Shown one piece after another: positions 1 to 64,000 of a DNA stretch of 64,000 nt. Each line of letters opens with the position of its first letter. The stretch's first letter is position 1. The notes under the pieces are model-generated. The model did no database searches. It saw only the letters and a program-made list of their open reading frames with translations, and was not told where the DNA came from. The position numbers and the translations under genes are program-made. This DNA comes from an uncultured Alphaproteobacteria bacterium (GTDB taxonomy: Bacteria > Pseudomonadota > Alphaproteobacteria > RF32 > CAG-239), in contig CALXPT010000002.1 of assembly GCA_944390355.1 (NCBI GenBank), positions 62,001 through 126,000 of the forward strand. Direction: 5' to 3'.

Positions 1-1013
1 CAAGAGTAGGCGGCATTTTGCAAAAAAGAAATTATATAGAGGGCAGCAAGGTTCAGGCGGGAGATGTATTGTTTGAGATAGATCCTGCGCAATTTGAGGT
101 AGCTTTATCAAAAGCTAAGGCTCAGTTAGCACAGTCAAAGGCACAGTTACAATCCGCCAAACAAGACTGGAGTCGTATATCAAAATTATATAGCCAAAAA
201 GTTGTAAGCGAAAAGTCCAAAGATGATGCAAAAGCAAGTTTAGATTCGGCCGAGGCGGCAGTGCAAATGGCGCAGGCACAGGTTGATGAGGCAGAATTAA
301 ATTTGAGTTATACAAAGGTAACCGCGCCGGTAGCAGGCTTAACCAGTATGGAAACACAGTCAGAAGGCAGTTTGATAAGTGCAACGGGAAGCGATAGTCT
401 GTTGACCAATATCACCCAGACCGACCCAATATATGTGATGTTCTCAACTTCGGAAGGGGAGATTGCATCACTAATGACAATGGGGTCCAAAGGGCTGATT
501 CGAGCCGAAGAGGGCGATTGTGTCTCAGAATTTGATGAATCAGGCAATCGCAAAAAGTGCCGCGAAATTAAGGCTAAAGTCAAATTCAGTTCAGGAGATG
601 TATATTCAGAAGCCGGCGATATAAATTTTATCAATCCGATGGTTGATGAGAAAACGGGAACATTGCAGTTAAGAGCAGTATTTCCAAATCCCAAAGACAA
701 GATTAAACCGGGACAGTTTGTAAGATTGGTAATGGAAGGAATTGTCCGGTTAAATGCCTTGGTTGTACCGCAAGAAGCGATTATGCAGGGAGCAAACAGC
801 TCATTTGTATATATTGTTAACGACAAAGGAGTGGCACAAGCGGTTAATGTCATAACCGGATTATCGACACAGGACGGCGGTTGGATAATTGATAGCGGAT
901 TAAAATCAGGCGATGTTGTGATTACATCAAACTTGATGAAGGTACGCCCCGGAATGCAGGTAAAAGCCAATATAAGCGGTGAACAAGCGACCACGGCAGG
1001 CGTAGTGGAATAA
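1..1013 (+). CDS. RND efflux periplasmic adaptor (AcrA/MexA family), 5' end cut off
   Basis: Membrane fusion protein that would bridge an inner-membrane RND pump to an outer-membrane channel. The open frame runs in from the left edge (frame starts at base 3), so the signal peptide and first hairpin strand are missing. Visible order: the lipoyl-like half domain (VGGILQKR, then GDVLFEIDPAQF), a long alpha-helical hairpin rich in Ala, Lys and Gln, the returning lipoyl half (LSYTKVTAPVAG), a beta-barrel domain and the membrane-proximal domain ending near ATTAGVVE. A TTG at base 18 could be mistaken for a start but lies inside the conserved lipoyl motif. It sits 31 bases before the pump gene, so the two form an operon. 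No outer-membrane channel gene follows. Family call is firm; substrate unknown. Confidence 0.93.
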   Translation, partial: RVGGILQKRNYIEGSKVQAGDVLFEIDPAQFEVALSKAKAQLAQSKAQLQSAKQDWSRISKLYSQKVVSEKSKDDAKASLDSAEAAVQMAQAQVDEAELNLSYTKVTAPVAGLTSMETQSEGSLISATGSDSLLTNITQTDPIYVMFSTSEGEIASLMTMGSKGLIRAEEGDCVSEFDESGNRKKCREIKAKVKFSSGDVYSEAGDINFINPMVDEKTGTLQLRAVFPNPKDKIKPGQFVRLVMEGIVRLNALVVPQEAIMQGANSSFVYIVNDKGVAQAVNVITGLSTQDGGWIIDSGLKSGDVVITSNLMKVRPGMQVKANISGEQATTAGVVE

Positions 1014-1044
1014 AGCATAACAATTAAAAACTCAAGGAAGAGCA

Positions 1045-4000
1045 ATGTTTTCAAAATTTTTTATAGATAGGCCGATTTTTGCAAGCGTGATATCACTGGT
1101 AATAGTTTTGGCGGGACTTGTGTCGATGGAAGTGTTGCCGGTTGAGCAATATCCGAATATTGTTCCGACAGAAATACAAATATCGGCGCGTTATCCGGGG
1201 GCTACGGCGGAAGTTTTGGCTGATACGGTTGCCGCACCGATTGAACAAGAAGTAAACGGCGTAAAGAATATGATTTATATGTATTCAAACGCGACATCGA
1301 GCGGATATTTGACCATAGGTGTTGTGTTTGATATCGGAACAGATCCGGATCAGGCAACGATAGACGTGAACAACAAGGTTCAGGCAGCAACGCCGCAGTT
1401 GCCCTCCGAGGTAACCAAGAACGGCGTAACGGTAGAGCAAAAGTCAAATTCGATTTTGCAGGTTGTAACGATGCGCTCGACGACGGATAGGTATGACACA
1501 ATATATGTGTCGAACTACGCGTTGCTGAATGTTCTGGATGAAATAAAGAGAATCAAGGGCGTAGGAAGTGCCTCGCTGTTTGCCTCGCAGGATTATTCAA
1601 TGAGAATATGGCTCTCGCCGGATAAGTTGGCGGATCATAATTTGACATCACAAGATGTAACAAACGCGATACAAAGCCAAAATTCACAATACGCGGCGGG
1701 ACAGTTTGGTCAAGAACCGATGAAAGAGGTCCAGCCCTACACCTATTCAGTGAATACAAAAGGCAGGTTAGTTAGCAAAGAGGAATTCGGGAATATAATA
1801 TTGAACACGGATTCGAACGGCGCGATTTTAAGGCTGAAGGATGTCGCGAGAATAGAGCTTGGCGCGCAGGATTATAGCGTGAATGCGCGGTTTAACGGCG
1901 AGCCGGCAGTAGCGTTCGCCATATATTTGCAACCGGGGGCCAATGCTTTGGAAACGGCAGAATTGGTGAAAGCCAAAATGACCGAGTTGGCAAAAAATTT
2001 TCCTGAAGGGATAACTTATGATATTCCTTATGATACAACATTATTTGTGAATGAGTCTATTAAAGAGGTTATCCATACGTTTTTTGAAGCGGTTTTGCTG
2101 GTTATTTTGGTAGTATATTTGTTTTTACAGAGTTTCCGAGCGACCTTGATTCCGATAATAGCCGTTCCGGTTTCGATTATCGGTGCTTTTGCTGGAATGT
2201 ATATGCTGGGGTTTTCGATTAACCTGCTGACTCTGTTCGGCTTGATATTGGCGATTGGTATCGTGGTTGATGACGCTATTGTCGTGCTGGAAAATGTGGA
2301 ACGATTGATGAGCGAAGAAGGCTTATCGCCCAAAGATGCGGCGATAAAGGCCATGCAGGAGGTATCGGGCGCGGTTGTGGCCATTGCGCTGGTACTGTCG
2401 TCGGTATTTTTGCCGATTGCCTTTTTGGGCGGCATGACTGGCGTGATGTACAAGCAGTTTTCGGTAACGATAGCGATTTCGGTATTGATATCGGCATTGA
2501 TGGCTTTGACGTTGACACCGTCGCTATGCGCATTGCTGATTAAGAAAAACAAGCACGAGCCGCACGGATTTTTCCTGTGGTTTGACAAGTTTTTTGATAA
2601 AGTAACGGATGGTTATATTGCTTGCGTAAAATTTTTCTTACACCACCGCAAAACGGCAATGTTGGGTTTTGTAGGCGTTCTGGCGGCAATAGGAGTTTTG
2701 TTCAAGGTAGTTCCGGGGGGCTTGGTGCCGATGGAAGATATGGGCAACTTGCTGATGTCTTACGAGTTGCCGCCGGCTTCATCTTTGCCGAGAACAACGA
2801 ATTTCACCTCGACGGTGGCGGAAGAAGTCAGGAATAATCCGAATGTAGAAACGGTCGTAACGATAAATGGTTATAATATGTTATCGTCGAGCCAAAACAC
2901 CTATTCGGGGGTGTCGTTTATTATATTGAAGAATTGGGATGAGCGAGAGCAGGCAGATCAGTCGGCTTTTGCGTTGTCGAGATTATTCACGCAAATGGGC
3001 ATGAGCGATCCGCGGGGTATAGGCTATTCGTTCAGCATGCCGCCGATAATGGGTATGAGTACGACGGGAGGCTTTGAGGCTTATGTCCAAAACCGTATAG
3101 GTGCAAGCTCGACAGAGTTGATGAAAAAGACGGAAGAGTTGGTTGCCGAGGCAAACAAAAATCCGGCATTAGCGAATGTCAAGACGACATTTTCGGTATC
3201 AACGCCGCAATATACCATAGAGTTGGATAGAGATAAGGCGATGATGATGAATGTGTCGATTGGCTCGATTTATGCGGTAATGCAGTCAACTTTTGGAAGC
3301 TTGTATGTGAACGACTTTACTTATATGGGACGTAATTTCCATGTGTCGTTGCAGTCTGAATCGAGGTTCCGCCGTTCACCGGATGATTTGAGATATGTGT
3401 ATGTTAAGTCATCAACGGGAGAGCTGGTACCGTTGTCATCATTGATAAGCGTGAAGAGAGTAACGGGGCCGGAATTGGTTAACCGCTTTAACATTTTCCC
3501 AGCGGCAAAGGTGCTTGGAGATCCTGCGGAAGGATATAGCTCCGGACAAGCAATTGCGGCGATGGAAGAAGTAGCGGCAAAAGTTTTGGGTGATGGCTAT
3601 ACCTTGTCATGGATTGGTTCGGCATATCAGGAAAAACTGGCTGGAGGCGCGTCAACACAAGCCTTTGCGTTTGGTATTATCATGATATTCTTGATATTGT
3701 CGGCGCAGTATGAAAAATGGTCATTGCCGTTTGTGGTGATAATGTCGGTTCCGTTTGCGGTTCTTGGTGCGTTGATAGCTATCTGGCTGAGAGGCATAGA
3801 TAACGACCTGTATTTTCAGGTTGGCTTGGTAACCTTGATAGGTCTGGCGGCCAAGAACGCGATTTTGATTGTTGAGTTTGCGATTCAGCAGGTTCAAACA
3901 GGCAAGACGTATGTGGACGCGGCAATAGATGCGGCCAGATTGCGTTTTCGTCCGATAGTGATGACCTCATTGGCGTTTACGTTTGGCGTTTTGCCGTTAG

Positions 4001-4215
4001 CGGTGAGTAGCGGTGCCGGAGCAGCGAGCCGTCATGCGATTGGAACGGGTATGGTCGGTGGAATGTTGGTATCAACATTTATCTCGACGATGTTTGTTCC
4101 GATGATATTTGCGATGATAGGCGAGGCGTTTGATACGAAGAACATCCAAAGCCGCAAGATTCGCCGCCGCGCTCTAAAGAGGGGACGCCCATTGTTGAAG
4201 GACAAAATGCGGTAG
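1045..4215 (+). CDS. RND multidrug efflux pump, AcrB/MexB (HAE1) family
   Basis: Proton-driven inner-membrane transporter of 1056 residues, the usual HAE1 length. It begins MFSKFFIDRPIFA, the typical N-terminus of this family, behind an AAGGAAGAG ribosome site. The TM4 proton-relay aspartates are present in GIVVDDAIVVLENVER and the TM10 lysine in LIGLAAKNAILIVEF. Two large periplasmic loops and twelve membrane helices are as expected. The C-terminus is a strongly basic tail (RKIRRRALKRGRPLLK). With the adaptor just upstream it would form the inner two parts of a tripartite pump; the outer-membrane channel must be elsewhere. A strong hairpin terminator follows. Substrate (drugs, bile acids, lipids) cannot be read from the sequence. 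Confidence 0.96.
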   Translation: MFSKFFIDRPIFASVISLVIVLAGLVSMEVLPVEQYPNIVPTEIQISARYPGATAEVLADTVAAPIEQEVNGVKNMIYMYSNATSSGYLTIGVVFDIGTDPDQATIDVNNKVQAATPQLPSEVTKNGVTVEQKSNSILQVVTMRSTTDRYDTIYVSNYALLNVLDEIKRIKGVGSASLFASQDYSMRIWLSPDKLADHNLTSQDVTNAIQSQNSQYAAGQFGQEPMKEVQPYTYSVNTKGRLVSKEEFGNIILNTDSNGAILRLKDVARIELGAQDYSVNARFNGEPAVAFAIYLQPGANALETAELVKAKMTELAKNFPEGITYDIPYDTTLFVNESIKEVIHTFFEAVLLVILVVYLFLQSFRATLIPIIAVPVSIIGAFAGMYMLGFSINLLTLFGLILAIGIVVDDAIVVLENVERLMSEEGLSPKDAAIKAMQEVSGAVVAIALVLSSVFLPIAFLGGMTGVMYKQFSVTIAISVLISALMALTLTPSLCALLIKKNKHEPHGFFLWFDKFFDKVTDGYIACVKFFLHHRKTAMLGFVGVLAAIGVLFKVVPGGLVPMEDMGNLLMSYELPPASSLPRTTNFTSTVAEEVRNNPNVETVVTINGYNMLSSSQNTYSGVSFIILKNWDEREQADQSAFALSRLFTQMGMSDPRGIGYSFSMPPIMGMSTTGGFEAYVQNRIGASSTELMKKTEELVAEANKNPALANVKTTFSVSTPQYTIELDRDKAMMMNVSIGSIYAVMQSTFGSLYVNDFTYMGRNFHVSLQSESRFRRSPDDLRYVYVKSSTGELVPLSSLISVKRVTGPELVNRFNIFPAAKVLGDPAEGYSSGQAIAAMEEVAAKVLGDGYTLSWIGSAYQEKLAGGASTQAFAFGIIMIFLILSAQYEKWSLPFVVIMSVPFAVLGALIAIWLRGIDNDLYFQVGLVTLIGLAAKNAILIVEFAIQQVQTGKTYVDAAIDAARLRFRPIVMTSLAFTFGVLPLAVSSGAGAASRHAIGTGMVGGMLVSTFISTMFVPMIFAMIGEAFDTKNIQSRKIRRRALKRGRPLLKDKMR

Positions 4216-4236
4216 CCGCATAGTTGTTCAAGCTCC

Positions 4237-4272
4237 AAAGAACTGCTCTAAAAAAAGAGTAGTTCTTTTTTT
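4237..4272 (+). terminator. Rho-independent terminator after the RND pump
   Basis: Inverted repeat AAAGAACTGCTCT / AGAGTAGTTCTTT around an A-rich loop, followed by a T run, 20 bases after the pump stop codon. Confidence 0.88.
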
Positions 4273-4281
4273 AGAAAAAAC

Positions 4282-4309
4282 TTGACAAAATAAAGAAAGG
4301 TGTTAAGTT
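4282..4309 (+). promoter_or_regulatory. Sigma-70-type promoter for the membrane protein at 4360
   Basis: TTGACA at 4282-4287, 16-base spacer, TAAGTT at 4304-4309. The leader between it and the ATG is A/T-rich (contains ACTTTAAATTAAATT) with no Shine-Dalgarno sequence. The same arrangement recurs upstream of several other unknown genes in this window. Confidence 0.6.
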
Positions 4310-4359
4310 AGGCTCGTGAAATTTTATTATTGTTAAACTTTAAATTAAATTATTTTTTT

Positions 4360-5247
4360 ATGAGTACGATTATTATTTGTTTAATTTGTGCGGCTCTGAT
4401 GTTCGGGGTTGAATACTTCGAGCGGCGGCACATGCGGCTTTTTAAGCTAAAGGCTGAGAGTCAAGGTGGTGAAAATATCGTTTCTGCGGTAGACCAAGTC
4501 TATTATGGCGGAAAAGAGTCCGATAAAAGCGAAGCAGAGCGATTGCGAACCCGAAAAATTAAATATGTGCTTTGGGTACTTATTGTGTTTTTTGGGGCGG
4601 CATCAATCGTGTTTGTTAGCTTTAAAGACCAATGGCTGGGCGAGTGGAAAACGGAAAACAAGGTGGAAACCAGAGCTACCGTATCTGGGGCAGAAACACC
4701 GTTATTTTCGGTTGTGGATTATTTAGCAATTTATTTTAGCAACGAAAAGGCACTAAGGTATTACGGAACCAAAAGACGCGTGGCATACGAAAAAGCATCT
4801 GCCGAATACCAAAAATACGAGCAGGAACTCAAACGTGCCCAAGAAAAGCAAGATGAGGTCGAAATAATAATCCAAAACGAGAAATTAGCAGAGGCAAAGG
4901 CCAAGCTGGATTCCGCGGAGAAAAATTGGAAAAATTTCAAATTTATTCCCCAGAACTGGAGAATAAATACCAATCTGAACTGGCTTTTATTGTTTCTTTT
5001 GGTGGTCAGTGTCTGGAATGTATATTATATATATATGTCAGAACATGAAAATTCCGGATTATTAGTTGCCTCCACCATAGTCTCTTTTTTTGCATTCGCG
5101 TTGGGGCTTATTATTCCGTTTGCGGTATTTGTTCGGGGGTATCAAGAAGAATGTTTGTTTACGCTGAGAGATGTCGTGGGCATAATTTTAACAATTTGGT
5201 GCGTTATTTCTTTCACTATACAATCAAATAAAAAAATGATAGAATGA
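4360..5247 (+). CDS. Unknown multi-spanning membrane protein with central coiled coil
   Basis: I do not recognise this protein (295 residues from the chosen ATG). Visible: a hydrophobic N-terminal helix (about 2-18), a second helix near 69-88, a long charged Glu/Lys/Ala/Gln region near 138-193 that should form a coiled coil, then three more hydrophobic helices to the C-terminus. The frame is open upstream to a TTG at 4330, but the ATG at 4360 gives the more natural signal-anchor start. No ribosome site precedes either; the leader is A/T only. It has its own promoter and a terminator after it, so it is monocistronic. Function unknown. Confidence 0.75.
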   Translation: MSTIIICLICAALMFGVEYFERRHMRLFKLKAESQGGENIVSAVDQVYYGGKESDKSEAERLRTRKIKYVLWVLIVFFGAASIVFVSFKDQWLGEWKTENKVETRATVSGAETPLFSVVDYLAIYFSNEKALRYYGTKRRVAYEKASAEYQKYEQELKRAQEKQDEVEIIIQNEKLAEAKAKLDSAEKNWKNFKFIPQNWRINTNLNWLLLFLLVVSVWNVYYIYMSEHENSGLLVASTIVSFFAFALGLIIPFAVFVRGYQEECLFTLRDVVGIILTIWCVISFTIQSNKKMIE

Positions 5248-5271
5248 TAAACATAAATCACCGCCCTCAAA

Positions 5272-5309
5272 CAAAAAAAGCGTTGTTCGAAAGAGCAACG
5301 CTTTTTTTA
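5272..5309. terminator. Bidirectional terminator between convergent genes
   Basis: AAAAAAGCGTTG, loop, CAACGCTTTTTTT: A run on one side and T run on the other, so it can stop transcription from both the plus gene ending at 5247 and bamE ending at 5320. Confidence 0.88.
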
Positions 5310-5319
5310 TATAAGGCAA

Positions 5320-5790
5320 CTATCTGTTAGGATTCTGTTGGTTGTTCATAAACGGAGAATAACTGCCGACCCCGCCGAAGAAGCGTTCAAAGAACCCCGG
5401 TTTTTCACCTAAAGTCGGCGTCGTTTTGTCGCTGATTTGAACCTCTTGCCCGTCTTGTTTATTCAAACGTTTAATTTCGGCCACTTTGTTTTCATCATCA
5501 AAGCGAATGAGTAAAATATCGCGGTTAACCTCATCAGGCTTAAAAAAAGCGACGCGCTCGACATCGGCCGACATATACATCCAAGTATTTTGGTCTAAGG
5601 AAATGATGCTGGAAGGGGTGCCCAAATTAGCATAAACCTCTTCTTTATATTGGCCGAGTTGAACTTTAGCGATTCTTTCTTCACTGGGCATATTTCCGTT
5701 ATGATCGGTGAACCACTCTTTGTTTAGAGAGCAAGAAGCGGTTGACAAAGCGATAAAAAGTCCCAAAACACAAACTTTACTTATTGACAT
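5320..5790 (-). CDS. bamE: BamE/SmpA-family outer-membrane lipoprotein
   Basis: Accessory lipoprotein of the BAM complex, which folds outer-membrane beta-barrels. 156 residues with a lipoprotein signal peptide ending in the lipobox TASC (Cys20). The SmpA/OmlA core is visible: AKVQLGQYKEEVYANLGTPS, then the aspartate-tryptophan strand NTWMYMSADVERVAFFKPDE and LIRFDDENKVAEIKRL. The Asn/Pro-rich C-terminal tail is typical of alphaproteobacterial members. It is divergent from the DUF177 gene, as in many Alphaproteobacteria. In this window it would serve the autotransporter and the FadL-like porin. Confidence 0.88.
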   Translation of the reverse strand: MSISKVCVLGLFIALSTASCSLNKEWFTDHNGNMPSEERIAKVQLGQYKEEVYANLGTPSSIISLDQNTWMYMSADVERVAFFKPDEVNRDILLIRFDDENKVAEIKRLNKQDGQEVQISDKTTPTLGEKPGFFERFFGGVGSYSPFMNNQQNPNR

Positions 5791-5850
5791 AACTAAATCT
5801 TACCTATAATTGTTAGAGCTAGATAAGTATATATCACAAGGATTTGGCGA

Positions 5851-6369
5851 ATGCAAAATTTTTTTTCATATCAAATAATTGTTGATAAGTTGCCCAAGAC
5901 GGAACAGTGCTACAAGCTAAAAGCGGATGTGGATGATTTATCTGAAATAAAAAAGATTCTGAAAGTTCCGGCCGTGAAGAGTTTTTCAGCCGAGATACAT
6001 TTATTGCTGAATCAAAAGACGAATATATTAAAGCTTTGGGGCAGTGCCGATGCCGTATTGACACTTCAAAGCGTGATTAGTCTGGAAGAGTTTGATAAGA
6101 GCTACCATAATGATTTTGAATTAACCTATGACACGAAAGCCACGTTAAAATCACAACGGGAAGAAGAGGAAGAACTATTCTATGATGATAACACGCCGGA
6201 CGTTGTCATCAACGGGCGGATAGATTTGTCGGATATAGCAATAGAGCAAATAGCACTTATAATGGAAGACTATCCGAGAAAGGCAGGAGAAACATTTAGT
6301 TTCAAAACGGAGTTTACAGCGGAAGAAGGGCATAAAAATCCGTTTGAAATATTGAAAAAACTAAAATAA
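5851..6369 (+). CDS. DUF177 (YceD-like) protein
   Basis: 172-residue member of the DUF177 family, nearly always found just upstream of rpmF in bacteria and linked in some species to 23S rRNA metabolism. Features seen: an acidic middle (REEEEELFYDDN), the pattern DVVINGRIDLSDIAIEQIAL, and a C-terminus ending NPFEILKKLK, which matches the family's NPFA.L.KLK end. Ribosome site AAGGATT lies upstream of the ATG. Divergent from bamE. Biochemical role in this group is not established. Confidence 0.85.
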   Translation: MQNFFSYQIIVDKLPKTEQCYKLKADVDDLSEIKKILKVPAVKSFSAEIHLLLNQKTNILKLWGSADAVLTLQSVISLEEFDKSYHNDFELTYDTKATLKSQREEEEELFYDDNTPDVVINGRIDLSDIAIEQIALIMEDYPRKAGETFSFKTEFTAEEGHKNPFEILKKLK

Positions 6370-6523
6370 ATGCAAAATAATAAAAATATCTCTTGCAAAA
6401 TAGAAATTTTTTAGCTAAAAAACAGATAGCAAAAAGAAAGACTGCATTTTAAGGGTTGATTTTTTGAATCAAATCGTATAGAACTGTGGTCTGAATGAAA
6501 ACTAATAACAAAGAGTAAAGAAA

Positions 6524-6715
6524 ATGGCTACACCGAAGAAGAAAGTATCAAAATCACGTCGTGATATGCGCCGTTCTCATCAGGCTCTTGGTGGTAATTC
6601 CTATATGGAATGCCCGAATTGCGGGGAGTTAAAGAGACCCCACAATGTGTGCCCGAAGTGCGGTTACTACGACAATCGTGAAGTTGTTACATCAAAAACA
6701 ACCAGCGAAGAATAA
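6524..6715 (+). CDS. rpmF: 50S ribosomal protein L32
   Basis: 63 residues starting [20 protein letters not shown], the standard L32 N-terminus. The zinc-binding pairs are present as CPNCG and CPKCGYY. It precedes plsX by 41 bases, the conserved rpmF-plsX order that couples ribosome and phospholipid synthesis. The 155-base gap before it holds an A/T-rich leader with an imperfect palindrome (TTGATT...AATCAA near 6455-6475) but no feature I can name. Confidence 0.97.
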
Positions 6716-6756
6716 TTTATTATTGAACTTAAACGACAATTAGTGGAGAACAGGTT

Positions 6757-7806
6757 TTGTCAAATAATCTGGTAATATCCATAGACGCGATGGGGGGAGA
6801 TAATTCCCCTCGAGTCGTAATAGAGGGGGTTGCATTGGCAGCCAAAAAAAATCCCGATGCACGTTTTTTGCTGTACGGCGATTCCCAAAGAGTAAACGAA
6901 ATCCTGGATAATTATCCGCATTTGAAAAAAGTTGCGGAGGTACGTCATTCATCAGAAGTTGTTCATAATGAAGACAAGCCCTCAGCGGTAATACGCAACC
7001 GCAACACGAGCATGTATATGGCAATAAATGCGGTCAAGCAGGGAGAGGCACAGGCGGTTGTTTCCGCCGGCAACACCGGAGCCTTAATGGCAATTTCCAA
7101 ATTAACGCTCAAAACCATCCAAAAGATTCATCGTCCCGCGATAGTAACAATTATGCCGCATCGCACGGGACGCTATGTTATGCTTGATTTAGGAGCCAAC
7201 ACGGAGTGTGATGCGCTGAATTTGGCGGAATTTGCGTTGATGGGCAACATATTTGCCAAGCACACGCTGGATGTCAAACGCCCGAGAGTTGCCTTGTTGA
7301 ATATCGGAGCCGAAGAGATGAAAGGCCGAGAGGAAATACATCAAGCGGCCAAGATAATAAAGCACTCGCATCTGGATATGGATTTTATCGGCTATATAGA
7401 ACCGCACGAAATTCCGGAAGGAAAAGCAGACGTTATCGTAACGGATGGTTTTAGCGGCAATATTGCGCTTAAGTCAATAGAGGGAACGGCAAAATTGGTG
7501 GTCCGTTTATTAAAAGACGCGGTAAAAAAATCGTTTTTGGCGAAGTTTGGTCTTCCGTTTATGTTAGGAGTCGGCTTAAACGTCAAAAAGACGATGGATC
7601 CGAGGCTATATAACGGAGCCATGATGGTCGGTCTGAACGGCTTAACGGTAAAGAGCCATGGCGGAACGGATGCTTTGGGATATTCCGTCGCGGTCAGTAA
7701 TGCCGTACGTTTGGCACGCCAAAATTTTGTCGCCACGATTCGCGAAGAGTTGGAACGTGTTGATTTGGATGAACTTTCACAGGAAGTATTATACGATGTA
7801 TACTAG
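6757..7806 (+). CDS. plsX: Phosphate acyltransferase PlsX
   Basis: Makes acyl-phosphate from acyl-ACP, the first step of the PlsX/PlsY route to phosphatidic acid; peripheral membrane enzyme. 349 residues. The N-terminus LVISIDAMGGDNSPRVVIEG is diagnostic; further family signatures are VSAGNTGALMA and LNIGAEEMKG. The start is TTG (no ATG is available before the conserved N-terminus), with a GGAGAACAGG stretch upstream. The 3' end overlaps fabH by 11 bases, so the two are probably translationally coupled. Confidence 0.96.
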   Translation: MSNNLVISIDAMGGDNSPRVVIEGVALAAKKNPDARFLLYGDSQRVNEILDNYPHLKKVAEVRHSSEVVHNEDKPSAVIRNRNTSMYMAINAVKQGEAQAVVSAGNTGALMAISKLTLKTIQKIHRPAIVTIMPHRTGRYVMLDLGANTECDALNLAEFALMGNIFAKHTLDVKRPRVALLNIGAEEMKGREEIHQAAKIIKHSHLDMDFIGYIEPHEIPEGKADVIVTDGFSGNIALKSIEGTAKLVVRLLKDAVKKSFLAKFGLPFMLGVGLNVKKTMDPRLYNGAMMVGLNGLTVKSHGGTDALGYSVAVSNAVRLARQNFVATIREELERVDLDELSQEVLYDVY

Positions 7807-8770
7807 ATCAGAAATCATTGGCTGGGGGCACTATCTACCCAAAAAAATAATGACAAACAACGACTTGGCACAAATAGTTGAGACGAGTGATGAATGGATT
7901 AGTACGCGTACGGGTATAAAGAGCCGCCATATTGTAGAAGATGAAACCACCTCGGATTTGATATTCAATGCCGCTCAAATGGCCTTATCAAGAGCAGGAA
8001 TTTCTGCCCAAGAGCTGGATTTGATATTAGTAGCCTCAATCACGCCGGATAATACGACGCCATCCGTAGCCGCCAAAGTTTCTAATCGTTTGGGGACGGT
8101 ATCAGGAACAATTTGTTTTGATATTTCCGCCGCCTGCTCGGGATTCGTTTATGGCTTGACCATGGCAGATAACATGATTCGCTTAGGGCAAATCAAGACA
8201 GCATTGGTAGTCGGAGCCGAAAGTTTATCAAAAATCGTAGACTGGACGGACAGAAACACTTGCGTTTTATTCGGAGACGGAGCCGGCGCAGTGGTTTTGA
8301 GAGCATCAGAAGGAGAAGGAACCAATGCAGACCATGGTATTTTGGCAACAAAATTGTTTGCCGATGGTTCGCATTATGACAGTCTGAAAACAACCGGAGG
8401 CGTCTCAACCACCAAGAATGCCGGATTTGTATTTATGGACGGAAAAGAGGTTTTCAAATTTGCGGTCAATTCCTTATCACAAGCCGCGGAAGACGTAATG
8501 AATCAATGCGGCGTAACAAGCCAAGATATAGATTTCTTAATTCCGCATCAGGCCAATATCCGGATAATATCGAATGTTGGGGAGAAACTGGGTTTGCCGG
8601 AAGAAAAAGTTATTGTAGCGGTAGATCATCATGGAAACACCTCCGCGGCCTCGATTCCTTTGGCTTTGTCCGAAAACATAGAAAGCGGCAGGATTAAAAA
8701 AGGAGATTTGCTGGTATTGACAGCCATGGGCGCAGGCTTCACATGGGGCGGAGCACTTATCAGATTTTAA
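7796..8770 (+). CDS. fabH: 3-oxoacyl-ACP synthase III (KAS III)
   Basis: Condenses acetyl-CoA with malonyl-ACP to start fatty-acid synthesis. 324 residues from the ATG at 7796, chosen because it has AGGAAG upstream, overlaps the end of plsX, and gives the standard start (YTRSEIIGWGHYLP). The catalytic triad is intact: Cys114 in DISAACSGF, His in IPHQANIRI, Asn in HGNTSAASIP. A longer reading frame upstream overlaps plsX and is not used. A hairpin (CCTAACAAA / TTTGTTAGG, about 8809-8835) lies between it and ihfA but has no T run, so partial read-through into ihfA is plausible. Confidence 0.97.
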   Translation: MYTRSEIIGWGHYLPKKIMTNNDLAQIVETSDEWISTRTGIKSRHIVEDETTSDLIFNAAQMALSRAGISAQELDLILVASITPDNTTPSVAAKVSNRLGTVSGTICFDISAACSGFVYGLTMADNMIRLGQIKTALVVGAESLSKIVDWTDRNTCVLFGDGAGAVVLRASEGEGTNADHGILATKLFADGSHYDSLKTTGGVSTTKNAGFVFMDGKEVFKFAVNSLSQAAEDVMNQCGVTSQDIDFLIPHQANIRIISNVGEKLGLPEEKVIVAVDHHGNTSAASIPLALSENIESGRIKKGDLLVLTAMGAGFTWGGALIRF

Positions 8771-8910
8771 CGACAAATAAAAATAAATAGTGCAATAACC
8801 CTAACAAATCGCTTGCTTTTGTTAGGCCGATGTACTAAAAAGACGAATAGTCGAAAACAATGACTAAGAGTTTGAAGAACAAACAGAAAAGATATTAAAG
8901 GGAATAGAAA

Positions 8911-9195
8911 ATGAAGACAGTAACACGCGCTGAAATTGCAGAAACCATTTATGAGGAAGTCGGTTTATCACGTAAAGATTCGGGAGATATCTTGGATATG
9001 ATGTTAGATGAGATAGTCCAAGAATTAAGCAAAGGCAATGAAGTTAAATTGTCATCATTCGGAACATTTTCCCTTCGATCCAAGAAGGCGCGTGCAGGGC
9101 GGAATCCCAAGACCGGAGTAGCCGCGGAAATTACGCCGCGCCGCGTTATTTCGTTTAAGCCCTCACAAACCATGAGAAAGATAATAAACGCCTAA
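8911..9195 (+). CDS. ihfA: Integration host factor subunit alpha
   Basis: 94-residue DNA-bending protein of the HU/IHF family. The beta-arm signature GRNPKTG is present and the N-terminal TRAEIAETIYEEVGLS matches IHF-alpha rather than HU. The fabH-ihfA-merR order is conserved in Alphaproteobacteria and supports the alpha-subunit call. Ribosome site AAAGGGA. The next gene starts 27 bases later. Confidence 0.92.
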   Translation: MKTVTRAEIAETIYEEVGLSRKDSGDILDMMLDEIVQELSKGNEVKLSSFGTFSLRSKKARAGRNPKTGVAAEITPRRVISFKPSQTMRKIINA

Positions 9196-9222
9196 GAGAG
9201 CAACAAAATTAAGGCAAAGGAT

Positions 9223-9621
9223 ATGGTTGTAAACAAGTCAAAATCGGCATTTCGCACCATAGCAGAAGTAGCGGATGAACTAGGGGTTGCGACCCATGTT
9301 TTAAGGTTTTGGGAAACCAAGTTTCCGCAAATAAAACCGATGAAACGAACCGGCGGCCGCCGTTACTATCGTCCGGATGATGTTGAACTTGTCCGAAAGA
9401 TTAAAGATTTACTCTATGAAAAACGTTACACGATAGAAGGCGTACAAAAGTTTATTAAAGAAAAGGGTCTGAAAGCCTTTATGGGCGAAGAAATTATGAA
9501 AGACTTTTTTGAGGAAGAAACCCCACAAATCGAATTAAGCGGAGAGGCGAGAGAAATCATTCTTTCTACAATTAGCGAGTTGAGTGAAATTTCAAAAGAA
9601 TTGGAAAAAGCAATTGCTTGA
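9223..9621 (+). CDS. MerR-family transcriptional regulator
   Basis: 132 residues. The N-terminal winged helix-turn-helix reads [23 protein letters not shown] and is followed by [10 protein letters not shown] and a helical segment, the classic MerR DNA-binding domain. No cysteine effector site is seen and the C-terminal half is a short acidic helix, as in the small MerR protein that follows ihfA in many Alphaproteobacteria. Target promoters are unknown. A clear terminator ends this operon. Confidence 0.9.
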
Positions 9622-9631
9622 GTTTTAGAAA

Positions 9632-9660
9632 AAGCCGTTTCAAAAGAAACGGTTTTTTTT
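9632..9660 (+). terminator. Terminator of the rpmF-to-merR operon
   Basis: AGCCGTTTC AAAA GAAACGG followed by eight T. Confidence 0.9.
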
Positions 9661-9729
9661 GATGAAAAAAGAATCTGTTGCAAAAAAATAAATAAATCCT
9701 TAAAATAAATACTTTAAGGAAGAGGTAAA

Positions 9730-11055
9730 ATGGGAAAAGCCAAAGAGTTACAGGCGGTATTAAAATATTTTGATGAAAGTATGAAGGCGAGTAACTCCCT
9801 TCATATACAGACCGCGTTGGAAAAATTTTCAATGTTTAGCGAACATCGGGATTTTGGGTCGGCATCGGCAGACATATTTTGGCGTTTTCTGTCGTCAATA
9901 AAAAGAAATCAGGAGAAAATCGCATATAGTGCGTTATATCGTCCCTCTGAGACGGAAATTTATCGTAAGAGGTTATATACATCAACAAAAATGTTTAACC
10001 AAGCTTTGCCTTTGCTTAAAGTAGATGATTATAACAAAGAGCAGGCGGAAGGTTATATAAGAAAACATGAACTGGGCGTAAGCACGCGGGTTAAAGATTT
10101 TGTTAAAAACAAAACCTCAAACGGCGAAAGATATTATTCCACCGGACAGAGAATAAAACAAATTTATGAGTTTTATAAACAGACGGAGCAGTATAAACCG
10201 GAAGAAATCAAGAAAAAGACCCAAGAACTGTTTGATTTGCTGACAGATTCTGATGTTGATGTTAGGCATACGCATTTCAGTCCGATGTATGACTTGTTGA
10301 CAAGGGCAGCCAAGCATCGCCCGCAAAATATCCAGTTAAAACTCTTTGAAACAAGTTTGCCTCAGCAAAAGACAATGGACAAAGAGCTACTCAAAACAAT
10401 CGTAAAAGTATATGTAGATTCGCTAATGAAAAAGAAAGAGCCTCATGAGTTTAATATGAGCGCGATGCAAAAATTTGGCTTGATGTTAAAAGCGGCGGTT
10501 CGGAAAAATTCATTTTCACGAGATGAGGTAAAAGAGCTGGCAAAAATCTTAAAGACGCACCCGTTTCGAACGACATTGGCAGAAAAACACTTAAATAAGA
10601 TGGCTGATGATTTGGTTGAAACCTACGATGCAAAAGAGAGTAAAGAGATAAACAAACTTTTGGATTGGCAGAAGAAAGCTCCGCGTAAACGGATGATAGA
10701 AAAAGCCGCACAAGAAAATGTGATTATAGCCGGATTATATCAAAAATTGGTATTGGAACAAGACATAGGCAGAATAAATTTAGAGCAAAAATATCAAGAA
10801 GAAAAAGGAGCTTTGGGGCAAAGCATAGTTGCAGAATATCAAAAAATATCAAATAAAAACAAAGCGCAACAAAATGTATTGAAACAAAATCACCAAAAGA
10901 ATCAAGAAACATTTGCCATAATAGAACGCAAACTAAAACTAATCGGCCCAAAGAGGAGTTTTTATTTTCAAATAATCAATGACGCCATAGCAAAAGGCTA
11001 TATAGCAAAGCCTAAACTTGAACATCCGTACCAAAAAGACGGCTATGAACTTTAG
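9730..11055 (+). CDS. Unknown helical, Lys/Glu-rich protein
   Basis: 441 residues that I do not recognise. It has no signal peptide or membrane segment; composition (Lys, Glu, Gln, Ala, Leu) predicts mostly alpha-helix, with a likely coiled coil near 345-410 (NLEQKYQEEKGALGQ and onward). The start has a good site (AGGAAGAGG, 6 bases before ATG). The stop codon overlaps the stop of convergent murQ by a few bases with no terminator between. Probably cytoplasmic; function unknown. Confidence 0.75.
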   Translation: MGKAKELQAVLKYFDESMKASNSLHIQTALEKFSMFSEHRDFGSASADIFWRFLSSIKRNQEKIAYSALYRPSETEIYRKRLYTSTKMFNQALPLLKVDDYNKEQAEGYIRKHELGVSTRVKDFVKNKTSNGERYYSTGQRIKQIYEFYKQTEQYKPEEIKKKTQELFDLLTDSDVDVRHTHFSPMYDLLTRAAKHRPQNIQLKLFETSLPQQKTMDKELLKTIVKVYVDSLMKKKEPHEFNMSAMQKFGLMLKAAVRKNSFSRDEVKELAKILKTHPFRTTLAEKHLNKMADDLVETYDAKESKEINKLLDWQKKAPRKRMIEKAAQENVIIAGLYQKLVLEQDIGRINLEQKYQEEKGALGQSIVAEYQKISNKNKAQQNVLKQNHQKNQETFAIIERKLKLIGPKRSFYFQIINDAIAKGYIAKPKLEHPYQKDGYEL

Positions 11056-11936
11056 TCTTTCAGGACGCGTCGTAAAAAGCCGTTATTTTTAGCTAATAAA
11101 AGCTCAGCCTCTTGCATGGAGCAAGATTTTCGAGCCATAACGCAGGCCAGTTTAACGTTTTGTGTTTGTTGAATAAGCTCCAAAGCTTTTTTATGAGAGA
11201 CCTGACCGATTTCCGCCACGAAACGAACGCCGCGGTTAATGAGTTTGTCATTTTGCAAACAAACATCAATCATATAGTTGCGATAAGTTTTGCCGATTTT
11301 AATCATAGCACCGGTTGATAGCATATTTAAAATCATTTTTTGAGCAGAACCTGATTTCATGCGGGAAGAACCGGTAATAACTTCCGGCCCGAGAATAGGG
11401 TTGATGAAGATATTGGCAAATTCCTGCATTTTAGCATGAGGGTTGGAAGAAACGGCGATTGTAAAAGCACCGGCATTTTGCGCGACTTTAAGTACGGTTG
11501 TACAATAGAGAGGGTTGCCGGAAGCAGAAACCGCCACCACAACGTCATGAGGCATTGGAGAGAAAGAGTTAATATCTTGCAGGGCGAGAGATAGGGAATC
11601 TTCGGCATTTTCAACGGCGTAGTGCAAGGCCTTGTCGCCGCCGGCAATAAAGGCTTGCACCAAATCGGGGGAAACACCGAAAGTCGGCGGACATTCCGAT
11701 GCGTCAAGCACGCAAATACGCCCGCTCGTACCGGCACCAAAATAAGCAAGACGACCGCCGTTTTTGATAGATTCGGCAATGATATCGATAGCTTGTGCAA
11801 TTTGCGGCAAAACTTTTTTAATAGCCGAGGCGACTTTTCTGTCCTCGTTATTGATGGTTTGAGCAATTTCAAAAGACGACATTAAATCAATATCTTGTGT
11901 CTTAGAGTTTGCTTTTTCGGTTAAAATAGTGCTCAT
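11052..11936 (-). CDS. murQ: N-acetylmuramic acid 6-phosphate etherase MurQ
   Basis: Cleaves the lactyl ether of MurNAc-6-P to GlcNAc-6-P plus D-lactate in peptidoglycan recycling; cytoplasmic. 294 residues from the ATG at 11936, which has AGAGG upstream; the frame stays open further back without a site. SIS-domain signature LAYFGAGTSGRICVLDASE with the catalytic Glu in ASECPPTFG, then SGNPLY and SRMKSGSAQKMILNML, all typical. No anhMurNAc kinase gene lies next to it. The VanX-type dipeptidase at 44452 may belong to the same recycling theme. Confidence 0.95.
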   Translation of the reverse strand: MSTILTEKANSKTQDIDLMSSFEIAQTINNEDRKVASAIKKVLPQIAQAIDIIAESIKNGGRLAYFGAGTSGRICVLDASECPPTFGVSPDLVQAFIAGGDKALHYAVENAEDSLSLALQDINSFSPMPHDVVVAVSASGNPLYCTTVLKVAQNAGAFTIAVSSNPHAKMQEFANIFINPILGPEVITGSSRMKSGSAQKMILNMLSTGAMIKIGKTYRNYMIDVCLQNDKLINRGVRFVAEIGQVSHKKALELIQQTQNVKLACVMARKSCSMQEAELLLAKNNGFLRRVLKD

Positions 11937-11992
11937 GATTAATACCTCTGCCAAACAAGTTGTCATGATAGTAAAAATAAGTTAAAATAAAA

Positions 11993-12032
11993 TAAAAAAA
12001 TCCTCTAAGGTCATAACCTTAAAGGATTTAGT
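11993..12032 (-). terminator. Terminator after the unknown gene at 12040-12789
   Basis: On the minus strand AATCCTTTAAGGT, loop, ACCTTAGAGGATT followed by a T-rich run, just after the stop codon. Confidence 0.82.
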
Positions 12033-12039
12033 TTAATCG

Positions 12040-12789
12040 TTAGTGCAACATTTCATGAACTGAGGCATTGTCTCCTTCATAAAGAATATCGGTAAAGCCG
12101 TCATTCCAAGTCGGATAGTTGTTGATGTAAATGTCATCAATATCCAAGTTGAGATAAGACTTTATCGGAAAGTCCCAAACATCATCCCAAGTAATGTTTC
12201 CCATGTAGAGCTGAAACAGTATCCAGAAGTATTTGAGATTTTCTTCTCTTTGCGAAGAGGGAAGAGATTCGGCCATATTGTAGAAAATAGAGCCGACATT
12301 TCCGATTTCCCAATCGGAGAGAGAATGTAGCATCATTTGCTTGGTAAATTCCGCCTTGCCCGTTTTATCATAGGCAAGATAGAGTGCCGTAATCTGATAA
12401 GAGTCCATGTTGTCGGGAACAAGAGCCAGAAATTGAGACTTGTTCAAACGCATGGAGTCTTCGATGTTGGCACGGGGATTTACACCATTGAGGTAGCTTT
12501 GGGCAATGCATGTTTTTTTTACAGCCAAATCAAAAGATTTTGCATTGTCAAAAGCGGCCGGTTTAGGAGATGGAATGGCAAGCGTAGCAGTAGGAGTTTT
12601 TGCGTTGATACAAGATTTATTATTCCAAAGCAAAAACACCATGACGGCAAGTGCAATACCAATAATCCAAATCCACATCGGGTCAACTTTTTTTTGAGTT
12701 TTGGCACAGTGGCGAATGTAAATGAGAATACACGCCAAAGCAATGGCTGAAGCCATAACTGAAATAAAAAAGAATAATTCCATATACAT
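12040..12789 (-). CDS. Unknown membrane-anchored protein
   Basis: 249 residues, not recognised. Two hydrophobic segments (about 3-24 and 38-55) flank a short basic loop (RHCAKTQKKVD), followed by a Pro/Ala linker and a soluble domain of about 170 residues rich in Asp, Asn and Tyr, probably periplasmic. It has no Shine-Dalgarno sequence; the leader is CTTTAAATTTTT directly before ATG. An ATG two codons in would serve equally well. Own promoter and own terminator: a stand-alone gene. Confidence 0.72.
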   Translation of the reverse strand: MYMELFFFISVMASAIALACILIYIRHCAKTQKKVDPMWIWIIGIALAVMVFLLWNNKSCINAKTPTATLAIPSPKPAAFDNAKSFDLAVKKTCIAQSYLNGVNPRANIEDSMRLNKSQFLALVPDNMDSYQITALYLAYDKTGKAEFTKQMMLHSLSDWEIGNVGSIFYNMAESLPSSQREENLKYFWILFQLYMGNITWDDVWDFPIKSYLNLDIDDIYINNYPTWNDGFTDILYEGDNASVHEMLH

Positions 12790-12800
12790 AAAAATTTAAA

Positions 12801-12840
12801 GTTCTGAGAAAGAAGATAACTTATTTGTCAAATTGTGTCA
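12801..12840 (-). promoter_or_regulatory. Promoter for the gene at 12040-12789
   Basis: Reading the minus strand: TTGACA, 17-base spacer, TATCTT, then an A/T-rich leader without a ribosome site. Confidence 0.55.
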
Positions 12841-12869
12841 ATAGAAAATAAATAAAAAAATTATATTCC

Positions 12870-12905
12870 CTTAAGCGAACCTTAAGTTTACAATGTTGAT
12901 ATGAT
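12870..12905 (+). promoter_or_regulatory. Direct-repeat regulator box and promoter of the ygiW-qseBC operon
   Basis: CTTAAG (12870-12875), 5 bases, CTTAAG (12881-12886): the tandem-half-site layout bound by PmrA/QseB-type response regulators. A -10-like TATGAT lies at 12900-12905, so the box covers the -35 position, where an activator would contact RNA polymerase. It sits upstream of an operon that itself encodes such a regulator, so autoregulation is the simple reading. Confidence 0.62.
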
Positions 12906-12952
12906 GATGTAAAACAGATATAACTTTCAAATATAATTAAAGGAGAACCGTA

Positions 12953-13330
12953 ATGAATAAATTTTTAGCAGTTTCTGCATTAGCAATCACCTTAGGTTAT
13001 GCAACATTTGCACAGGCTCAAGGCGGCTTTACAGGAAAAGCTCAGCCACAAGGAGGTTATACCGGTCCGACGATTGATACCGTGAGTGTCGCCGACGCCA
13101 AGAAATTGAGTGATGACACACCGGTTGTTTTGGTCGGCAAAATTTCAAAAAGCTTGGGTGGTGAAAAATATTTATTCTCAGATGGAACGGATACGGTAAC
13201 CATCGAGATTGATGATGATGACTGGAGAGGTCTCAGCGTCAGCGAAAAAGATACGGTTGAAATCAGAGGTGAAGTTGATAAAGATTTCTTAAGTGTAGAA
13301 ATCGACGTAGACTCAATCTCTAAAAAATAA
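12953..13330 (+). CDS. YgiW/YdeI-type OB-fold stress protein (BOF family)
   Basis: 125-residue periplasmic protein. Signal peptide of about 22 residues ending AQA, then a Gly/Gln linker and the bacterial OB-fold (BOF) domain: SVADAKKLSDDTPVVLVGKI, KYLFSDGTDTVTIEID, TVEIRGEVDKD, which is the YgiW/YdeI pattern. In enterobacteria and Pasteurellaceae such genes sit next to qseBC and give tolerance to stress and cationic peptides. Here it leads the operon, 14 bases before the response-regulator gene, with AAAGGAGAA as ribosome site. Confidence 0.88.
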   Translation: MNKFLAVSALAITLGYATFAQAQGGFTGKAQPQGGYTGPTIDTVSVADAKKLSDDTPVVLVGKISKSLGGEKYLFSDGTDTVTIEIDDDDWRGLSVSEKDTVEIRGEVDKDFLSVEIDVDSISKK

Positions 13331-13344
13331 GGCAGGCCAAGACA

Positions 13345-14001
13345 ATGCGCATACTCTTAATCGAGGATGACAGACTGATAGGTGATGGTCTAAATGTTGG
13401 TCTGAACCGCTTGGGATTTACGACAGATTGGTTTCAAAACGGAGAAGACGGTTATGAGGCTCTTTCTTCTGCACCATATGATGCTGTTGTCCTCGATTTA
13501 GGGCTGCCGGATAAAGACGGGCTATCGATATTAAAGGATTGGCGTAAAAATAAGCACAACGAGCCGGTTTTGATTTTAACGGCACAGGGAGATGTCGACC
13601 AAAGGATAATAGGGTTAGACAGCGGAGCAGATGATTATTTGAGTAAACCGTTTGCCTTAGCGGAAGTAGCGGCACGACTGAAGGCGCTTATCCGTCGGAG
13701 CAGCAATTGCCTTGTACCGGAGATTAGATATAAAGATATTGTATTTCATCCGGATACCAAAACGGTTGAAAAGGAAGGAAAATTAGTTGTATTAGCCCCT
13801 AAAGAGTTAATGCTTTTGGAGCTGATGTTGATGAACAGAAACAAGGTTATGTCGAAAGATATATTGGAAAACAAATTATATTCGTGGGATGAAGAAGTGC
13901 AAAGCAATGCCGTAGAAGTGCATATCCACCATATACGAAAGAAATTGGGAAAAGGTATCATCAAAACCATAAATAAAATTGGCTATATAATGGAAGATTA
14001 A
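13345..14001 (+). CDS. OmpR-family response regulator (QseB/PmrA-like)
   Basis: 218 residues: receiver domain with acidic pocket (EDD, residues 7-9), phospho-acceptor Asp51 (VVLDLGLPDKDG) and conserved Lys in LSKPFALAE, then a C-terminal winged helix (LMLLELMLMNRNKVMSKDILENKL, IHHIRKKLGKGI). Its nearest relatives by pattern and neighbours are QseB, PmrA and TctD. The stop codon shares bases with the kinase start (TAATG), indicating translational coupling. Likely binds the CTTAAG repeat upstream of its own operon. Confidence 0.9.
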   Translation: MRILLIEDDRLIGDGLNVGLNRLGFTTDWFQNGEDGYEALSSAPYDAVVLDLGLPDKDGLSILKDWRKNKHNEPVLILTAQGDVDQRIIGLDSGADDYLSKPFALAEVAARLKALIRRSSNCLVPEIRYKDIVFHPDTKTVEKEGKLVVLAPKELMLLELMLMNRNKVMSKDILENKLYSWDEEVQSNAVEVHIHHIRKKLGKGIIKTINKIGYIMED

Positions 14002-15356
14002 TGAAAGATTTAAGCTTAAAACAACGGTTAATAATATCATTTTGCGTGGTAGCAATAGGAATTTGGGGCGGCTCGGCTGCCCTTTCTTGGTATGAGAGCA
14101 GGGAATATGTAAATGAGTTTTACGACACCTATCAGCTGCATTTAGCGCGCCAATTATCGACGGCGGATTGGAGCAATATCAAGCCTGGGACGCAAGACCG
14201 AGTTAATGATTTGATAGAAGAGTTGGAAGATGACGGCGAAGATGAAGACGAGGCGTTAGGGCTGGCAGTATTTGATAAAAACGGAGAGATGATATTTAAT
14301 GATGACGAGGACGGTAAGTATTTTGTCTTTAACCCCAAAGCATCGGGATTTGTGAATCAGCCGAACGGACACAAGGGGAAGATGTGGCGGATTATATGGA
14401 TGAAGAGTGTAGACGGAGACTATACGATTGCCGTCGGACAAGAGCTGAAATACAGGAATAAGGCCGCAACGGAAATGGTGGAAGAGGCCGTCGGCCCATG
14501 GATAATCGGTTTGGCAATTTTGCTGTTGGCGATAATATTTTTGGTTACGAAAGAGCTTAGACCGTTAAAAAGAATAACCAAAAATTTATCAAGCAGGGGA
14601 GCGGATGATTTTTCGCCCTTAAGCGATAAAGAAATTCCGCAAGAAATCAAACCTCTAATCAGTTCGATGAATGAGCTGTTTGATAAGATAGACAAGATGT
14701 TGGTGAGAGAAAGAAGCTTTATTTCGGATGCTGCCCATGAATTAAGAAGCCCGTTAACGGCGATGAAAGTCCAGCTTGAGGTTGCGGAATTAGCGGGTGA
14801 TGATAAGGAGACACATGAAAAAGCACTGGCTAATTTAACACAAGGATTGGAGCGAGTCTCACGGTTGGTGGAACAACTATTGGCGTTGTCAAGATTAGAG
14901 AGCAATGCCATCCGATATAAGGAGTTTGCCCCATTAGACTGGGCAAGTATAATGGATAATGTAAACAAAGAACAAAAACAGTTGGCCGAAGAAAAGAAAA
15001 TCAGCTTAACAAGCGAGATATCGGAACCATATTTTATAAACGAAGGGCAGAGTTTTTTGTGGTCGCTGTTGTTAAGAAATTTGATAGATAATGCAATAAA
15101 ATATTCGAAAGAAGGCGCGGATATAAGGATAATTTTGAATTCTGAAAAATTGTCGGTAAGTAATAATAAAATAACGTTGAATAGTAAAAACATAGCGCGT
15201 CTGGGCGAAAGGTTTTTCCGACCGGCGGGACAAAACATCAACGGCAGTGGTTTAGGATTGTCGATAGTCAAAAAAATTGCACGGCTGCATAATTGTGAAA
15301 TGCAAATAACCGTGCAAGGTGATATATTTACGGTAACAATAAACCGTGTAGAATAA
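14001..15356 (+). CDS. Sensor histidine kinase (QseC/PmrB-like)
   Basis: 451 residues. TM1 at about 10-30, a periplasmic sensor domain of about 135 residues with a very acidic stretch (EELEDDGEDEDEALG), TM2 near 166-183, a HAMP-like linker, the H-box with His246 (SDAAHELRSPLTAM), N-box (LIDNAIKYS) and G-box (GSGLGLSIVKK). The kinase is complete. The acidic sensor cluster resembles metal- or cationic-peptide-sensing PmrB/QseC proteins, but the signal is not provable here. Ends 4 bases from the stop of convergent rmlB with no hairpin between. Confidence 0.9.
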   Translation: MKDLSLKQRLIISFCVVAIGIWGGSAALSWYESREYVNEFYDTYQLHLARQLSTADWSNIKPGTQDRVNDLIEELEDDGEDEDEALGLAVFDKNGEMIFNDDEDGKYFVFNPKASGFVNQPNGHKGKMWRIIWMKSVDGDYTIAVGQELKYRNKAATEMVEEAVGPWIIGLAILLLAIIFLVTKELRPLKRITKNLSSRGADDFSPLSDKEIPQEIKPLISSMNELFDKIDKMLVRERSFISDAAHELRSPLTAMKVQLEVAELAGDDKETHEKALANLTQGLERVSRLVEQLLALSRLESNAIRYKEFAPLDWASIMDNVNKEQKQLAEEKKISLTSEISEPYFINEGQSFLWSLLLRNLIDNAIKYSKEGADIRIILNSEKLSVSNNKITLNSKNIARLGERFFRPAGQNINGSGLGLSIVKKIARLHNCEMQITVQGDIFTVTINRVE

Positions 15357-15360
15357 GGAG

Positions 15361-16395
15361 CTAGGCGGTTTTCTTTAACATATTGTGCTTAGCCAAATAC
15401 CAGTCGACAGTTTTTACGATACCGGTATCAAAAGTTTCATCCGGTTTCCAACCGAGTTCTTGAATAAGTTTGGAAGCGTCAATGGCATAACGGAAATCGT
15501 GTCCGGCGCGGTCTTGAACAAATACAATTTGCTCGGCATATTTGCGACCGTCATCGCGCGGAGCTTTTTCATCCAAGATAGCGCAAATTCTGTTTACGAT
15601 TTCAATATTGTTACGTTCGTTATGTCCGCCGACGTTGTAAGTTTCGCCGGATTTTCCATTGTGGAAAATAAGATCAATAGCTTTGCAGTGGTCAAGAACG
15701 AACAACCAGTCGCGCACATTTTCACCTTTGCCGTAGATAGGTAAGTTTTTGCCGTTCAGGGCATTAGAAATAATTTTAGGAATAAGTTTTTCTTCATGCT
15801 GTTTCGGCCCATAATTATTGGAGCAGTTAGAAGTAGTTACGTTGAGACCAAAAGTATGAAAATAAGCCCGCACCAAGAAATCGGAACTGGCTTTGCTTGC
15901 GGAATAAGGCGAGTTAGGAGCATAAGGCGTAGTTTCTTTGAAGAATCCTTCCGCACCGAGAGCCCCATAAACTTCATCGGTAGAAATGTGGTGAAAACGG
16001 CAGTTTTCATAACCGGATTTGACTTGGTTCGGCGCCGTCATCCACAATTTGCGAGCCGCTTCAAGGAGATTGAACGTTCCGACAATATTAGTTTCAATAA
16101 AAGGTCTCGGCCCGCTGATAGAATTATCGACATGACTCTCGGCGGCGAAGTGGATAACCCCGCGGATGTCGTGTTGGATAAAAAGGTTTTCAATAAAATC
16201 TTTATCGCAAATATCGCCTTGGATGAAAGAATAGTTGGGGAGATTTTCGCATTCTTTAAGATTTTGCAAATTTCCGGCATAGGTTAATTTATCAAGATTA
16301 ATGATATGATAATTAGGATATTTTTTGCAAAAATAAGGAACAAAGTTAGAGCCGATAAAACCGGCACCGCCTGTAATTAAAATTGTTTGAGACAT
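15361..16395 (-). CDS. rmlB: dTDP-glucose 4,6-dehydratase
   Basis: Second step of dTDP-L-rhamnose synthesis. 344 residues of the extended short-chain dehydrogenase type: NAD-binding GGAGFIGSNFV at the N-terminus, HFAAESHVDNS, the STDEVYG segment, YSASKASSD with the catalytic Tyr and Lys, and NYGPKQHEEKLIP. It is the last gene of rmlACDB and overlaps rmlD by 19 bases. Confidence 0.96.
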   Translation of the reverse strand: MSQTILITGGAGFIGSNFVPYFCKKYPNYHIINLDKLTYAGNLQNLKECENLPNYSFIQGDICDKDFIENLFIQHDIRGVIHFAAESHVDNSISGPRPFIETNIVGTFNLLEAARKLWMTAPNQVKSGYENCRFHHISTDEVYGALGAEGFFKETTPYAPNSPYSASKASSDFLVRAYFHTFGLNVTTSNCSNNYGPKQHEEKLIPKIISNALNGKNLPIYGKGENVRDWLFVLDHCKAIDLIFHNGKSGETYNVGGHNERNNIEIVNRICAILDEKAPRDDGRKYAEQIVFVQDRAGHDFRYAIDASKLIQELGWKPDETFDTGIVKTVDWYLAKHNMLKKTA

Positions 16396-17198
16396 TTTTC
16401 AAGACTTTCCTTCCAATAAGGGATGTTAAGATTAAAGGTTGATTTAATTTTGCTTTTATCGAGAACGCTGTAAAATGGGCGTTTGGCTTTGGTAGGGTAG
16501 GCGGAAGAAGGAATAGGGTTAACCTTGCAGTTAAGCCGCGCCAAAGACATAATTTCATGAGCGAAGTCAAACCAAGAGCAAACACCTTCGTTGGTAAAAT
16601 GGTAGATACCGCTGTTATTTTCGTTTAGTTGAGGAAGAATGGCAACGATAGCCTGAGCCAAATCGGCGGCACAGGTAGGTGTACCGATTTGGTCATTAAC
16701 GACGTTAATGGTATCTTTTTCGGAGCCGAGTTTAAGCATGGTCTTAACAAAATTTCCGCCATAAGGGGAGTAGAGCCAAGCAGTACGAATAACGACAGCG
16801 GTTTGGGCATGTTTCAAAATCTCGGTTTCTCCGGCAAGCTTTGTGCGCCCGTAAACGGAAATCGGATGAGGGGCATCATCGGGCGTATAAGGTTTATGCC
16901 CGCACCCGTCAAAAACATAATCGGTAGAGACATGAATGATTTTAGCACCCGATTGGGCTAAATTTTTCGGCCCGACGACATTAATGGCATAGGCTTTTTC
17001 CTCATCATCTTCAGCTTTATCAACGGCGGTATAAGCGGCACAATTAATAATTGTATCAATATTGCTTTGATGAACAAAATCAAAAACGGCTTGAGCATTT
17101 GTAATATCAAGGGTGTCGACATCGGTTAAGACGGCTTCGGGCAAGAGCTTAGCCAGTTCAGAACCGAGTTGTCCTCTGCTACCAGTAATCAGGAACAT
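16377..17198 (-). CDS. rmlD: dTDP-4-dehydrorhamnose reductase
   Basis: Last step of dTDP-L-rhamnose synthesis, NADPH-dependent. 273 residues, with TGSRGQLGSELAKLLP at the N-terminus, NCAAYTAVDKAEDDEE, HVSTDYVFDG and YGRTKLAGE (catalytic Tyr/Lys). Ribosome site AAAGGA before the ATG. Overlaps both rmlC (20 bases) and rmlB (19 bases), so the operon is tightly coupled. Confidence 0.95.
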   Translation of the reverse strand: MFLITGSRGQLGSELAKLLPEAVLTDVDTLDITNAQAVFDFVHQSNIDTIINCAAYTAVDKAEDDEEKAYAINVVGPKNLAQSGAKIIHVSTDYVFDGCGHKPYTPDDAPHPISVYGRTKLAGETEILKHAQTAVVIRTAWLYSPYGGNFVKTMLKLGSEKDTINVVNDQIGTPTCAADLAQAIVAILPQLNENNSGIYHFTNEGVCSWFDFAHEIMSLARLNCKVNPIPSSAYPTKAKRPFYSVLDKSKIKSTFNLNIPYWKESLEKCLKQF

Positions 17199-17727
17199 CT
17201 TTTAATCCTTTCGCAATATTATCTTTTTCGGAAGTAATAATTTTATCATGAGGGATTTTCCAATCGACATGAATATCTGGATCATCAAAGCGGATGCCGA
17301 ATTCAGATTCTTTGCAGTAGAGATTATCGCATTTATAGGAGAAGACGGCCTTTGGGGTTAAGACGGAAAAGCCGTGGAGAAAACCTCTGGGGATAAAGAG
17401 TTGGCGTTTATTTTCCGCGGAGAGCTCGACGGAGACGTATTGCCCGAAGGTAGGAGAGTTTTTTCGAATATCCACGGCAACATCAAGAACCGTTCCTTCA
17501 AGCACGCGGACGAGTTTAGCCTGAGCATGTTCGCCGAGTTGGCAGTGCAAGCCGCGTACGACGCCGTAATGAGACTGAGATTGATTGTCTTGAACAAAAC
17601 GTGCATTGATACCGTTTTTGATAAATTCGGCCTCGTTATAGCTTTCGAAAAAATAACCGCGGTTATCTTCAAAAACGCGAGGTTCGACAATAACAACCCC
17701 ATCAATTTTGGTTTTAATAAAGTTCAT
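17179..17727 (-). CDS. rmlC: dTDP-4-dehydrorhamnose 3,5-epimerase
   Basis: Cupin epimerase of the dTDP-L-rhamnose pathway. 182 residues from the ATG at 17727, preferred over one four codons upstream because GAGGAG stands 4 bases before it. Core motifs: RGYFFESYNEAEF, QDNQSQSHYGVVRGLHCQ with the catalytic His, and IPRGFLHGFSVL. Overlaps the end of rmlA by 14 bases. Confidence 0.95.
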   Translation of the reverse strand: MNFIKTKIDGVVIVEPRVFEDNRGYFFESYNEAEFIKNGINARFVQDNQSQSHYGVVRGLHCQLGEHAQAKLVRVLEGTVLDVAVDIRKNSPTFGQYVSVELSAENKRQLFIPRGFLHGFSVLTPKAVFSYKCDNLYCKESEFGIRFDDPDIHVDWKIPHDKIITSEKDNIAKGLKDVPDYW

Positions 17728-18601
17728 GATACTCCTCATAGACTTTGGTTAAATATTTTTTGTAGTCACCATCGTGAAATTCATCAATTAAAGCGAGCAT
17801 TTGAGCATCGGAAATAAAGTTTCGACGATAAGCAATTTCTTCAATGCAGGCGATTTTCAAGCCCTGACGTTTTTCAATAATCTGCACGAATTGGCTTGAA
17901 TCCATCAAGCTGTCGGGTGTACCGGCATCGAGCCAAGCATTTCCGCGTTTCATGGGAACGACGCTCAAACGTTTTTCATTGAGATAAAGGTTGTTGATAT
18001 CGGTAATTTCGAGTTCACCGCGGGCAGAGGGCTTGAGGGTTCTGGCTTTTTCGACGATATCTGCGGGATAAAAGTACAGTCCGACTGAAGCATAATTTGA
18101 TTTTGGTTTTTGAGGCTTTTCCTCAATGGATAGGGCATTAAAATGCTCGTCAAATTCGACGACGCCGAAGCGTTGAGGATCGGAGACATGATAAGCAAAA
18201 ATCGTAGCTTTATTGCCCTTATTTTTTTCGACTTCTTCTTGGAAGCGGTGGAATTGGTCTCCCATATAGAAGATATTATCACCGAGGATGAGGCAAACAT
18301 CATCATTTTGAATAAAATCAGCTCCGATAGTAAAAGCCTGAGCAATGCCTTTGGGTTCATTTTGAATGGCATAGTGGATATTAAGGCCGTATTTTTCGCC
18401 GGTACCGAAGAGTTTTTCGATATTTGGGGTATCAACGGGAGTAGAGATGATTAAAATATCTTTAATACCAAACAACATGAGCGTAGATAAGGGATAATAA
18501 ATCATAGGTTTGTCATAAACAGGCAAGAGCTGTTTAGAAACGGTTTTAGTCAGCGGATAAAGTCTGGTGCCGCTACCACCGGCAAGGATAATACCTTTCA
18601 T
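17714..18601 (-). CDS. rmlA: Glucose-1-phosphate thymidylyltransferase
   Basis: First enzyme of dTDP-L-rhamnose synthesis (dTTP plus glucose-1-P). 295 residues with the nucleotidyltransferase signature LAGGSGTRLYPLT, then SKQLLPVYDKPMIYYPLS, LGDNIFYG-like LGDNIFYMGDQF and LEITDINNLYL. GGAGG precedes the ATG by 7 bases. First gene of the operon; the rhamnose would feed a surface polysaccharide, but no glycosyltransferase is encoded in this window. Confidence 0.96.
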   Translation of the reverse strand: MKGIILAGGSGTRLYPLTKTVSKQLLPVYDKPMIYYPLSTLMLFGIKDILIISTPVDTPNIEKLFGTGEKYGLNIHYAIQNEPKGIAQAFTIGADFIQNDDVCLILGDNIFYMGDQFHRFQEEVEKNKGNKATIFAYHVSDPQRFGVVEFDEHFNALSIEEKPQKPKSNYASVGLYFYPADIVEKARTLKPSARGELEITDINNLYLNEKRLSVVPMKRGNAWLDAGTPDSLMDSSQFVQIIEKRQGLKIACIEEIAYRRNFISDAQMLALIDEFHDGDYKKYLTKVYEEYHELY

Positions 18602-18760
18602 AAATATACCTCCTAAAGTCCATAGATAGAACTAGGATATAAGATTTTGAGAGAAAAACAAGCATAATATAAATATATTTGAAGATTTTTTTGAAAGAAC
18701 TTGCCCAAAGGTAAAAAAGAATTAGAATTAGGATGAAACAAATAAAGGATGGAGGATAAA

Positions 18761-19498
18761 ATGGATAATGAGAAAGACAAAAGAGCTGTAAAATTGTGGA
18801 GTGCGGCCATATTGGGGTTAGGTGTGGCATTGGGCGGATTTTTCCCAGGGTATTATTATTATAAGGCGAAGGTAGACAGTAATTACGTAACGGTCAAGGG
18901 ATTGTCTGAGATGGATGTTAAGGCCGATTTGGGTGTATGGAAGCTGCGTTTTTCGGTTGTGGGCAATGACTTGAAGCAGGTCGAGCAACAAATAAACCTG
19001 CAAACACAACAGGTTAGAGCATTTTTATTAAAGCAAGGCTTCAAGATGGAAGAAATGGACTTGGGTCAAATAGACGTTGAGGATTTAATGTCTAATCCTT
19101 ATCGCAATGAAAATGCGGCCAACAATCGCTTTATCTTGAAAAGGGCGGTAACGATTCGCACACCGGAAGTCGAAAAAATAGCAAGTTCGATACCCGCCAC
19201 AAATGAGCTGATTGCACAGGGAATAGTTTTTGACAGTTCATCCTATGATGCGGTGTCTTATATCTTTACGGGATTAAATGAGATTAAGCCCAAAATGTTA
19301 GAGGAGGCGACCCGCAATGCTAAGACGGCGGCTTTAGAGTTTGCCAAAAACTCTGACAGTAAGGTTGGCACCATCCGCAAGGCCAATCAGGGCGTGTTTT
19401 CGATTTTGCCAAGGGAGCAGGTAGCAGGAGCAGATGAAAGACAACAGATAAACAAGACGGTTCGCGTGGTTTCCACGATAGATTATTGGCTTGAATAA
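18761..19498 (+). CDS. SIMPL-domain (DUF541) periplasmic protein
   Basis: 245 residues. N-terminal membrane anchor (about 12-33, LGLGVALGGFFPGYYYYK), then the SIMPL/DUF541 domain: VTVKGLSEMDVKADLGVWKLRF, GFKMEEMDLGQIDVEDL and EARTNAK-like EEATRNAKTAALEFA. The ATG at 18761 is chosen because GGAGG stands just before it; an in-frame ATG at 18749 overlaps that site. Members of the family are linked to oxidative and cell-envelope stress, mechanism unclear. Stands before the ABC exporter genes. Confidence 0.87.
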   Translation: MDNEKDKRAVKLWSAAILGLGVALGGFFPGYYYYKAKVDSNYVTVKGLSEMDVKADLGVWKLRFSVVGNDLKQVEQQINLQTQQVRAFLLKQGFKMEEMDLGQIDVEDLMSNPYRNENAANNRFILKRAVTIRTPEVEKIASSIPATNELIAQGIVFDSSSYDAVSYIFTGLNEIKPKMLEEATRNAKTAALEFAKNSDSKVGTIRKANQGVFSILPREQVAGADERQQINKTVRVVSTIDYWLE

Positions 19499-19571
19499 AT
19501 ATAGACTTGTTTGAGAGGGAAAAGTGTGGTATCATGCACCCCAAAATAACCAAATAAAAGGTGCGCAAAAT

Positions 19572-21332
19572 ATGAAACCTTTTCCCTCCAGCCCGATTCT
19601 TCTGTTGTATGAATATGCCAAGAAGAATTTGAAATTATTTTTATTTGTCGCCGTGTTGTATATCGGAAGTGCTTTGGCAGAAAAACTAGTTCCTTATTAT
19701 TTTTCAAAATTGGTGGACTTGTTTTCAGGCGAGGCGCAATATGATGCGATTAAAGGCAGCATTTTTTATTATATGGTGATGATAGTTCTTGCCGGCATCG
19801 GCGCAGTCGCGTTGGACTTAGCCGGTATGACAACATCGGATGTTTATTTCTGCCCAAGGGTTTATAAACAAATCGGATTAGATACGTTTGATTATTTGAA
19901 TCATCACTCGGTTGAATATTTTGCTGACAATCAGGCCGGAGCTTTGGCCAATAATCAGCGAGAAATAATGGATACAAGCTATTTTTACAGCGGCATGCTC
20001 TATTTTTTGGTGGGCTTGAGCGGTATTGTTATTTCCTTGATAATGTTGTTTCAGGTTAATGTGACTTATGGGCTGGTGCTGTCGGCTGCGATTTTGTTTT
20101 CGGTTTTTGTTTTGCGTTATCCCTCGGAATATTTGAAAAAATATCGTTCCGAGATGGTCAAAATGCGGAGCAAAATTTCGGGTAACTTGATTGACGCGAT
20201 GCAAAATAACTTTTTTGTGAAAATTTTTGGGCGTTATGATTATGAGAGCCGCCGCGCTAAACGCCTTATGGAAGAAGAAGGCAAGGTGATAGCGCGCTCG
20301 GTCAGAGTTGAAAGCGGCATGAGCGAGGGCGAAAAACTTTATTTTGATATTTTTACGCTGATATTTTGGCTTTATGGCATTTATTTGTGGAGAGAGGGCA
20401 AAGCCTCCGGCGGAGAGGTCGTTTTGATTTTAATGCTGGTTAGGAGTTTAAGACGTAGTGTGTTTTTCATTTTGCACCGCTGGGTGATATTTAGCGGTTA
20501 TGTTTCAGAGATAAGAACAAATTTAGTTCCCTTTGCCGCCCCGCATGATTTAACAGATAAAGAAGACGCCAAGGAGCTGAAAGTTACGGCCGGAAAAATC
20601 GAATTAAGAAATGTGAATTTTGCTTATAAAGACGGCAATCCGGTGTTTAAGAATTTTAACTTAGAGATTCCGGCTGGGCAAAAAGTCGGCATTGTCGGCA
20701 TGTCGGGTGGCGGCAAGTCGACCTTGATAAAGCTGTTACAACGCTTTTATGATGTGAATGGCGGCGAGATAAAAATTGATGAGCAGAATATTAAGGATGT
20801 TACGCAAGAGAGCCTGCATAAAGCCATGAGCTATATTCCCCAAAGCAATCAGATGTTGGAGAGAACGATTGGCGAAAATATCGCCTACGGCAGACCGAAC
20901 GCCAAAATGGAAGAAATTGAACAAGCCGCCAAAGACGCTTTTGCCGACGAGTTCATTCACGAGCTGCCGAATGGCTATAAAACGATTTTGAACGCGCAGA
21001 ATCAACTTTCGGGCGGACAAATGCAACGCCTGTCGATTGCAAGGGCGATTTTAAAAGATTCGCCGATATTGCTGTTGGATGAGGCCACTTCTGCGCTGGA
21101 TAGTGAATCGGAGTTTTATATCCAAAAAGCGATTGAGAATGTTATTCAGGATAAAACCGTTTTGGTTGTCGCCCACAGACTGTCAACTTTGAAAAATATG
21201 GATAGAATAATCGTGATAGAAAAGGGCAAAATTGTTGAAGACGGCACGTTGAATGAGTTGATTGCCAAGAAAGGCAAGTTCTATAAGTATTGGAAATTGC
21301 AAAAGCAAAAAGGAGGCAAAAATGAAGGATAA
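19572..21332 (+). CDS. ABC exporter half-transporter A
   Basis: 586 residues: an N-terminal six-helix exporter domain (about 15-310) and a C-terminal nucleotide-binding domain. Walker A GMSGGGKSTL, Q-loop IPQSNQ, signature LSGGQMQRLSIARA, Walker B ILLLDEATSALD and H-loop VAHRLSTL are all canonical. The ATG at 19572 follows AAAGGTG; the frame is open 16 codons further up to a poor start. Its end overlaps the next exporter gene by 11 bases, and both share the same architecture, so they probably form a heterodimer. Cargo unknown. Confidence 0.93.
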   Translation: MKPFPSSPILLLYEYAKKNLKLFLFVAVLYIGSALAEKLVPYYFSKLVDLFSGEAQYDAIKGSIFYYMVMIVLAGIGAVALDLAGMTTSDVYFCPRVYKQIGLDTFDYLNHHSVEYFADNQAGALANNQREIMDTSYFYSGMLYFLVGLSGIVISLIMLFQVNVTYGLVLSAAILFSVFVLRYPSEYLKKYRSEMVKMRSKISGNLIDAMQNNFFVKIFGRYDYESRRAKRLMEEEGKVIARSVRVESGMSEGEKLYFDIFTLIFWLYGIYLWREGKASGGEVVLILMLVRSLRRSVFFILHRWVIFSGYVSEIRTNLVPFAAPHDLTDKEDAKELKVTAGKIELRNVNFAYKDGNPVFKNFNLEIPAGQKVGIVGMSGGGKSTLIKLLQRFYDVNGGEIKIDEQNIKDVTQESLHKAMSYIPQSNQMLERTIGENIAYGRPNAKMEEIEQAAKDAFADEFIHELPNGYKTILNAQNQLSGGQMQRLSIARAILKDSPILLLDEATSALDSESEFYIQKAIENVIQDKTVLVVAHRLSTLKNMDRIIVIEKGKIVEDGTLNELIAKKGKFYKYWKLQKQKGGKNEG

Positions 21333-23070
21333 TAAAACTAATATTGTCTGGACTTATGCCAAAAAGCACTATCACGGCCGCTGGAAATATTTTGCGGTTC
21401 TGCTGTTAGTAGTGCCGATTGCAGCGTTTTTGCCACAGTTGATTTCATGGTATTTGGCACAGGCCGTAACTTTGATAACCGATACCGCCAACCGCGCGGA
21501 AGTTTGGCAAGAGATAAAAAAGATTTGTACCCTTGTTTTGATTTTAATGGTAGTTGCAAAAGCTTTGGGCTACTTCAACATGATGTTTATGCAGAAAAAA
21601 TTATTGATTCCTCTGGGCATAGACATCCGGCAGGATTTGTTTGATAAAACTCTGCCGCGTGACAGCCGTTTTTGGAGCCGCAACACTGCCGGTTCGGTTT
21701 GGGGCAGAATAGAAACCGTCCGCCGTGGTTTGGGCGCTCAGTCCATGATTGGCACAATCTTGTTAAATGGCTATATGCCGATTTGTATGTGGCTGGTGGT
21801 CATAGGCTTTATTTTTAAGATAAACACCGGCTTGGGGCTTTATTGCGTTGCGGCGTTTTTTGCGCTGACTTTTTGCTTTTATAAAATTTCCGGTAATGTC
21901 AAACGCGCCTCGGCCCAGCAAGAGATTTTTGTTCATAAGACCAATGGTAAAATCGTTAATATGATACAAAATCATTTTCTGTTGAAGATTTTCGGCAGTT
22001 TAAAAAGAGAAAAGGACAAGTTAAGCAAAAATCTGGATACCGTAATCAAATCCATGAAGAAAAACCGTGGGATAAGATTTAAAAATCAAGCAGTGCATGA
22101 GGCTTTTTCCATGCTGTTTACTATGAGCGTGATTATTTATGCAATAACCTTGTGGGTAAAGCAAATCATCACGGTCGGTGATGTTGTTTACATTTTAACT
22201 TCCGTAACCTCGCTGGCCAATAATTTGGGAATGATAATGGAGGTTATCCAGTTTGCGCGTTCGCAGTATTATAAAGTCAAATCCGCGCTGAACCTCTTGG
22301 ATGTAGAACCGAACAAGAAAGTCCGAGAACAAAAGCTGAATGTGAATAAAGGTGAGATTGAGATAAAAAATTTGCATTATGCTTACCGCGACGGACAAAC
22401 CGCAATTAAGAACGTCAGCCTAAAGATTAGGGCAGGGGAAAAGATTGGCGTTGTCGGAATGTCGGGCGGCGGCAAAACCACCTTGCTCCATTTGTTGCAA
22501 CGCTTTATTGAACCGCCGAAAGGAACGATTTTTATTGATAATCAAGATATCAGCACGGTGAAAGAAGAGAGTCTTCATCAGGCGATTGCCTTCATTCCGC
22601 AAGACACGTCATTGTTCCACCGGAGCATTGGCGAAAATATACATTACGGAGATATCAAAGCCCCCAAAAAAGAGGTAAAGGCCGCCGCGCAAAAGGCTTA
22701 TGCCGATAAATTTATTGAGGACTTTCCCAAAGGCTATGAAACCAAAGTCGGCGATAAAGGCGTCAAACTTTCGGGCGGCCAACGGCAAAGAATTGGTATC
22801 GCCCGAGCAATTTTGAAAAACGCGCCGATATTATTGCTGGATGAGGCGACCTCGGCCTTAGATAGCGAGTCGGAGTTTTATATTCAAAAGAGCTTGGAAA
22901 AGCTGATAAAGAAAAAGACGGTTATCGCCGTGGCGCACCGCTTGTCAACTTTGCGCAATATGGACAGGATTATCGTTATGGAAAAAGGCGAGATAATCGA
23001 AGAAGGCTCGCCCGATGAATTGCTGAAAAATCAGGGCAAATACGCCACCCTCTGGAATTTGCAAAGTTAA
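21322..23070 (+). CDS. ABC exporter half-transporter B
   Basis: 582 residues, paralogue of the preceding gene with the same layout: transmembrane domain about 15-310 and ATPase domain with Walker A GMSGGGKTTL, signature LSGGQRQRIGIARA, Walker B LLLDEATSALD, H-loop VAHRLSTL. Both ATPase sites of the presumed heterodimer look catalytically complete (Glu after Walker B in each). The ATG has AAGGAGG upstream, inside the end of the first gene, so the two are translationally coupled. Cargo (lipid, peptide or drug) cannot be told. Confidence 0.93.
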   Translation: MKDNKTNIVWTYAKKHYHGRWKYFAVLLLVVPIAAFLPQLISWYLAQAVTLITDTANRAEVWQEIKKICTLVLILMVVAKALGYFNMMFMQKKLLIPLGIDIRQDLFDKTLPRDSRFWSRNTAGSVWGRIETVRRGLGAQSMIGTILLNGYMPICMWLVVIGFIFKINTGLGLYCVAAFFALTFCFYKISGNVKRASAQQEIFVHKTNGKIVNMIQNHFLLKIFGSLKREKDKLSKNLDTVIKSMKKNRGIRFKNQAVHEAFSMLFTMSVIIYAITLWVKQIITVGDVVYILTSVTSLANNLGMIMEVIQFARSQYYKVKSALNLLDVEPNKKVREQKLNVNKGEIEIKNLHYAYRDGQTAIKNVSLKIRAGEKIGVVGMSGGGKTTLLHLLQRFIEPPKGTIFIDNQDISTVKEESLHQAIAFIPQDTSLFHRSIGENIHYGDIKAPKKEVKAAAQKAYADKFIEDFPKGYETKVGDKGVKLSGGQRQRIGIARAILKNAPILLLDEATSALDSESEFYIQKSLEKLIKKKTVIAVAHRLSTLRNMDRIIVMEKGEIIEEGSPDELLKNQGKYATLWNLQS

Positions 23071-23075
23071 AAAGC

Positions 23076-23103
23076 TTGACATTTCAAAAAAATAAGATAG
23101 CTT
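23076..23103 (+). promoter_or_regulatory. Promoter for the gene at 23153
   Basis: TTGACA (23076-23081), 16-base spacer, TAGCTT (23098-23103), only 6 bases after the exporter stop codon. The leader contains CAATTAAATTTAT and no Shine-Dalgarno sequence. Confidence 0.5.
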
Positions 23104-23152
23104 ATGAAACCTAAAAATAACTATTTTGTTGTACAATTAAATTTATATTGTT

Positions 23153-23893
23153 ATGAAAGTAAAGTATTTAACCTGCGGAGGTTTAACCGAACAAACCAAC
23201 ATTGATTCAGTATTGAAATTAGCTGAAAAATATCCGTTGGCAGAATTTGCGGTAGGAATATCAACCAAAATAAATGAGCCAAACGACCCGCGCTTTGAGT
23301 GGTTGATGAAATTGGTTGAACGTGTGCGCCAAGAAGGTTTGCGCATTAATTTGTCGATACGCTTGTCCATGGAGGCGACTTGTATCTTTATTAAAGATTA
23401 TTTTTCGCCACAGATGCGGCAACTATTTTCTTGCGGCAACAAAAACGCCGAGCCGATTTTCGGTCGTGTTAAACTGGATGATATCATCATCAAAGCAGAG
23501 CAAATCAGGCTTCTGCGCCAAATATTGAAAAACAATCCGGCGCACCGCTTTATTCTGCCTTGTACGGAAAAAAATCAAATCGTTTTGAGTACGTTGTATG
23601 ATGAATCTCATGTTATGTTTGATGTCATAGACCAATATGCCGTTAAAGGAGATGAACTTGAAGCGGAAAAAAATCGTCCGACATGGGAAGATATTTTGCA
23701 AGGCTTAGGTGGTGATATTTCAGCCGAAAATGTAAAAGATGTTTTGGCCGAGGCAAAAAAACAATACCCGTTTGATGAAATTTATCTTGAGGCGGAAAAA
23801 GGCTTGCAAGATGAAAATAAAAACTTCTCGGTTGAGAAGGCGGAATTGTTTTTGGAACAAGCCACGGAGTGGATAAGCCAAAACCCGATGTAA
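23153..23893 (+). CDS. Unknown protein, possibly a TIM-barrel related to TrpF-like proteins
   Basis: 246 residues, no signal peptide. The first half (KYLTCGGLTEQTNIDSVLKL, YPLAEFAVGIST, DPRFEWLMKLVERV, LRINLSIRLSME) has the strand-helix alternation of a TIM barrel and recalls small unassigned proteins that resemble phosphoribosylanthranilate isomerase. That is inference from pattern only. The C-terminal third is Glu/Lys-rich helix. No ribosome site; own promoter; bidirectional terminator after it. It does not belong to any trp operon here. Confidence 0.68.
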   Translation: MKVKYLTCGGLTEQTNIDSVLKLAEKYPLAEFAVGISTKINEPNDPRFEWLMKLVERVRQEGLRINLSIRLSMEATCIFIKDYFSPQMRQLFSCGNKNAEPIFGRVKLDDIIIKAEQIRLLRQILKNNPAHRFILPCTEKNQIVLSTLYDESHVMFDVIDQYAVKGDELEAEKNRPTWEDILQGLGGDISAENVKDVLAEAKKQYPFDEIYLEAEKGLQDENKNFSVEKAELFLEQATEWISQNPM

Positions 23894-23901
23894 AAACAAA
23901 A

Positions 23902-23940
23902 AAACGACGGTTGTAAAGATGAAACAACCGCCGTTTTTTT
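23902..23940. terminator. Bidirectional terminator
   Basis: AACGACGGTTGT, loop, AACAACCGCCGTT with A run before and T run after, between convergent genes ending at 23893 and 23945. Confidence 0.85.
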
Positions 23941-23944
23941 ATGG

Positions 23945-24943
23945 TTATAAGCCGATGCGCTTATCTAAACTCAAAATGTCAATAATTGCAAAGATAGAAA
24001 CAATCTGCAAATAGGCTTCTTCCACCAATTTTTTATTTAAGCAGGTTTTGAAAAGAGATGTAGGTTCAAACATATCTCTGTTTGTTTCAAGCGCGATAAA
24101 AAGCTGGTTGTTAAAAAAACTAAATTCAATTTTGTCGGCATGATAAGCGGCGCGGAGTTTGAGCATTCTTTCCATAAACGCGGTTGTGAGAATATATCTG
24201 GCTTCGATTTGGTCGGAGGAGAAAACTTCAAATTCTTTTTCAAAAACACTATCTTCAAGCTTAACGTTGTTCAAGCCTTTAAGGTCGCGGTTGACTTTAG
24301 AAAAAACATTCAAAAAGCCTTTATCTTGCAACACAACGGTTTGCCCGCTAAAATTTTTGTTCATGTCTAAAAGGATGAGAACACCGTGAAAGACCTCAAT
24401 ATTTTCATAGTGAGGTTTGTTGTTGCGATAGACAAGCTTGCGCTGAGTAAATTTTTCTTCCGAAACCTTAATCGGAACATTTTGGTAAACGCCTTCAAAA
24501 TAATCATCGCCCTCACGCCCGTCATAAAAGCCGATAAGACGCGTATCATTGACATTAACGGAAGAAATAGTTTTTTTGTATTGATAGTTAAAGCCCTCAA
24601 AATATTGCAGCATGAGTGGCATAATTTTAGATTTAGACTTTTTCTTGTAAAGGGCAATAGGTGTTCCGCAAGCAGCAATGATGATTGCCATAAGGCCATA
24701 GGCAGCAGAGTCTGCAAAAGACGAGCTGTTTTGTTCGGCAATAGATGCCCCAACTTGAAAATGAACAATAGCCCACATGAGCAATGGAATAGCCACAACA
24801 GCCAAACAACAAGCAATGATAAAATAGCGTAAATACTTTTTACGCATATTTTCCATATCTTGCATAAGGGGCAAAATCCGACTTTGATAAAAAGTCTCAA
24901 AGCCGGATTTCAGTTCATCAATATTTCTGTTTTCGGATTGCAT
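23945..24943 (-). CDS. DUF3137-family membrane protein
   Basis: 332 residues. Two hydrophobic segments (about 39-63 and 82-98) follow a helical N-terminus, then a cytoplasmic or periplasmic domain with the DUF3137 pattern: VNDTRLIGFYDGREGDDYFEG, GVLILLDMNKNFSGQTVVL, FSSDQIEARYILTTAFMERML, ALETNRDMFEP. The gene starts one base after the stop of lemA, and the lemA-DUF3137 pair is common in Gram-negative bacteria. Role unknown; membrane-associated. Confidence 0.85.
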   Translation of the reverse strand: MQSENRNIDELKSGFETFYQSRILPLMQDMENMRKKYLRYFIIACCLAVVAIPLLMWAIVHFQVGASIAEQNSSSFADSAAYGLMAIIIAACGTPIALYKKKSKSKIMPLMLQYFEGFNYQYKKTISSVNVNDTRLIGFYDGREGDDYFEGVYQNVPIKVSEEKFTQRKLVYRNNKPHYENIEVFHGVLILLDMNKNFSGQTVVLQDKGFLNVFSKVNRDLKGLNNVKLEDSVFEKEFEVFSSDQIEARYILTTAFMERMLKLRAAYHADKIEFSFFNNQLFIALETNRDMFEPTSLFKTCLNKKLVEEAYLQIVSIFAIIDILSLDKRIGL

Positions 24944-25506
24944 TATTTAAAGAACTCCGTTGCATTAACAGATTTTTTAGCAGCTTCTTCCGCCTCGAAA
25001 TAGGGCATATCGAGTTTAATACCAATCATTTTAGCAATAAGAGAGCTGGGGAAGATTTCAACAGCATTTTTAAGCTCGGTAACATTAGAGTTGTAGAAAC
25101 GGCGCGCTGCAGCAATATGCTCTTCAACAGCATTGAGAGATTCCATAGCATTAAGCATCGTTTGATTAGACTTCATATCAGGATAATTTTCAGCAGAGAG
25201 TTTGAAGTCATTTAGACGTTGAGAGAGCAGGTTATCTAGTTCAAATTTTTTGCTGGGGTCAACGTTAAAATCCACATTCATAGCTTCGCTACGGAGTTTT
25301 GTAATTTCTTCCATAAGAGACTTTTCATGCTCCATATATTTAGCGGCCATAGTCATAAGGTTAGGGATAAGGTCATACCTTTTTTTGAGTTGTACATCAA
25401 TACCGGAGGCAGATTCTTTAAGTCGGTTACGTTTTTGGATGAGCGAAACATAGAGCAAATACAAAACAGCCGCTACAACGGCTAGAGCAATCCATAAAGC
25501 AGTCAT
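24943..25506 (-). CDS. lemA: LemA-family protein
   Basis: 187 residues. An N-terminal transmembrane helix (about 3-20) is followed by the LemA helical domain: KRNRLKESASGIDVQLKKRYDLIPNLMTMAAKYMEHE, with AAARRFYNSNVTELKNAVEIFPSSLIA near the C-terminus, the most conserved part. The ATG at 25506 is preferred (AGGAG upstream) over a TTG two codons earlier. Operon with the DUF3137 gene. Biochemical role of LemA proteins is unsettled. Confidence 0.93.
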   Translation of the reverse strand: MTALWIALAVVAAVLYLLYVSLIQKRNRLKESASGIDVQLKKRYDLIPNLMTMAAKYMEHEKSLMEEITKLRSEAMNVDFNVDPSKKFELDNLLSQRLNDFKLSAENYPDMKSNQTMLNAMESLNAVEEHIAAARRFYNSNVTELKNAVEIFPSSLIAKMIGIKLDMPYFEAEEAAKKSVNATEFFK

Positions 25507-25580
25507 AATCAAAAACTCCTAAAATAAAAAAGATAAAGAGATGATAAAATAAAAAAGTTTAAGTTTGTTTAAAAAAAAGA

Positions 25581-25815
25581 TTGACAAAATTTCAAAAAAA
25601 AGTTATATTGAAAAACGGTAAAGTATGGATATGTTTTATAATTGTGAAAACTGGTTGTTGGGTTGAGTTCTTCTCAACGAGGTGATTAGTGTTTAGCTGA
25701 ATATAAAATTTCCTGACGAGCCTTTGTCTCACTTGTTTAGGCAAGGATGTTCCTTAGACAAATAAAGTATTCGCTTCAATCGGAACATTGGAGTAACCTT
25801 CTAAATTTTAAGAAT
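25581..25815 (+). promoter_or_regulatory. Promoter and long structured leader of the gene at 25816
   Basis: TTGACA (25581-25586) with TTATAT/TATATT at 25603-25609 gives a strong promoter about 200 bases before the ATG. The leader can form GTTGAG-TTCTT-CTCAAC (25662-25678) and a nested pair TTTGTCT (25723-25729) with AGACAAA (25756-25762) enclosing AAGGA-TGT-TCCTT (25743-25755). It ends in TAAATTTTAAGAAT with no ribosome site. It could be a regulatory RNA leader; I do not recognise a known riboswitch. An ATG at 25747 lies inside the second hairpin. Confidence 0.45.
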
Positions 25816-26802
25816 ATGAAGGCAAAAAACTTTTTTTCAACGGCAAATGCCGCAGTTGCAGCGATGTGGATTGTAATTATGATGTCAGTAAAGTATAATC
25901 GACTGACGTTTTTAATTTGGAGCTTGTTTGCCCCGAAAAAAGCAGCCCATTCGCTGCATAAAAAAACCTTGGAATATGACTGTCCAAGGAAAGAATTGGC
26001 AACATACTTCTGGGATAAAATTAATGCATCCCGCAAGATGTTGCCATGGAAGAGTAGAAAGGCTTTGCTCTTAGAAGGCAGGTTGGAACACGCCTCATTC
26101 GAGGAGCAAGTCAAGATTTTTTATCAGTCAGACATTGAGTATCTCATAAAAGAGCAAATGCTGAGCAAAGAGGTGCTGCGCCATGTTTTTGGCGATTGCG
26201 GAAACTTGCTGCCTCAGGTAGTCAAGCAACTTGGCGAGCTGAGTTCGGATGAAATCGGCATGCTTCTGGCGCAAGGTAGGGGTGCAATTGTTCTAGAATA
26301 CCTAAAGCAGCAGCGTTCGGAAGAAATCCTCCGCAGAGTAGCTTATTATGCCAAAAGACAACAAGGTGATGCACTGATCATCTTGTGCTGGTACATCAAA
26401 CGCAACAGTCTCCCCAAAGGAATAATTGCGGATTTGATGAATAGTACCATCAAGGAAGAAGTGCAAAAAGCGCTTGAGAGTTACGCTGAAAGGCAGATTA
26501 TCCTAACCGGAAAGAAAACCTCGAGCCTCTTTGAAAGCTATTGTAAAAAGATGGAGGATAAGGTTTATCTTCAGCCGGAGAACCAAAAATTCCTAGACGA
26601 CGAACTCTATGAAATTTATCATAATCATGGAGGTAAGTTGGATGATGAGGCAATTGAGCATTTTTTCAGTAAGGAAGATGTCTTAATGAGTAATCTCATT
26701 TTTGTTTGGGAGTTTAAAGAAACAGGCAGAAAAATGACTGACAAGCAAAAAGCTTTGGTAAATTCTTCTGTCGAGCTGACCAAAAATTGGGTAGGGCTAT
26801 AA
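25816..26802 (+). CDS. Unknown helical protein with N-terminal anchor
   Basis: 328 residues from the ATG at 25816, chosen because it begins a normal signal-anchor (KAKNFFSTANAAVAAMWIVIMM). The frame stays open to an ATG at 25747 that would put 23 polar residues in front. The rest is helical and Leu/Glu/Lys-rich with repeated short helices (about 110-230: QMLSKEVLRHVFGDCG, VKQLGELSSDEIGMLLAQG, LEYLKQQRSEEILRRVAYY), suggesting an alpha-solenoid of the HEAT type. Not recognised further. Terminator follows. Confidence 0.68.
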   Translation: MKAKNFFSTANAAVAAMWIVIMMSVKYNRLTFLIWSLFAPKKAAHSLHKKTLEYDCPRKELATYFWDKINASRKMLPWKSRKALLLEGRLEHASFEEQVKIFYQSDIEYLIKEQMLSKEVLRHVFGDCGNLLPQVVKQLGELSSDEIGMLLAQGRGAIVLEYLKQQRSEEILRRVAYYAKRQQGDALIILCWYIKRNSLPKGIIADLMNSTIKEEVQKALESYAERQIILTGKKTSSLFESYCKKMEDKVYLQPENQKFLDDELYEIYHNHGGKLDDEAIEHFFSKEDVLMSNLIFVWEFKETGRKMTDKQKALVNSSVELTKNWVGL

Positions 26803-26818
26803 TCCATCCAATAACCAC

Positions 26819-26855
26819 AAAGCATTTCTCTTGAGAAAGAGAAATGCTTTTTTTG
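26819..26855 (+). terminator. Terminator after the gene at 25816
   Basis: AAAGCATTTCTC, loop, GAGAAATGCTTT followed by T run. Confidence 0.88.
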
Positions 26856-26869
26856 TTATAAACAAAGGA

Positions 26870-27107
26870 CATCAAACATTGACGTCCTTTGTTTTTCGCT
26901 ACCTTCGCACGGCTCGAGGCAGTCGTACAAAACGCTACCGTCGCACGGTTTGGTCGGGATGACTGGATTGACTTGTTCGCTATGCTCACTGCGCCGCTTC
27001 GTCGTCGTTCGGGCTAAAGCCCTTCACCGGCATACTTCCGTCTGTCTCTCCTCCTAGTCGAACCGCTCCCTCGCTGGTTCAAATCAACCACTCCGTGGTC
27101 TTTTAAA
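26870..27107. other. GC-richer intergenic stretch with short repeats
   Basis: No gene is visible here. The sequence is more GC-rich than its surroundings and holds an imperfect 17-base direct repeat (CGCTACCTTCGCACGGC near 26898 and CGCTACCGTCGCACGGT near 26932), a copy of the tRNA-Pro 3' end at 26950-26969, a GGGCTAAAGCCC hairpin near 27009-27020 and several small inverted repeats. It looks like debris next to a tRNA insertion site, but no integrase is present. Confidence 0.5.
26950..26969 (-). repeat. 20-base duplicate of the tRNA-Pro 3' end
   Basis: TTGGTCGGGATGACTGGATT is identical to 27146-27165, which encodes the CCA end, acceptor strand and part of the T-arm of the adjacent tRNA, in the same orientation and 196 bases away on the tRNA's 3' side. 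This is the arrangement left by site-specific integration at a tRNA 3' end. Confidence 0.6.
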
Positions 27108-27133
27108 ACAAAAAAACCGCCATAAAAGGCGGA
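27108..27133 (-). terminator. Terminator of tRNA-Pro
   Basis: On the minus strand CCGCC TTTTAT GGCGG followed by seven T, 14 bases after the tRNA 3' end. Confidence 0.82.
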
Positions 27134-27146
27134 CTTTCGTTTTAAT

Positions 27147-27223
27147 TGGTCGGGATGACTGGATTCGAACCAGCGACCACTTGCACCCCATGCAAATGCG
27201 CTACCAGGCTGCGCTACATCCCG
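27147..27223 (-). tRNA. tRNA-Pro (anticodon GGG)
   Basis: 77-base cloverleaf with encoded CCA. Acceptor stem CGGGATG / CATCCCG, discriminator A; D-arm with AGCGCAGCCTGGTAGCGC; anticodon stem TTTGC / GCAAG enclosing loop ATGGGGT, giving anticodon GGG; T-arm CTGG TTCGAAT CCAG. It reads CCC and CCU proline codons. The other proline isoacceptors are not in the window. Confidence 0.93.
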
Positions 27224-27304
27224 ACATCAATATCAAAAATATATATAAAACGCTCTTGATAAAAATGCAAGCATTTTTTTATTGTAACAATGATAGAATT
27301 TGTG

Positions 27305-27332
27305 TTGACAAGTTCAAATAAACAGCTAATAT
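27305..27332 (+). promoter_or_regulatory. Promoter for the gene at 27364
   Basis: TTGACA (27305-27310), 16-base spacer, TAATAT (27327-27332). The short leader is A/T-rich (ATTAATTATTATAGATATT) without a ribosome site. Confidence 0.6.
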
Positions 27333-27363
27333 CCCACACCGAACATTAATTATTATAGATATT

Positions 27364-27864
27364 ATGAAACTGAATTTAACGGAGCTGACAATCGGTTTAG
27401 AAAAACTGTACAAAGCTCAAAAAGAAAACGATTATTCGAATTTGATTTCGAATACATTTACAACTTTAATGCGTAAGAACATGAATTATTCTGCACTACG
27501 TTTTTGTCGGAGCGACCAAGAAGCAAAAACGGCCTACCATGTTATAATGCACAATGCCGCAAAAAATGTAAAAAAATATCTGGCGGAACTAAAACTGCAA
27601 GATATCCCGATATCCAAACAGGACGAATTGTTGGGGCAGGTAATTATCGGTGAAAAGCAATTAAAAAAAATAGCAAAATTGCGCAAGACATATCCGATTT
27701 TTGCTTTCAGCGCACGCCGTCGATTAAAGAAACAAGAACGCCGCATATCCGAACAAGAATTTGACACGGAAGTGTGGCTGAGTTATCTTGAACGCCAGTG
27801 CAAAGAAAACAATTCTGAAACAAATATAATAGCTGAATTGTCAAAATGTTCTGATGCGTATTAA
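27364..27864 (+). CDS. Unknown small basic helical protein
   Basis: 166 residues, Lys/Arg-rich, no signal peptide or membrane helix. Predicted largely helical (LTIGLEKLYKAQKEN, QDELLGQVIIGEKQLKKIAKL, SARRRLKKQERRISEQEF). Two proline-poor halves with many Tyr and Asn. I cannot assign a family. It lacks a Shine-Dalgarno sequence but has a strong promoter and a perfect terminator, so it is probably a real, separately expressed gene. Confidence 0.65.
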   Translation: MKLNLTELTIGLEKLYKAQKENDYSNLISNTFTTLMRKNMNYSALRFCRSDQEAKTAYHVIMHNAAKNVKKYLAELKLQDIPISKQDELLGQVIIGEKQLKKIAKLRKTYPIFAFSARRRLKKQERRISEQEFDTEVWLSYLERQCKENNSETNIIAELSKCSDAY

Positions 27865-27867
27865 AAC

Positions 27868-27903
27868 AAAATCCCTCAGGAAGAAAATCCTGAGGGATTT
27901 TTG
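27868..27903 (+). terminator. Terminator after the gene at 27364
   Basis: AAAATCCCTCAGG, loop, CCTGAGGGATTTTT; the A run also allows termination of adhE from the other side. Confidence 0.9.
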
Positions 27904-27917
27904 CTTTTGGATATTAT

Positions 27918-30539
27918 TTACATCTCAAAGTCCGTAACCCCGTCATATGCGAGATAATAAAGCTTTTTGATTTCTTCAATCAACGGATAACGAGGGTTAG
28001 AGCCTGTGCATTGGTCATCAAACGCCCATTGCGGCAGATATTCCATAACCTTGTCAAACTCTTTCTTGTCAATACCATATTCTTTGATGGAAGCCGGAAT
28101 ATTAAGGGTTTTCTTGAGTTCGCCAAGAGCCTTGATTAAGCCGTCAACTTTAGCATCATCATCTTTTCCTTTAATACCGAGTCCTTCGGCAAAAGCAGCA
28201 TAAGCAGCTTTGGCATTCGGGAACTTGTATTGCGGGAAAGCGCATTGCTTAACCGGTTTGTCAGTAGCGTTATAGCGAATAACCTGACAAATGAGCAAAG
28301 CGTTGGCGATACCGTGCGGAATATGGAAAGCCGCGCCGAGCTTGTGCGCCATAGAGTGGCAGACGCCAAGGAAAGCATTGGCAAAAGCCATACCTGCGAT
28401 GGTCGCGGCGTGATGAACCCGCTCACGAGCGTTAACATCGGCATCTTTATAAGAAGCCGGAAGATATTGCATAATGAGCTGACCGGCCTGAATGGACAAG
28501 CCGCGGGTAAATTCGGTCGACATAGATGAAACATAAGATTCAAGAGCATGAGTCATCACATCAATACCCGAAGCCGCGCACAAACCTCTTGGCATTGTAA
28601 GCACCAAATCAGAGTCGACAATGGCCATATTCGGGGTGAGGGCATAGTCGGCGATAGCATATTTAACGCCGGCCTGGTCATCGGTGATAATTGAGAACGG
28701 CGTCACTTCGGAACCCGTGCCGGATGTGGTCGGAATAGCCACCATCATAGCCTTTTTGCCGAGTTCTGGGAACATGAAAATACGTTTACGAATATCCATA
28801 AAGCGCATAGCCAAGTCTTCAAATTTAAGCTCGGGATGTTCATACATAATCCACAAGATTTTGGCCGCGTCGATAGGAGAACCGCCACCCATGGCGATAA
28901 TCACATCCGGCTGAAAGTTCTCAACTTGTTTGATGGCTCTGTTAACGGTAGACAAATCCGGATCAGGGTTGACATCGCTGAAAATCTGGAACTTAACGCC
29001 GATTTCTTCCAACACGTCGGTCACGCGTTTTGTAAAGCCCAAATCAAAGATAGACTTATCGGTAACGATAAAGGCTCTTTTTTTGCCTTCAAGCTCTCTG
29101 AGGGCAACGGGCAAAGACCCCGGTTTGAAATATATTTTGCTGGGCACTTTGAACCACAGCATATTTTCTTCTCTTTTAGCCACGGATTTAATGTTCATCA
29201 GATGTTTTACCCCCACGTTTTCGCTGACAGAGTTTCCTCCCCAAGAACCGCATCCAAGGGTCAAAGAAGGCTCCAAGCGGAAGTTATAAATATCGCCGAT
29301 TGCGCCTTGAGCGGACGGGCAGTTAATTAAGATACGACCGGTGTGCAGTTCTTTGCCGAAATACTCGATACGTTCTTTTTTGTTTTGGTCGGTATAAAGA
29401 ATAGAAGTGTGTCCGGCCCCGCCGAAAGTAACCAAAGCTTTGGCTTTAGCCACGGCATCCTCAAAATCTTTAGCTTTATACATAGCCAAAACAGGGGAGA
29501 GCTTTTCAGCAGAGAATGGCTCTTCTTTGCCGACTTTTTGACATTCGGCGATTAAGACTTTGGTGTCTGGATGAACTTTAATCCCGGCCATCTCGGCGAT
29601 ATGAGCGGCCTTTTGCCCGACGATAGCAGAATTAAGCTTTCCGTCAATCATAATAACTTTGGCGAGCTTTTCTTTTTCTTTGGAAGAGAGAATGTAAGCA
29701 CCGCGTTTAAGGAACTCTTTTTGCACTTCGTCATAAACATCTTTGACACAAACAACCGATTGTTCGGAAGCGCAAATCATACCGTTATCAAAAGTCTTAG
29801 ACATCAAGATAGAGCTGACTGCGGTCTGAATATCGGCGGTTTCGTCAATAACGGCAGGAGCGTTGCCCGCACCGACGCCTAAAGCGGGTTTGCCGGAAGA
29901 GTAGGCGGATTTAACCATCCCTGGGCCGCCGGTAGCAAGAATGACATCAACCTTAGGGTGTTGCATCAACATTTGCGTCATGTTAATGGTTGGATTTTCA
30001 ATCCAGCCGATAATATTTTCGGGCGCACCGGCTTTAACGGCTTCTTCCAACATAATGCGAGCAGCCTCGACCGTGCATTTTTTCGCTCTCGGGTGCGGAG
30101 AAAAGATAATTCCGTTACGTGTTTTAAGAGCGATTAAAGCCTTAAAGATAGCGGTAGAGGTTGGGTTTGTTGTCGGAATAACGCCGGCAATCACACCAAG
30201 AGGCTCAGCGATTTTAATCATACCTCCGTCGGCATCTTCGCTGATAATCCCGCAAGTTTTAACGTTTTTAAATTTATTGTAAATATATTCAGTCGCAAAA
30301 TGGTTTTTAATAACTTTATCTTCCCACACGCCCATGCCGGTTTCATCGACCGCCATTTTGGCTAAAGGAATACGCAAAGAGCTGAGTTTAAGAGCCACGC
30401 GGCGGAAAATATGATCAACCTGTTCTTGAGAATAGGTTGCGAATATCTTCTGTGCGGCGCTAACTTTATCGACCAGCTCATCAACATACTTCTGCTCATC
30501 AATTACGGGAGCAGGTGCAACTTTTTTCTTTTCAGCCAT
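27918..30539 (-). CDS. adhE: Bifunctional acetaldehyde-CoA/alcohol dehydrogenase
   Basis: Reduces acetyl-CoA to acetaldehyde and then ethanol, regenerating NAD+ in fermentation; forms spirosomes in other bacteria. 873 residues. N-terminal aldehyde dehydrogenase half with the catalytic Cys in FDNGMICASEQSVV and VIPTTNPTSTAIFKAL; C-terminal iron-dependent alcohol dehydrogenase half with GGGSPIDAAKI and the metal-binding region FLGVCHSMAHKLGAAFHIPHG. Start at 30539 (MAEKKK) follows GGAG at a spacing of 11; the frame is open 18 codons further without a site. Presence of full AdhE argues for anaerobic metabolism. Confidence 0.96.
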   Translation of the reverse strand: MAEKKKVAPAPVIDEQKYVDELVDKVSAAQKIFATYSQEQVDHIFRRVALKLSSLRIPLAKMAVDETGMGVWEDKVIKNHFATEYIYNKFKNVKTCGIISEDADGGMIKIAEPLGVIAGVIPTTNPTSTAIFKALIALKTRNGIIFSPHPRAKKCTVEAARIMLEEAVKAGAPENIIGWIENPTINMTQMLMQHPKVDVILATGGPGMVKSAYSSGKPALGVGAGNAPAVIDETADIQTAVSSILMSKTFDNGMICASEQSVVCVKDVYDEVQKEFLKRGAYILSSKEKEKLAKVIMIDGKLNSAIVGQKAAHIAEMAGIKVHPDTKVLIAECQKVGKEEPFSAEKLSPVLAMYKAKDFEDAVAKAKALVTFGGAGHTSILYTDQNKKERIEYFGKELHTGRILINCPSAQGAIGDIYNFRLEPSLTLGCGSWGGNSVSENVGVKHLMNIKSVAKREENMLWFKVPSKIYFKPGSLPVALRELEGKKRAFIVTDKSIFDLGFTKRVTDVLEEIGVKFQIFSDVNPDPDLSTVNRAIKQVENFQPDVIIAMGGGSPIDAAKILWIMYEHPELKFEDLAMRFMDIRKRIFMFPELGKKAMMVAIPTTSGTGSEVTPFSIITDDQAGVKYAIADYALTPNMAIVDSDLVLTMPRGLCAASGIDVMTHALESYVSSMSTEFTRGLSIQAGQLIMQYLPASYKDADVNARERVHHAATIAGMAFANAFLGVCHSMAHKLGAAFHIPHGIANALLICQVIRYNATDKPVKQCAFPQYKFPNAKAAYAAFAEGLGIKGKDDDAKVDGLIKALGELKKTLNIPASIKEYGIDKKEFDKVMEYLPQWAFDDQCTGSNPRYPLIEEIKKLYYLAYDGVTDFEM

Positions 30540-30728
30540 AATTAAAAAAACTCCAAGTAAAAAAACTTTTTTATCATTAACAAAATAAGGCATAATTGCT
30601 AAATAAAGTATTAAGATTCTGATTTATTCAATAAACAAATATTTCAAAATTTTACAAGAGTAGAGTAGTCAAAAATTAACCATTAGACGTTATAGATAAT
30701 AAGAGAACAAACAAGAAAGAGAAATACA

Positions 30729-31277
30729 ATGAAGTTGTATATATGCCGGCACGGCGAAACGGATGGCAATGTAAATAAGATAGTTCAGGGTTCAGGGCTT
30801 GATATACCGTTAAATGACAAGGGCAGGGCGCAGGCGGAGATGTTAAAGGAGATAATGTCGCCGCTCAGGTTGAGAGTTGTTTATTGCTCGACGATGACAA
30901 GAGCCAGACAAACGGCGGAGATTGTGGCTTCAGGTATGGGAGCGAAAGTGGAAGAGGTTGAGGGCGTGCAGGAGATTCATTACGGCGATGCCGAAGGAAT
31001 GTATAGCTGTGATGTTGAAGAAAAATATAAAGATATATTGAACATCATCCGCGATGAGAGCAACCCGAATTTCAGAACGGCACATTTACCGAACGGGGAG
31101 AGTGTCAAGGATAGCTTGGAAAGGGCTTATAAAGCGTTTGATAAAATCAAAAGAGAGGCAAAGAACGATAAGGCCATTATCGTGATGCACGGCGGCATAA
31201 TGTATAATATTTATTATGACCAATTTGGCCTCCAACGCTCATTTGCCAATTGCGACTACTTTGTGTTAGAGTGGTAA
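30729..31277 (+). CDS. Histidine phosphatase family protein (phosphoglycerate-mutase-like)
   Basis: 182 residues. The phospho-histidine motif RHGETDGN starts at residue 6, and the second catalytic His is in IVMHGGIMYNIYY. Also seen: NDKGRAQAEMLKEIM, YCSTMTRARQTAEIV and VQEIHYGDAEGM with the acid/base Glu-containing segment. Closest in pattern to GpmB/CobC-type phosphatases rather than glycolytic mutase (about 230-250 residues). Divergent from adhE. Substrate unknown. Confidence 0.9.
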   Translation: MKLYICRHGETDGNVNKIVQGSGLDIPLNDKGRAQAEMLKEIMSPLRLRVVYCSTMTRARQTAEIVASGMGAKVEEVEGVQEIHYGDAEGMYSCDVEEKYKDILNIIRDESNPNFRTAHLPNGESVKDSLERAYKAFDKIKREAKNDKAIIVMHGGIMYNIYYDQFGLQRSFANCDYFVLEW

Positions 31278-31284
31278 TTATAAA

Positions 31285-31325
31285 AATTCACTCAGCATCA
31301 ATTTCTGAGGCTGAGTGATTAATAT
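31285..31325. terminator. Terminator between convergent genes
   Basis: TCACTCAGC, loop, GCTGAGTGA between the phosphatase stop and the stop of the minus-strand secreted protein. Confidence 0.75.
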
Positions 31326-32224
31326 TAAAATTCCAGCACAGGCCAGACACGGAGTTCAGCTCCATCGATTTTTCCTGTATAACTATCTTGATATGCATAT
31401 TCATTCTGAAAATGATTGAAAAGAGCATACCAAACACTATTTTCTTGATAATAAGCAGAATTATCCCTATTATAATGATTACTTTCGGTGGATGACCAAA
31501 GCAAAATATTATCCTCAGTTGGAATAGTTGTGCCACCAAGATGTTTTAAAACAGAATCAACAGTTTCAATATTTTTGTATAAAGAATATAATACCCCTAA
31601 AGCAGGTAAGCACCAATCACCTCGCTTAGTTCCTTTAGTAGCGTATGCATTAACAGCTCTTGCTGCCGGAAAATCAACATCTTCTAGATTAATAGAGCCA
31701 TAATCTAATCCGATAGATGTTTTTAAATCAGCATATTTTAAAATTATTCTAGTGTTTTGACAGCTTTCAAAATCATTTCTGGCATCTGTAGTACTTTCTC
31801 TATTTGTTAATTCGGGTAAATCTCTTCCGGCAAAGGCCCAACTAAAGGTCCCCATAGGATTAAGAGCCAGAACTTGTCCGTGTCCATCAGAGGTTTTATA
31901 AATAACAACACCAATAGGAGTCTTTCCGTTAACATTAGTTGAGGAGCAAGTTTTATCTGAAAAATAAATATCTCCAATATTACAATTAGTAGAGCCTTGT
32001 TCCGTATCTTCAATAATTTTTTCCAGCTCTTCAATTTTATCATTTAAGTCGCTTGCGGTGCAGTTCCAAGCGTTTCCGAATGGACATTTGATACCACCTC
32101 TACAAGAGGAAGTACTTTCAAACCCCAATGAAGAACAACTTGGTGTCTGGATGCAGGCAGCCTCAGCTGTTCCACTCATCGTAAAAGCCACCAAAGCTGA
32201 TGTTAAAAATAAGTATTTTTTCAT
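31325..32224 (-). CDS. Secreted protein with DUF1566/C-type-lectin-like C-terminus (copy 1)
   Basis: 299 residues from the ATG at 32224 (AAGGAG upstream). Signal peptide of about 20 residues ending AEA; then a Cys-containing motif ACIQTPSCSSLGF...CPFGNAW shared with the protein at 46246; a short coiled coil (LNDKIEELEKIIED); and a C-terminal domain with IGDIYFSDKTCSS, GDWCLPALGVLYSLYK, LLWSSTES and the ending RVWPVLEF. That tail is the DUF1566/Fibrobacter-paralogous type, a C-type-lectin-like fold. It follows the Cys-rich gene by 34 bases in the same operon. The pair is repeated in opposite orientation at 45-47 kb. Likely exported surface protein; function unknown. Confidence 0.75.
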   Translation of the reverse strand: MKKYLFLTSALVAFTMSGTAEAACIQTPSCSSLGFESTSSCRGGIKCPFGNAWNCTASDLNDKIEELEKIIEDTEQGSTNCNIGDIYFSDKTCSSTNVNGKTPIGVVIYKTSDGHGQVLALNPMGTFSWAFAGRDLPELTNRESTTDARNDFESCQNTRIILKYADLKTSIGLDYGSINLEDVDFPAARAVNAYATKGTKRGDWCLPALGVLYSLYKNIETVDSVLKHLGGTTIPTEDNILLWSSTESNHYNRDNSAYYQENSVWYALFNHFQNEYAYQDSYTGKIDGAELRVWPVLEF

Positions 32225-32258
32225 TTTCTTTCTCCTTGATAATAATTTCAGTTCTAAG

Positions 32259-33134
32259 TTATTGTTCAAAAGCACAATAGTCGCACCAGTCGGTGCAACC
32301 AGACTTACAGCCGGTTACAATGTATAAATTCGAGCATTCTTCAAACGTGCAGACCGAACACGGCGGACATTCACTCTCCGTTCCCAAGTTCGGGCAGGGG
32401 GTGCATTCCGAACACAAAATTTTATCACCTGTTTGACAAGTGGGAGTCCCGTCTTTACACCCTAAATTGCCGCAATCAATAAAGCCGGAACAGTCTTTCT
32501 CTTTGATTTTGTATTTTTCCTTGATTTTGAGGCCGCCTTCGTCGCATTCTCGACAAGGTTCACCGTCCGCTTCATAACCATCTGGAATGGAACCAAGAGT
32601 GTACTTATATTCCGCAGGACAAATAGGGGTACAACAATCTTGATACAAACCATTGCCACAGACCTCTCCGACGCCTTTCAACGGAGCTTCGCAAGTTTTG
32701 TAATCACTCGGACAATCCGGAATACATTCGGCAAAATATTTGTTATTCAGCGGACAATATTTGTTGCCTTTATAGCCGCTTGGGCAAGAGGTTTTGTCAT
32801 AGCCCATTTTGATACAGCTGTCGGCATCACCACCCCCTGGGGGAATAACTTCCGGCGTGCCGCCTTCCAAATCGGTGCCGACAAAGTCTGCCCCGCCGCA
32901 GTCTTCGGTATCGGTTATCCAGCATACCTGCGCAACCTTGAGTTCTCTTGCCTTAAAACTTGGCGAAGACAAATGTCGAGCCATGAGGTGTGAAGTGTGT
33001 GATGTGTGTAATTTAGCATAGCTCGGAACCGGAGGTGCTTTTAGATTAAAATTAATTGATGCTTGAGCTTGATCAGATACACAAGCCAAACTTAATGCTG
33101 TTGCACACAGCAAAAGGCAACCCTTTTTCATCAT
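32259..33134 (-). CDS. Secreted cysteine-rich protein, copy 1
   Basis: 291 residues. Start at the ATGATG at 33134 behind GAGGTG. Signal peptide about 1-27 (LLLCATALSLACVSDQAQA), then a conserved linker (NLKAPPVPSYAKLHTSHTSH), CWITDTEDCGGADF, a Pro/Gly turn (PEVIPPGGGD) and a long Cys-rich region with roughly one Cys per nine residues, ending in CTFEECSNLYIVTGCKSGC. By eye about 25 differences from copy 2 at 45263. The open frame runs 41 codons further upstream through the shared promoter cassette, but the GAGGTG and signal peptide fix the start. I recognise no named family; disulphide-rich export to the periplasm or surface is inferred. Confidence 0.8.
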   Translation of the reverse strand: MMKKGCLLLCATALSLACVSDQAQASINFNLKAPPVPSYAKLHTSHTSHLMARHLSSPSFKARELKVAQVCWITDTEDCGGADFVGTDLEGGTPEVIPPGGGDADSCIKMGYDKTSCPSGYKGNKYCPLNNKYFAECIPDCPSDYKTCEAPLKGVGEVCGNGLYQDCCTPICPAEYKYTLGSIPDGYEADGEPCRECDEGGLKIKEKYKIKEKDCSGFIDCGNLGCKDGTPTCQTGDKILCSECTPCPNLGTESECPPCSVCTFEECSNLYIVTGCKSGCTDWCDYCAFEQ

Positions 33135-33258
33135 AATACACCTCGCATAAGTTCTAATTACATTTGTCTCCACGACTCGTATTATATCATAAGAAAGCAA
33201 TCCTTTCAATAGAAATTTTCGAGGTTTTCCGCGGGTTTGGGCGAATGCTTTTTGCATA
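33135..33258 (-). repeat. Promoter cassette repeat, copy 1
   Basis: About 125 bases nearly identical to 45138-45262 and 53878-54000. It begins at the T-tract of the autotransporter terminator (TATGCAAAA...TTCGCCC), continues through CCGCGGAAAACCTCG, and holds TTGAAA (33204-33209), a 17-base spacer, TATAAT (33181-33186) and the ribosome site GAGGTG. Confidence 0.85.
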
Positions 33259-33290
33259 AAAAACTCGTTCTAAAAAACAAGAACGAGCTA
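33256..33290 (-). terminator. Terminator of the giant autotransporter gene
   Basis: On the minus strand CTCGTTCT, loop, AGAACGAG followed by six T. The promoter cassette of the cysteine-rich gene starts in this T run. Confidence 0.82.
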
Positions 33291-33318
33291 AAATTAATAG
33301 CCAGAAACAAAATAGATA

Positions 33319-36300
33319 TTAAAACTTATACCCCATACCGGCATTGATGGCATAGCCGCCGTCTTCTTCAATAAATTTATTAAACTCACCATAGACATTC
33401 AAAGCGTCGTTATATTCATAGTCCATGCGAACGGAAACAACACCGCGGTTACGGCTTAAATCATATTTGTTAAGCAGATACGAAATCTCGGCATCTTTCA
33501 GGCGAGCCTGACGAGCTTTATAAGGATCAGCAAATTCATGATAGAACGTACCGCCGGCTCTGAGTTTGAGTTTTTGTTGCTCACCAAACTCAAAGAGTCT
33601 TGTTGCGTAGAGGCCGACTCCGCCTTCAATTGAGAAATTATCGGCAGAATCAATTTCAACAGCACTGTTTTCCTTGATTTTGGCTTGATGCATACCCAAG
33701 ACATTGAACTCGAGAGTAGGTTCAAAGCCAATCCACCCGAAATCATATTCATGACGAGCCTCGTTAGTAATACCATAGTAGAGATTTTTAGTATCACCTT
33801 CATAAGCACCGCTGGCCGCCTTACGCTGATATTCCCCAAATCCGGCACCAACGCGCGGTACGGAAACAATTTTAGTTGCTTTGTTCGGAGTGTATGTAAT
33901 CGGAGCCAAAATACTAACCATAGTTTCATTGTTTTTATTAGAATCAGCCTCATACTCAGCATCGTATCTTGATAACATAATACCCAAGCCGACACGAGTA
34001 TTATCGGTAAACTTTTTATCCGCCATAGCATAGATGGAGTGAAGTTTGTCTTCATATCCATCCATATCGGAGCTGGATTTTCTGTCATGATAATTGAACT
34101 CATATCCGGAAATCACGCGAACCTCTTTAGTTTGCTTATCATTAAAGATAGCGGCATTGAGCATTCGGTTTGTGCTTTTAAGAATGTCAAAATCTTGTTT
34201 TGTAAATGTGCTAAAGAATCCCAGCCCGAGCTCATCATAGATTGCACCCGACAATTCTTGGTTTGTCTGAGCCATTTTCATCGGTTCAAACAATTGAGAC
34301 TGCTTTCCTTCCGTATAGGCATTATCAAGGCCAGCCAAGAGAGATTTGTCTTGAATTTGAGCCGAACTGGCTAAAATCTTAGTCAAATCACCCTTTTTAA
34401 GAATAATGCTGTAATTATTAAGCTGAGATTCATCATAATTATTAACGAGCAATTCAGAAGAATCAACCGTTTCACCGTTTTCCTCTGCTTCTTTTATAGT
34501 TTGTTCATTAGCCTCTTCAAAAATCGAATCAAGGCTAGATAAATCCACATCATCATCACTTTTCACAAGTTTAGCATCATTAAACCAAGCAGTACCTGAT
34601 ACCTTAATATTATCAGCATTTTTAGATGTAATAACATTTTTCAATTCGTATGTGTCTTTGTTTCCTTCCAAAGTTGCACTCCCGTCAACACCATAATGCC
34701 CCTTAACATTATTGCTGATAATACGAGCCCCGTTAGCAAGCAAGATACGAGCTTTTGAATTTTCCGAATTATCGGAAGAATCATCCGTCTGAGGCGCATT
34801 AGATTCGCTGACGGTAGAATCCTCATCTATAGGATCATCTTCATCAACGGCGAGCAGGGTATTGACGCCAGAAACGGCAGGAGTAGCAAGTAAAGTACGA
34901 ACAGGCTGATTAGAAGAAGGGGTATTTTCTGAAGAAACTTCGCCAGAGGATTCAGCCGAAGCGACAGTTGTAGAATTATTTACATTTTCATCGTCATCCT
35001 CGACAACATCTGAGGCATCGGCTACAGACTCAGCATTAACAGAGGCACTCATCGACATCGGCGCACTATAAGCAGCCATCATCACGGGAGCAGCGCGAGT
35101 AGCCATAGTGGAATAAGATTGAGTATTCCCTTCCGAAGCAGCGTAAGAGCCCTCAACGACCGTACCTGAAATTGTAATGGTAGACGTAGGATCAACGCTG
35201 AAAACATTGTCCGGTCCCGTATTTCCGGCAGTGCTGCCGCTCCATACGATTGAACCGGCATGGGTAATTTTAGAACCGTTTGTTGCTTTCATAGCAATGA
35301 CGTTTCCACCAGAAACATTAATAAGAGCCCCATTCGTAATAGTCGAATTATTGTCAGCACTCATACCGATACCATACCCGCCGGTAACACTGATAGTAGC
35401 GTTATTGATACCAGTTCCGCCATTAACCACGGCAATGCCGGTATTATTTCCGCCGCTGACGGTAATTGAACCTGCATTATTAGTAATAGTACCACCATCA
35501 GCATAAGCACCGATAGCCCCGCTGCCGGCAACGGTAATGGTACCGCCTTCATTAATAAGGCTGCCGCCGGAACCGACATAGAAACCAAAGGAACTTATCC
35601 CATTGACGGAAACGGCGCCCGAATTTTGAATACTTCCGGAACCGGTTTTGATTGCATAGTTTGAAATACCTGTTCCGCCAGAACCCTGAGTAGGACCGAC
35701 AATAAGAGTACCGGAATTAATAATATTTCCGCTGGTGTTCTCAATAGCTATGGCATTACTACCCGAAAGATTAATAGTCCCTGAGTTGGTAATATTGCCG
35801 TTTTCGACGGAGATACCAGTATTGTTCGAGGCATTTTGACCGGAAAGAGTAATGGAAGCATTGTTGGTAACGTTAAGGTCGCCGCCTTGAATTGCCGTAG
35901 CATTATCCGTACCTGTCATCTTTATTTCACCGGAATTTGTTAAGATACCTGCATTAACATATATAGCAGTAGCATCGGAACCGGACAATTCTAATTTTCC
36001 GGAATTATCAACAGAAACAGATGTTGAATTGGCAGAAGAATAAATCGCTGAAGCAGAATTTCCGTTGAGGGTTATATCAGCATTATTAGAAATAGTACCA
36101 TTTTCCTCCAGATGCAAGGCGTGAAAATTATTTTGATCAAAAGTCATGCTGCCATTATTGATAATGTTTCCTGTTCCTGCATACATAGCATAAGCACCGT
36201 CTGTCAGAATGGTACCGTTAGAAGAATTTTCAATAGTTCCGCCGTCATCGGCAAACATAGCATAACCATCGGAAGAAGAAACATCAATAGTCCCTTCGTT

Positions 36301-39300
36301 AATAGCCTTACCTCCATTAAGAGCAGAAAGACCGACACCCTGGCTGGAGTTAACAAAAATATTTGCACCGTTAGCATTTGTAACCGTACCGCTTTGCGCC
36401 TGCATAGCGATGGCTTGATCTCCTTTAACGGTGATAGTACCTGTATTTTGCCCGCTTCCGGCTTGAACCAAAATACCGACGGGAGCAGTACCGGAAGTAG
36501 TATCAAAACTGTTTGTTATCTGCATATCACCGGTATTAATGGCACTACCGTTAACCACATTCATAAAAATCATACCGTTAGAAGTGATAGAGCCGTTATT
36601 GACGATTTGCCCGCCGTTTTCAGCTTGCATGGCAACACTGCTGTTTTGATCAACGGTAATAATACCGTTATTTGTTGCGGTAGAACTGGAAGAACCTGCC
36701 AACATACCGATTGAATCCGCGCCATTAATCTCAATGCGGCTTTCCGACGTTGAGTTTGATGCACTCGCGGTACCTTCAACCGCCATACCGACGGAATTGT
36801 CCCCATTAAGAGTAATACGCCCTTGATTATCCAAAGATCCGGCATCGGCATACATAGCCGTGAACGCGTCATCGGCAGAAGCCCCGCCGGCAGAGTTTTG
36901 AATAAGACCGATATTTGTACCGCTGCCGCCGTGAACATGCATTCCGTATTGTCCGTTAGTGTAAATAATACCGGTTTTGTCATTGGTAATAACGCCGCCG
37001 TCAGCATACATAGCTTCAGAGGAGGCATCACTAACCAAAATGATTCCCTGATTAATGGCTGTACCGTAATAAGTCTCCGTACCGACGGTAACACCGGTTG
37101 CAGTCATACCGAAAGAATTCGGACCTTGAACGGAAATCACGCCGTTTTCAGCGTTTGTAGCCGTAGATTGCCCACCGGCATTCATACCGACAGAGTTAGA
37201 ACCTTGAACAAAAATACCGTCTTCAGGTCGAAATGTTTCAATATTTTCATAAGAAACATTTCCGACTTTTCCAGCTGTATTAGTAATTGTACCATCACCG
37301 AGAGATTGCATGGCATAAGAATTATCTCCTTGTATGATAATACGTTTTTGGTTTTCGGCCGAGCCGGATTCCACAAACATTGCCACAGTATTGTCTTGGT
37401 CTAAGTCAATAATACCTTGGTTTATGGCACTTCCTGCTTTAACATACATGGCATATTGACTACCGTTTGTCCCCAAAGAAATCGTTCCGTCTTCACCGTT
37501 AACGATAGTAGCAGACTCTCCGTTAGCATACATACCGTAAGAATCATTTCCTTCAATGGAAATAGAACCATTATTTGTCGCAGTTCCGTCAGTTGCGGAC
37601 ATACCATAAGAACTATCGCCGGTAACAACAATATCTTGTTGGTTTGTAACCTCGCCGGCACCATCAGCCTGCATACCCGAAGATTGATCCCCAGCAACCG
37701 TAATAAGATTTTTATTTGTAACAACACCATCGCCCAAAGACTTCATTCCAACGGAATTTTTACCGTTAATAATGATTTCGCCTTGGTTTACGGCTCCTTG
37801 AATGCTGTTAGAAATAGTTCCGCCGCTAACCGTTTCCATACCGACGGAATTATCCCCGTTAAGCGTAATTGTTGCACCATTTTTATTAATGCTGTCAGCT
37901 TCCTCGGAATGCATACCGATGGAGTTATCAGCTTCCATGATAATCGTGCTGTTATTTGTGCCGCTGCCGCTGGTAGTAAAGATACCGTAAGAATTTTCAC
38001 CATCGACACTAATTGCTCCGTCATTCCAAGCCGTAGCCGTTCCAAGTCCTTGCATACCGTAAGAATTATCGCCGTTGATAGTGATGGTTGCACCAGCATT
38101 ATTAGTCATGGCTGCCGTTTCTTGAGAATCACCTGAAGATGCAGTCCCGTTTCCGCCCATACCGATACCGCCGTAGTTAAGAGTAATATTTTGGTAGTTA
38201 TTTAAAGTACCACCGTTAGTAAAATACATACCATAACCAAACATATTATTAATTGTGATATTTCCGTTATTACTAGCTTGTCCGTTAGAAAAATAAATAC
38301 CATAAGCAAAATTTTCCGTTGGAGGATACTCTTTTCCTGAGAATGTAATATTTCCATTATTGACAATACGACTGTAAATTCCATCAGCACCATACATGCC
38401 ATAATTATATAAACCATTTTCAGAAGTGGTAATGGAAATAGTACTATTGTTAATAGCCTGAGCATTAGCAGCCGTAACACTCATACCTTTCGAATTGTAA
38501 CCTGTAATATTAATAATGCCGTCATTTTGAGCAAAGTATTGAGATTCCATACCGGTAGACAGCGTTCCGGTAATATTGATTTGTCCTTGGTTGTAAGCTT
38601 GCCCAAGACCAGAAACCATACCAACGCCGGTTTCATCAATGGTAATAGTACCTTGAACATCGTTAGTAGCGTTTCCGGAAGCTGTTTCCATACCCACACC
38701 GCCGCCTTGCATATGGATTGTCCCATAATTGTAATTAAGACCCGAGGCTGCATACATACCGTTTCCTCTTTTGAGGAAAGTAATATTAGAATTATTGACA
38801 ATATTAGCCTGATCCGCCCAGATACCATAAGAACCGCTATCTAAGTCAATACCTGCACTTAAATCTCCGGTAACATTCATGGTAATATCAGCATTGTTGG
38901 TAACACTACCTTTGTCGGCTTTAATCCCGTAAGAGGTTTTATTTTGAGTTTGTTGAGAATTTGTCAGCGAAATTTGCGCATTATTAATGACAACGGCATT
39001 AGTAACGGCAATACCATAACCCTCGTTGGCATTTTGAATTGTAATGGTCTCATTATTGTTAACGGGACCTGTCCCTCCCATAATACCATAGGCGACGCTA
39101 GAAGAAGCCCCCGTATTTCCAGTAATGTTGATGGCTGCATTGCTGTCAATTTGCCCATTTTCAGACGCTAAACCATAAGCATTATCCTTATTTGAGATGC
39201 TGATGCTTGCATTACTTGTAATAGAACCGTTGACGGTTTTAATTCCATAGCCGGTATTTCCTTGCATGGTTGAAGAATCAGAAATGTTAATTGTTGCATT

Positions 39301-42183
39301 CTCCGCATTTATAACATTTCCATTGTCGGAAGAGATACCATAAGCGGATTGAACATTTTCAATAGAAATAACGCCGGTGTTATTAACCAAACCGGATGTA
39401 GATTGAATGGCATAAGCCTCAGAGTCGGCAAGGGCGGTTGTGTTTTGAATGGAAATATTTGCAGTATTAGTGATATTGCCGCTGCCGGATTGAATACCAT
39501 AAGAAGTTTCTTTATTATTAATTGTAATGACGCCGGAGTTTGTTAAATTTCCGCTGGTTAATTGCAAACCGTAAGCGGCAGTATCAACTTTTCCGGTAGT
39601 ATTAGTTAGGTTAATGGCTCCGGAGTTAACCAAAGTACCGCCGGAAGAAGAAATACCATAACTGTTGTTCGAATCTTGAATATTGATATCAGCAGTATTG
39701 GTAATGGAAGCAGAGCTTGCAGAAATACCGTAAGCCGTTTCTTTTTGCAGAATAGAGATATTGCCGCTGTTATTAATTGTACCGACGCCTATTTTAAGTG
39801 CGTAAGCAGAATTATTTGTAATACCTGTTGTGTTTCCGAGGGTAATAGTACCGGAATTTTCAATATTTCCGGTATCGACCTCAATACCTGTACTATCGTT
39901 TGAATCGTTGATAGTAATGGCATTAGTGCTGTAAACATCACCATCCAAAGCTAAAATACCTGTAGAGACAGTATTTAAAGCATTAGTATTGTTTGTAATG
40001 GTGATTGTGCCATCATTATAAATATCACCTTTATTGGAAAGAATAGCCACAGTTTCGCCGCTATCAAGAACATTTCCGGAATCCGTATCCGAAGTAGTGC
40101 CGGACTCCCCGCTTTGAGTCCCGTCTCCAGAGTCTCCTTCGGTATCTCCGGAACCCTCTGAGCCTGTCTGAGAAACAGTAGAAGATGTAGAATTATCAAT
40201 AGTAATGGAAGCTGTAGCAGAGTTATATATATCCCCGTCTTGGGTCATATACATACCGACACCGCCTTTACTAAGACTAATTTCATTAGTGTTGCGAATA
40301 ACACCGGTGTTATTCATAATACCAACGCCATAGCGTTTAATTAATATTTCACCGCTGTTGATAGAACCACCACCGTTATAAGAGGCCATACCGTAGGAAT
40401 TATTTGCGTCGATAATAATATTTCCGGTATTTTCAAGATAGGGGGTAACTTGATCGAATTCAGTATTCTTCCCGTCCCCGCGAACAGAAAGCATACCGTA
40501 ATTTCCGCTCCCACCGGTGATTTGAATTAGATTATTATTGATTATTTTTCCGCCATGTACACTCTGCATACCGGCGGCACTTCCGGAAACGGTATTTGAA
40601 GATGAGCCTGTATCTGTAATATTAACATATATGTCGGCTTCATTCGTAGCGGTTGTGTTTCCATCAGCTCGCATACCGACAATACCCCCAGTACCGGCAA
40701 GCAAAGATGAATTTCCGTTTTCATCGGTACCGGTATAAGTTCCGCTTCCTGTCAAAGAAGCATTAAGGGTGATGGTACCTTGGTTAAGAAGATTAATAAA
40801 GCCTGCGCGGGATAAATACATATATCCGTTCAAAAAGTCATCTTCAAGCCAACTGCCCATACCGAACAAAGATGTTTGCATATCACGATTATTTGCGCTG
40901 ACTTCAAGCGTAATATTTCCGCGGTTAGTAACGTTTGTCTGAGAAGAAGGAGGATTTTCTTGGTTAATAAGTTGTCCGCGCATACCGACAATTGTACCGG
41001 CAACACTGTCGCTTGATTGGGAACGTCCGTAGATATCGCCGTCATTAATAATATCGGCACCTGTGTCGGCATACATACCGATAACGCCATGATTGGCGGC
41101 ATCCCCTTTAAAGTTCATGTTAATCTGAGCTCCAAACTGGTTAATAGCCAGAGAGTCCATACTCGCCACCATGCCAAGCGTTCCGTTCTGAGCGTCAATA
41201 TTAATAATGGAGTAATTGTTAGCAAAAGCATTTTTATAAGCAGCGAGAGCCGTCGTATTATTTTTAAGCGTAATGATAAAGGAAGCTGAAGGGTCGTACA
41301 TTGAACTGGTAGAAGCGTAACCATTGTTAACGGTAGAGCCTTCATTAATAGCCTTCATGGCGACTTGAATGTAATCACCATATTCGATAGCACTGCTTCT
41401 AAAGTCAATCAAATCAATGAGCGGTGTAGACGTTTGAGTTGTAGTTCCGTCTTCATCTTCACTTTTAACATTAATACTGCCATCGTTTGAAATAACCCAG
41501 CCTTCATTGTAACTGGTTCCCAAACTATAATCAGGATAAGAACCGTTTGTAATGGTAAAGCCGTTCTGTTCCAGTAAAATAACCGGATTATAAGGATAAT
41601 CTGCAGAATAATTAGGGCGTTTAGTCCCAACAATTCCTGCAAGAGAATAAGCCGTAGACTCATAAGGAGTCGAATTATTACTGCCCCCACCGCCACTACT
41701 AAGGATAACAGCCAAAGCGGCACCAGCTAAAATAATACCGCTAACAAGCAAGGTCGTACCGGAAAGAGCAAATTCTTCCTCTCCGATATAAGAATAAGCT
41801 TGACGAGAATTAGCCGTAGCAGGTACGACGCGTCTGGAAGCTAAAAAAGAGTCTCTGTTTCTGACCGCTAAATTTTGCGTACAAGGATGATTGGGGTTGG
41901 CACCGGCCGCCCGCAAAGTATTGTAAGCAATATAGTTTCTTCGAGTAATAGCATGGCAAAGAGCCGTATTGCCATACCTGTCAAGCGAGTCGATATTGAG
42001 CCCGCGTTGTACGGCAGCTTTTAAAGCACGAACATTCCCTCTGGCCGCTAGAGTATATAACTGAGCATTGCTTAAAGGCGGCAAGTAAGCCCAAGCAACT
42101 TTAGGTAAAGAAGCCACGAGAAATGTATATATTGTTGTAAAAACAATAACTTTTCGTAGCAAATTTAACTTAAGTATACGCAT
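33319..42183 (-). CDS. Giant autotransporter adhesin-like protein with N-terminal ankyrin segment
   Basis: 2954 residues from the ATG at 42183; the frame also allows a TTG ten codons earlier, and neither has a clear ribosome site. Signal peptide to about residue 32 (VASLPKVAWA), then an ankyrin-like segment (NAQLYTLAARGNVRALKAAV, GLNIDSLDRYGNTALCHAI, AAGANPNHP), a hydrophobic helix (TTLLVSGIILAGAALAVIL) and GGGGS. Next comes a passenger of over 2,200 residues of degenerate units around 20-25 residues (GDNSYGM, TNNGSISI, SGTINLSG), typical of a beta-solenoid, an acidic Ser-rich linker, and a C-terminal 12-strand-type autotransporter beta-domain (about 300 residues) ending in Phe (AGMGYKF). Secreted through the outer membrane; adhesion is inferred. 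Confidence 0.9.
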   Translation of the reverse strand: MRILKLNLLRKVIVFTTIYTFLVASLPKVAWAYLPPLSNAQLYTLAARGNVRALKAAVQRGLNIDSLDRYGNTALCHAITRRNYIAYNTLRAAGANPNHPCTQNLAVRNRDSFLASRRVVPATANSRQAYSYIGEEEFALSGTTLLVSGIILAGAALAVILSSGGGGSNNSTPYESTAYSLAGIVGTKRPNYSADYPYNPVILLEQNGFTITNGSYPDYSLGTSYNEGWVISNDGSINVKSEDEDGTTTQTSTPLIDLIDFRSSAIEYGDYIQVAMKAINEGSTVNNGYASTSSMYDPSASFIITLKNNTTALAAYKNAFANNYSIINIDAQNGTLGMVASMDSLAINQFGAQINMNFKGDAANHGVIGMYADTGADIINDGDIYGRSQSSDSVAGTIVGMRGQLINQENPPSSQTNVTNRGNITLEVSANNRDMQTSLFGMGSWLEDDFLNGYMYLSRAGFINLLNQGTITLNASLTGSGTYTGTDENGNSSLLAGTGGIVGMRADGNTTATNEADIYVNITDTGSSSNTVSGSAAGMQSVHGGKIINNNLIQITGGSGNYGMLSVRGDGKNTEFDQVTPYLENTGNIIIDANNSYGMASYNGGGSINSGEILIKRYGVGIMNNTGVIRNTNEISLSKGGVGMYMTQDGDIYNSATASITIDNSTSSTVSQTGSEGSGDTEGDSGDGTQSGESGTTSDTDSGNVLDSGETVAILSNKGDIYNDGTITITNNTNALNTVSTGILALDGDVYSTNAITINDSNDSTGIEVDTGNIENSGTITLGNTTGITNNSAYALKIGVGTINNSGNISILQKETAYGISASSASITNTADINIQDSNNSYGISSSGGTLVNSGAINLTNTTGKVDTAAYGLQLTSGNLTNSGVITINNKETSYGIQSGSGNITNTANISIQNTTALADSEAYAIQSTSGLVNNTGVISIENVQSAYGISSDNGNVINAENATINISDSSTMQGNTGYGIKTVNGSITSNASISISNKDNAYGLASENGQIDSNAAINITGNTGASSSVAYGIMGGTGPVNNNETITIQNANEGYGIAVTNAVVINNAQISLTNSQQTQNKTSYGIKADKGSVTNNADITMNVTGDLSAGIDLDSGSYGIWADQANIVNNSNITFLKRGNGMYAASGLNYNYGTIHMQGGGVGMETASGNATNDVQGTITIDETGVGMVSGLGQAYNQGQINITGTLSTGMESQYFAQNDGIINITGYNSKGMSVTAANAQAINNSTISITTSENGLYNYGMYGADGIYSRIVNNGNITFSGKEYPPTENFAYGIYFSNGQASNNGNITINNMFGYGMYFTNGGTLNNYQNITLNYGGIGMGGNGTASSGDSQETAAMTNNAGATITINGDNSYGMQGLGTATAWNDGAISVDGENSYGIFTTSGSGTNNSTIIMEADNSIGMHSEEADSINKNGATITLNGDNSVGMETVSGGTISNSIQGAVNQGEIIINGKNSVGMKSLGDGVVTNKNLITVAGDQSSGMQADGAGEVTNQQDIVVTGDSSYGMSATDGTATNNGSISIEGNDSYGMYANGESATIVNGEDGTISLGTNGSQYAMYVKAGSAINQGIIDLDQDNTVAMFVESGSAENQKRIIIQGDNSYAMQSLGDGTITNTAGKVGNVSYENIETFRPEDGIFVQGSNSVGMNAGGQSTATNAENGVISVQGPNSFGMTATGVTVGTETYYGTAINQGIILVSDASSEAMYADGGVITNDKTGIIYTNGQYGMHVHGGSGTNIGLIQNSAGGASADDAFTAMYADAGSLDNQGRITLNGDNSVGMAVEGTASASNSTSESRIEINGADSIGMLAGSSSSTATNNGIITVDQNSSVAMQAENGGQIVNNGSITSNGMIFMNVVNGSAINTGDMQITNSFDTTSGTAPVGILVQAGSGQNTGTITVKGDQAIAMQAQSGTVTNANGANIFVNSSQGVGLSALNGGKAINEGTIDVSSSDGYAMFADDGGTIENSSNGTILTDGAYAMYAGTGNIINNGSMTFDQNNFHALHLEENGTISNNADITLNGNSASAIYSSANSTSVSVDNSGKLELSGSDATAIYVNAGILTNSGEIKMTGTDNATAIQGGDLNVTNNASITLSGQNASNNTGISVENGNITNSGTINLSGSNAIAIENTSGNIINSGTLIVGPTQGSGGTGISNYAIKTGSGSIQNSGAVSVNGISSFGFYVGSGGSLINEGGTITVAGSGAIGAYADGGTITNNAGSITVSGGNNTGIAVVNGGTGINNATISVTGGYGIGMSADNNSTITNGALINVSGGNVIAMKATNGSKITHAGSIVWSGSTAGNTGPDNVFSVDPTSTITISGTVVEGSYAASEGNTQSYSTMATRAAPVMMAAYSAPMSMSASVNAESVADASDVVEDDDENVNNSTTVASAESSGEVSSENTPSSNQPVRTLLATPAVSGVNTLLAVDEDDPIDEDSTVSESNAPQTDDSSDNSENSKARILLANGARIISNNVKGHYGVDGSATLEGNKDTYELKNVITSKNADNIKVSGTAWFNDAKLVKSDDDVDLSSLDSIFEEANEQTIKEAEENGETVDSSELLVNNYDESQLNNYSIILKKGDLTKILASSAQIQDKSLLAGLDNAYTEGKQSQLFEPMKMAQTNQELSGAIYDELGLGFFSTFTKQDFDILKSTNRMLNAAIFNDKQTKEVRVISGYEFNYHDRKSSSDMDGYEDKLHSIYAMADKKFTDNTRVGLGIMLSRYDAEYEADSNKNNETMVSILAPITYTPNKATKIVSVPRVGAGFGEYQRKAASGAYEGDTKNLYYGITNEARHEYDFGWIGFEPTLEFNVLGMHQAKIKENSAVEIDSADNFSIEGGVGLYATRLFEFGEQQKLKLRAGGTFYHEFADPYKARQARLKDAEISYLLNKYDLSRNRGVVSVRMDYEYNDALNVYGEFNKFIEEDGGYAINAGMGYKF

Positions 42184-42392
42184 ATAGCAACCATAATTAA
42201 GTACTAAAAACAACCTCGGCTCACAAACCGAGCTAATAAACTTTTAGCAAAGAGAGCAAAGAGCGTCAATTAAAGTAAATTAATTATACAACGTTTTTTT
42301 CATATAAAAACTTTTAGATAGGAGAACAAAGAAAACGCAAATTAATTTTCTGTTAAACAATGTGTTTTATAATAAAAGAACGCGAGGAAAAA

Positions 42393-43694
42393 ATGGAAGA
42401 GAAAGAGTTTATCAGCAAATTAAGCTGGAGCTATCGTTTTGAAAAAATGTCCGGCAAAGATAATACATATATTATCCGCCGGCGAGATGGACTAATTTCC
42501 GCATTCATAGAAATAAATGGGAATAACATCATATCATTCAGAAGTCATCAAAACCGCCGTTTGCCGACCGGAATAGTTAATATTTTTGCCAGACGAATAA
42601 TTGAAAAAGGATATCATATAAGTGATGAAGCCGCCATAGAGTTAGGAATAAGCGTTATAGAGCTGGAGGGAGGAAGATACACATATATATCATCTGAGCA
42701 TATAAAGAAATACGGCTTATCTGTTTATGAAAATTCGCAGTTTCACATAAACACGCTTTTGCTTTCAAAGCTGAGCATTCCATCAGATACAAAGAATTGC
42801 ACGATTGACTTTCACCAAGCCAAAGTAAACAGACTGATAATAAAAAAAGATACACAGGCCGAGATAGATTTAAGGGAAAATTTTTTTATAAAGGAAGTAT
42901 TGATAGGAGACAACTTTGTCGGGAAAATATATCTTTCGGAAAATAATATAAAGAAGATAAAAGTAGGCAAAAATTGTTCAGCGGAGATTGTGTATACGAA
43001 AGGGAGAATTGCCCCAAAAATCTACATTGGCTCCCAATTTAAAGGCTATCTGCAGCTAAGGAATACACAAATAAAAAAAATAAGAATAGCCCGCGATTCA
43101 AAAGGCAAATTGAGAGTTCAAAATTGTATAATCAAAGAACCTATTGATGTAGGAAAAAATTCAAGTTTGGAGATAGATTTATCAACAGTATATTGCCCAT
43201 ATATATATCTGAGAAAGGATTATTCTGGACATCTGAAAGAAGATGGACAGCCAAACAAGCAGGGGATACGGGCAATATTCACGGACAATGATTTTTCGGG
43301 GCAAATAGATTTAAGTTTAACAAGTACAATACAACGTTTGGAAATAGGGAAAAACAGTAGTGGCAATGTAGATAGCATAGGGTGTAAGAGTATAGAGGTA
43401 ATCAAAATCGATTCCAATTTTTCAGGAGAGATAGATTGCCGAGAATCTAGTGTCGTATACATGTCTGTAGAGACACCATGTCAAGGAAGTTTTTTCTTAT
43501 CAGATGCGACCAGATTAGCACTACTTAGTCTTCCCAAAATGAGTAAACACAAAATTTTTGGAGTTGGAAAACCGCTGAGTTTTTCTCCCTCAGATAAAAA
43601 CAATATAAATTATAAATTCAAAGAAATAAAATTGCCGAGGATATATTTTAAGAGCCTACGTCCGACTGGTGTAATTTCAAAAATATTCAACTAA
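42393..43694 (+). CDS. Unknown repetitive protein, probable beta-solenoid
   Basis: 433 residues from the ATG at 42393 (GCGAGGAAAAA upstream; an ATG eleven codons earlier lacks a site). No signal peptide. From about residue 110 to 380 it is built of irregular units of 20-25 residues with alternating hydrophobics and Asn/Gly/Ser turns: IGDNFVGKIYLSENNIKKIK, VGKNCSAEIVY, IGSQFKGYLQL, VGKNSSLEIDL, NDFSGQIDLS, IGKNSSGNVDS, SNFSGEIDCRESS. This looks like a right-handed parallel beta-solenoid of the polymer-forming/bactofilin kind, but I cannot name the family. Divergent from the autotransporter gene, which it may serve. Confidence 0.72.
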   Translation: MEEKEFISKLSWSYRFEKMSGKDNTYIIRRRDGLISAFIEINGNNIISFRSHQNRRLPTGIVNIFARRIIEKGYHISDEAAIELGISVIELEGGRYTYISSEHIKKYGLSVYENSQFHINTLLLSKLSIPSDTKNCTIDFHQAKVNRLIIKKDTQAEIDLRENFFIKEVLIGDNFVGKIYLSENNIKKIKVGKNCSAEIVYTKGRIAPKIYIGSQFKGYLQLRNTQIKKIRIARDSKGKLRVQNCIIKEPIDVGKNSSLEIDLSTVYCPYIYLRKDYSGHLKEDGQPNKQGIRAIFTDNDFSGQIDLSLTSTIQRLEIGKNSSGNVDSIGCKSIEVIKIDSNFSGEIDCRESSVVYMSVETPCQGSFFLSDATRLALLSLPKMSKHKIFGVGKPLSFSPSDKNNINYKFKEIKLPRIYFKSLRPTGVISKIFN

Positions 43695-43740
43695 TGGCTA
43701 TAAAACGAATGTGTTACGGATTTGTAACAAAAAAGGTTGT

Positions 43741-43775
43741 ACATGTGCGCCGAATATGCTATAATTAGCATATAA
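43741..43775 (+). promoter_or_regulatory. Promoter with palindromic operator over the -10 box
   Basis: TTGTAC, 17-base spacer, TATAAT. The -10 box lies in the centre of a perfect palindrome, ATATGCTA-TAAT-TAGCATAT (8-base arms), about 43755-43774. A dimeric repressor bound there would block the promoter of the gene at 43815. Confidence 0.6.
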
Positions 43776-43814
43776 AAGAACAGCTATAATTATGAGTAAG
43801 AGAGGGGGCCATCC

Positions 43815-44330
43815 ATGGTTGAAGTCAGATATCAAACTTTAGGCGAGACATTTATAGAAGATTTAACGCTTGCAAAAAAAAGCAAGGCAACCCTGTTTGA
43901 GTTTTTAATCCGCACGATTAGTCGCGACAATCCGGAAGAAGACGTACGAAATTTAGTTAATTCAATAACAGAAAGTGAAAGTTTGATTAATTACTACGAT
44001 GTTTTATCAAGATTACAAATTGAGAGAAATTCAAGAAGCATAAACACCATCAGACGTCGACTTCAGGGAGCACATTCGTTGCAGCACGGAGGGAATAGCA
44101 ATTATATAAATATCATGAAAAAGAAGCTTAGCATCTTATCATCCATGACAATAGGGCTGAAAGAACATCTTTATATGATAGTAAATTGTTATATACGAGA
44201 GATGGCTTACGGGGATATAAAGCAATTCAAAGAAGAATTTCTGAATTTTTTGGGAGAAACGTTAAATCAAGGAGGATATTATATCCGTTCCAACCAAGAA
44301 GAAACAACGGGACTAGCAACCTATATGTAG
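43815..44330 (+). CDS. Unknown 171-residue helical protein
   Basis: No recognised family. Predicted all-helical and charged: ETFIEDLTLAKKSKATLFEF, EEDVRNLVNSITESESLINY, SRSINTIRRRLQGAHS, MKKKLSILSSMTIGLKEHLY. No signal peptide. A strong ribosome site (GAGAGGGGG) and a near-consensus promoter with an operator-like palindrome suggest regulated, efficient expression. A terminator follows, so it is a single-gene unit between the solenoid-like gene and the VanX-like gene. Could be a small regulator that binds its own palindrome, but no helix-turn-helix is obvious. Confidence 0.72.
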   Translation: MVEVRYQTLGETFIEDLTLAKKSKATLFEFLIRTISRDNPEEDVRNLVNSITESESLINYYDVLSRLQIERNSRSINTIRRRLQGAHSLQHGGNSNYINIMKKKLSILSSMTIGLKEHLYMIVNCYIREMAYGDIKQFKEEFLNFLGETLNQGGYYIRSNQEETTGLATYM

Positions 44331-44345
44331 AAGACTAGAGAGAAA

Positions 44346-44392
44346 AACTCCGGATGAAAGAACATAACATCCGGAGTTTTTTATTTGACAAA
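44346..44392 (+). terminator. Terminator after the gene at 43815
   Basis: CTCCGGATG, loop, CATCCGGAG followed by TTTTTTATTT. Confidence 0.88.
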
Positions 44393-44394
44393 CA

Positions 44395-44422
44395 AAGGAA
44401 AACGTATAGGCTAAACATATAC
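44395..44422 (+). promoter_or_regulatory. Promoter for the VanX-like gene
   Basis: TTGACA (44395-44400), 16-base spacer, TAGGCT (44417-44422). Leader A-rich, GAAATTTAAGAAA before the ATG, no Shine-Dalgarno sequence. Confidence 0.55.
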
Positions 44423-44451
44423 GAAAACCAAAAAAAAAGAAATTTAAGAAA

Positions 44452-45084
44452 ATGAGCGATAAGTTAGTTGAGTTAAAAACGGATAACGATTTTATAATAG
44501 ATTTAATGTACGCCGCAACGGAGAACATGTTGCAAACGGATATTTATTCGGAAGTTGGTTTGGGCAATCGTTGTTTTATGCATCCGGATATGTTGGAAGC
44601 CTTAAATAAATTGAGAGCGACATTAAAAGAACACAATCTCAAACTAAAAATAAAAGATGCGTATCGACCGCCGCTGGCGCATGAGAAAATGTTGCAAATA
44701 ATCCCGATGGAAGGATTTTTTGCGCGCACGCCGGAACGTTCGCAGCATTGCCACGGAAGTGCAATAGATTGTATTTTGGTAAATCGAGAAGACGATGAAG
44801 AGCTGGCTTATCCCTGTCGAGTAGATGCCTATGAAAAGAGATATGCGGAGCAAATAGCCCAAGGGAAGTGGGATGATTTTAAGAAACATCTGGAGCGCGC
44901 AAAATATACATGGACGAGCAGTCCGGAAGCAGAAATAAAAAATCGGGAGTTTCAAAGAAAATTGCTTGAACAAGTCGGGTTAGAGGCCTTAGAACATGAA
45001 TGGTGGCATTTTAACCTACCGCATAAAGAAAAATACCCGCTGGTAGATTTTCGCAACGAGAACGGGAAATTTATTTTTTTGTAG
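44452..45084 (+). CDS. D-alanyl-D-alanine dipeptidase (VanX/DdpX family)
   Basis: Zinc dipeptidase that splits D-Ala-D-Ala. 210 residues, usual length. The zinc ligands and catalytic residues are in SQHCHGSAID (SxHxxGxAxD) and EHEWWHF (ExxWH), and the arginine-containing IKDAYRPP segment is present. No signal peptide, so cytoplasmic. No vanH or vanA-like ligase is nearby, which argues for peptidoglycan turnover or nutrient use rather than glycopeptide resistance. It ends in a terminator whose T run joins the promoter cassette of the cysteine-rich gene copy 2. Confidence 0.92.
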   Translation: MSDKLVELKTDNDFIIDLMYAATENMLQTDIYSEVGLGNRCFMHPDMLEALNKLRATLKEHNLKLKIKDAYRPPLAHEKMLQIIPMEGFFARTPERSQHCHGSAIDCILVNREDDEELAYPCRVDAYEKRYAEQIAQGKWDDFKKHLERAKYTWTSSPEAEIKNREFQRKLLEQVGLEALEHEWWHFNLPHKEKYPLVDFRNENGKFIFL

Positions 45085-45108
45085 TTGAGGCAAACATTAT
45101 ACAAAAAG

Positions 45109-45139
45109 GAGCTCCGAGAACGGAGCTCAATTTTTTTTT
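45109..45139 (+). terminator. Terminator of the VanX-like gene
   Basis: GAGCTCCG AGAA CGGAGCTC then AATTTTTTTTT. The cassette repeat starts in the T run. Confidence 0.9.
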
Positions 45140-45262
45140 ATGCAAAACACTTCGCCCAAAGCCGCGGAAAACCTCGAAAATTTCTATTGAAAGGAATTTT
45201 CTTTTGTGTTATAATACGAGTCGTGAAGACAAATGTAATTAGAACTTTATGCGAGGTGTATT
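45138..45262 (+). repeat. Promoter cassette repeat, copy 2
   Basis: Same roughly 125-base cassette as at 33135-33258 and 53878-54000, here on the plus strand. TTGAAA at 45187-45192, 17-base spacer, TATAAT at 45210-45215, ribosome site GAGGTG just before ATGATG. The open frame that crosses it (encoding SRGKPRKFLLKG in all copies) reflects DNA identity and is probably not translated. Confidence 0.87.
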
Positions 45263-46138
45263 ATGATGAAAAAGGGTTGCCTTTTGCTGTGTGCAACAGC
45301 ATTAAGCTTGGCTTGGTTGGATAATCAAGCTCAAGCATCAATTGGTTTTAATCTGAAAGCACCTCCGGTTCCGAGCTATGCTAAATTACACACATCACAC
45401 ACTTCACACCTCATGGCTCGACATTTGTCTTCGCCAAGTTTTAAGGCAAGAGAACTCAAGGTTGCGCAGGTATGCTGGATAACCGATACCGAAGACTGCG
45501 GCGGGGCAGACTTTGTCGGCACCGATTTGGAAGGCGGCACGCCGGAAGTTATTCCCCCAGGGGGTGGTGATGCCGACAGCTGTATCAAAATGGGCTATGA
45601 CAAAACCTCTTGCCCAAGCGGTTATAAGCCGAATAAATATTGTCCGCTGAATAACAAATATTTTGCCGAATGTATACCGGACTGCCCGAGTAATTACGTA
45701 ACTTGCGAAGCTCCGTTAAAAGGCGTCGGAACAGTTTGCGGCAATGGTTTATACAAAGACTGTTGTACGCCGACTTGTCCGGCAGAATACAAATACACAC
45801 TTGGTTCAATCCCTGATGGGTATGAAGCGGATGGCGAACCTTGTGAGGAATGCGACGAAGGCGGCCTCAAAATCAAGGAAAAATACAAAATCAAAGAGAA
45901 AGACTGTACGGGATTTTTTGACTGCGGCGATATGGGGTGCAAAGCAGGCACACCGACTTGTCGAACAGGTAATACAACCTTGTGTTCGGAATGTGAGCCC
46001 TGCCCGAACTTAGGCACGGAGAGCGAATGTCCGCCGTGTTCGGTCTGCACTTATGAGGAATGCTCGAGTTTATATATTGTAACCGGTTGCGCAACCGGCT
46101 GCACCGACTGGTGCGACTATTGCGCTTTTGAACAATAG
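45263..46138 (+). CDS. Secreted cysteine-rich protein, copy 2
   Basis: 291 residues, about 29 cysteines. Signal peptide about 1-27 (LLLCATALSLAWLDNQAQA), the conserved NLKAPPVPSYAKLHTSHTSH linker, CWITDTEDCGGADF, PEVIPPGGGD, and a Cys-rich body with CPLNNKYFAECIPDCPS, KIKEKYKIKEKDC and the ending CTYEECSSLYIVTGCATGC. A 213-base stretch (45376-45588) encodes exactly the same residues in the unused antisense frame as copy 1, showing nearly identical DNA. It leads a two-gene operon with the lectin-like protein at 46246. Oriented opposite to copies 1 and 3. Confidence 0.82.
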   Translation: MMKKGCLLLCATALSLAWLDNQAQASIGFNLKAPPVPSYAKLHTSHTSHLMARHLSSPSFKARELKVAQVCWITDTEDCGGADFVGTDLEGGTPEVIPPGGGDADSCIKMGYDKTSCPSGYKPNKYCPLNNKYFAECIPDCPSNYVTCEAPLKGVGTVCGNGLYKDCCTPTCPAEYKYTLGSIPDGYEADGEPCEECDEGGLKIKEKYKIKEKDCTGFFDCGDMGCKAGTPTCRTGNTTLCSECEPCPNLGTESECPPCSVCTYEECSSLYIVTGCATGCTDWCDYCAFEQ

Positions 46139-46182
46139 TTCAAAGTCAAGAGAGAGGGAAAAATAACCAATAATTATTAACA

Positions 46183-46240
46183 ATGCGGCGGTCTGGGCAC
46201 AATGCAAAATTGGTGGCGGCAGACCCCGCCTACAGGAGAA
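46183..46240 (+). other. GC-rich hairpin in the intergenic leader of the lectin-like gene
   Basis: GCGGCGGTCTG and CAGACCCCGCC face each other across about 25 bases, directly before the AGGAG ribosome site of the gene at 46246. Much GC-richer than its surroundings; absent from the equivalent short spacer in copy 1. Could attenuate translation of the second gene. Confidence 0.4.
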
Positions 46241-46245
46241 ATAAA

Positions 46246-47031
46246 ATGAGAAAGTTTTTATTATATTCATCAGCTTTGATGGTGAGCGGTTTGTTAAGTG
46301 GTGCGGCTGAGGCGGCCTGTATCCAAACCCCGACTTGTTCATCTTTGGGGTATTCATCCACGACCGCTTGTGAAGGTGGCTTAAAATGTCCTTTTGGAGA
46401 AGCTTGGTTTTGCAATGTCGGCGGTAATGGCAGTAATAACGATGATAGCAATACGAATAATAGCGGTTGTCAAATCGGAGATATATTATATTCTGACAAG
46501 AGTTGCTCTTCAAATGTGATTTCGAGTAAAACCCCGATTGCTGTCATTTTTGACACTAGAAATAGATTGGCAGTTGCTTTGAAAACGGCAAAAAAAGTAT
46601 GGGTAGAAGGAGAGACAGGTACATCTTTTGATATACCAGAGCTATCAAATTTCATGTCACCTTCTTCAGCAATAGTAGATTGGTTTGGTAAAAATAACAC
46701 TCGTTACGGGATAGCCGAATGCCAAACAAAAGGTATAAATTGTCCGGCTTTTGAATATGTAAACAGTTATAAAACTGAGGGCACGCAAGCCGGAGACTGG
46801 TACTTGCCTGCATTAGGAGAATTAAATACTGTATATGCCAGTAAGGGGATTCTAGACGCAACATTGGGTAAAATAGGCGGAGAGAAATTTTCAGAAGATT
46901 GGCAATGGTCTTCAACGGAAGGAACCAAAGTAGATACTTGGTCACTAAGTTTTGCTAACGGAAATCCAAGTTTAGGTTACAAAGCCAATAGCAACAATTC
47001 TTTTTACGTCCGTCCTATTCTAGCGTTCTAA
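46246..47031 (+). CDS. Secreted protein with DUF1566/C-type-lectin-like C-terminus (copy 2)
   Basis: 261 residues from the ATG at 46246 (AGGAGAAATAAA upstream). Signal peptide ending AEA near residue 22, then ACIQTPTCSSLGYSSTTACEGG...CPFGEAW as in copy 1, an Asn/Ser/Gly linker (GGNGSNNDDSNTNN), and the lectin-like domain: IGDILYSDKSCSS, KTPIAVIFD, GDWYLPALGELNTVY, WQWSSTEG and a terminal YVRPILAF. The segment between WSSTE and YVRP (TWSLSFANGNPSLGYKAN) resembles variable regions of diversity-generating retroelement targets. Much less similar to copy 1 than the paired cysteine-rich genes are to each other. Confidence 0.77.
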   Translation: MRKFLLYSSALMVSGLLSGAAEAACIQTPTCSSLGYSSTTACEGGLKCPFGEAWFCNVGGNGSNNDDSNTNNSGCQIGDILYSDKSCSSNVISSKTPIAVIFDTRNRLAVALKTAKKVWVEGETGTSFDIPELSNFMSPSSAIVDWFGKNNTRYGIAECQTKGINCPAFEYVNSYKTEGTQAGDWYLPALGELNTVYASKGILDATLGKIGGEKFSEDWQWSSTEGTKVDTWSLSFANGNPSLGYKANSNNSFYVRPILAF

Positions 47032-47048
47032 ATTTAATCATACACAAC

Positions 47049-47092
47049 AAAGCCCAACTTTGCAATACGGCAAATGTTGGGTTTTGTTTGTA
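47049..47092. terminator. Terminator between convergent genes
   Basis: AAAGCCCAAC, 17-base loop, GTTGGGTTTTGTTT after the lectin-like gene. Confidence 0.75.
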
Positions 47093-47134
47093 AGTAGACA
47101 AACGTCTCCACAATATTTTAACCAAAGCGAAAAA

Positions 47135-47590
47135 CTACGCGGCTTGTTTCCACTTTCCGGCATCATCTTGTTGCCAGTAACGGAGTTCAAAATTTGCGGC
47201 TTTGCAATCTTTCCAAAAGGCGCGAGCCTGCTCAACAGCAACTTGAACATTTCCGTCGAACATATTGAAAATGCGTTCATATTCTGTAGCTTTATCAAGA
47301 CCGACCAAAGCCCCGTCCACCAAAAACAAAAACGCGGCACCATTGGGGTTATCATCTGTTGATGAGAGCCAAATCGGTTGTTCTTCGGCAAACCCGTCTT
47401 TTTTTGAACCATGCGGAAGAAAGGATTGGTCTTCAAACGTCCAGAGTAAAGAATTAATAAATTCAACGCGTTCCTCTGTGCCGATTTTAATTTTGATGTG
47501 CTTTCCGGTTGAATAAGCTTTTTCCAAAAGCTTAGGCAAGGCTTCTTCCAAACTCTGTTTTTGCAAATGATAAAAATCGACTTGCGTCAT
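47135..47590 (-). CDS. holC: DNA polymerase III chi subunit
   Basis: 151 residues. Chi links the clamp loader to SSB at the replication fork. Family motifs: VDFYHLQKQSLEEALPKLLEKAY at the start, INSLLWTFEDQSFLPHGSKKD in the middle, then QPIWLSS, NGAAFLFLVDGA and ERIFNMFDGN. Starts 8 bases before the degQ stop region on the same strand. A partially overlapping frame at 47038-47466 is a shadow. Confidence 0.9.
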   Translation of the reverse strand: MTQVDFYHLQKQSLEEALPKLLEKAYSTGKHIKIKIGTEERVEFINSLLWTFEDQSFLPHGSKKDGFAEEQPIWLSSTDDNPNGAAFLFLVDGALVGLDKATEYERIFNMFDGNVQVAVEQARAFWKDCKAANFELRYWQQDDAGKWKQAA

Positions 47591-47597
47591 GATAGTC

Positions 47598-49037
47598 TCA
47601 CTTTAACAACTTGAGCGCGGCAAAATGAACATTTTCCCCATTTTGCACAAACAAAACAATCGGGCGGTTATGTTCCATTTTTGCCTCATTAATACAATTT
47701 GTAAGAGATTCTATATCAAAAACATCCATCTTGTCAATTTTAACAATCACATCGCCGCTTTTAAGACCTTTATCGCCGGCCTCCGATTCTGCTAAAATCT
47801 CGGTAATAACAAGTCCTTTGGCCTTTTTAGATAAATGATATTGAGTAATAATTTCGGGAGAAATTTTAGCGACTTTAATCCCAAGCTCTTGAACGAGATA
47901 TTCGTTTATATCCACTTGAGCTACTTTGGTTTCCATAGCCTGAGCTGGCGGAGTTTTTTCTTTGAGCAGCCAAATTTCAACCAAAACCTCTTTGGTCTCC
48001 CCATTTTGAGCAACCGTCAATTTTACGGTCTCGCCGATAGGAGCTTCGGCCACAAAAGTAGAAAAATCTTTGGTTGAAGAAATTTTTTGCCCGTTAAAGG
48101 CAAGAATAACATCACCGGCATGAATACCGGCTTTCTGCGCAGGCCCGTTAACATTAACATCCGATACCACGACCCCGTTATTTGTGGAAAGAGACAAATC
48201 ATCGGCAGTCAAAGAATTGTTGGGTTGAATGCGAACCCCAAGCCACCCGCGCTTAATTTCACCATATTTTTTGAGTTGAGCAATCACCCAGTCTGCCAAA
48301 TTAATAGGAATAGCAAAACCAATACCCATACTTGCACCGTTTGTAGAAAAAATAACGCTGTTAATACCGATAACTTCACCTTTAAGATTAAACATCGGCC
48401 CGCCGGAACTACCTTGGTTAATGGATGCATCGGTTTGAATAAAGTTGTCATATTGACCGGCTTCAATGTCGCGAGATTTAGCCGAGACAATACCTGCAGT
48501 AACCGAGCCTCCCAATCCGAAAGGATTTCCGATAGCCAAGACCCAATCGCCGACCCTGATTTCATCGGAATTTCCGAATACGGCAGGTTTCAAATCTTTG
48601 GTAGGGTTAATTTTAATAAGAGCAATATCGGTTTTGTTATCTTTGCCGATAATTTGAGCATCAAAAGTCGTGTCATCAAAGAGGGTAACTTGAATACTTT
48701 CGGCATCATGGACGACATGAGCATTGGTAATGATATAGCCGTCTTTGTCAATAATAAAACCGGAGCCGAGAGCCTCTTGCTTTTTGCCGTTTTCAAAAAA
48801 GCGTCGAAATTCGGAATCCGCATTTTCCAAAAGCTCCTCCTCGCTGTCTGCCCCATCAAGATTAGGGGCAATCGTTGTCGAGATATTGACGACGCTTGGC
48901 AATAAGTTTTCAACCAAATCGGCAAAAGAGGGGAGCTCGTCAACTTTAGCTGATGGAGGGACGGAAACTGCAAGAGCCGGCGAGGAAAAAACACACGCCA
49001 GCCCGCATAAAGCAATAAATAAGCGAATAAAATTCAT
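47598..49037 (-). CDS. Periplasmic serine protease of the DegP/DegQ (HtrA) family
   Basis: 479 residues from the ATG at 49037 (GAGG upstream, overlapping the hflC stop region). Signal peptide to about residue 24 (FSSPALA). Catalytic triad: His in IITNAHVV, Asp in NKTDIALIKI, Ser in NQGSSGGPMF. Two PDZ domains follow (about 265-355 and 380-475; GWLGVRIQPN, AGIHAGDVILAFNGQ, AGDKGLKSGDVIVKID). Last gene of hflK-hflC-degQ, an order common in Alphaproteobacteria and consistent with joint membrane and envelope protein quality control. Confidence 0.94.
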   Translation of the reverse strand: MNFIRLFIALCGLACVFSSPALAVSVPPSAKVDELPSFADLVENLLPSVVNISTTIAPNLDGADSEEELLENADSEFRRFFENGKKQEALGSGFIIDKDGYIITNAHVVHDAESIQVTLFDDTTFDAQIIGKDNKTDIALIKINPTKDLKPAVFGNSDEIRVGDWVLAIGNPFGLGGSVTAGIVSAKSRDIEAGQYDNFIQTDASINQGSSGGPMFNLKGEVIGINSVIFSTNGASMGIGFAIPINLADWVIAQLKKYGEIKRGWLGVRIQPNNSLTADDLSLSTNNGVVVSDVNVNGPAQKAGIHAGDVILAFNGQKISSTKDFSTFVAEAPIGETVKLTVAQNGETKEVLVEIWLLKEKTPPAQAMETKVAQVDINEYLVQELGIKVAKISPEIITQYHLSKKAKGLVITEILAESEAGDKGLKSGDVIVKIDKMDVFDIESLTNCINEAKMEHNRPIVLFVQNGENVHFAALKLLK

Positions 49038-49040
49038 CAA

Positions 49041-49904
49041 CTACCTCAAAGGCTTACTAAAATATTTGAAGAACTCCGATTCGGGGGATAAGACCATAGA
49101 CGTATCACCGTTAGCCAACGAATTCCGATAAGCCTCCATCGTGCGGTAGAAAGCATAAAAGTTGATATCATTGCCAACGGCCTTATTCCAAATATCAATA
49201 GCCTCCTGATCGCCTTGACCGCGGATAATCTGAGCATTTTTGGCAGCTTCAGCTTTAATGATGGTACTTTCTTTATCGGCGGTAGCGCGAATTTGTTGAG
49301 CTTGTTGTTGCCCCTCGGCGCGGAATTCTTTTGCGTCGCGCTCGCGCTCGGTTTTCATGCGCGCATTAATAGCTTGCAAAACCTCAATAGGCAAATCTGC
49401 GCGGCGGATACGCACATCGGCAACGCTGACGCCGATCATTTGTGCATCGCTTTTCACCGCCTCGGAAATGTCTGCCATAATTTTGGTGCGTTGCTTAGAG
49501 AGCAAATCCTGTAAGGTAATGCGTCCCAAGATTTTGCGTACGGAAGAATTAACGATTTCTTTGAGCTTGCTTTCGGCCTGATATTCATAACGCACGGTCT
49601 GATAAAATTTCAAGGGGTCGACAATGCGATAACGCGTAAAGCTGTCAACATCCAAGCGTTTTTTATCGTTCAAGACCACTTCCTGAGCCGGCGGGTCTAA
49701 ATCGAGCAAGCGTGTATCATAAAAGATAACATTTTGAATAAAGGGCGTTTTAATTTTAAGCCCCGGCTCTTTAACCAGTCTGACCGGTTCTCCGAATTGT
49801 AATACAATGGCTTGCTCGGCCTGATTAACGATATAGAAGGTATTGGCCAGCACAAAAACAACAACCAAGACGACACTCAGCAAAAAGACATTAGTTTTAC
49901 TCAT
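49041..49904 (-). CDS. hflC: HflC, SPFH-domain membrane protein
   Basis: 287 residues. N-terminal membrane anchor (about 6-24), then the band-7/SPFH domain (YIVNQAEQAIVLQFGEPVRL, NVIFYDTRLLDLD, RYRIVDPLKFYQTVR) and a long helix with QQAQQIRATADKESTIIKAEA, as in HflC. With HflK it forms the cage around FtsH in the inner membrane. Its ATG overlaps the hflK stop codon (TAATG), indicating coupling. Confidence 0.95.
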   Translation of the reverse strand: MSKTNVFLLSVVLVVVFVLANTFYIVNQAEQAIVLQFGEPVRLVKEPGLKIKTPFIQNVIFYDTRLLDLDPPAQEVVLNDKKRLDVDSFTRYRIVDPLKFYQTVRYEYQAESKLKEIVNSSVRKILGRITLQDLLSKQRTKIMADISEAVKSDAQMIGVSVADVRIRRADLPIEVLQAINARMKTERERDAKEFRAEGQQQAQQIRATADKESTIIKAEAAKNAQIIRGQGDQEAIDIWNKAVGNDINFYAFYRTMEAYRNSLANGDTSMVLSPESEFFKYFSKPLR

Positions 49905-50983
49905 TATTTTACATCTCCTGTATTGTTATTTTTAGAAAGCGGCAGATAGGGGAGAACATTAGCCCCTTTGGAAGACGGGTCTAAAATAACCTTATCGGCA
50001 TTTTTCAAGACATTTTCCATTGTTTCAAGATACATACGTTTGATAGTAACATCTTTGCCCGATTGATAAGCGTTGTAGACGGACAAATATCTGTCAGCAT
50101 CACCTTTTGCGCGGTTAACAACGGCGGCTTTGTAGGCTTCGGCATCTTGAAGCATCTGAGCGGCTTCACCTTTTGCTTTAGGCAAAACCTCGTTGCGATA
50201 AGCCTCCGCCTCATTTTTGAAACGCTCCAAATCGGCTTTTGCGCGCTGTACTTCATTAAAAGCATCGACAACTTGCTTGGGAGGGTCGGCTTTTTGGAGT
50301 TTGACGCGGACGATTTCGACACCGGAACCAAAATCATCTAGGAGTTTTTGAAGTTCAGCCTTGGTTTCATCTTCGACTTTTCCTCTGTCTCCGGTAATAA
50401 TGGGTTGCATTTCGGATTGCCCGACAATTTCTCTGAGAACGGATTGCGCGGCAACTTTAACTGTTCCGTCCGGATTGCGAACATTAAACAAATAATCTTT
50501 GGCATCTTTAATTTTCCAAACCACGGTAAGGTTAATATCAACAATATTTTCATCACCGGTGAGCATATGGCTTTCGGTAAATGAGCGCAAACTGTTGTTT
50601 GCCTCCATACCGCGGACATTAGAGGCGTTATAAGCAGCAGCTTCGCCGAGGTTAATACTTCTTTCTTGAGTCATGCTGACTTTAATAACATCTTCAATCG
50701 GGTAGGGGAGATGATAATGCAAACCGGCATCGGTAGTTTGAGAATATTTTCCGAACCTTAAGACGACCCCTTGTTCGTTGGTTTGGATTTGGTAGAACCC
50801 GCTGGCGAGCCACACCAAGATAAGAGCGACAATAATCCAGCCCCAATTGAAACCGTTGCGATTAAAAGAATCTTCGGCAGTTTTAGATTTTTGAAATTGA
50901 ACGACGCGGATGGCATCCCCTTGAGAATTAGCGGCAGAGTTTTGCCCGTCGCTGTCTTCCCACGGATTTTGAACATCTGACAT
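49904..50983 (-). CDS. hflK: HflK, SPFH-domain membrane protein
   Basis: 359 residues. A polar N-terminal segment typical of HflK (NPWEDSDGQNS, normally Gly-rich), transmembrane helix about 47-65 (GWIIVALILVWLASG), the SPFH domain (QTNEQGVVLRFGKYSQTTDAGLHYHLPYPIE), then the Ala/Glu-rich helix (AEAYRNEVLPKAKGEAAQML). Partner of HflC in the FtsH-regulating complex. Transcribed away from mrp across an 88-base divergent promoter region. Confidence 0.95.
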   Translation of the reverse strand: MSDVQNPWEDSDGQNSAANSQGDAIRVVQFQKSKTAEDSFNRNGFNWGWIIVALILVWLASGFYQIQTNEQGVVLRFGKYSQTTDAGLHYHLPYPIEDVIKVSMTQERSINLGEAAAYNASNVRGMEANNSLRSFTESHMLTGDENIVDINLTVVWKIKDAKDYLFNVRNPDGTVKVAAQSVLREIVGQSEMQPIITGDRGKVEDETKAELQKLLDDFGSGVEIVRVKLQKADPPKQVVDAFNEVQRAKADLERFKNEAEAYRNEVLPKAKGEAAQMLQDAEAYKAAVVNRAKGDADRYLSVYNAYQSGKDVTIKRMYLETMENVLKNADKVILDPSSKGANVLPYLPLSKNNNTGDVK

Positions 50984-51071
50984 ATAAGCACCTCATATAA
51001 AATTTGTTGCAATTAAAGTATATATAATATAAACCAAGAGCAATGACAATTACATAAGAGATGATATCAAC

Positions 51072-52070
51072 ATGGAAGAGCAAATTAAACAAATAGTTTC
51101 ACAATATTATTCCGCGGGGAATATAGATAGTATTAAGGTTTTGAACGGCCGCGCGATAATCACCTTGGTAAACGCGAGCGAAAATCCGCAAACCGCGCAG
51201 AATATTCAAGCGGAAATAGAAAAGCTTGAGGGTGTAAAGAAGGCCACGATAATTTATACGGCTAACAGGGCATTCAGCGGGTTGAAACCAGCGGAAGACA
51301 TGTGGCAGATTCGCGGTGTTAAAAAGATAATCGCGGTAGCTTCGGGCAAAGGCGGCGTCGGCAAATCCACCACGGCGGTGAATTTAGCATTGGCCTTGAG
51401 TAATTTGGGATTAAAAACGGCGATATTTGACGCGGATATATATGGTCCCTCCATTCCGACCATGTTGGGTTATGAAGGAACGCCGCCGTCATCGCTGGAT
51501 GGCAAAACCTTTGAGCCTTTTGTGAACTTGGGGCTGGAGTCAATGTCTGTCGGGACGTTGATAGACAAGAGCCAACCTTTAATATGGCGCGGAGCAAAGG
51601 CCTGCGGCGCGTTGCAGCAACTGTTGTGTGATACCAACTGGGGCGATGTGGATGTTATGGTGCTTGATATGCCCCCAGGGACAGGAGATATTCAAATTTC
51701 CTTATCGCAAAAAGTGAAGATGGATGGCGCAGTGATTGTTTCCACCCCGCAGGATATTGCCTTGATAGACGCGGTTAAAGGGATAAATATGTTCAAAAAG
51801 GTCAATGTTCCGATTCTGGGCTTGGTTGAAAACATGAGCTATTATATTTGTGAACATTGCGGACACAGGGCAGATATTTTCGGGCACGATGGTGCTAAGA
51901 AAACGGCGGAGAAAATGGGCGAGAGCTTTTTGGGCGAAATTCCCTTGCATTATTCGATTAGGGAGAACGCCGATAATGGCACACCGATAGTCTTTGCCGC
52001 CCCTGATAGCGAATATACGAAGGCTTATGAAGCAATCGCCCAAAAAATCATTCAAAAGCTGAGAGAATAA
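51072..52070 (+). CDS. Mrp/ApbC-type Fe-S cluster carrier ATPase
   Basis: 332 residues. N-terminal MIP18/FSCA-like domain of about 75 residues, then a P-loop ATPase with the deviant Walker A GKGGVGKSTTAVNLAL, DADIYGPSIPTMLG, MPPGTGDIQISL and the cluster-binding CEHC in YYICEHCGH. Binds and transfers Fe-S clusters in the cytoplasm. Only a weak ribosome site is seen. Divergent from hflK. Confidence 0.94.
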   Translation: MEEQIKQIVSQYYSAGNIDSIKVLNGRAIITLVNASENPQTAQNIQAEIEKLEGVKKATIIYTANRAFSGLKPAEDMWQIRGVKKIIAVASGKGGVGKSTTAVNLALALSNLGLKTAIFDADIYGPSIPTMLGYEGTPPSSLDGKTFEPFVNLGLESMSVGTLIDKSQPLIWRGAKACGALQQLLCDTNWGDVDVMVLDMPPGTGDIQISLSQKVKMDGAVIVSTPQDIALIDAVKGINMFKKVNVPILGLVENMSYYICEHCGHRADIFGHDGAKKTAEKMGESFLGEIPLHYSIRENADNGTPIVFAAPDSEYTKAYEAIAQKIIQKLRE

Positions 52071-52073
52071 AAA

Positions 52074-52105
52074 AGCAAGCCCTATAAAAATAGGGCTTGC
52101 TTGGA
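52074..52105. terminator. Terminator between mrp and the cysteine-rich gene copy 3
   Basis: AAGCAAGCCCTA TAAAAA TAGGGCTTGCTT; a T run follows on the minus strand. Confidence 0.82.
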
Positions 52106-52110
52106 AAACA

Positions 52111-53877
52111 CTATAAACATAAAGTTTGGTAAGAAGCAGAAGGGCATTTATCTTGTTGCAAAAGATTATTTAATTTTTGCTCACACGATTCTTTTGTAGG
52201 ATGCTCACTCCGAATTTCGGCGCAATTTTTTCTATATAAAGAACTACCATTGGAGTAAACCAGAGTTCGAGTATAGTTTAAAATATAAGTACTATAATAC
52301 ACTTCACAATTACCATCAGCCTCTTCATACAATGGAGTATAACAAGGAACGCACTTAGAATTCTTCCAAATATAATTGGTCTCACAAATACATTTAGCGT
52401 ATTTATCATCACAAGCAATTCCATCTCCTCCAGCATACCCTATACCGGTACAAGAGTATTTGTAAGTAAGAGGACAAGAACAAGTTCCATTGTCCCAAGA
52501 AGAAACACCAGAACATTCACATTTTGTGTACTTCCCTTCACAAGCAGTTCCAATACCACCAATTTGATTTGAACCAGTACAAGTGTATTTATAACTGCTA
52601 GAGCATATACATGTTTTATTATAAGAATCCCAACTATAACCATAGCCAGATTGGCATCCAGATTTATAATATTTTCCTGAACATTCTTCAAATGTACAAG
52701 TAAATGGCCATGGACAAGATGTTAAAGTCCCTTTATTGGCGCATTTTTCTTCTGTGCATGTTTGAGTATAAGAATCCCAATCATAACCAGATTGGCATCC
52801 GGATTTATAATATTTTCCCGAACATTCTTCAAATGTACAAGTAAATGGCCACGGACAAGAAGCTAATGTTCCTTTATTTGCACATGCCTTTTGACAACTT
52901 TGAGAAGAGCTATTCCATTCATATCCGCTTTTACAACCGGTACGGCAATATTTTCCAGAGCAATCTTCTTTGTCGCAGATTGCATTTGCGGGACAAGAGT
53001 TCAATGTACATTTATTTTGGCAAGCAGCAATACAACTTTGAGATGTTTCATCCCAAGAGTATCCATTAGCACAACCTGTGCGACAATATAGACCGGAGCA
53101 ATTTTCCTTGTCGCAGATTGCATTTTCGGGACATTCAATAAGGGTACAAGCATTAGGACAAGGAGGACAATCTTTACACAAAGTTTTATCACCAGCTAAG
53201 CACGTATCAGATCCTATTGCGCAATCACCGTTACAGTCCAAAAAACCGATACAAGAATTAGGAATGATTTTATATTTCCAGCCATCGCATGATTCGCAAG
53301 CCTCACCTTTTATATAACCTGAAGGAATATCGTTTTCGAAATAATCATACCCATCACATGTATCACATGTACATTCCATATATTTTCCGGGGCAGCATTC
53401 TTCACCAACGCCTGTATAATGCTCATCGCATGCCTTACAGCCATCAGGACAATCAGACAAACACTCGGCAAAATATTTATTATCTAACGGGCAAAACTTG
53501 CTCGGTGTATAATTCTCAGGGCAAGAGGTTTTATCATAGCCCATTTTGATACAGCTATCATCCCCGCCACCGCCCCCTGGGGGAATAATATCAGGTGTAC
53601 CTTGCGTTCCATCGGTGCCGACAAAATCCGCTCCGCCGCAATCTTCGGTATCCGTTATCCAGCACACCTGCGCAACCTTGATTTCTTGTCTCTCGCTAAA
53701 ACTTGGCGAAGACAAATGTCGAGCTATGAGGTGTGAAGTATGCGATGTGTGTAATTTAGCATAGCTCGGAACGGGAGGTGCTTTTAGATTAAAATTAATT
53801 GATGCCTGAACTTGATTATCCAAACAAGCCAAGCTTAATGCTGTAGCACACAGCAAAAGGCAATTTGCTTTCATCAT
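52111..53877 (-). CDS. Secreted cysteine-rich protein, copy 3 (expanded)
   Basis: 588 residues, twice the length of copies 1 and 2. Same start (ATGATG after GAGGTG), signal peptide (LLLCATALSLACLDNQVQA), linker, CWITDTEDCGGADF and CIKMGYDKTSC. It then diverges into tandem modules of about 45-47 residues: CxNxCTLxxCPxxAICDKExCSGxYCRTGC twice, CANKGTLxSCPWPFTCTFEECSGKYYKSGCQSGY twice, then two weaker CTGxxxxGGxGxAC units. The two middle modules are nearly identical DNA (52646-52744 and 52787-52885). The module is the end of copies 1 and 2 expanded (CTFEECS). No lectin-like partner follows. Export and disulphide bonding inferred; function unknown. Confidence 0.82.
   Translation of the reverse strand: MMKANCLLLCATALSLACLDNQVQASINFNLKAPPVPSYAKLHTSHTSHLIARHLSSPSFSERQEIKVAQVCWITDTEDCGGADFVGTDGTQGTPDIIPPGGGGGDDSCIKMGYDKTSCPENYTPSKFCPLDNKYFAECLSDCPDGCKACDEHYTGVGEECCPGKYMECTCDTCDGYDYFENDIPSGYIKGEACESCDGWKYKIIPNSCIGFLDCNGDCAIGSDTCLAGDKTLCKDCPPCPNACTLIECPENAICDKENCSGLYCRTGCANGYSWDETSQSCIAACQNKCTLNSCPANAICDKEDCSGKYCRTGCKSGYEWNSSSQSCQKACANKGTLASCPWPFTCTFEECSGKYYKSGCQSGYDWDSYTQTCTEEKCANKGTLTSCPWPFTCTFEECSGKYYKSGCQSGYGYSWDSYNKTCICSSSYKYTCTGSNQIGGIGTACEGKYTKCECSGVSSWDNGTCSCPLTYKYSCTGIGYAGGDGIACDDKYAKCICETNYIWKNSKCVPCYTPLYEEADGNCEVYYSTYILNYTRTLVYSNGSSLYRKNCAEIRSEHPTKESCEQKLNNLLQQDKCPSASYQTLCL
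52620..52890 (-). repeat. Tandem module duplication inside cysteine-rich gene copy 3
   Basis: Two units at a spacing of 141-147 bases with only scattered differences; each encodes CPWPFTCTFEECSGKYYKSG. Recent tandem duplication, length variation likely between strains. Confidence 0.8.
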
Positions 53878-54000
53878 AATACACCTCGTAAAAAGTTCTA
53901 ATTACATTTGTCTCCACGACTCGTATTATATCACAAAAGAAAATTACTTTCAATAGAAATTTTCGAGGTTTTCCGCGGCTTTGGGCAAACTCTTTACAAA
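53878..54000 (-). repeat. Promoter cassette repeat, copy 3
   Basis: Third copy of the cassette. On the minus strand: GTAAAGAGTTTGCCC, GCCGCGGAAAACCTCG, TTGAAA (53948-53953), 17-base spacer, TATAAT (53925-53930), GAGGTG. It again begins in the T run of the preceding gene's terminator. Confidence 0.86.
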
Positions 54001-54030
54001 AAAAACGTCTCCAAATAAGGAGACGTGAAA
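53996..54030 (-). terminator. Terminator of the Aas-like gene
   Basis: On the minus strand ACGTCTCC TTATTT GGAGACGT followed by a T run that joins the cassette repeat. Confidence 0.86.
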
Positions 54031-54054
54031 TAAACATCCAAAGGCAAGATAAGA

Positions 54055-56235
54055 TTATTGAGCGGCAATATTTTGAGAAAGTTCATCAAGAACAATTTTT
54101 TTCAGACTGACATTATCCATTTTTCCTGTAGCAAAAACCGGCAGACTATCGCGGTAGAGAATAACTCTGGGCAAAAAGAGTTCGGACATACCATTGTTTT
54201 TGATATAATCATGTAACACATTTTGAGAAACTTGCTTGTTGTTGGAAACCAAAACAATCTGTTCACCCTTACTTTCATGAGGCACGGATACGACGCCGTA
54301 TTGAAAATCGGCCCCCATCCACTCATAGGCTTTGCAAACCATTTCTTGTACGGCATTAAGTGAAACCATTTCTCCGCCGATTTTAGCAAAACGCTTAATA
54401 CGGTCTTTAATGTACACAAAGCCGATTTCATCAATGTCCACCACATCACCGGTATGATACCAACCGCCGTCTAAAGGAACAAGAACTCCTGGGTTTTCGG
54501 ACATAATATAGCCGAGCATGATGTTTGGACCTTTAACCACAAGCTCGCCGCCTTTTTCAATTCCATCAACCGGCTCGATTTTGTATTTAATGGCGGGAAG
54601 AAGTTTTCCGATAGAGCCGAAACGATTAAATATGCGATTATTAGCAGAGATAACGGGGGAGCATTCGGTTGCGCCGTAAGCTTCCATCACACGAATACCG
54701 AGCCGTTCCATCCACATATTCCGCGTATCAGGCTTAATAGCTTCCGCGCCGCCGAACATAAAGCGAATATTATGGAAATCGAACGGGTGGGCAATTTTGC
54801 CGTAACCTCTGAAAAAAGTATCTGTACCGAACATGATTGTTGCGCCGATTTCATAAACGATTTCGGAAATAATGCGGTAGTGTAAAGGAGAGGGATAGAG
54901 GAACAACTTAGCCCCTTCAAGGAGCGGAAAAATCGTACCGACCGTTAAGCCGAAACTATGGAACATAGGCAAGGCATTAAATACGGTATCCGTAATGTTG
55001 ATAGTCTCCAAAGCTGAAATTTGTTTAATGTTAGAGATAATATTGGCATGAGAAAGAACCACGGCCTTAGGAGCACCCTCAGAGCCTGAAGTAAAAAGAA
55101 TAACAGCTTTTTTGTTTCCGCCGTCTTTATGCGGGACGCGTTTAATTTTGTAGCGAAGGAAAGCACCGATTTTATTGCAAAGCGTAATTTTTTTAGCTAA
55201 AGATTCAAGATAAATAACTTCAATTCCGTTAGCTTCAAGAATTTCGACAACGCTTTCCATTTTAGCTGTTTTAATAAATTTGAGAGAAGTAATAACTTTT
55301 TTCACGCAGGCAGTTTTGCACATGGAGAGCATATTCTGCGCCCCGACGGAAAAGTTAAGCATAACGGGAATACGTTCATAAGCAATTAATCCGAAAAATG
55401 TGCAAACGGCGGCGATAGAGTTAGGGATAAGCAAAGCGACGGCTTCTTCGTGAGTAGTACATTTTTTGAAATAGCGTCCGAGAACAAAAGATTTGATTAA
55501 AATATCTTTATAAGAGTTGGGCTGACGGGCAATATCTTCGACAAATTTCGGGCGTTTGATAAAATTATATTTAGAGTGAATTTTAGCGGTTTTCATGAGC
55601 TGGGCGAAGAGAGAGATGTTTGGATTATAGTTAACCTCGAAACACATTTCGCGAAGAATCATATAAACTTCGTTGCTGATGTGGTCTCTTTGCCGTCTTA
55701 ATTCATCTTTGAGTTTAAAAGCGCGCGGTTTTCCGATGGTAATTTTCATTTTCGGGAGCGGACGGTGAGGAAGCTTTCCTTTGGTTTTTGAGAAATAGCC
55801 ATATTGCGGCCCGCTAATCCAAACCGGAATAATCGGAGCTTTTGACTTATCGGCGAGCAAACCGGGAGCTTCATAGATTTTCATCAAACCACCGTCTTCG
55901 GTAACGCGTCCCTCGGCAAAGATAACGCACAAACGCCCGCTGTCAACTTTAGTAATAAGATTTTTAATATCCCCCGGTTCAATCGGATTAAATAAAATCG
56001 TATCGGCAGATTTCATTAAGAAACGAATAAGGCGTTGACGGTAAAGATGACCGTTGAGAGCAAAGACTGGATTTCCGGGCAAGAAGGCGAACAACAAAAC
56101 CGGATCAAGATAAGAGACATGGTTAGACACATAAACCCCCTTAGCCGGAAGGTTTTTAAGATTAAATTGGATGACGCAGCGAGTTTTGAAGATATAAAAG
56201 AAAACGCGCAAACAAAACCTGATAAAGTCTCTCAA
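54055..56235 (-). CDS. Acyltransferase/acyl-ACP synthetase fusion (Aas-like)
   Basis: 726 residues. N-terminal PlsC-type 1-acyl-glycerophosphate acyltransferase domain with the HxxxxD motif in NHVSYLDPVLL, FAEGRVTEDG and PVWISGPQYG (about 30-190). C-terminal AMP-forming ligase domain with the P-loop LFTSGSEGAPKAVVLSH, YGATECSPV, YHTGDVVDID and the Lys in ATGKMDNVSLKK. This two-domain order matches Aas, which re-acylates lysophospholipids in E. coli. The usual transporter partner LplT is not adjacent. Membrane-associated phospholipid repair is the likely role. Confidence 0.88.
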   Translation of the reverse strand: MRDFIRFCLRVFFYIFKTRCVIQFNLKNLPAKGVYVSNHVSYLDPVLLFAFLPGNPVFALNGHLYRQRLIRFLMKSADTILFNPIEPGDIKNLITKVDSGRLCVIFAEGRVTEDGGLMKIYEAPGLLADKSKAPIIPVWISGPQYGYFSKTKGKLPHRPLPKMKITIGKPRAFKLKDELRRQRDHISNEVYMILREMCFEVNYNPNISLFAQLMKTAKIHSKYNFIKRPKFVEDIARQPNSYKDILIKSFVLGRYFKKCTTHEEAVALLIPNSIAAVCTFFGLIAYERIPVMLNFSVGAQNMLSMCKTACVKKVITSLKFIKTAKMESVVEILEANGIEVIYLESLAKKITLCNKIGAFLRYKIKRVPHKDGGNKKAVILFTSGSEGAPKAVVLSHANIISNIKQISALETINITDTVFNALPMFHSFGLTVGTIFPLLEGAKLFLYPSPLHYRIISEIVYEIGATIMFGTDTFFRGYGKIAHPFDFHNIRFMFGGAEAIKPDTRNMWMERLGIRVMEAYGATECSPVISANNRIFNRFGSIGKLLPAIKYKIEPVDGIEKGGELVVKGPNIMLGYIMSENPGVLVPLDGGWYHTGDVVDIDEIGFVYIKDRIKRFAKIGGEMVSLNAVQEMVCKAYEWMGADFQYGVVSVPHESKGEQIVLVSNNKQVSQNVLHDYIKNNGMSELFLPRVILYRDSLPVFATGKMDNVSLKKIVLDELSQNIAAQ

Positions 56236-56482
56236 AATAGTTCTACTCCAAAATTAAAGCCAAAAGAATTTAAGCAGAAAATTAACCTTTTGTAAAGTTA
56301 GAATTTGCCGTATTAGACTAAAGTCCTATAAGGCATTGAAAAATATAAACTTTTGTTGAGTGTGCACAGGGGATAAATCCTATCTTGCCATTTTGCCAAA
56401 ATTTGTATAAAACAAGAATGGTTAGCCTCAGTGATTAAGAAAGAGGATTAACTTTTGTTGTAACAGAAAAAAAGTAAAATAC
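56236..56482. other. Divergent intergenic region between the Aas-like and FadL-like genes
   Basis: No gene seen. A plausible promoter for the FadL-like gene is TTGCCA (about 56385) with TATAAA 15 bases later; the leader before its ATG is A-rich with no good ribosome site. The junction places fatty-acid import and lipid repair under one control region, which is suggestive only. Confidence 0.35.
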
Positions 56483-57742
56483 ATGAAAAAAGTTCTAATG
56501 ATAACGGCAATCGGAAGTGCACTAATGACCGCAGGTACGGCACATTCGGCAGGATTCCTGTTGCGAGAACAATCAGCGGCCGGCATGGGCAATGCCTTTG
56601 CGGGAGCAACGGCGGGAGCGGAAGACGGCTCCTATTCATTTTACAATCCGGCCGGAATCATCCGCCAATACGGAACGCAGGCGTCAGTGAATGCCACGGC
56701 GATAATAGGCGATGCTAAAGGATATAATGCAACCGGCAACCGCAAACATCAAAATCAAATGGATCATATCGTAGATAAAAAGGTTTTGCCATCAGTTGCC
56801 GTAACTCATGCGCTCAACTCAAGAGCCTCAATGGGGTTGTCATTGAGTGCGCCGTTTGGCTTGGTAACGGATTATTCACCGACATGGGTCGGAGCAAACC
56901 ATGGTACATTGTCGGAATTGTCGACTTATAACCTGACGCCGATGTTTGCCTATCGTGCAACTTGTAATTTAACTTTGGGTGCGGGACTGGTTGTGCAATA
57001 TATAGATGCCACGTTAAAGAGCGGCATCATGCAAAACATGACCGGAGGGCATCTGCCGAATGATATTGTGGCAAAGATGACCGGTAATGATACCAGTTTA
57101 GGCTATATTGTGGGCGGATTATATGAATTTTCGCCGCGAACAAGGGTAGGAGTATCTTATCGAAGCGAGGTAAAGCACAAACTCAAAGGAAAAATCAGGT
57201 TTAATCATCAAGTTCCGATGGCTGACATTGAGAATCAAAGCATAGATGCGAGTGTCAAAACGCCGGCATTGTTAACATTTGGAGCATATCACGATATCAC
57301 GCGCAAATGGTCGGTGATGGCGGAAGCGCAAAAAACCTATTGGTCATCATTTGATAATTTAATTATTAATGGGCACAAGTCTGGTGTATTGAGTTATACC
57401 GAGGAAAATTGGAAAGATGTATGGTTTTTTGCCTTAGGAACATCGTATAAGGTTAATAAGGACTTGAAGTTGCGCTTTGGTGTAGCCTACGATGTAACGC
57501 CGGTTAGCGATGCCTATCGCACGCCGCGCATTCCGGATTCGGACAGAACATGGTTTACAACCGGAGCCGAGTATAAATTAACGGACAAATTAAGCTTAAA
57601 TGCGGGATATGCGTACATCAGAGCCAAGAAGAACCGAGTTAATTTAGCGGGAACGGGCTATGATGCAGACAGAGGTCCGCTAACGGCGCAGTATAAAGGA
57701 AACATCCACTTATTCGCCGGAGGGCTAAATTATCGTTTTTAG
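56483..57742 (+). CDS. FadL/OmpP1/TodX-family outer-membrane porin
   Basis: 419 residues. Signal peptide to about residue 22, mature start AGFLLREQSAAGMGNAFAGA, the plug sequence of FadL-type channels; then YSFYNPAGI and a beta-barrel ending in Phe (GGLNYRF). Takes up long-chain fatty acids or other hydrophobic molecules across the outer membrane. SLSAPFGLVTDYSPTWVG is the usual S3 kink region. Likely needs the BAM complex for insertion. Divergent from the Aas-like gene. Confidence 0.93.
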   Translation: MKKVLMITAIGSALMTAGTAHSAGFLLREQSAAGMGNAFAGATAGAEDGSYSFYNPAGIIRQYGTQASVNATAIIGDAKGYNATGNRKHQNQMDHIVDKKVLPSVAVTHALNSRASMGLSLSAPFGLVTDYSPTWVGANHGTLSELSTYNLTPMFAYRATCNLTLGAGLVVQYIDATLKSGIMQNMTGGHLPNDIVAKMTGNDTSLGYIVGGLYEFSPRTRVGVSYRSEVKHKLKGKIRFNHQVPMADIENQSIDASVKTPALLTFGAYHDITRKWSVMAEAQKTYWSSFDNLIINGHKSGVLSYTEENWKDVWFFALGTSYKVNKDLKLRFGVAYDVTPVSDAYRTPRIPDSDRTWFTTGAEYKLTDKLSLNAGYAYIRAKKNRVNLAGTGYDADRGPLTAQYKGNIHLFAGGLNYRF

Positions 57743-57763
57743 CTAAGAAGCAAAAAGAATAAA

Positions 57764-57799
57764 AAATAGGGTTTATCGAGAGATAAGCTCTATTTTTTT
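57764..57799 (+). terminator. Terminator of the FadL-like gene
   Basis: AATAGGGTTTATC GAGA GATAAGCTCTATT followed by T run; the T run continues into TATGCAAAAGAGTTCGCC, like the start of the promoter cassettes. Confidence 0.75.
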
Positions 57800-57994
57800 A
57801 TGCAAAAGAGTTCGCCTATAATTATAATGAGAACTAAAATTGGCAAAACAAGACTTGAGGAAGATGATTGTTATTGGTCTTCATCTGAATATTCTTGGTC
57901 TTGGGTATGGAATCAGGATTTTGGTAATGGTAGTATGTACTTTAACGGAGAAAAAGCTAACAATATTTATTACGTCCTGGTTCTCACATTCTAA
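57800..57994 (+). pseudogene. Orphan fragment of a DUF1566/C-type-lectin-like tail
   Basis: An open frame of 64 codons. Its first bases (ATGCAAAAGAGTTCGCC) match the first 20 or so bases of the promoter cassettes, but the promoter, signal peptide and body are missing. The rest is the terminal part of a lectin-like protein: CYWSSSEYSWSWVWNQDFGNG, then NNIYYVLVLTF. It aligns with WQWSSTEG...YVRPILAF of the gene at 46246, with YVRP changed to YVLV and one residue fewer. The aromatic-rich, variable middle is typical of diversity-generating retroelement variable regions. Most likely a decayed or donor copy; translation unlikely. Confidence 0.65.
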
Positions 57995-58012
57995 TCTCAT
58001 TTCCTCCAAACA

Positions 58013-58040
58013 AAAGCCCGCTCATTCAAAAGCGGGCTTT
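58013..58040. terminator. Terminator between the orphan tail and the cyclophilin gene
   Basis: AAAGCCCGCT, loop, AGCGGGCTTT; can work in both directions. Confidence 0.78.
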
Positions 58041-58062
58041 AAACTCATATAAATAAAAATTA

Positions 58063-58710
58063 TCAAATATCGGCAATAATCTGTATGGAAATAATTTCAT
58101 CAGGGTCTGAGACAGCACCGTTAGCCCCATCGCCTTTTTTGATGTTGTCAACATATTCCATACCCGAGGTTACTTCGCCCCAAACGGTGTATTGTCCGTT
58201 AAGCCAATCGCAGTCGCCAAAACAAATAAAAAACTGACTGTCGGCAGAATCCGGCATCATCGCGCGCGCCATAGACACCGTGCCGCGCTTGTGCGGACGT
58301 TTATTAAATTCGGCTTTAAGCTTTTTACCGGAGCCTCCGGTACCCGTACCGTAAGGACAGCCGGTTTGTGCCATAAATCCGTCGATGACGCGGTGAAATT
58401 TCAACCCGTTATAAAAACCCGCACGAACCAATTCTTTAATGCGCTCAACATGGTTTGGCGCATCATCGGGAAACATCTCAATCACGACATCTCCGTCCTT
58501 AAGCTTGAGGAGTAGGGCATTTTCCGCATCTTTAACCTTATAGGAATGTTTTATTTTCTTAGAGCGGGCGGCACTCATTCCGAGTCTTTCGGTTTTGGCA
58601 TTTTCTAAAGACTTTGTCCCATGGTCTTTAATCGCCTGTGTATTGGATTTTCCAAGAACCAGATTTTCTTTTTTAGGCCTAGAACCCTCAGATTTTTTGA
58701 CAGCTTTCAT
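58063..58710 (-). CDS. Cyclophilin-type peptidyl-prolyl cis-trans isomerase
   Basis: 215 residues from the ATG at 58710 (GGGAGAG upstream). About 60 basic N-terminal residues without a signal peptide precede the cyclophilin domain: VIEMFPDDAPNHVERIKELVRAGFYNGLKFHRVIDGFMAQTG, GTGTGGSGKKLKAEFN, GTVSMAR, DSQFFICFGDCDWLNGQYTVWGEV. The active-site Arg (FHRV), Phe (GFMAQ) and Gln (SQFFI) are present. The basic N-terminal extension is unusual; an ATG near residue 45 could give a shorter form. Probably cytoplasmic, PpiB-like. Confidence 0.9.
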   Translation of the reverse strand: MKAVKKSEGSRPKKENLVLGKSNTQAIKDHGTKSLENAKTERLGMSAARSKKIKHSYKVKDAENALLLKLKDGDVVIEMFPDDAPNHVERIKELVRAGFYNGLKFHRVIDGFMAQTGCPYGTGTGGSGKKLKAEFNKRPHKRGTVSMARAMMPDSADSQFFICFGDCDWLNGQYTVWGEVTSGMEYVDNIKKGDGANGAVSDPDEIISIQIIADI

Positions 58711-58789
58711 TTTTTTCTCTCCCAAAAATACAACTGAATATAATATAAGGTTTAGAGATTAAAAATGCACTAATCAAGAAAAGAAAAAT

Positions 58790-59752
58790 TTATTTTCCGT
58801 CATAATTGAGCAGAAAATCGACGCGTTCTTCGGGCGATAAACGTTTCGGAAAATATTTATCAACTCTTTTCAAAACTTTTCTCAAACCGATTCCGTTAGC
58901 AATTTGCACGGCCAATCCGGGGCGGGCATTGAGTTCCAGCATCATCGGCCCTTTGTCTGCATCCAGCACGATATCCGCGCCCAAATATCCAAGGCGCGTC
59001 ATTTCATAAGCTTTAGCCCCGATAATAAGATGCTCTTTCCAAAACGGCACTTCTATTTTAGATAGGTCGGCATGGGTATCGGGATGATGCGTAATCGGCA
59101 TATTGCGCATAACAGCCTTGAGAGTTTTTCCTGTTTTGATATCCAAACCGACGCCGACCGCTCCCTGGTGCAGATTGGCTCTTCCACCGGAAGCGGCAGT
59201 TGCCAAGCGGGTCATGGCCATAACCGGATAACCGCGGTAAATAATGAGGCGTACATCCGGAATTCCCTGATAGCTGTATTCATCAAAAATATGGCTAAAA
59301 TTAACCATTTCTTCCAAAACGGCGGTATCATATTGCCCGCCCAAGCTATATAAGCCGCTGAGCGTGTTGGAAAGATGTTGATAAATATCTTTGTACGCAA
59401 GCATGCGTCCCGACGGTGTGAAGTAATGTTCATCATTATGCGAGCTGATGACCAAAACACCTTTTCCGCCGCTGCCGTGTGCCGGTTTAATCACAAAGGA
59501 CTTCCAGTCTTTGACCATTTCCTGAAAATGGGCGACTTCGTGCTGATATTCAATTGTGCCGATAAGACGAGGGGTTGTAATCCCGAATTTCTGAGCCAAG
59601 GCCTTGGTTTGAACTTTATCATCTACCAAAGGATAACGGCGGCGTTTATTGTATTTGGCAATGAACTTAAAGTTACGACTGTTCATACCCAAGATACCGG
59701 CCTTATAGAGTTCGCTGGGTGAGGCAAAATATTTAGATAACCATTTAAACAT
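58790..59752 (-). CDS. ATP-grasp ligase, RimK-like (alpha-L-glutamate ligase-related)
   Basis: 320 residues, with GGAGG 7 bases before the ATG. ATP-grasp features: KTKALAQKFGI-type hinge (VQTKALAQKFGITTPRLIG), FVIKPAHGSGGKGVLVI nucleotide loop, and the metal-binding GADIVLDADKGPMMLELNARPGL. Starts 15 bases after the 7TM gene. The set of this ligase, a 7TM inactive-transglutaminase protein and a RimB-like protease gene is known from comparative genomics in Proteobacteria, where a peptide-modifying pathway is assumed but not proven. Confidence 0.85.
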   Translation of the reverse strand: MFKWLSKYFASPSELYKAGILGMNSRNFKFIAKYNKRRRYPLVDDKVQTKALAQKFGITTPRLIGTIEYQHEVAHFQEMVKDWKSFVIKPAHGSGGKGVLVISSHNDEHYFTPSGRMLAYKDIYQHLSNTLSGLYSLGGQYDTAVLEEMVNFSHIFDEYSYQGIPDVRLIIYRGYPVMAMTRLATAASGGRANLHQGAVGVGLDIKTGKTLKAVMRNMPITHHPDTHADLSKIEVPFWKEHLIIGAKAYEMTRLGYLGADIVLDADKGPMMLELNARPGLAVQIANGIGLRKVLKRVDKYFPKRLSPEERVDFLLNYDGK

Positions 59753-59767
59753 CGCAACGCCTCCGCA

Positions 59768-61300
59768 CTATTTAACCAAAGGTCTGAAGCGTTTGAGTTC
59801 CGTTAGGCGATAGCCGGTATATGTTCCGAGCAGCATAATGATAAACAGCAATACTAAGTTTAATTCGTTAAATGCAAACATGATGTAACGAATGGTGTCG
59901 TTGCAAATGATGGCATAAGTAGCCAAAGCGGCAATAACGCTGAACACGATTTCCCGACAAGAATTAAACGCTCCGTCTTCTTCCCAAGTAATGGAGGCGC
60001 GTTCAATAACCCACGCCATAATGATAATCGGGAAGAACATAGCCGAAGAACCGATTTCCGAACCGAGTTGATAGCCAAATATCGTTAAATATTGAATCAT
60101 CAAGATAACGCAAACGACCACGGCCGAAATTCTCGGAACCAGCAAGAGGTTGAGTCTTGAGAACAACGCACGAATAAAGAGTCCCAGCACCATCATAATC
60201 ACGAAACAAATAAGCCCAGGGATAAGCCCCGTTTTAACTAAAGCCATGGCAATCAGCATAGGCGTAAAAGTTCCCATGGTTGAAAGCCCGATAACATTAC
60301 GAACCACGGCAATAACCAAAATAGCCAGAGGGAAAATCATCAGCCATTTGATAGTATTTTGTTGCAAAATCGGCAAGTTATAAATAGAACTGTCGAAAGC
60401 AGATTGTTCGTTTGCAAGTTTAGCACGTTTTCCGGCCAAGTTAAAAGAGGTCGTAACTGATTTAAGAACCGAAAATTTGATGGAAGAATCAGTTCCACCC
60501 ATAATATCCAACAAGGAGTTTCCGCCGCGTTGAATAATAATAAAGTCTTTAGGCAAGCCGACTTGACCGTTGCTTAAATCATAGAGTTTCCAACGACCTT
60601 TCATATAAGCTTCGAGCATCAAATCGGGCGACATGGAAGTTTTTTCTTCTTGGAGTTTGATACCGCGTGCCAAGCGAGACGGAATACCTTGATACGCGAG
60701 CAAATCGGAAATAATTTGCGCCAAATCTTTCGGGGTTTTGGATTGCGGTAGGAAGGCCACGACCGTCGGCTCGGGAGGATTTTGATTAAACAAACGAATA
60801 AGTTGCTGAACGGAATCGCCGTTTTGTTTTTTTGCAAGGCTTAAGAGTTCTTGAGCCGTTTGTTCTTGTTGAACGCTAAAGACGGGTTTTTTAGGCTTTT
60901 GAGGAGCATCAGCCTGAATTTTGCCCTTTCCGGAGGTATTATCAAAGAGCAAAATGCGGTAGTAAACATTTTGCGGTCCTTCTTTAGGGGAAGATGTCAA
61001 AACGACGCGCCCGTCGGTAATTTCGGATTGATAACCTTTAGCGACAATATCTTCATCCAAAATTTTATATTCCTCGGAGGATTTTGGTTTGGCGAGAGAA
61101 ATTTTAATATCATCACCGGTAGGCATAAAGCTGACATTAGCCTCAATAGTCCAAATATTTGTTTTTTCATGCGGAACAAAACTAAACCCCCAGTAATGTA
61201 CTTTATAATAGATTCGATAGCCGGCAAAAATGCACGATGCGATTAAGAAAAGAGTCAGCACAAAACGAATGGTAAATAACTTTTTAAGTCTTTTCAGCAT
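59768..61300 (-). CDS. 7TM protein with inactive transglutaminase domain
   Basis: 510 residues from the ATG at 61300 (AGGTG upstream). One N-terminal transmembrane helix (about 12-32), a periplasmic domain with a transglutaminase-like fold whose catalytic Cys is not seen (LLAYQGIPSRLARGIKL, LMLEAYMKGRWKLYDLSNGQVG), then seven closely spaced helices (about 325-500) containing GLSTMGTFTPMLIAMALV and VPRISAVVVCVILMI. Matches the family of inactive transglutaminases fused to seven helices. It lies between the retropepsin and the ligase genes in one operon. Confidence 0.83.
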   Translation of the reverse strand: MLKRLKKLFTIRFVLTLFLIASCIFAGYRIYYKVHYWGFSFVPHEKTNIWTIEANVSFMPTGDDIKISLAKPKSSEEYKILDEDIVAKGYQSEITDGRVVLTSSPKEGPQNVYYRILLFDNTSGKGKIQADAPQKPKKPVFSVQQEQTAQELLSLAKKQNGDSVQQLIRLFNQNPPEPTVVAFLPQSKTPKDLAQIISDLLAYQGIPSRLARGIKLQEEKTSMSPDLMLEAYMKGRWKLYDLSNGQVGLPKDFIIIQRGGNSLLDIMGGTDSSIKFSVLKSVTTSFNLAGKRAKLANEQSAFDSSIYNLPILQQNTIKWLMIFPLAILVIAVVRNVIGLSTMGTFTPMLIAMALVKTGLIPGLICFVIMMVLGLFIRALFSRLNLLLVPRISAVVVCVILMIQYLTIFGYQLGSEIGSSAMFFPIIIMAWVIERASITWEEDGAFNSCREIVFSVIAALATYAIICNDTIRYIMFAFNELNLVLLFIIMLLGTYTGYRLTELKRFRPLVK

Positions 61301-61316
61301 GATTAGCACCTATTGT

Positions 61317-61850
61317 TTAGTTCAAAGTGTTAGAAAGGGAAGTATCGACGACGGCGCGTCCGGTCAAGATATTACGACCGATAAGAGCCTGATATTCGAA
61401 TTTATCTCTGTTAGCGAGGTTGAAACGTGCGTTGGTGATGATTTCTTTGCCGAATTTTATATCCATGCGAACGATGTAGCGTTTTTCGTGCTGATGCAGT
61501 CTTTTGATTTCGGTTGTACCGACGATTTCTTTTTCGAAATGATGTTTTTCGCCGGTCTGTCGATTAATAATGTCGAAAGCGACCCACTTTTCGCCATCTC
61601 TTTCAAAAGGTTTAATATTATCGGCATCAATGGAAGAAGTTGTAGCCCCCGTATCGATACGAGCGGCAAAAGGAGCCTTCATGGGAATAAGGTAGATAGG
61701 TTCAATGGCACCGATAACGGTGAGAGAAGTTTCGACGGGTTTCTTAACCTCGATGGCAGGAACGATTTCAGGAGTTTTTTTAGGCATGGAATTACACCCC
61801 GTAACAAAGAAAGCACAAGCAGACAGCATTAAATTACATAAAAGTCTCAT
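61317..61850 (-). CDS. RimB-like retropepsin-type protease lipoprotein
   Basis: 177 residues. Lipoprotein signal peptide with lipobox VTGC (Cys19); AGAGG before the ATG. The aspartic-protease-like domain has GAIEPIYLIPMKAPFAARIDTGATTSSIDA, where DTGA(T)TSS is the retropepsin active-site motif, and ends with YQALIGRNILTGRAVVD. Previously called ATP-dependent zinc protease (DUF785). First gene of the three-gene operon; unlike cytoplasmic RimB, this copy is predicted to be membrane-anchored outside the cytoplasm, facing the periplasmic part of the 7TM protein. Confidence 0.85.
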   Translation of the reverse strand: MRLLCNLMLSACAFFVTGCNSMPKKTPEIVPAIEVKKPVETSLTVIGAIEPIYLIPMKAPFAARIDTGATTSSIDADNIKPFERDGEKWVAFDIINRQTGEKHHFEKEIVGTTEIKRLHQHEKRYIVRMDIKFGKEIITNARFNLANRDKFEYQALIGRNILTGRAVVDTSLSNTLN

Positions 61851-61982
61851 AACAACCTCTGAATTAACAATTTATTAAATATTTTAGGGATATTAACAAA
61901 CAAAATAAAATAAAAGTAAAGATAAATTTTTAAGCATCTGTATAAAAAAGAATAAAATATAAAGAAGAAAAAGATACGCAAA

Positions 61983-62888
61983 ATGAATGGGGTAGATTTA
62001 AGTAGGGCAGAGAGAATAGAGCGCATCAAACGCTATAAACAACTAAAAAAGATAGAACGCTGCAAAAAAATAGCCAGAGTCAATTTGCTGGCATTTAAGT
62101 TTTTAACATTTGCGGCGATTCCGTCATTGACGGCATGTCCGGCCACCATGAGCGGCACAAATTCGCCGACATCGAATAATTATGCTTATTTGAAAGAAAA
62201 TCAGCTGGCAGGGATGTTATCATCGGGAGATTTTTCATTAGATGATGCAATAAGTTTGGTAGCGGAAATCGACGGAGAACTTTTTCTGAGAGAATTAAAT
62301 GCCCAGCACGATTCGATAACCTCGTTGCCCAAGGGGAAAGACCGTAATGCTTATATCCAAAGTTTATTCGGAAATATTAATTATTGCAACATAGCGGTGA
62401 TAAAAGCGCTCAAAGCATCAGAGGCAGATTATTTTCAAGAATATTTGAATAACATTTCCAATCCGGCGTTGTGTGAAGCATTTGTAAATTATGTCCGGAA
62501 AACCAATCCCGATTGCATACGAGCGGTTAAGAATATGAAAACCGCCGACTTAAAAAGGGGCGATGTTGTTGTTTTGCATGTAAAAAGGCGTAGTCCCAAT
62601 GCGGTAACATCAAGCGGCCGTCACACGGTAACCTATGACGGCAAAGAGTTCATCAGTTTTAATTCAACCACACGTTATCAGGTAACATCGGAAGCCGGAG
62701 ACGTGATAGACATGCAAAAATTGCGTCAAAAAGAGTTGCAAAAGAAAGTCAAGAACATGACGCATACACAAGCCTTGAGTTATCTAATTCATATTTCAAA
62801 GCGTGTGGAAACGGCAGAAAGAAACAAAACCAAGAGCATTCAAAACCCAACATTGATTTTGGCAGGGCGGGGTGCACGTACGATTTAG
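61983..62888 (+). CDS. Unknown lipoprotein-like protein, possible CHAP/NlpC-like fold
   Basis: 301 residues. A very basic N-terminus of about 33 residues precedes a hydrophobic stretch (ARVNLLAFKFLTFAAIPSL) and a lipobox-like LTAC (Cys52), an unusually long signal. The mature part has helical Asp/Glu/Asn-rich sequence, then LCEAFVNYVRKTNPDC, LKRGDVVVLHVKR and GRHTVTYDGKEFISFN. A Cys before GDVV and a His in GRHTV recall CHAP/NlpC peptidases, but this is a weak pattern match. Upstream leader is A/T-rich with AAGAAG as possible site. Divergent from the retropepsin operon. Confidence 0.62.
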   Translation: MNGVDLSRAERIERIKRYKQLKKIERCKKIARVNLLAFKFLTFAAIPSLTACPATMSGTNSPTSNNYAYLKENQLAGMLSSGDFSLDDAISLVAEIDGELFLRELNAQHDSITSLPKGKDRNAYIQSLFGNINYCNIAVIKALKASEADYFQEYLNNISNPALCEAFVNYVRKTNPDCIRAVKNMKTADLKRGDVVVLHVKRRSPNAVTSSGRHTVTYDGKEFISFNSTTRYQVTSEAGDVIDMQKLRQKELQKKVKNMTHTQALSYLIHISKRVETAERNKTKSIQNPTLILAGRGARTI

Positions 62889-62889
62889 T

Positions 62890-62918
62890 TTGACAAATCA
62901 GTATAAACAGGGTAGACC
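62890..62918 (+). promoter_or_regulatory. Probable promoter for the small gene at 62964
   Basis: TTGACA (62890-62895), 17-base spacer, TAGACC. The leader ends ACCTTAAATTTTTGTGCC with no ribosome site, like other unknown genes in the window. Confidence 0.4.
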
Positions 62919-62963
62919 TAGGGCATAAAAATATCATTATGTCTAACCTTAAATTTTTGTGCC

Positions 62964-63170
62964 ATGAGTAAAGAACAAGAAATCATGCAGCAGCAATTTC
63001 CCGAACATGCACAGGAAATTGCCGAAAAAAATCTTGAACCAATGGTTGAAGATATCGAGCTACCATGCGGACATATCGTAAAAAATTGTCTGGTTTTGTG
63101 GATGCGTATTAATGGCTGTATGAAGCGTCTCGTTTATGAGATGAATAGCAAAATGGCTTATTGTCTCTAA
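62964..63170 (+). CDS. Unknown 68-residue protein
   Basis: Small ORF with acidic N-terminal half (EQEIMQQQFPEHAQEIAEKN) and a C-terminal half with four cysteines (LPCGHIVKNCLVL, NGCMKR, MAYCL). It has its own TTGACA promoter and a terminator after it, which supports expression. Not recognised. The CGH...C spacing is too short and irregular to call a zinc finger. Confidence 0.5.
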   Translation: MSKEQEIMQQQFPEHAQEIAEKNLEPMVEDIELPCGHIVKNCLVLWMRINGCMKRLVYEMNSKMAYCL

Positions 63171-63196
63171 ACCCAGACGCTTAGTCAAACTCAAAA

Positions 63197-63236
63197 AAAA
63201 CAGGCTCGCTTTCTAATAAAGCCAGCCTGCTTTTTT
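63197..63236. terminator. Terminator between the small gene and proS
   Basis: CAGGCT and AAAGC-type arms (CAGGCTCGCTTT / AAAGCCAGCCTG) with A run before and T run after. Confidence 0.8.
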
Positions 63237-63250
63237 ATGAGAATATGAAA

Positions 63251-64000
63251 TTAATAGCTGCGTGCGTAAATAACGTCCATGGTTGCCGGTTTGCCTGTAA
63301 GCAAGCAAACACCTTCCGTTTCGCTTTGGTCAAACGGAATGCAGCGAATGGTAATTTTCATAGCTTTAAGCAGCTCTTCGCTGTTGGCATCACCGCTCCA
63401 CTTGCCGCGAACAAAAGCCACTTTGCCTTGCTTGCCGTCCTCAATCCAAACGTTGGATTGTTCAAAATACTTTTTGAACTCTTCTGGCGTTTTAATGTCG
63501 GTACGAATGTTGTGAGATAAGCGGTCTTTGGCTTTTTCAAACATTTCTTTTTGAATGTTTTCAAGACGTTCGGCGATGGTGCTGATGAATATATCTTTAG
63601 CTTCAACCTTTTTGCCTTCGGGTGTGCCGAGTTTCAAACGCTCTTTAACCATCACATTAGCCCCTTCCATGTCGCGCATACCGATTTCACAAATAACCGG
63701 TGCGCCTTTTCTTGTCCATTCCCAAAACTTGTCAACGGAAGATTTGTCGCGCTTGTCGATTTTGATGCGGATTTTCTCGGCAAATGGAGCTTTAGTTTTG
63801 AGTTGAGCCGCAATGTCGTTAATATAAGCCATAATGGCGTCGGTATCTTCCGCCTTTTTGATAACCGGAACCAAAACCACTTGGTAGGGGGCGATTTTAG
63901 GAGGCACAACCATACCTTCATCATCGGCATGAGTCATGATAACGCCGCCGATTAAGCGGGTTGAAACACCCCAAGAGGTTGTGTAAGCAAATTCAGATTC
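63251..64000 (-). CDS. proS: Prolyl-tRNA synthetase, type 3 (archaeal/eukaryote-like), 5' part cut off
   Basis: Charges tRNA-Pro. The open frame runs off the right edge; 249 C-terminal residues are visible. They include the class II motif 3 region TSWGVSTRLIGGVIMTHADDEGMVVPP, the anticodon-binding domain (APYQVVLVPVIK), and the extra C-terminal zinc-binding-like domain ending VIYARSY, which is found only in archaeal/eukaryote-like ProRS. Several expected zinc cysteines of that domain are replaced (CIPFDQ and GVCLL remain). Most Alphaproteobacteria I know use the bacterial-type enzyme, so this version may be acquired. Confidence 0.92.
   Translation of the reverse strand, partial: ESEFAYTTSWGVSTRLIGGVIMTHADDEGMVVPPKIAPYQVVLVPVIKKAEDTDAIMAYINDIAAQLKTKAPFAEKIRIKIDKRDKSSVDKFWEWTRKGAPVICEIGMRDMEGANVMVKERLKLGTPEGKKVEAKDIFISTIAERLENIQKEMFEKAKDRLSHNIRTDIKTPEEFKKYFEQSNVWIEDGKQGKVAFVRGKWSGDANSEELLKAMKITIRCIPFDQSETEGVCLLTGKPATMDVIYARSY

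Follow-up and report, generated by a model that had tools for sequence, protein, structure and literature searches.

The window, as we call the whole stretch of 64,000 nucleotides analysed here, belongs to the assembly of an uncultured alphaproteobacterium (G000). At 57.8 kb it has an ORF on the forward strand, 57800-57994, whose translation of 64 aa is MQKSSPIIIMRTKIGKTRLEEDDCYWSSSEYSWSWVWNQDFGNGSMYFNGEKANNIYYVLVLTF, followed by a stop codon. The first ~13 residues are not lectin-like and are mostly a 25-bp repeat (57792-57816) read through. The remainder is homologous to Lcl_C (DUF1566), and only the last ~50 residues of the protein encoded at 46.2-47.0 kb are represented. With Pfam, residues 21-61 corresponded to positions 78-116 of the 117 in the Lcl_C profile (E 4e-4), and the score of 21 bits, under the cut-off of 34.9 bits, falls short of a complete lectin-type domain. 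Comparison by blastp with the ORFs of the same genome gave nine paralogues (best E 2.5e-7), so the resemblance to lectin tails is beyond chance. Pfam and blastp thus agree with the preliminary description that this ORF carries only the end of the lectin family, with the correction that its first part is mostly cassette repeat.

The 25-bp repeat is the left end of a dispersed cassette. An intact cassette has the order left end, sigma70-like promoter region, Cys-rich gene A and gene B, the last often with a lectin-like tail (Table 1). There were 29 left ends in the genome as counted from left-end matches, and in addition two remnants, at 57.8 kb and at C13:31661 (L061), whose left end runs straight into a gene B tail. 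Four left ends lie within the window, at 45.1 and 57.8 kb on the forward strand and at 33.2 and 53.9 kb on the reverse strand. Most Lcl_C copies have the left-end motif about 1.5-2 kb upstream on the same strand, whereas at 57.8 kb it abuts the tail directly. Eleven sister copies in the genome match Lcl_C (PF07603) above the curated cut-off. No family containing gene A was found in Pfam or NCBIfam, and gene A as query found no relatives in the wider genome contigs, a set that possibly leaves out its own genome. The product of 52111-53877 gave no lectin domain. The cassettes stand behind unrelated genes, often straight after a terminator-like stretch, and have a sharp left edge and no right edge common to the copies examined. 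At C13:31661 the left end meets the last bases of the variable region at a short common TTCG.

Table 1. Coordinates of the features at 57.8 kb, of the other cassettes in the window and of the templates in the sister species G005.
Feature	Position	Strand	Remark
Left end of another cassette	33156..33276	-	
Gene A of the 33.2 kb cassette	32259..33257	-	
Gene B of the 33.2 kb cassette, divergent C-terminus (LRVWPVLEF)	31325..32275	-	
Intact cassette left end and sigma70-like promoter region (TTGAAA ... TATAAT)	45133..45262	+	Promoter read by eye
Gene A, 291 aa, Cys-rich, apparently secreted	45263..46138	+	Paralogues of other cassettes are 61-92% identical
Gene B, apparently secreted, Lcl_C lectin-like	46246..47031	+	Start taken as the ATG after AGGAGA, picked by eye
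Variable-region homologue at 46.9 kb, no significant adenine bias	46906..47031	+	
Left end of another cassette	53900..54004	-	
Gene A fused to Cys-rich repeats, 588 aa	52111..53877	-	Cassette at 53.9 kb
Upstream neighbour, FadL/OmpP1-like outer-membrane protein	56483..57742	+	Named from sequence character alone
Synteny breakpoint against G005	57743..58010		Cassette sequence at the joint in both genomes
Cassette left-end sequence (TTTTTTTATGCAAAAGAGTTCGCC), contains the ATG of the ORF (57800)	57792..57816	+	Exact match; 0.13 expected with <=3 mismatches
Junction left by the deletion, ~16 bp, where the cassette promoter, gene A and the greater part of gene B are absent	57817..57832	+	By comparison with intact cassettes
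Homologue of the last ~53 codons of gene B (Lcl_C), decayed, no significant DGR mutation pattern	57833..57994	+	
Downstream neighbour, peptidyl-prolyl isomerase-like	58063..58725	-	Named from sequence character alone
TR1	from L109:8331		G005, between Avd and reverse transcriptase
TR2	from L109:8605		G005, between Avd and reverse transcriptase

As it lacks the promoter, the Cys-rich gene A and the greater part of gene B, the piece at 57.8 kb is, judged from its sequence, no gene but the remnant of an internal deletion.

The preliminary description had compared this tail with targets of diversity-generating retroelements (DGRs), had noted that the window holds no reverse transcriptase, and had proposed that such a system might act from elsewhere in the genome. 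A search of the whole 1.71-Mb assembly, window included, gave no RVT_1 match at E <= 10, which extends the absence from the window to the assembly. The tails of this genome have a fixed framework with T- or C-ending codons at the variable places, and a template was predicted from them as the unchanged framework with AAY at the variable codons; the prediction was written before any template had been seen, though read from the tails. As query against its own genome it retrieved tails (best 86%) and short weak matches, and no template. The template region of G005 as query likewise returned tails only. Neither the reverse transcriptase nor the template that the proposal calls for was therefore found in the assembly, an outcome named beforehand as half of what would speak against it.

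Both were identified in G005, a sister species and the closest relative, in which two templates are flanked by an Avd-like ORF on one side and a reverse transcriptase on the other. The predicted template matched them at 94% (TR1) and 90% (the second stretch), and both stretches are non-coding. The reverse transcriptase of G005 (RVT_1, E 1.6e-17), in which the motifs LPIGNLTSQ and YVDD are visible, is of DGR type by its sequence. The reverse-transcriptase profile of the genus, for an enzyme that is absent from the assembly of the window, had chain 8ub7_A as its best solved match (E 1.6e-35, next best 2e-8); this chain, labelled 'Reverse transcriptase', we take to be the DGR enzyme of Bordetella phage BPP-1 (bRT). 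The Avd protein of G005 scored 58.6 bits with bAvd PF22296, above the 40-bit cut-off, and 53.3 bits with NCBIfam DivGenRetAVD, below the 80-bit cut-off. Relatives of the reverse transcriptase (loci L183-L242) are common in uncultured gut Alphaproteobacteria, for example Azospirillum sp. CAG:239 (60%), and relatives of the G005 enzyme also occur in Legionella.

As templates of its own were missing, each tail of the window's genome was scored against the better-matching of the two G005 templates. Pooled over 16 tails, mismatches were present at 296 of 656 template adenines and at 80 of 1142 other bases. Taken singly, 14 of the 16 had Fisher p < 1e-3, the others being C6:76729 (p = 0.003) and C19:3731 (p = 0.06); the tails are mutually related, and these p values serve as a description of the pattern, not as tests independent of one another. 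The tails of G005 itself, pooled, had mismatches at 334/817 template adenines against 70/1443 elsewhere. At least 14 sister tails in the genome of the window, which differ from the template almost only at adenines, can accordingly be named DGR targets by their mutation pattern. Because of these adenine-patterned tails, the DGR machinery would once have been active in this lineage. C20:25672 and C6:76729 each have nine non-adenine differences from a TR1-like template, of which the first six, all that were displayed, are identical. The differences common to the two suggest a third template type.

The same pattern was not found in the two tails for which it had been proposed. The stretch at 46.9 kb reads WSSTEG..TWSLSFANGNPS..YVRPILAF, as had been reported, and matches Lcl_C with E 1e-6 (29.5 bits, below the cut-off of 34.9). 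Its mismatches to the template, at 19 of 41 adenines and 28 of 71 other bases (p = 0.30), are not concentrated at adenines. At 57.8 kb they number 18/40 and 20/68 (p = 0.08), so the adenine bias is not significant, and the small number of 40 template adenines compared leaves room for a weak old bias. The likeness to DGR targets thus holds for the family, with its at least 14 adenine-biased tails and the machinery of G005, and fails for these two copies. The 57.8 kb tail also shows decay. Several framework codons have synonymous changes, its YVRP end has lost one codon and changed P to L, and several variable places have purine-ending codons (TGG, GGA, AAA), which are impossible from an AAY template, in a codon comparison that was ungapped and is shifted around the lost codon in its last third. 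From the synonymous changes, the purine-ending codons and the lost codon it appears that this copy drifted before it was truncated.

The fragment lies at a breakpoint of synteny with G005. Left of 57741 the window is collinear with contig C5 of G005, where the outer-membrane gene, a full cassette and RecG are present, and right of 58011 it is collinear with contig C2, where a cassette gene B is followed by the peptidyl-prolyl isomerase. The full cassette that G005 has after the same outer-membrane gene ends in an adenine-biased tail (C5:58582, p = 3.5e-7). Similarly, the right flank that matches the 46.9 kb cassette accompanies in G005 a strongly adenine-biased tail (C5:100833, p = 1.2e-7). 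RecG is next to a cassette in G005 and follows a different cassette in the genome of the window. The position of cassettes at breakpoints suggests recombination between cassette copies. As a separate observation, the 52111-54004 cassette also coincides with a breakpoint of synteny against G005.

We consider it highly probable that the 57.8 kb fragment is a dead cassette remnant made by internal deletion, in a family of DGR targets from which this copy and the 46.9 kb copy have dropped out. In the sister tails, by analogy with known DGRs, reverse transcriptase and Avd would copy the template repeat with errors at adenines, and the mutated copy would be written into the 3' end of gene B, which would give new lectin surfaces. 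The copies at 57.8 and 46.9 kb would have left this rewriting cycle and drifted as ordinary paralogues. The cassette at 57.8 kb would afterwards have lost its middle, so that the final ~53 codons of gene B came to follow directly on 25 bp of the left end, at a site where cassettes may have taken part in chromosomal rearrangement. This order of events is the one that the decay of the tail favours, and the fragment is presumably not expressed.

Compatible with a dead remnant at 57.8 kb, and with a chance that we put somewhat below even, the DGR core might exist in the organism and be absent from the assembly, with the sister tails still being rewritten. G000 consists of 42 contigs, and cassette repeats break assemblies, so an unassembled core is possible. 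Four own tails differ from the G005 templates at just one non-adenine position each. Against a locally inferred template four have none, namely C13:38796, C1:59565 and C3:16410 (set of 13) and C13:5894 (set of two); the majority sequence of the own tails served as this template, so the comparison is partly circular, and for C13:5894 the template follows that very sequence. Framework identity to the local template was dropped as the main argument for recent activity, because the template is the majority of those same tails. Both comparisons point to recent rewriting, the second weakly. Against an unassembled core, contig C10 is collinear with the G005 DGR locus on both sides and unbroken across the core site, passing from a gene B tail into sequence that in G005 is placed after the reverse transcriptase, and the completeness of the assembly is listed as 100%, with which a missing locus would still be compatible. 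The DGR core of the genus-mates and named relatives that were compared has neighbours different from those in G005, with one partial match in L195. Since the core flanks are not common to these relatives, absence at the G005 site is no proof of loss; a settled deletion of the core in G000 was dropped on this ground, as insertion in G005 is possible.

That the fragment has acquired a new role as a short expressed gene is very unlikely, even with a reading frame open across 64 codons, because its start codon belongs to the cassette end repeat, the cassette promoter is deleted and no signal peptide is encoded. The ATG at 57800 is probably not a real start, since a T-run with no visible ribosome site precedes it and it lies upstream of the position of the cassette promoter. 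We find it scarcely credible that a DGR located elsewhere in the genome still acts on the tail as a live target. It is homologous to the target family, but its adenine bias is not significant, its framework has synonymous changes and its YVRP end is altered; the fragment lacks cassette promoter, signal peptide and complete lectin domain, and neither reverse transcriptase nor template is in the assembly. In other bacterial antigen-variation systems promoterless partial copies act as donors, and the tails of this family are related, yet the suggestion that the piece is a silent donor for gene conversion into full-length copies is most improbable: the longest exact words that it shares with the other own-genome tails examined are 7-12 nt, where those tails share 15-34 nt (median 20) with one another, its closest DNA matches have 73-75% identity across 60-106 bp, and the variation of the family is accounted for by adenine mutagenesis.

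Tentatively, and with somewhat less than even confidence, we speculate that this clade of gut Alphaproteobacteria has a multi-template DGR, with 2-7 tandem templates between Avd and reverse transcriptase, that feeds dispersed lectin cassettes. The species of the window would have kept the repertoire and lost the machine, and remnants such as that at 57.8 kb would be by-products of cassette turnover. Tandem arrays of 2-7 template-like units, mostly with a spacing of ~245-300 bp, were observed at L112:9065-11018 (G001), L113 (G002), L109 (G005), L116 (G008), L193, L195 and L198. They lie between Avd and reverse transcriptase in G005, G001 and G002; in L193, L195 and L198 the reverse transcriptase is downstream of them. 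In G008 the array is beside Avd and the reverse transcriptase is on another contig. The seven templates of the G001 array differ from one another. No description of arrays of up to seven tandem templates was found in the open-access literature searched.

In Treponema denticola, DGRs serve several remote target genes per genome, and there are isolates that lack reverse transcriptase and template but retain target genes (PMC4891356). The genome of the window is similar in both respects, but it belongs to another lineage, one related to uncultured gut Alphaproteobacteria. Its ~29 dispersed cassettes include at least 14 targets with the DGR pattern, and its genus-mates have tandem template arrays. 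The DGR of Stenotrophomonas sp. SKA14 has two templates, six variable regions and 5 target ORFs with DUF1566 domains (PMC6642488). Multiple templates and DUF1566 targets are common to both, whereas here up to seven templates stand in tandem in a genus-mate and the machinery is absent from the assembly of the window.

The 57.8 kb fragment itself is of little weight; of more interest is the genome to which it led, where at least 14 lectin tails have the DGR pattern and a reverse transcriptase was not detected. With the pair G000 and G005 it becomes possible to ask for how long a diversified repertoire remains fresh after rewriting has stopped, and the tandem arrays of the genus-mates would allow testing whether a single reverse transcriptase serves several templates.

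The domain is also known from solved structures. A sequence-profile search gave the C-terminal domain of Legionella pneumophila Lcl (PDB 8q4e) and the Bacteroides ovatus fimbrial protein 4eps, with E 3e-4 each. A sister gene B protein was modelled with AlphaFold at modest confidence (mean pLDDT 60), and in Foldseek the model matched 4eps with E 5e-4 and 8q4e weakly (E 0.12). It means that the C-terminal domain of 4eps is the same by both sequence profile and fold, and that of Lcl by sequence profile and, weakly, by fold; the fold model is that of the sister protein, and in comparison with these structures the 57.8 kb piece retains only the last third of the domain.
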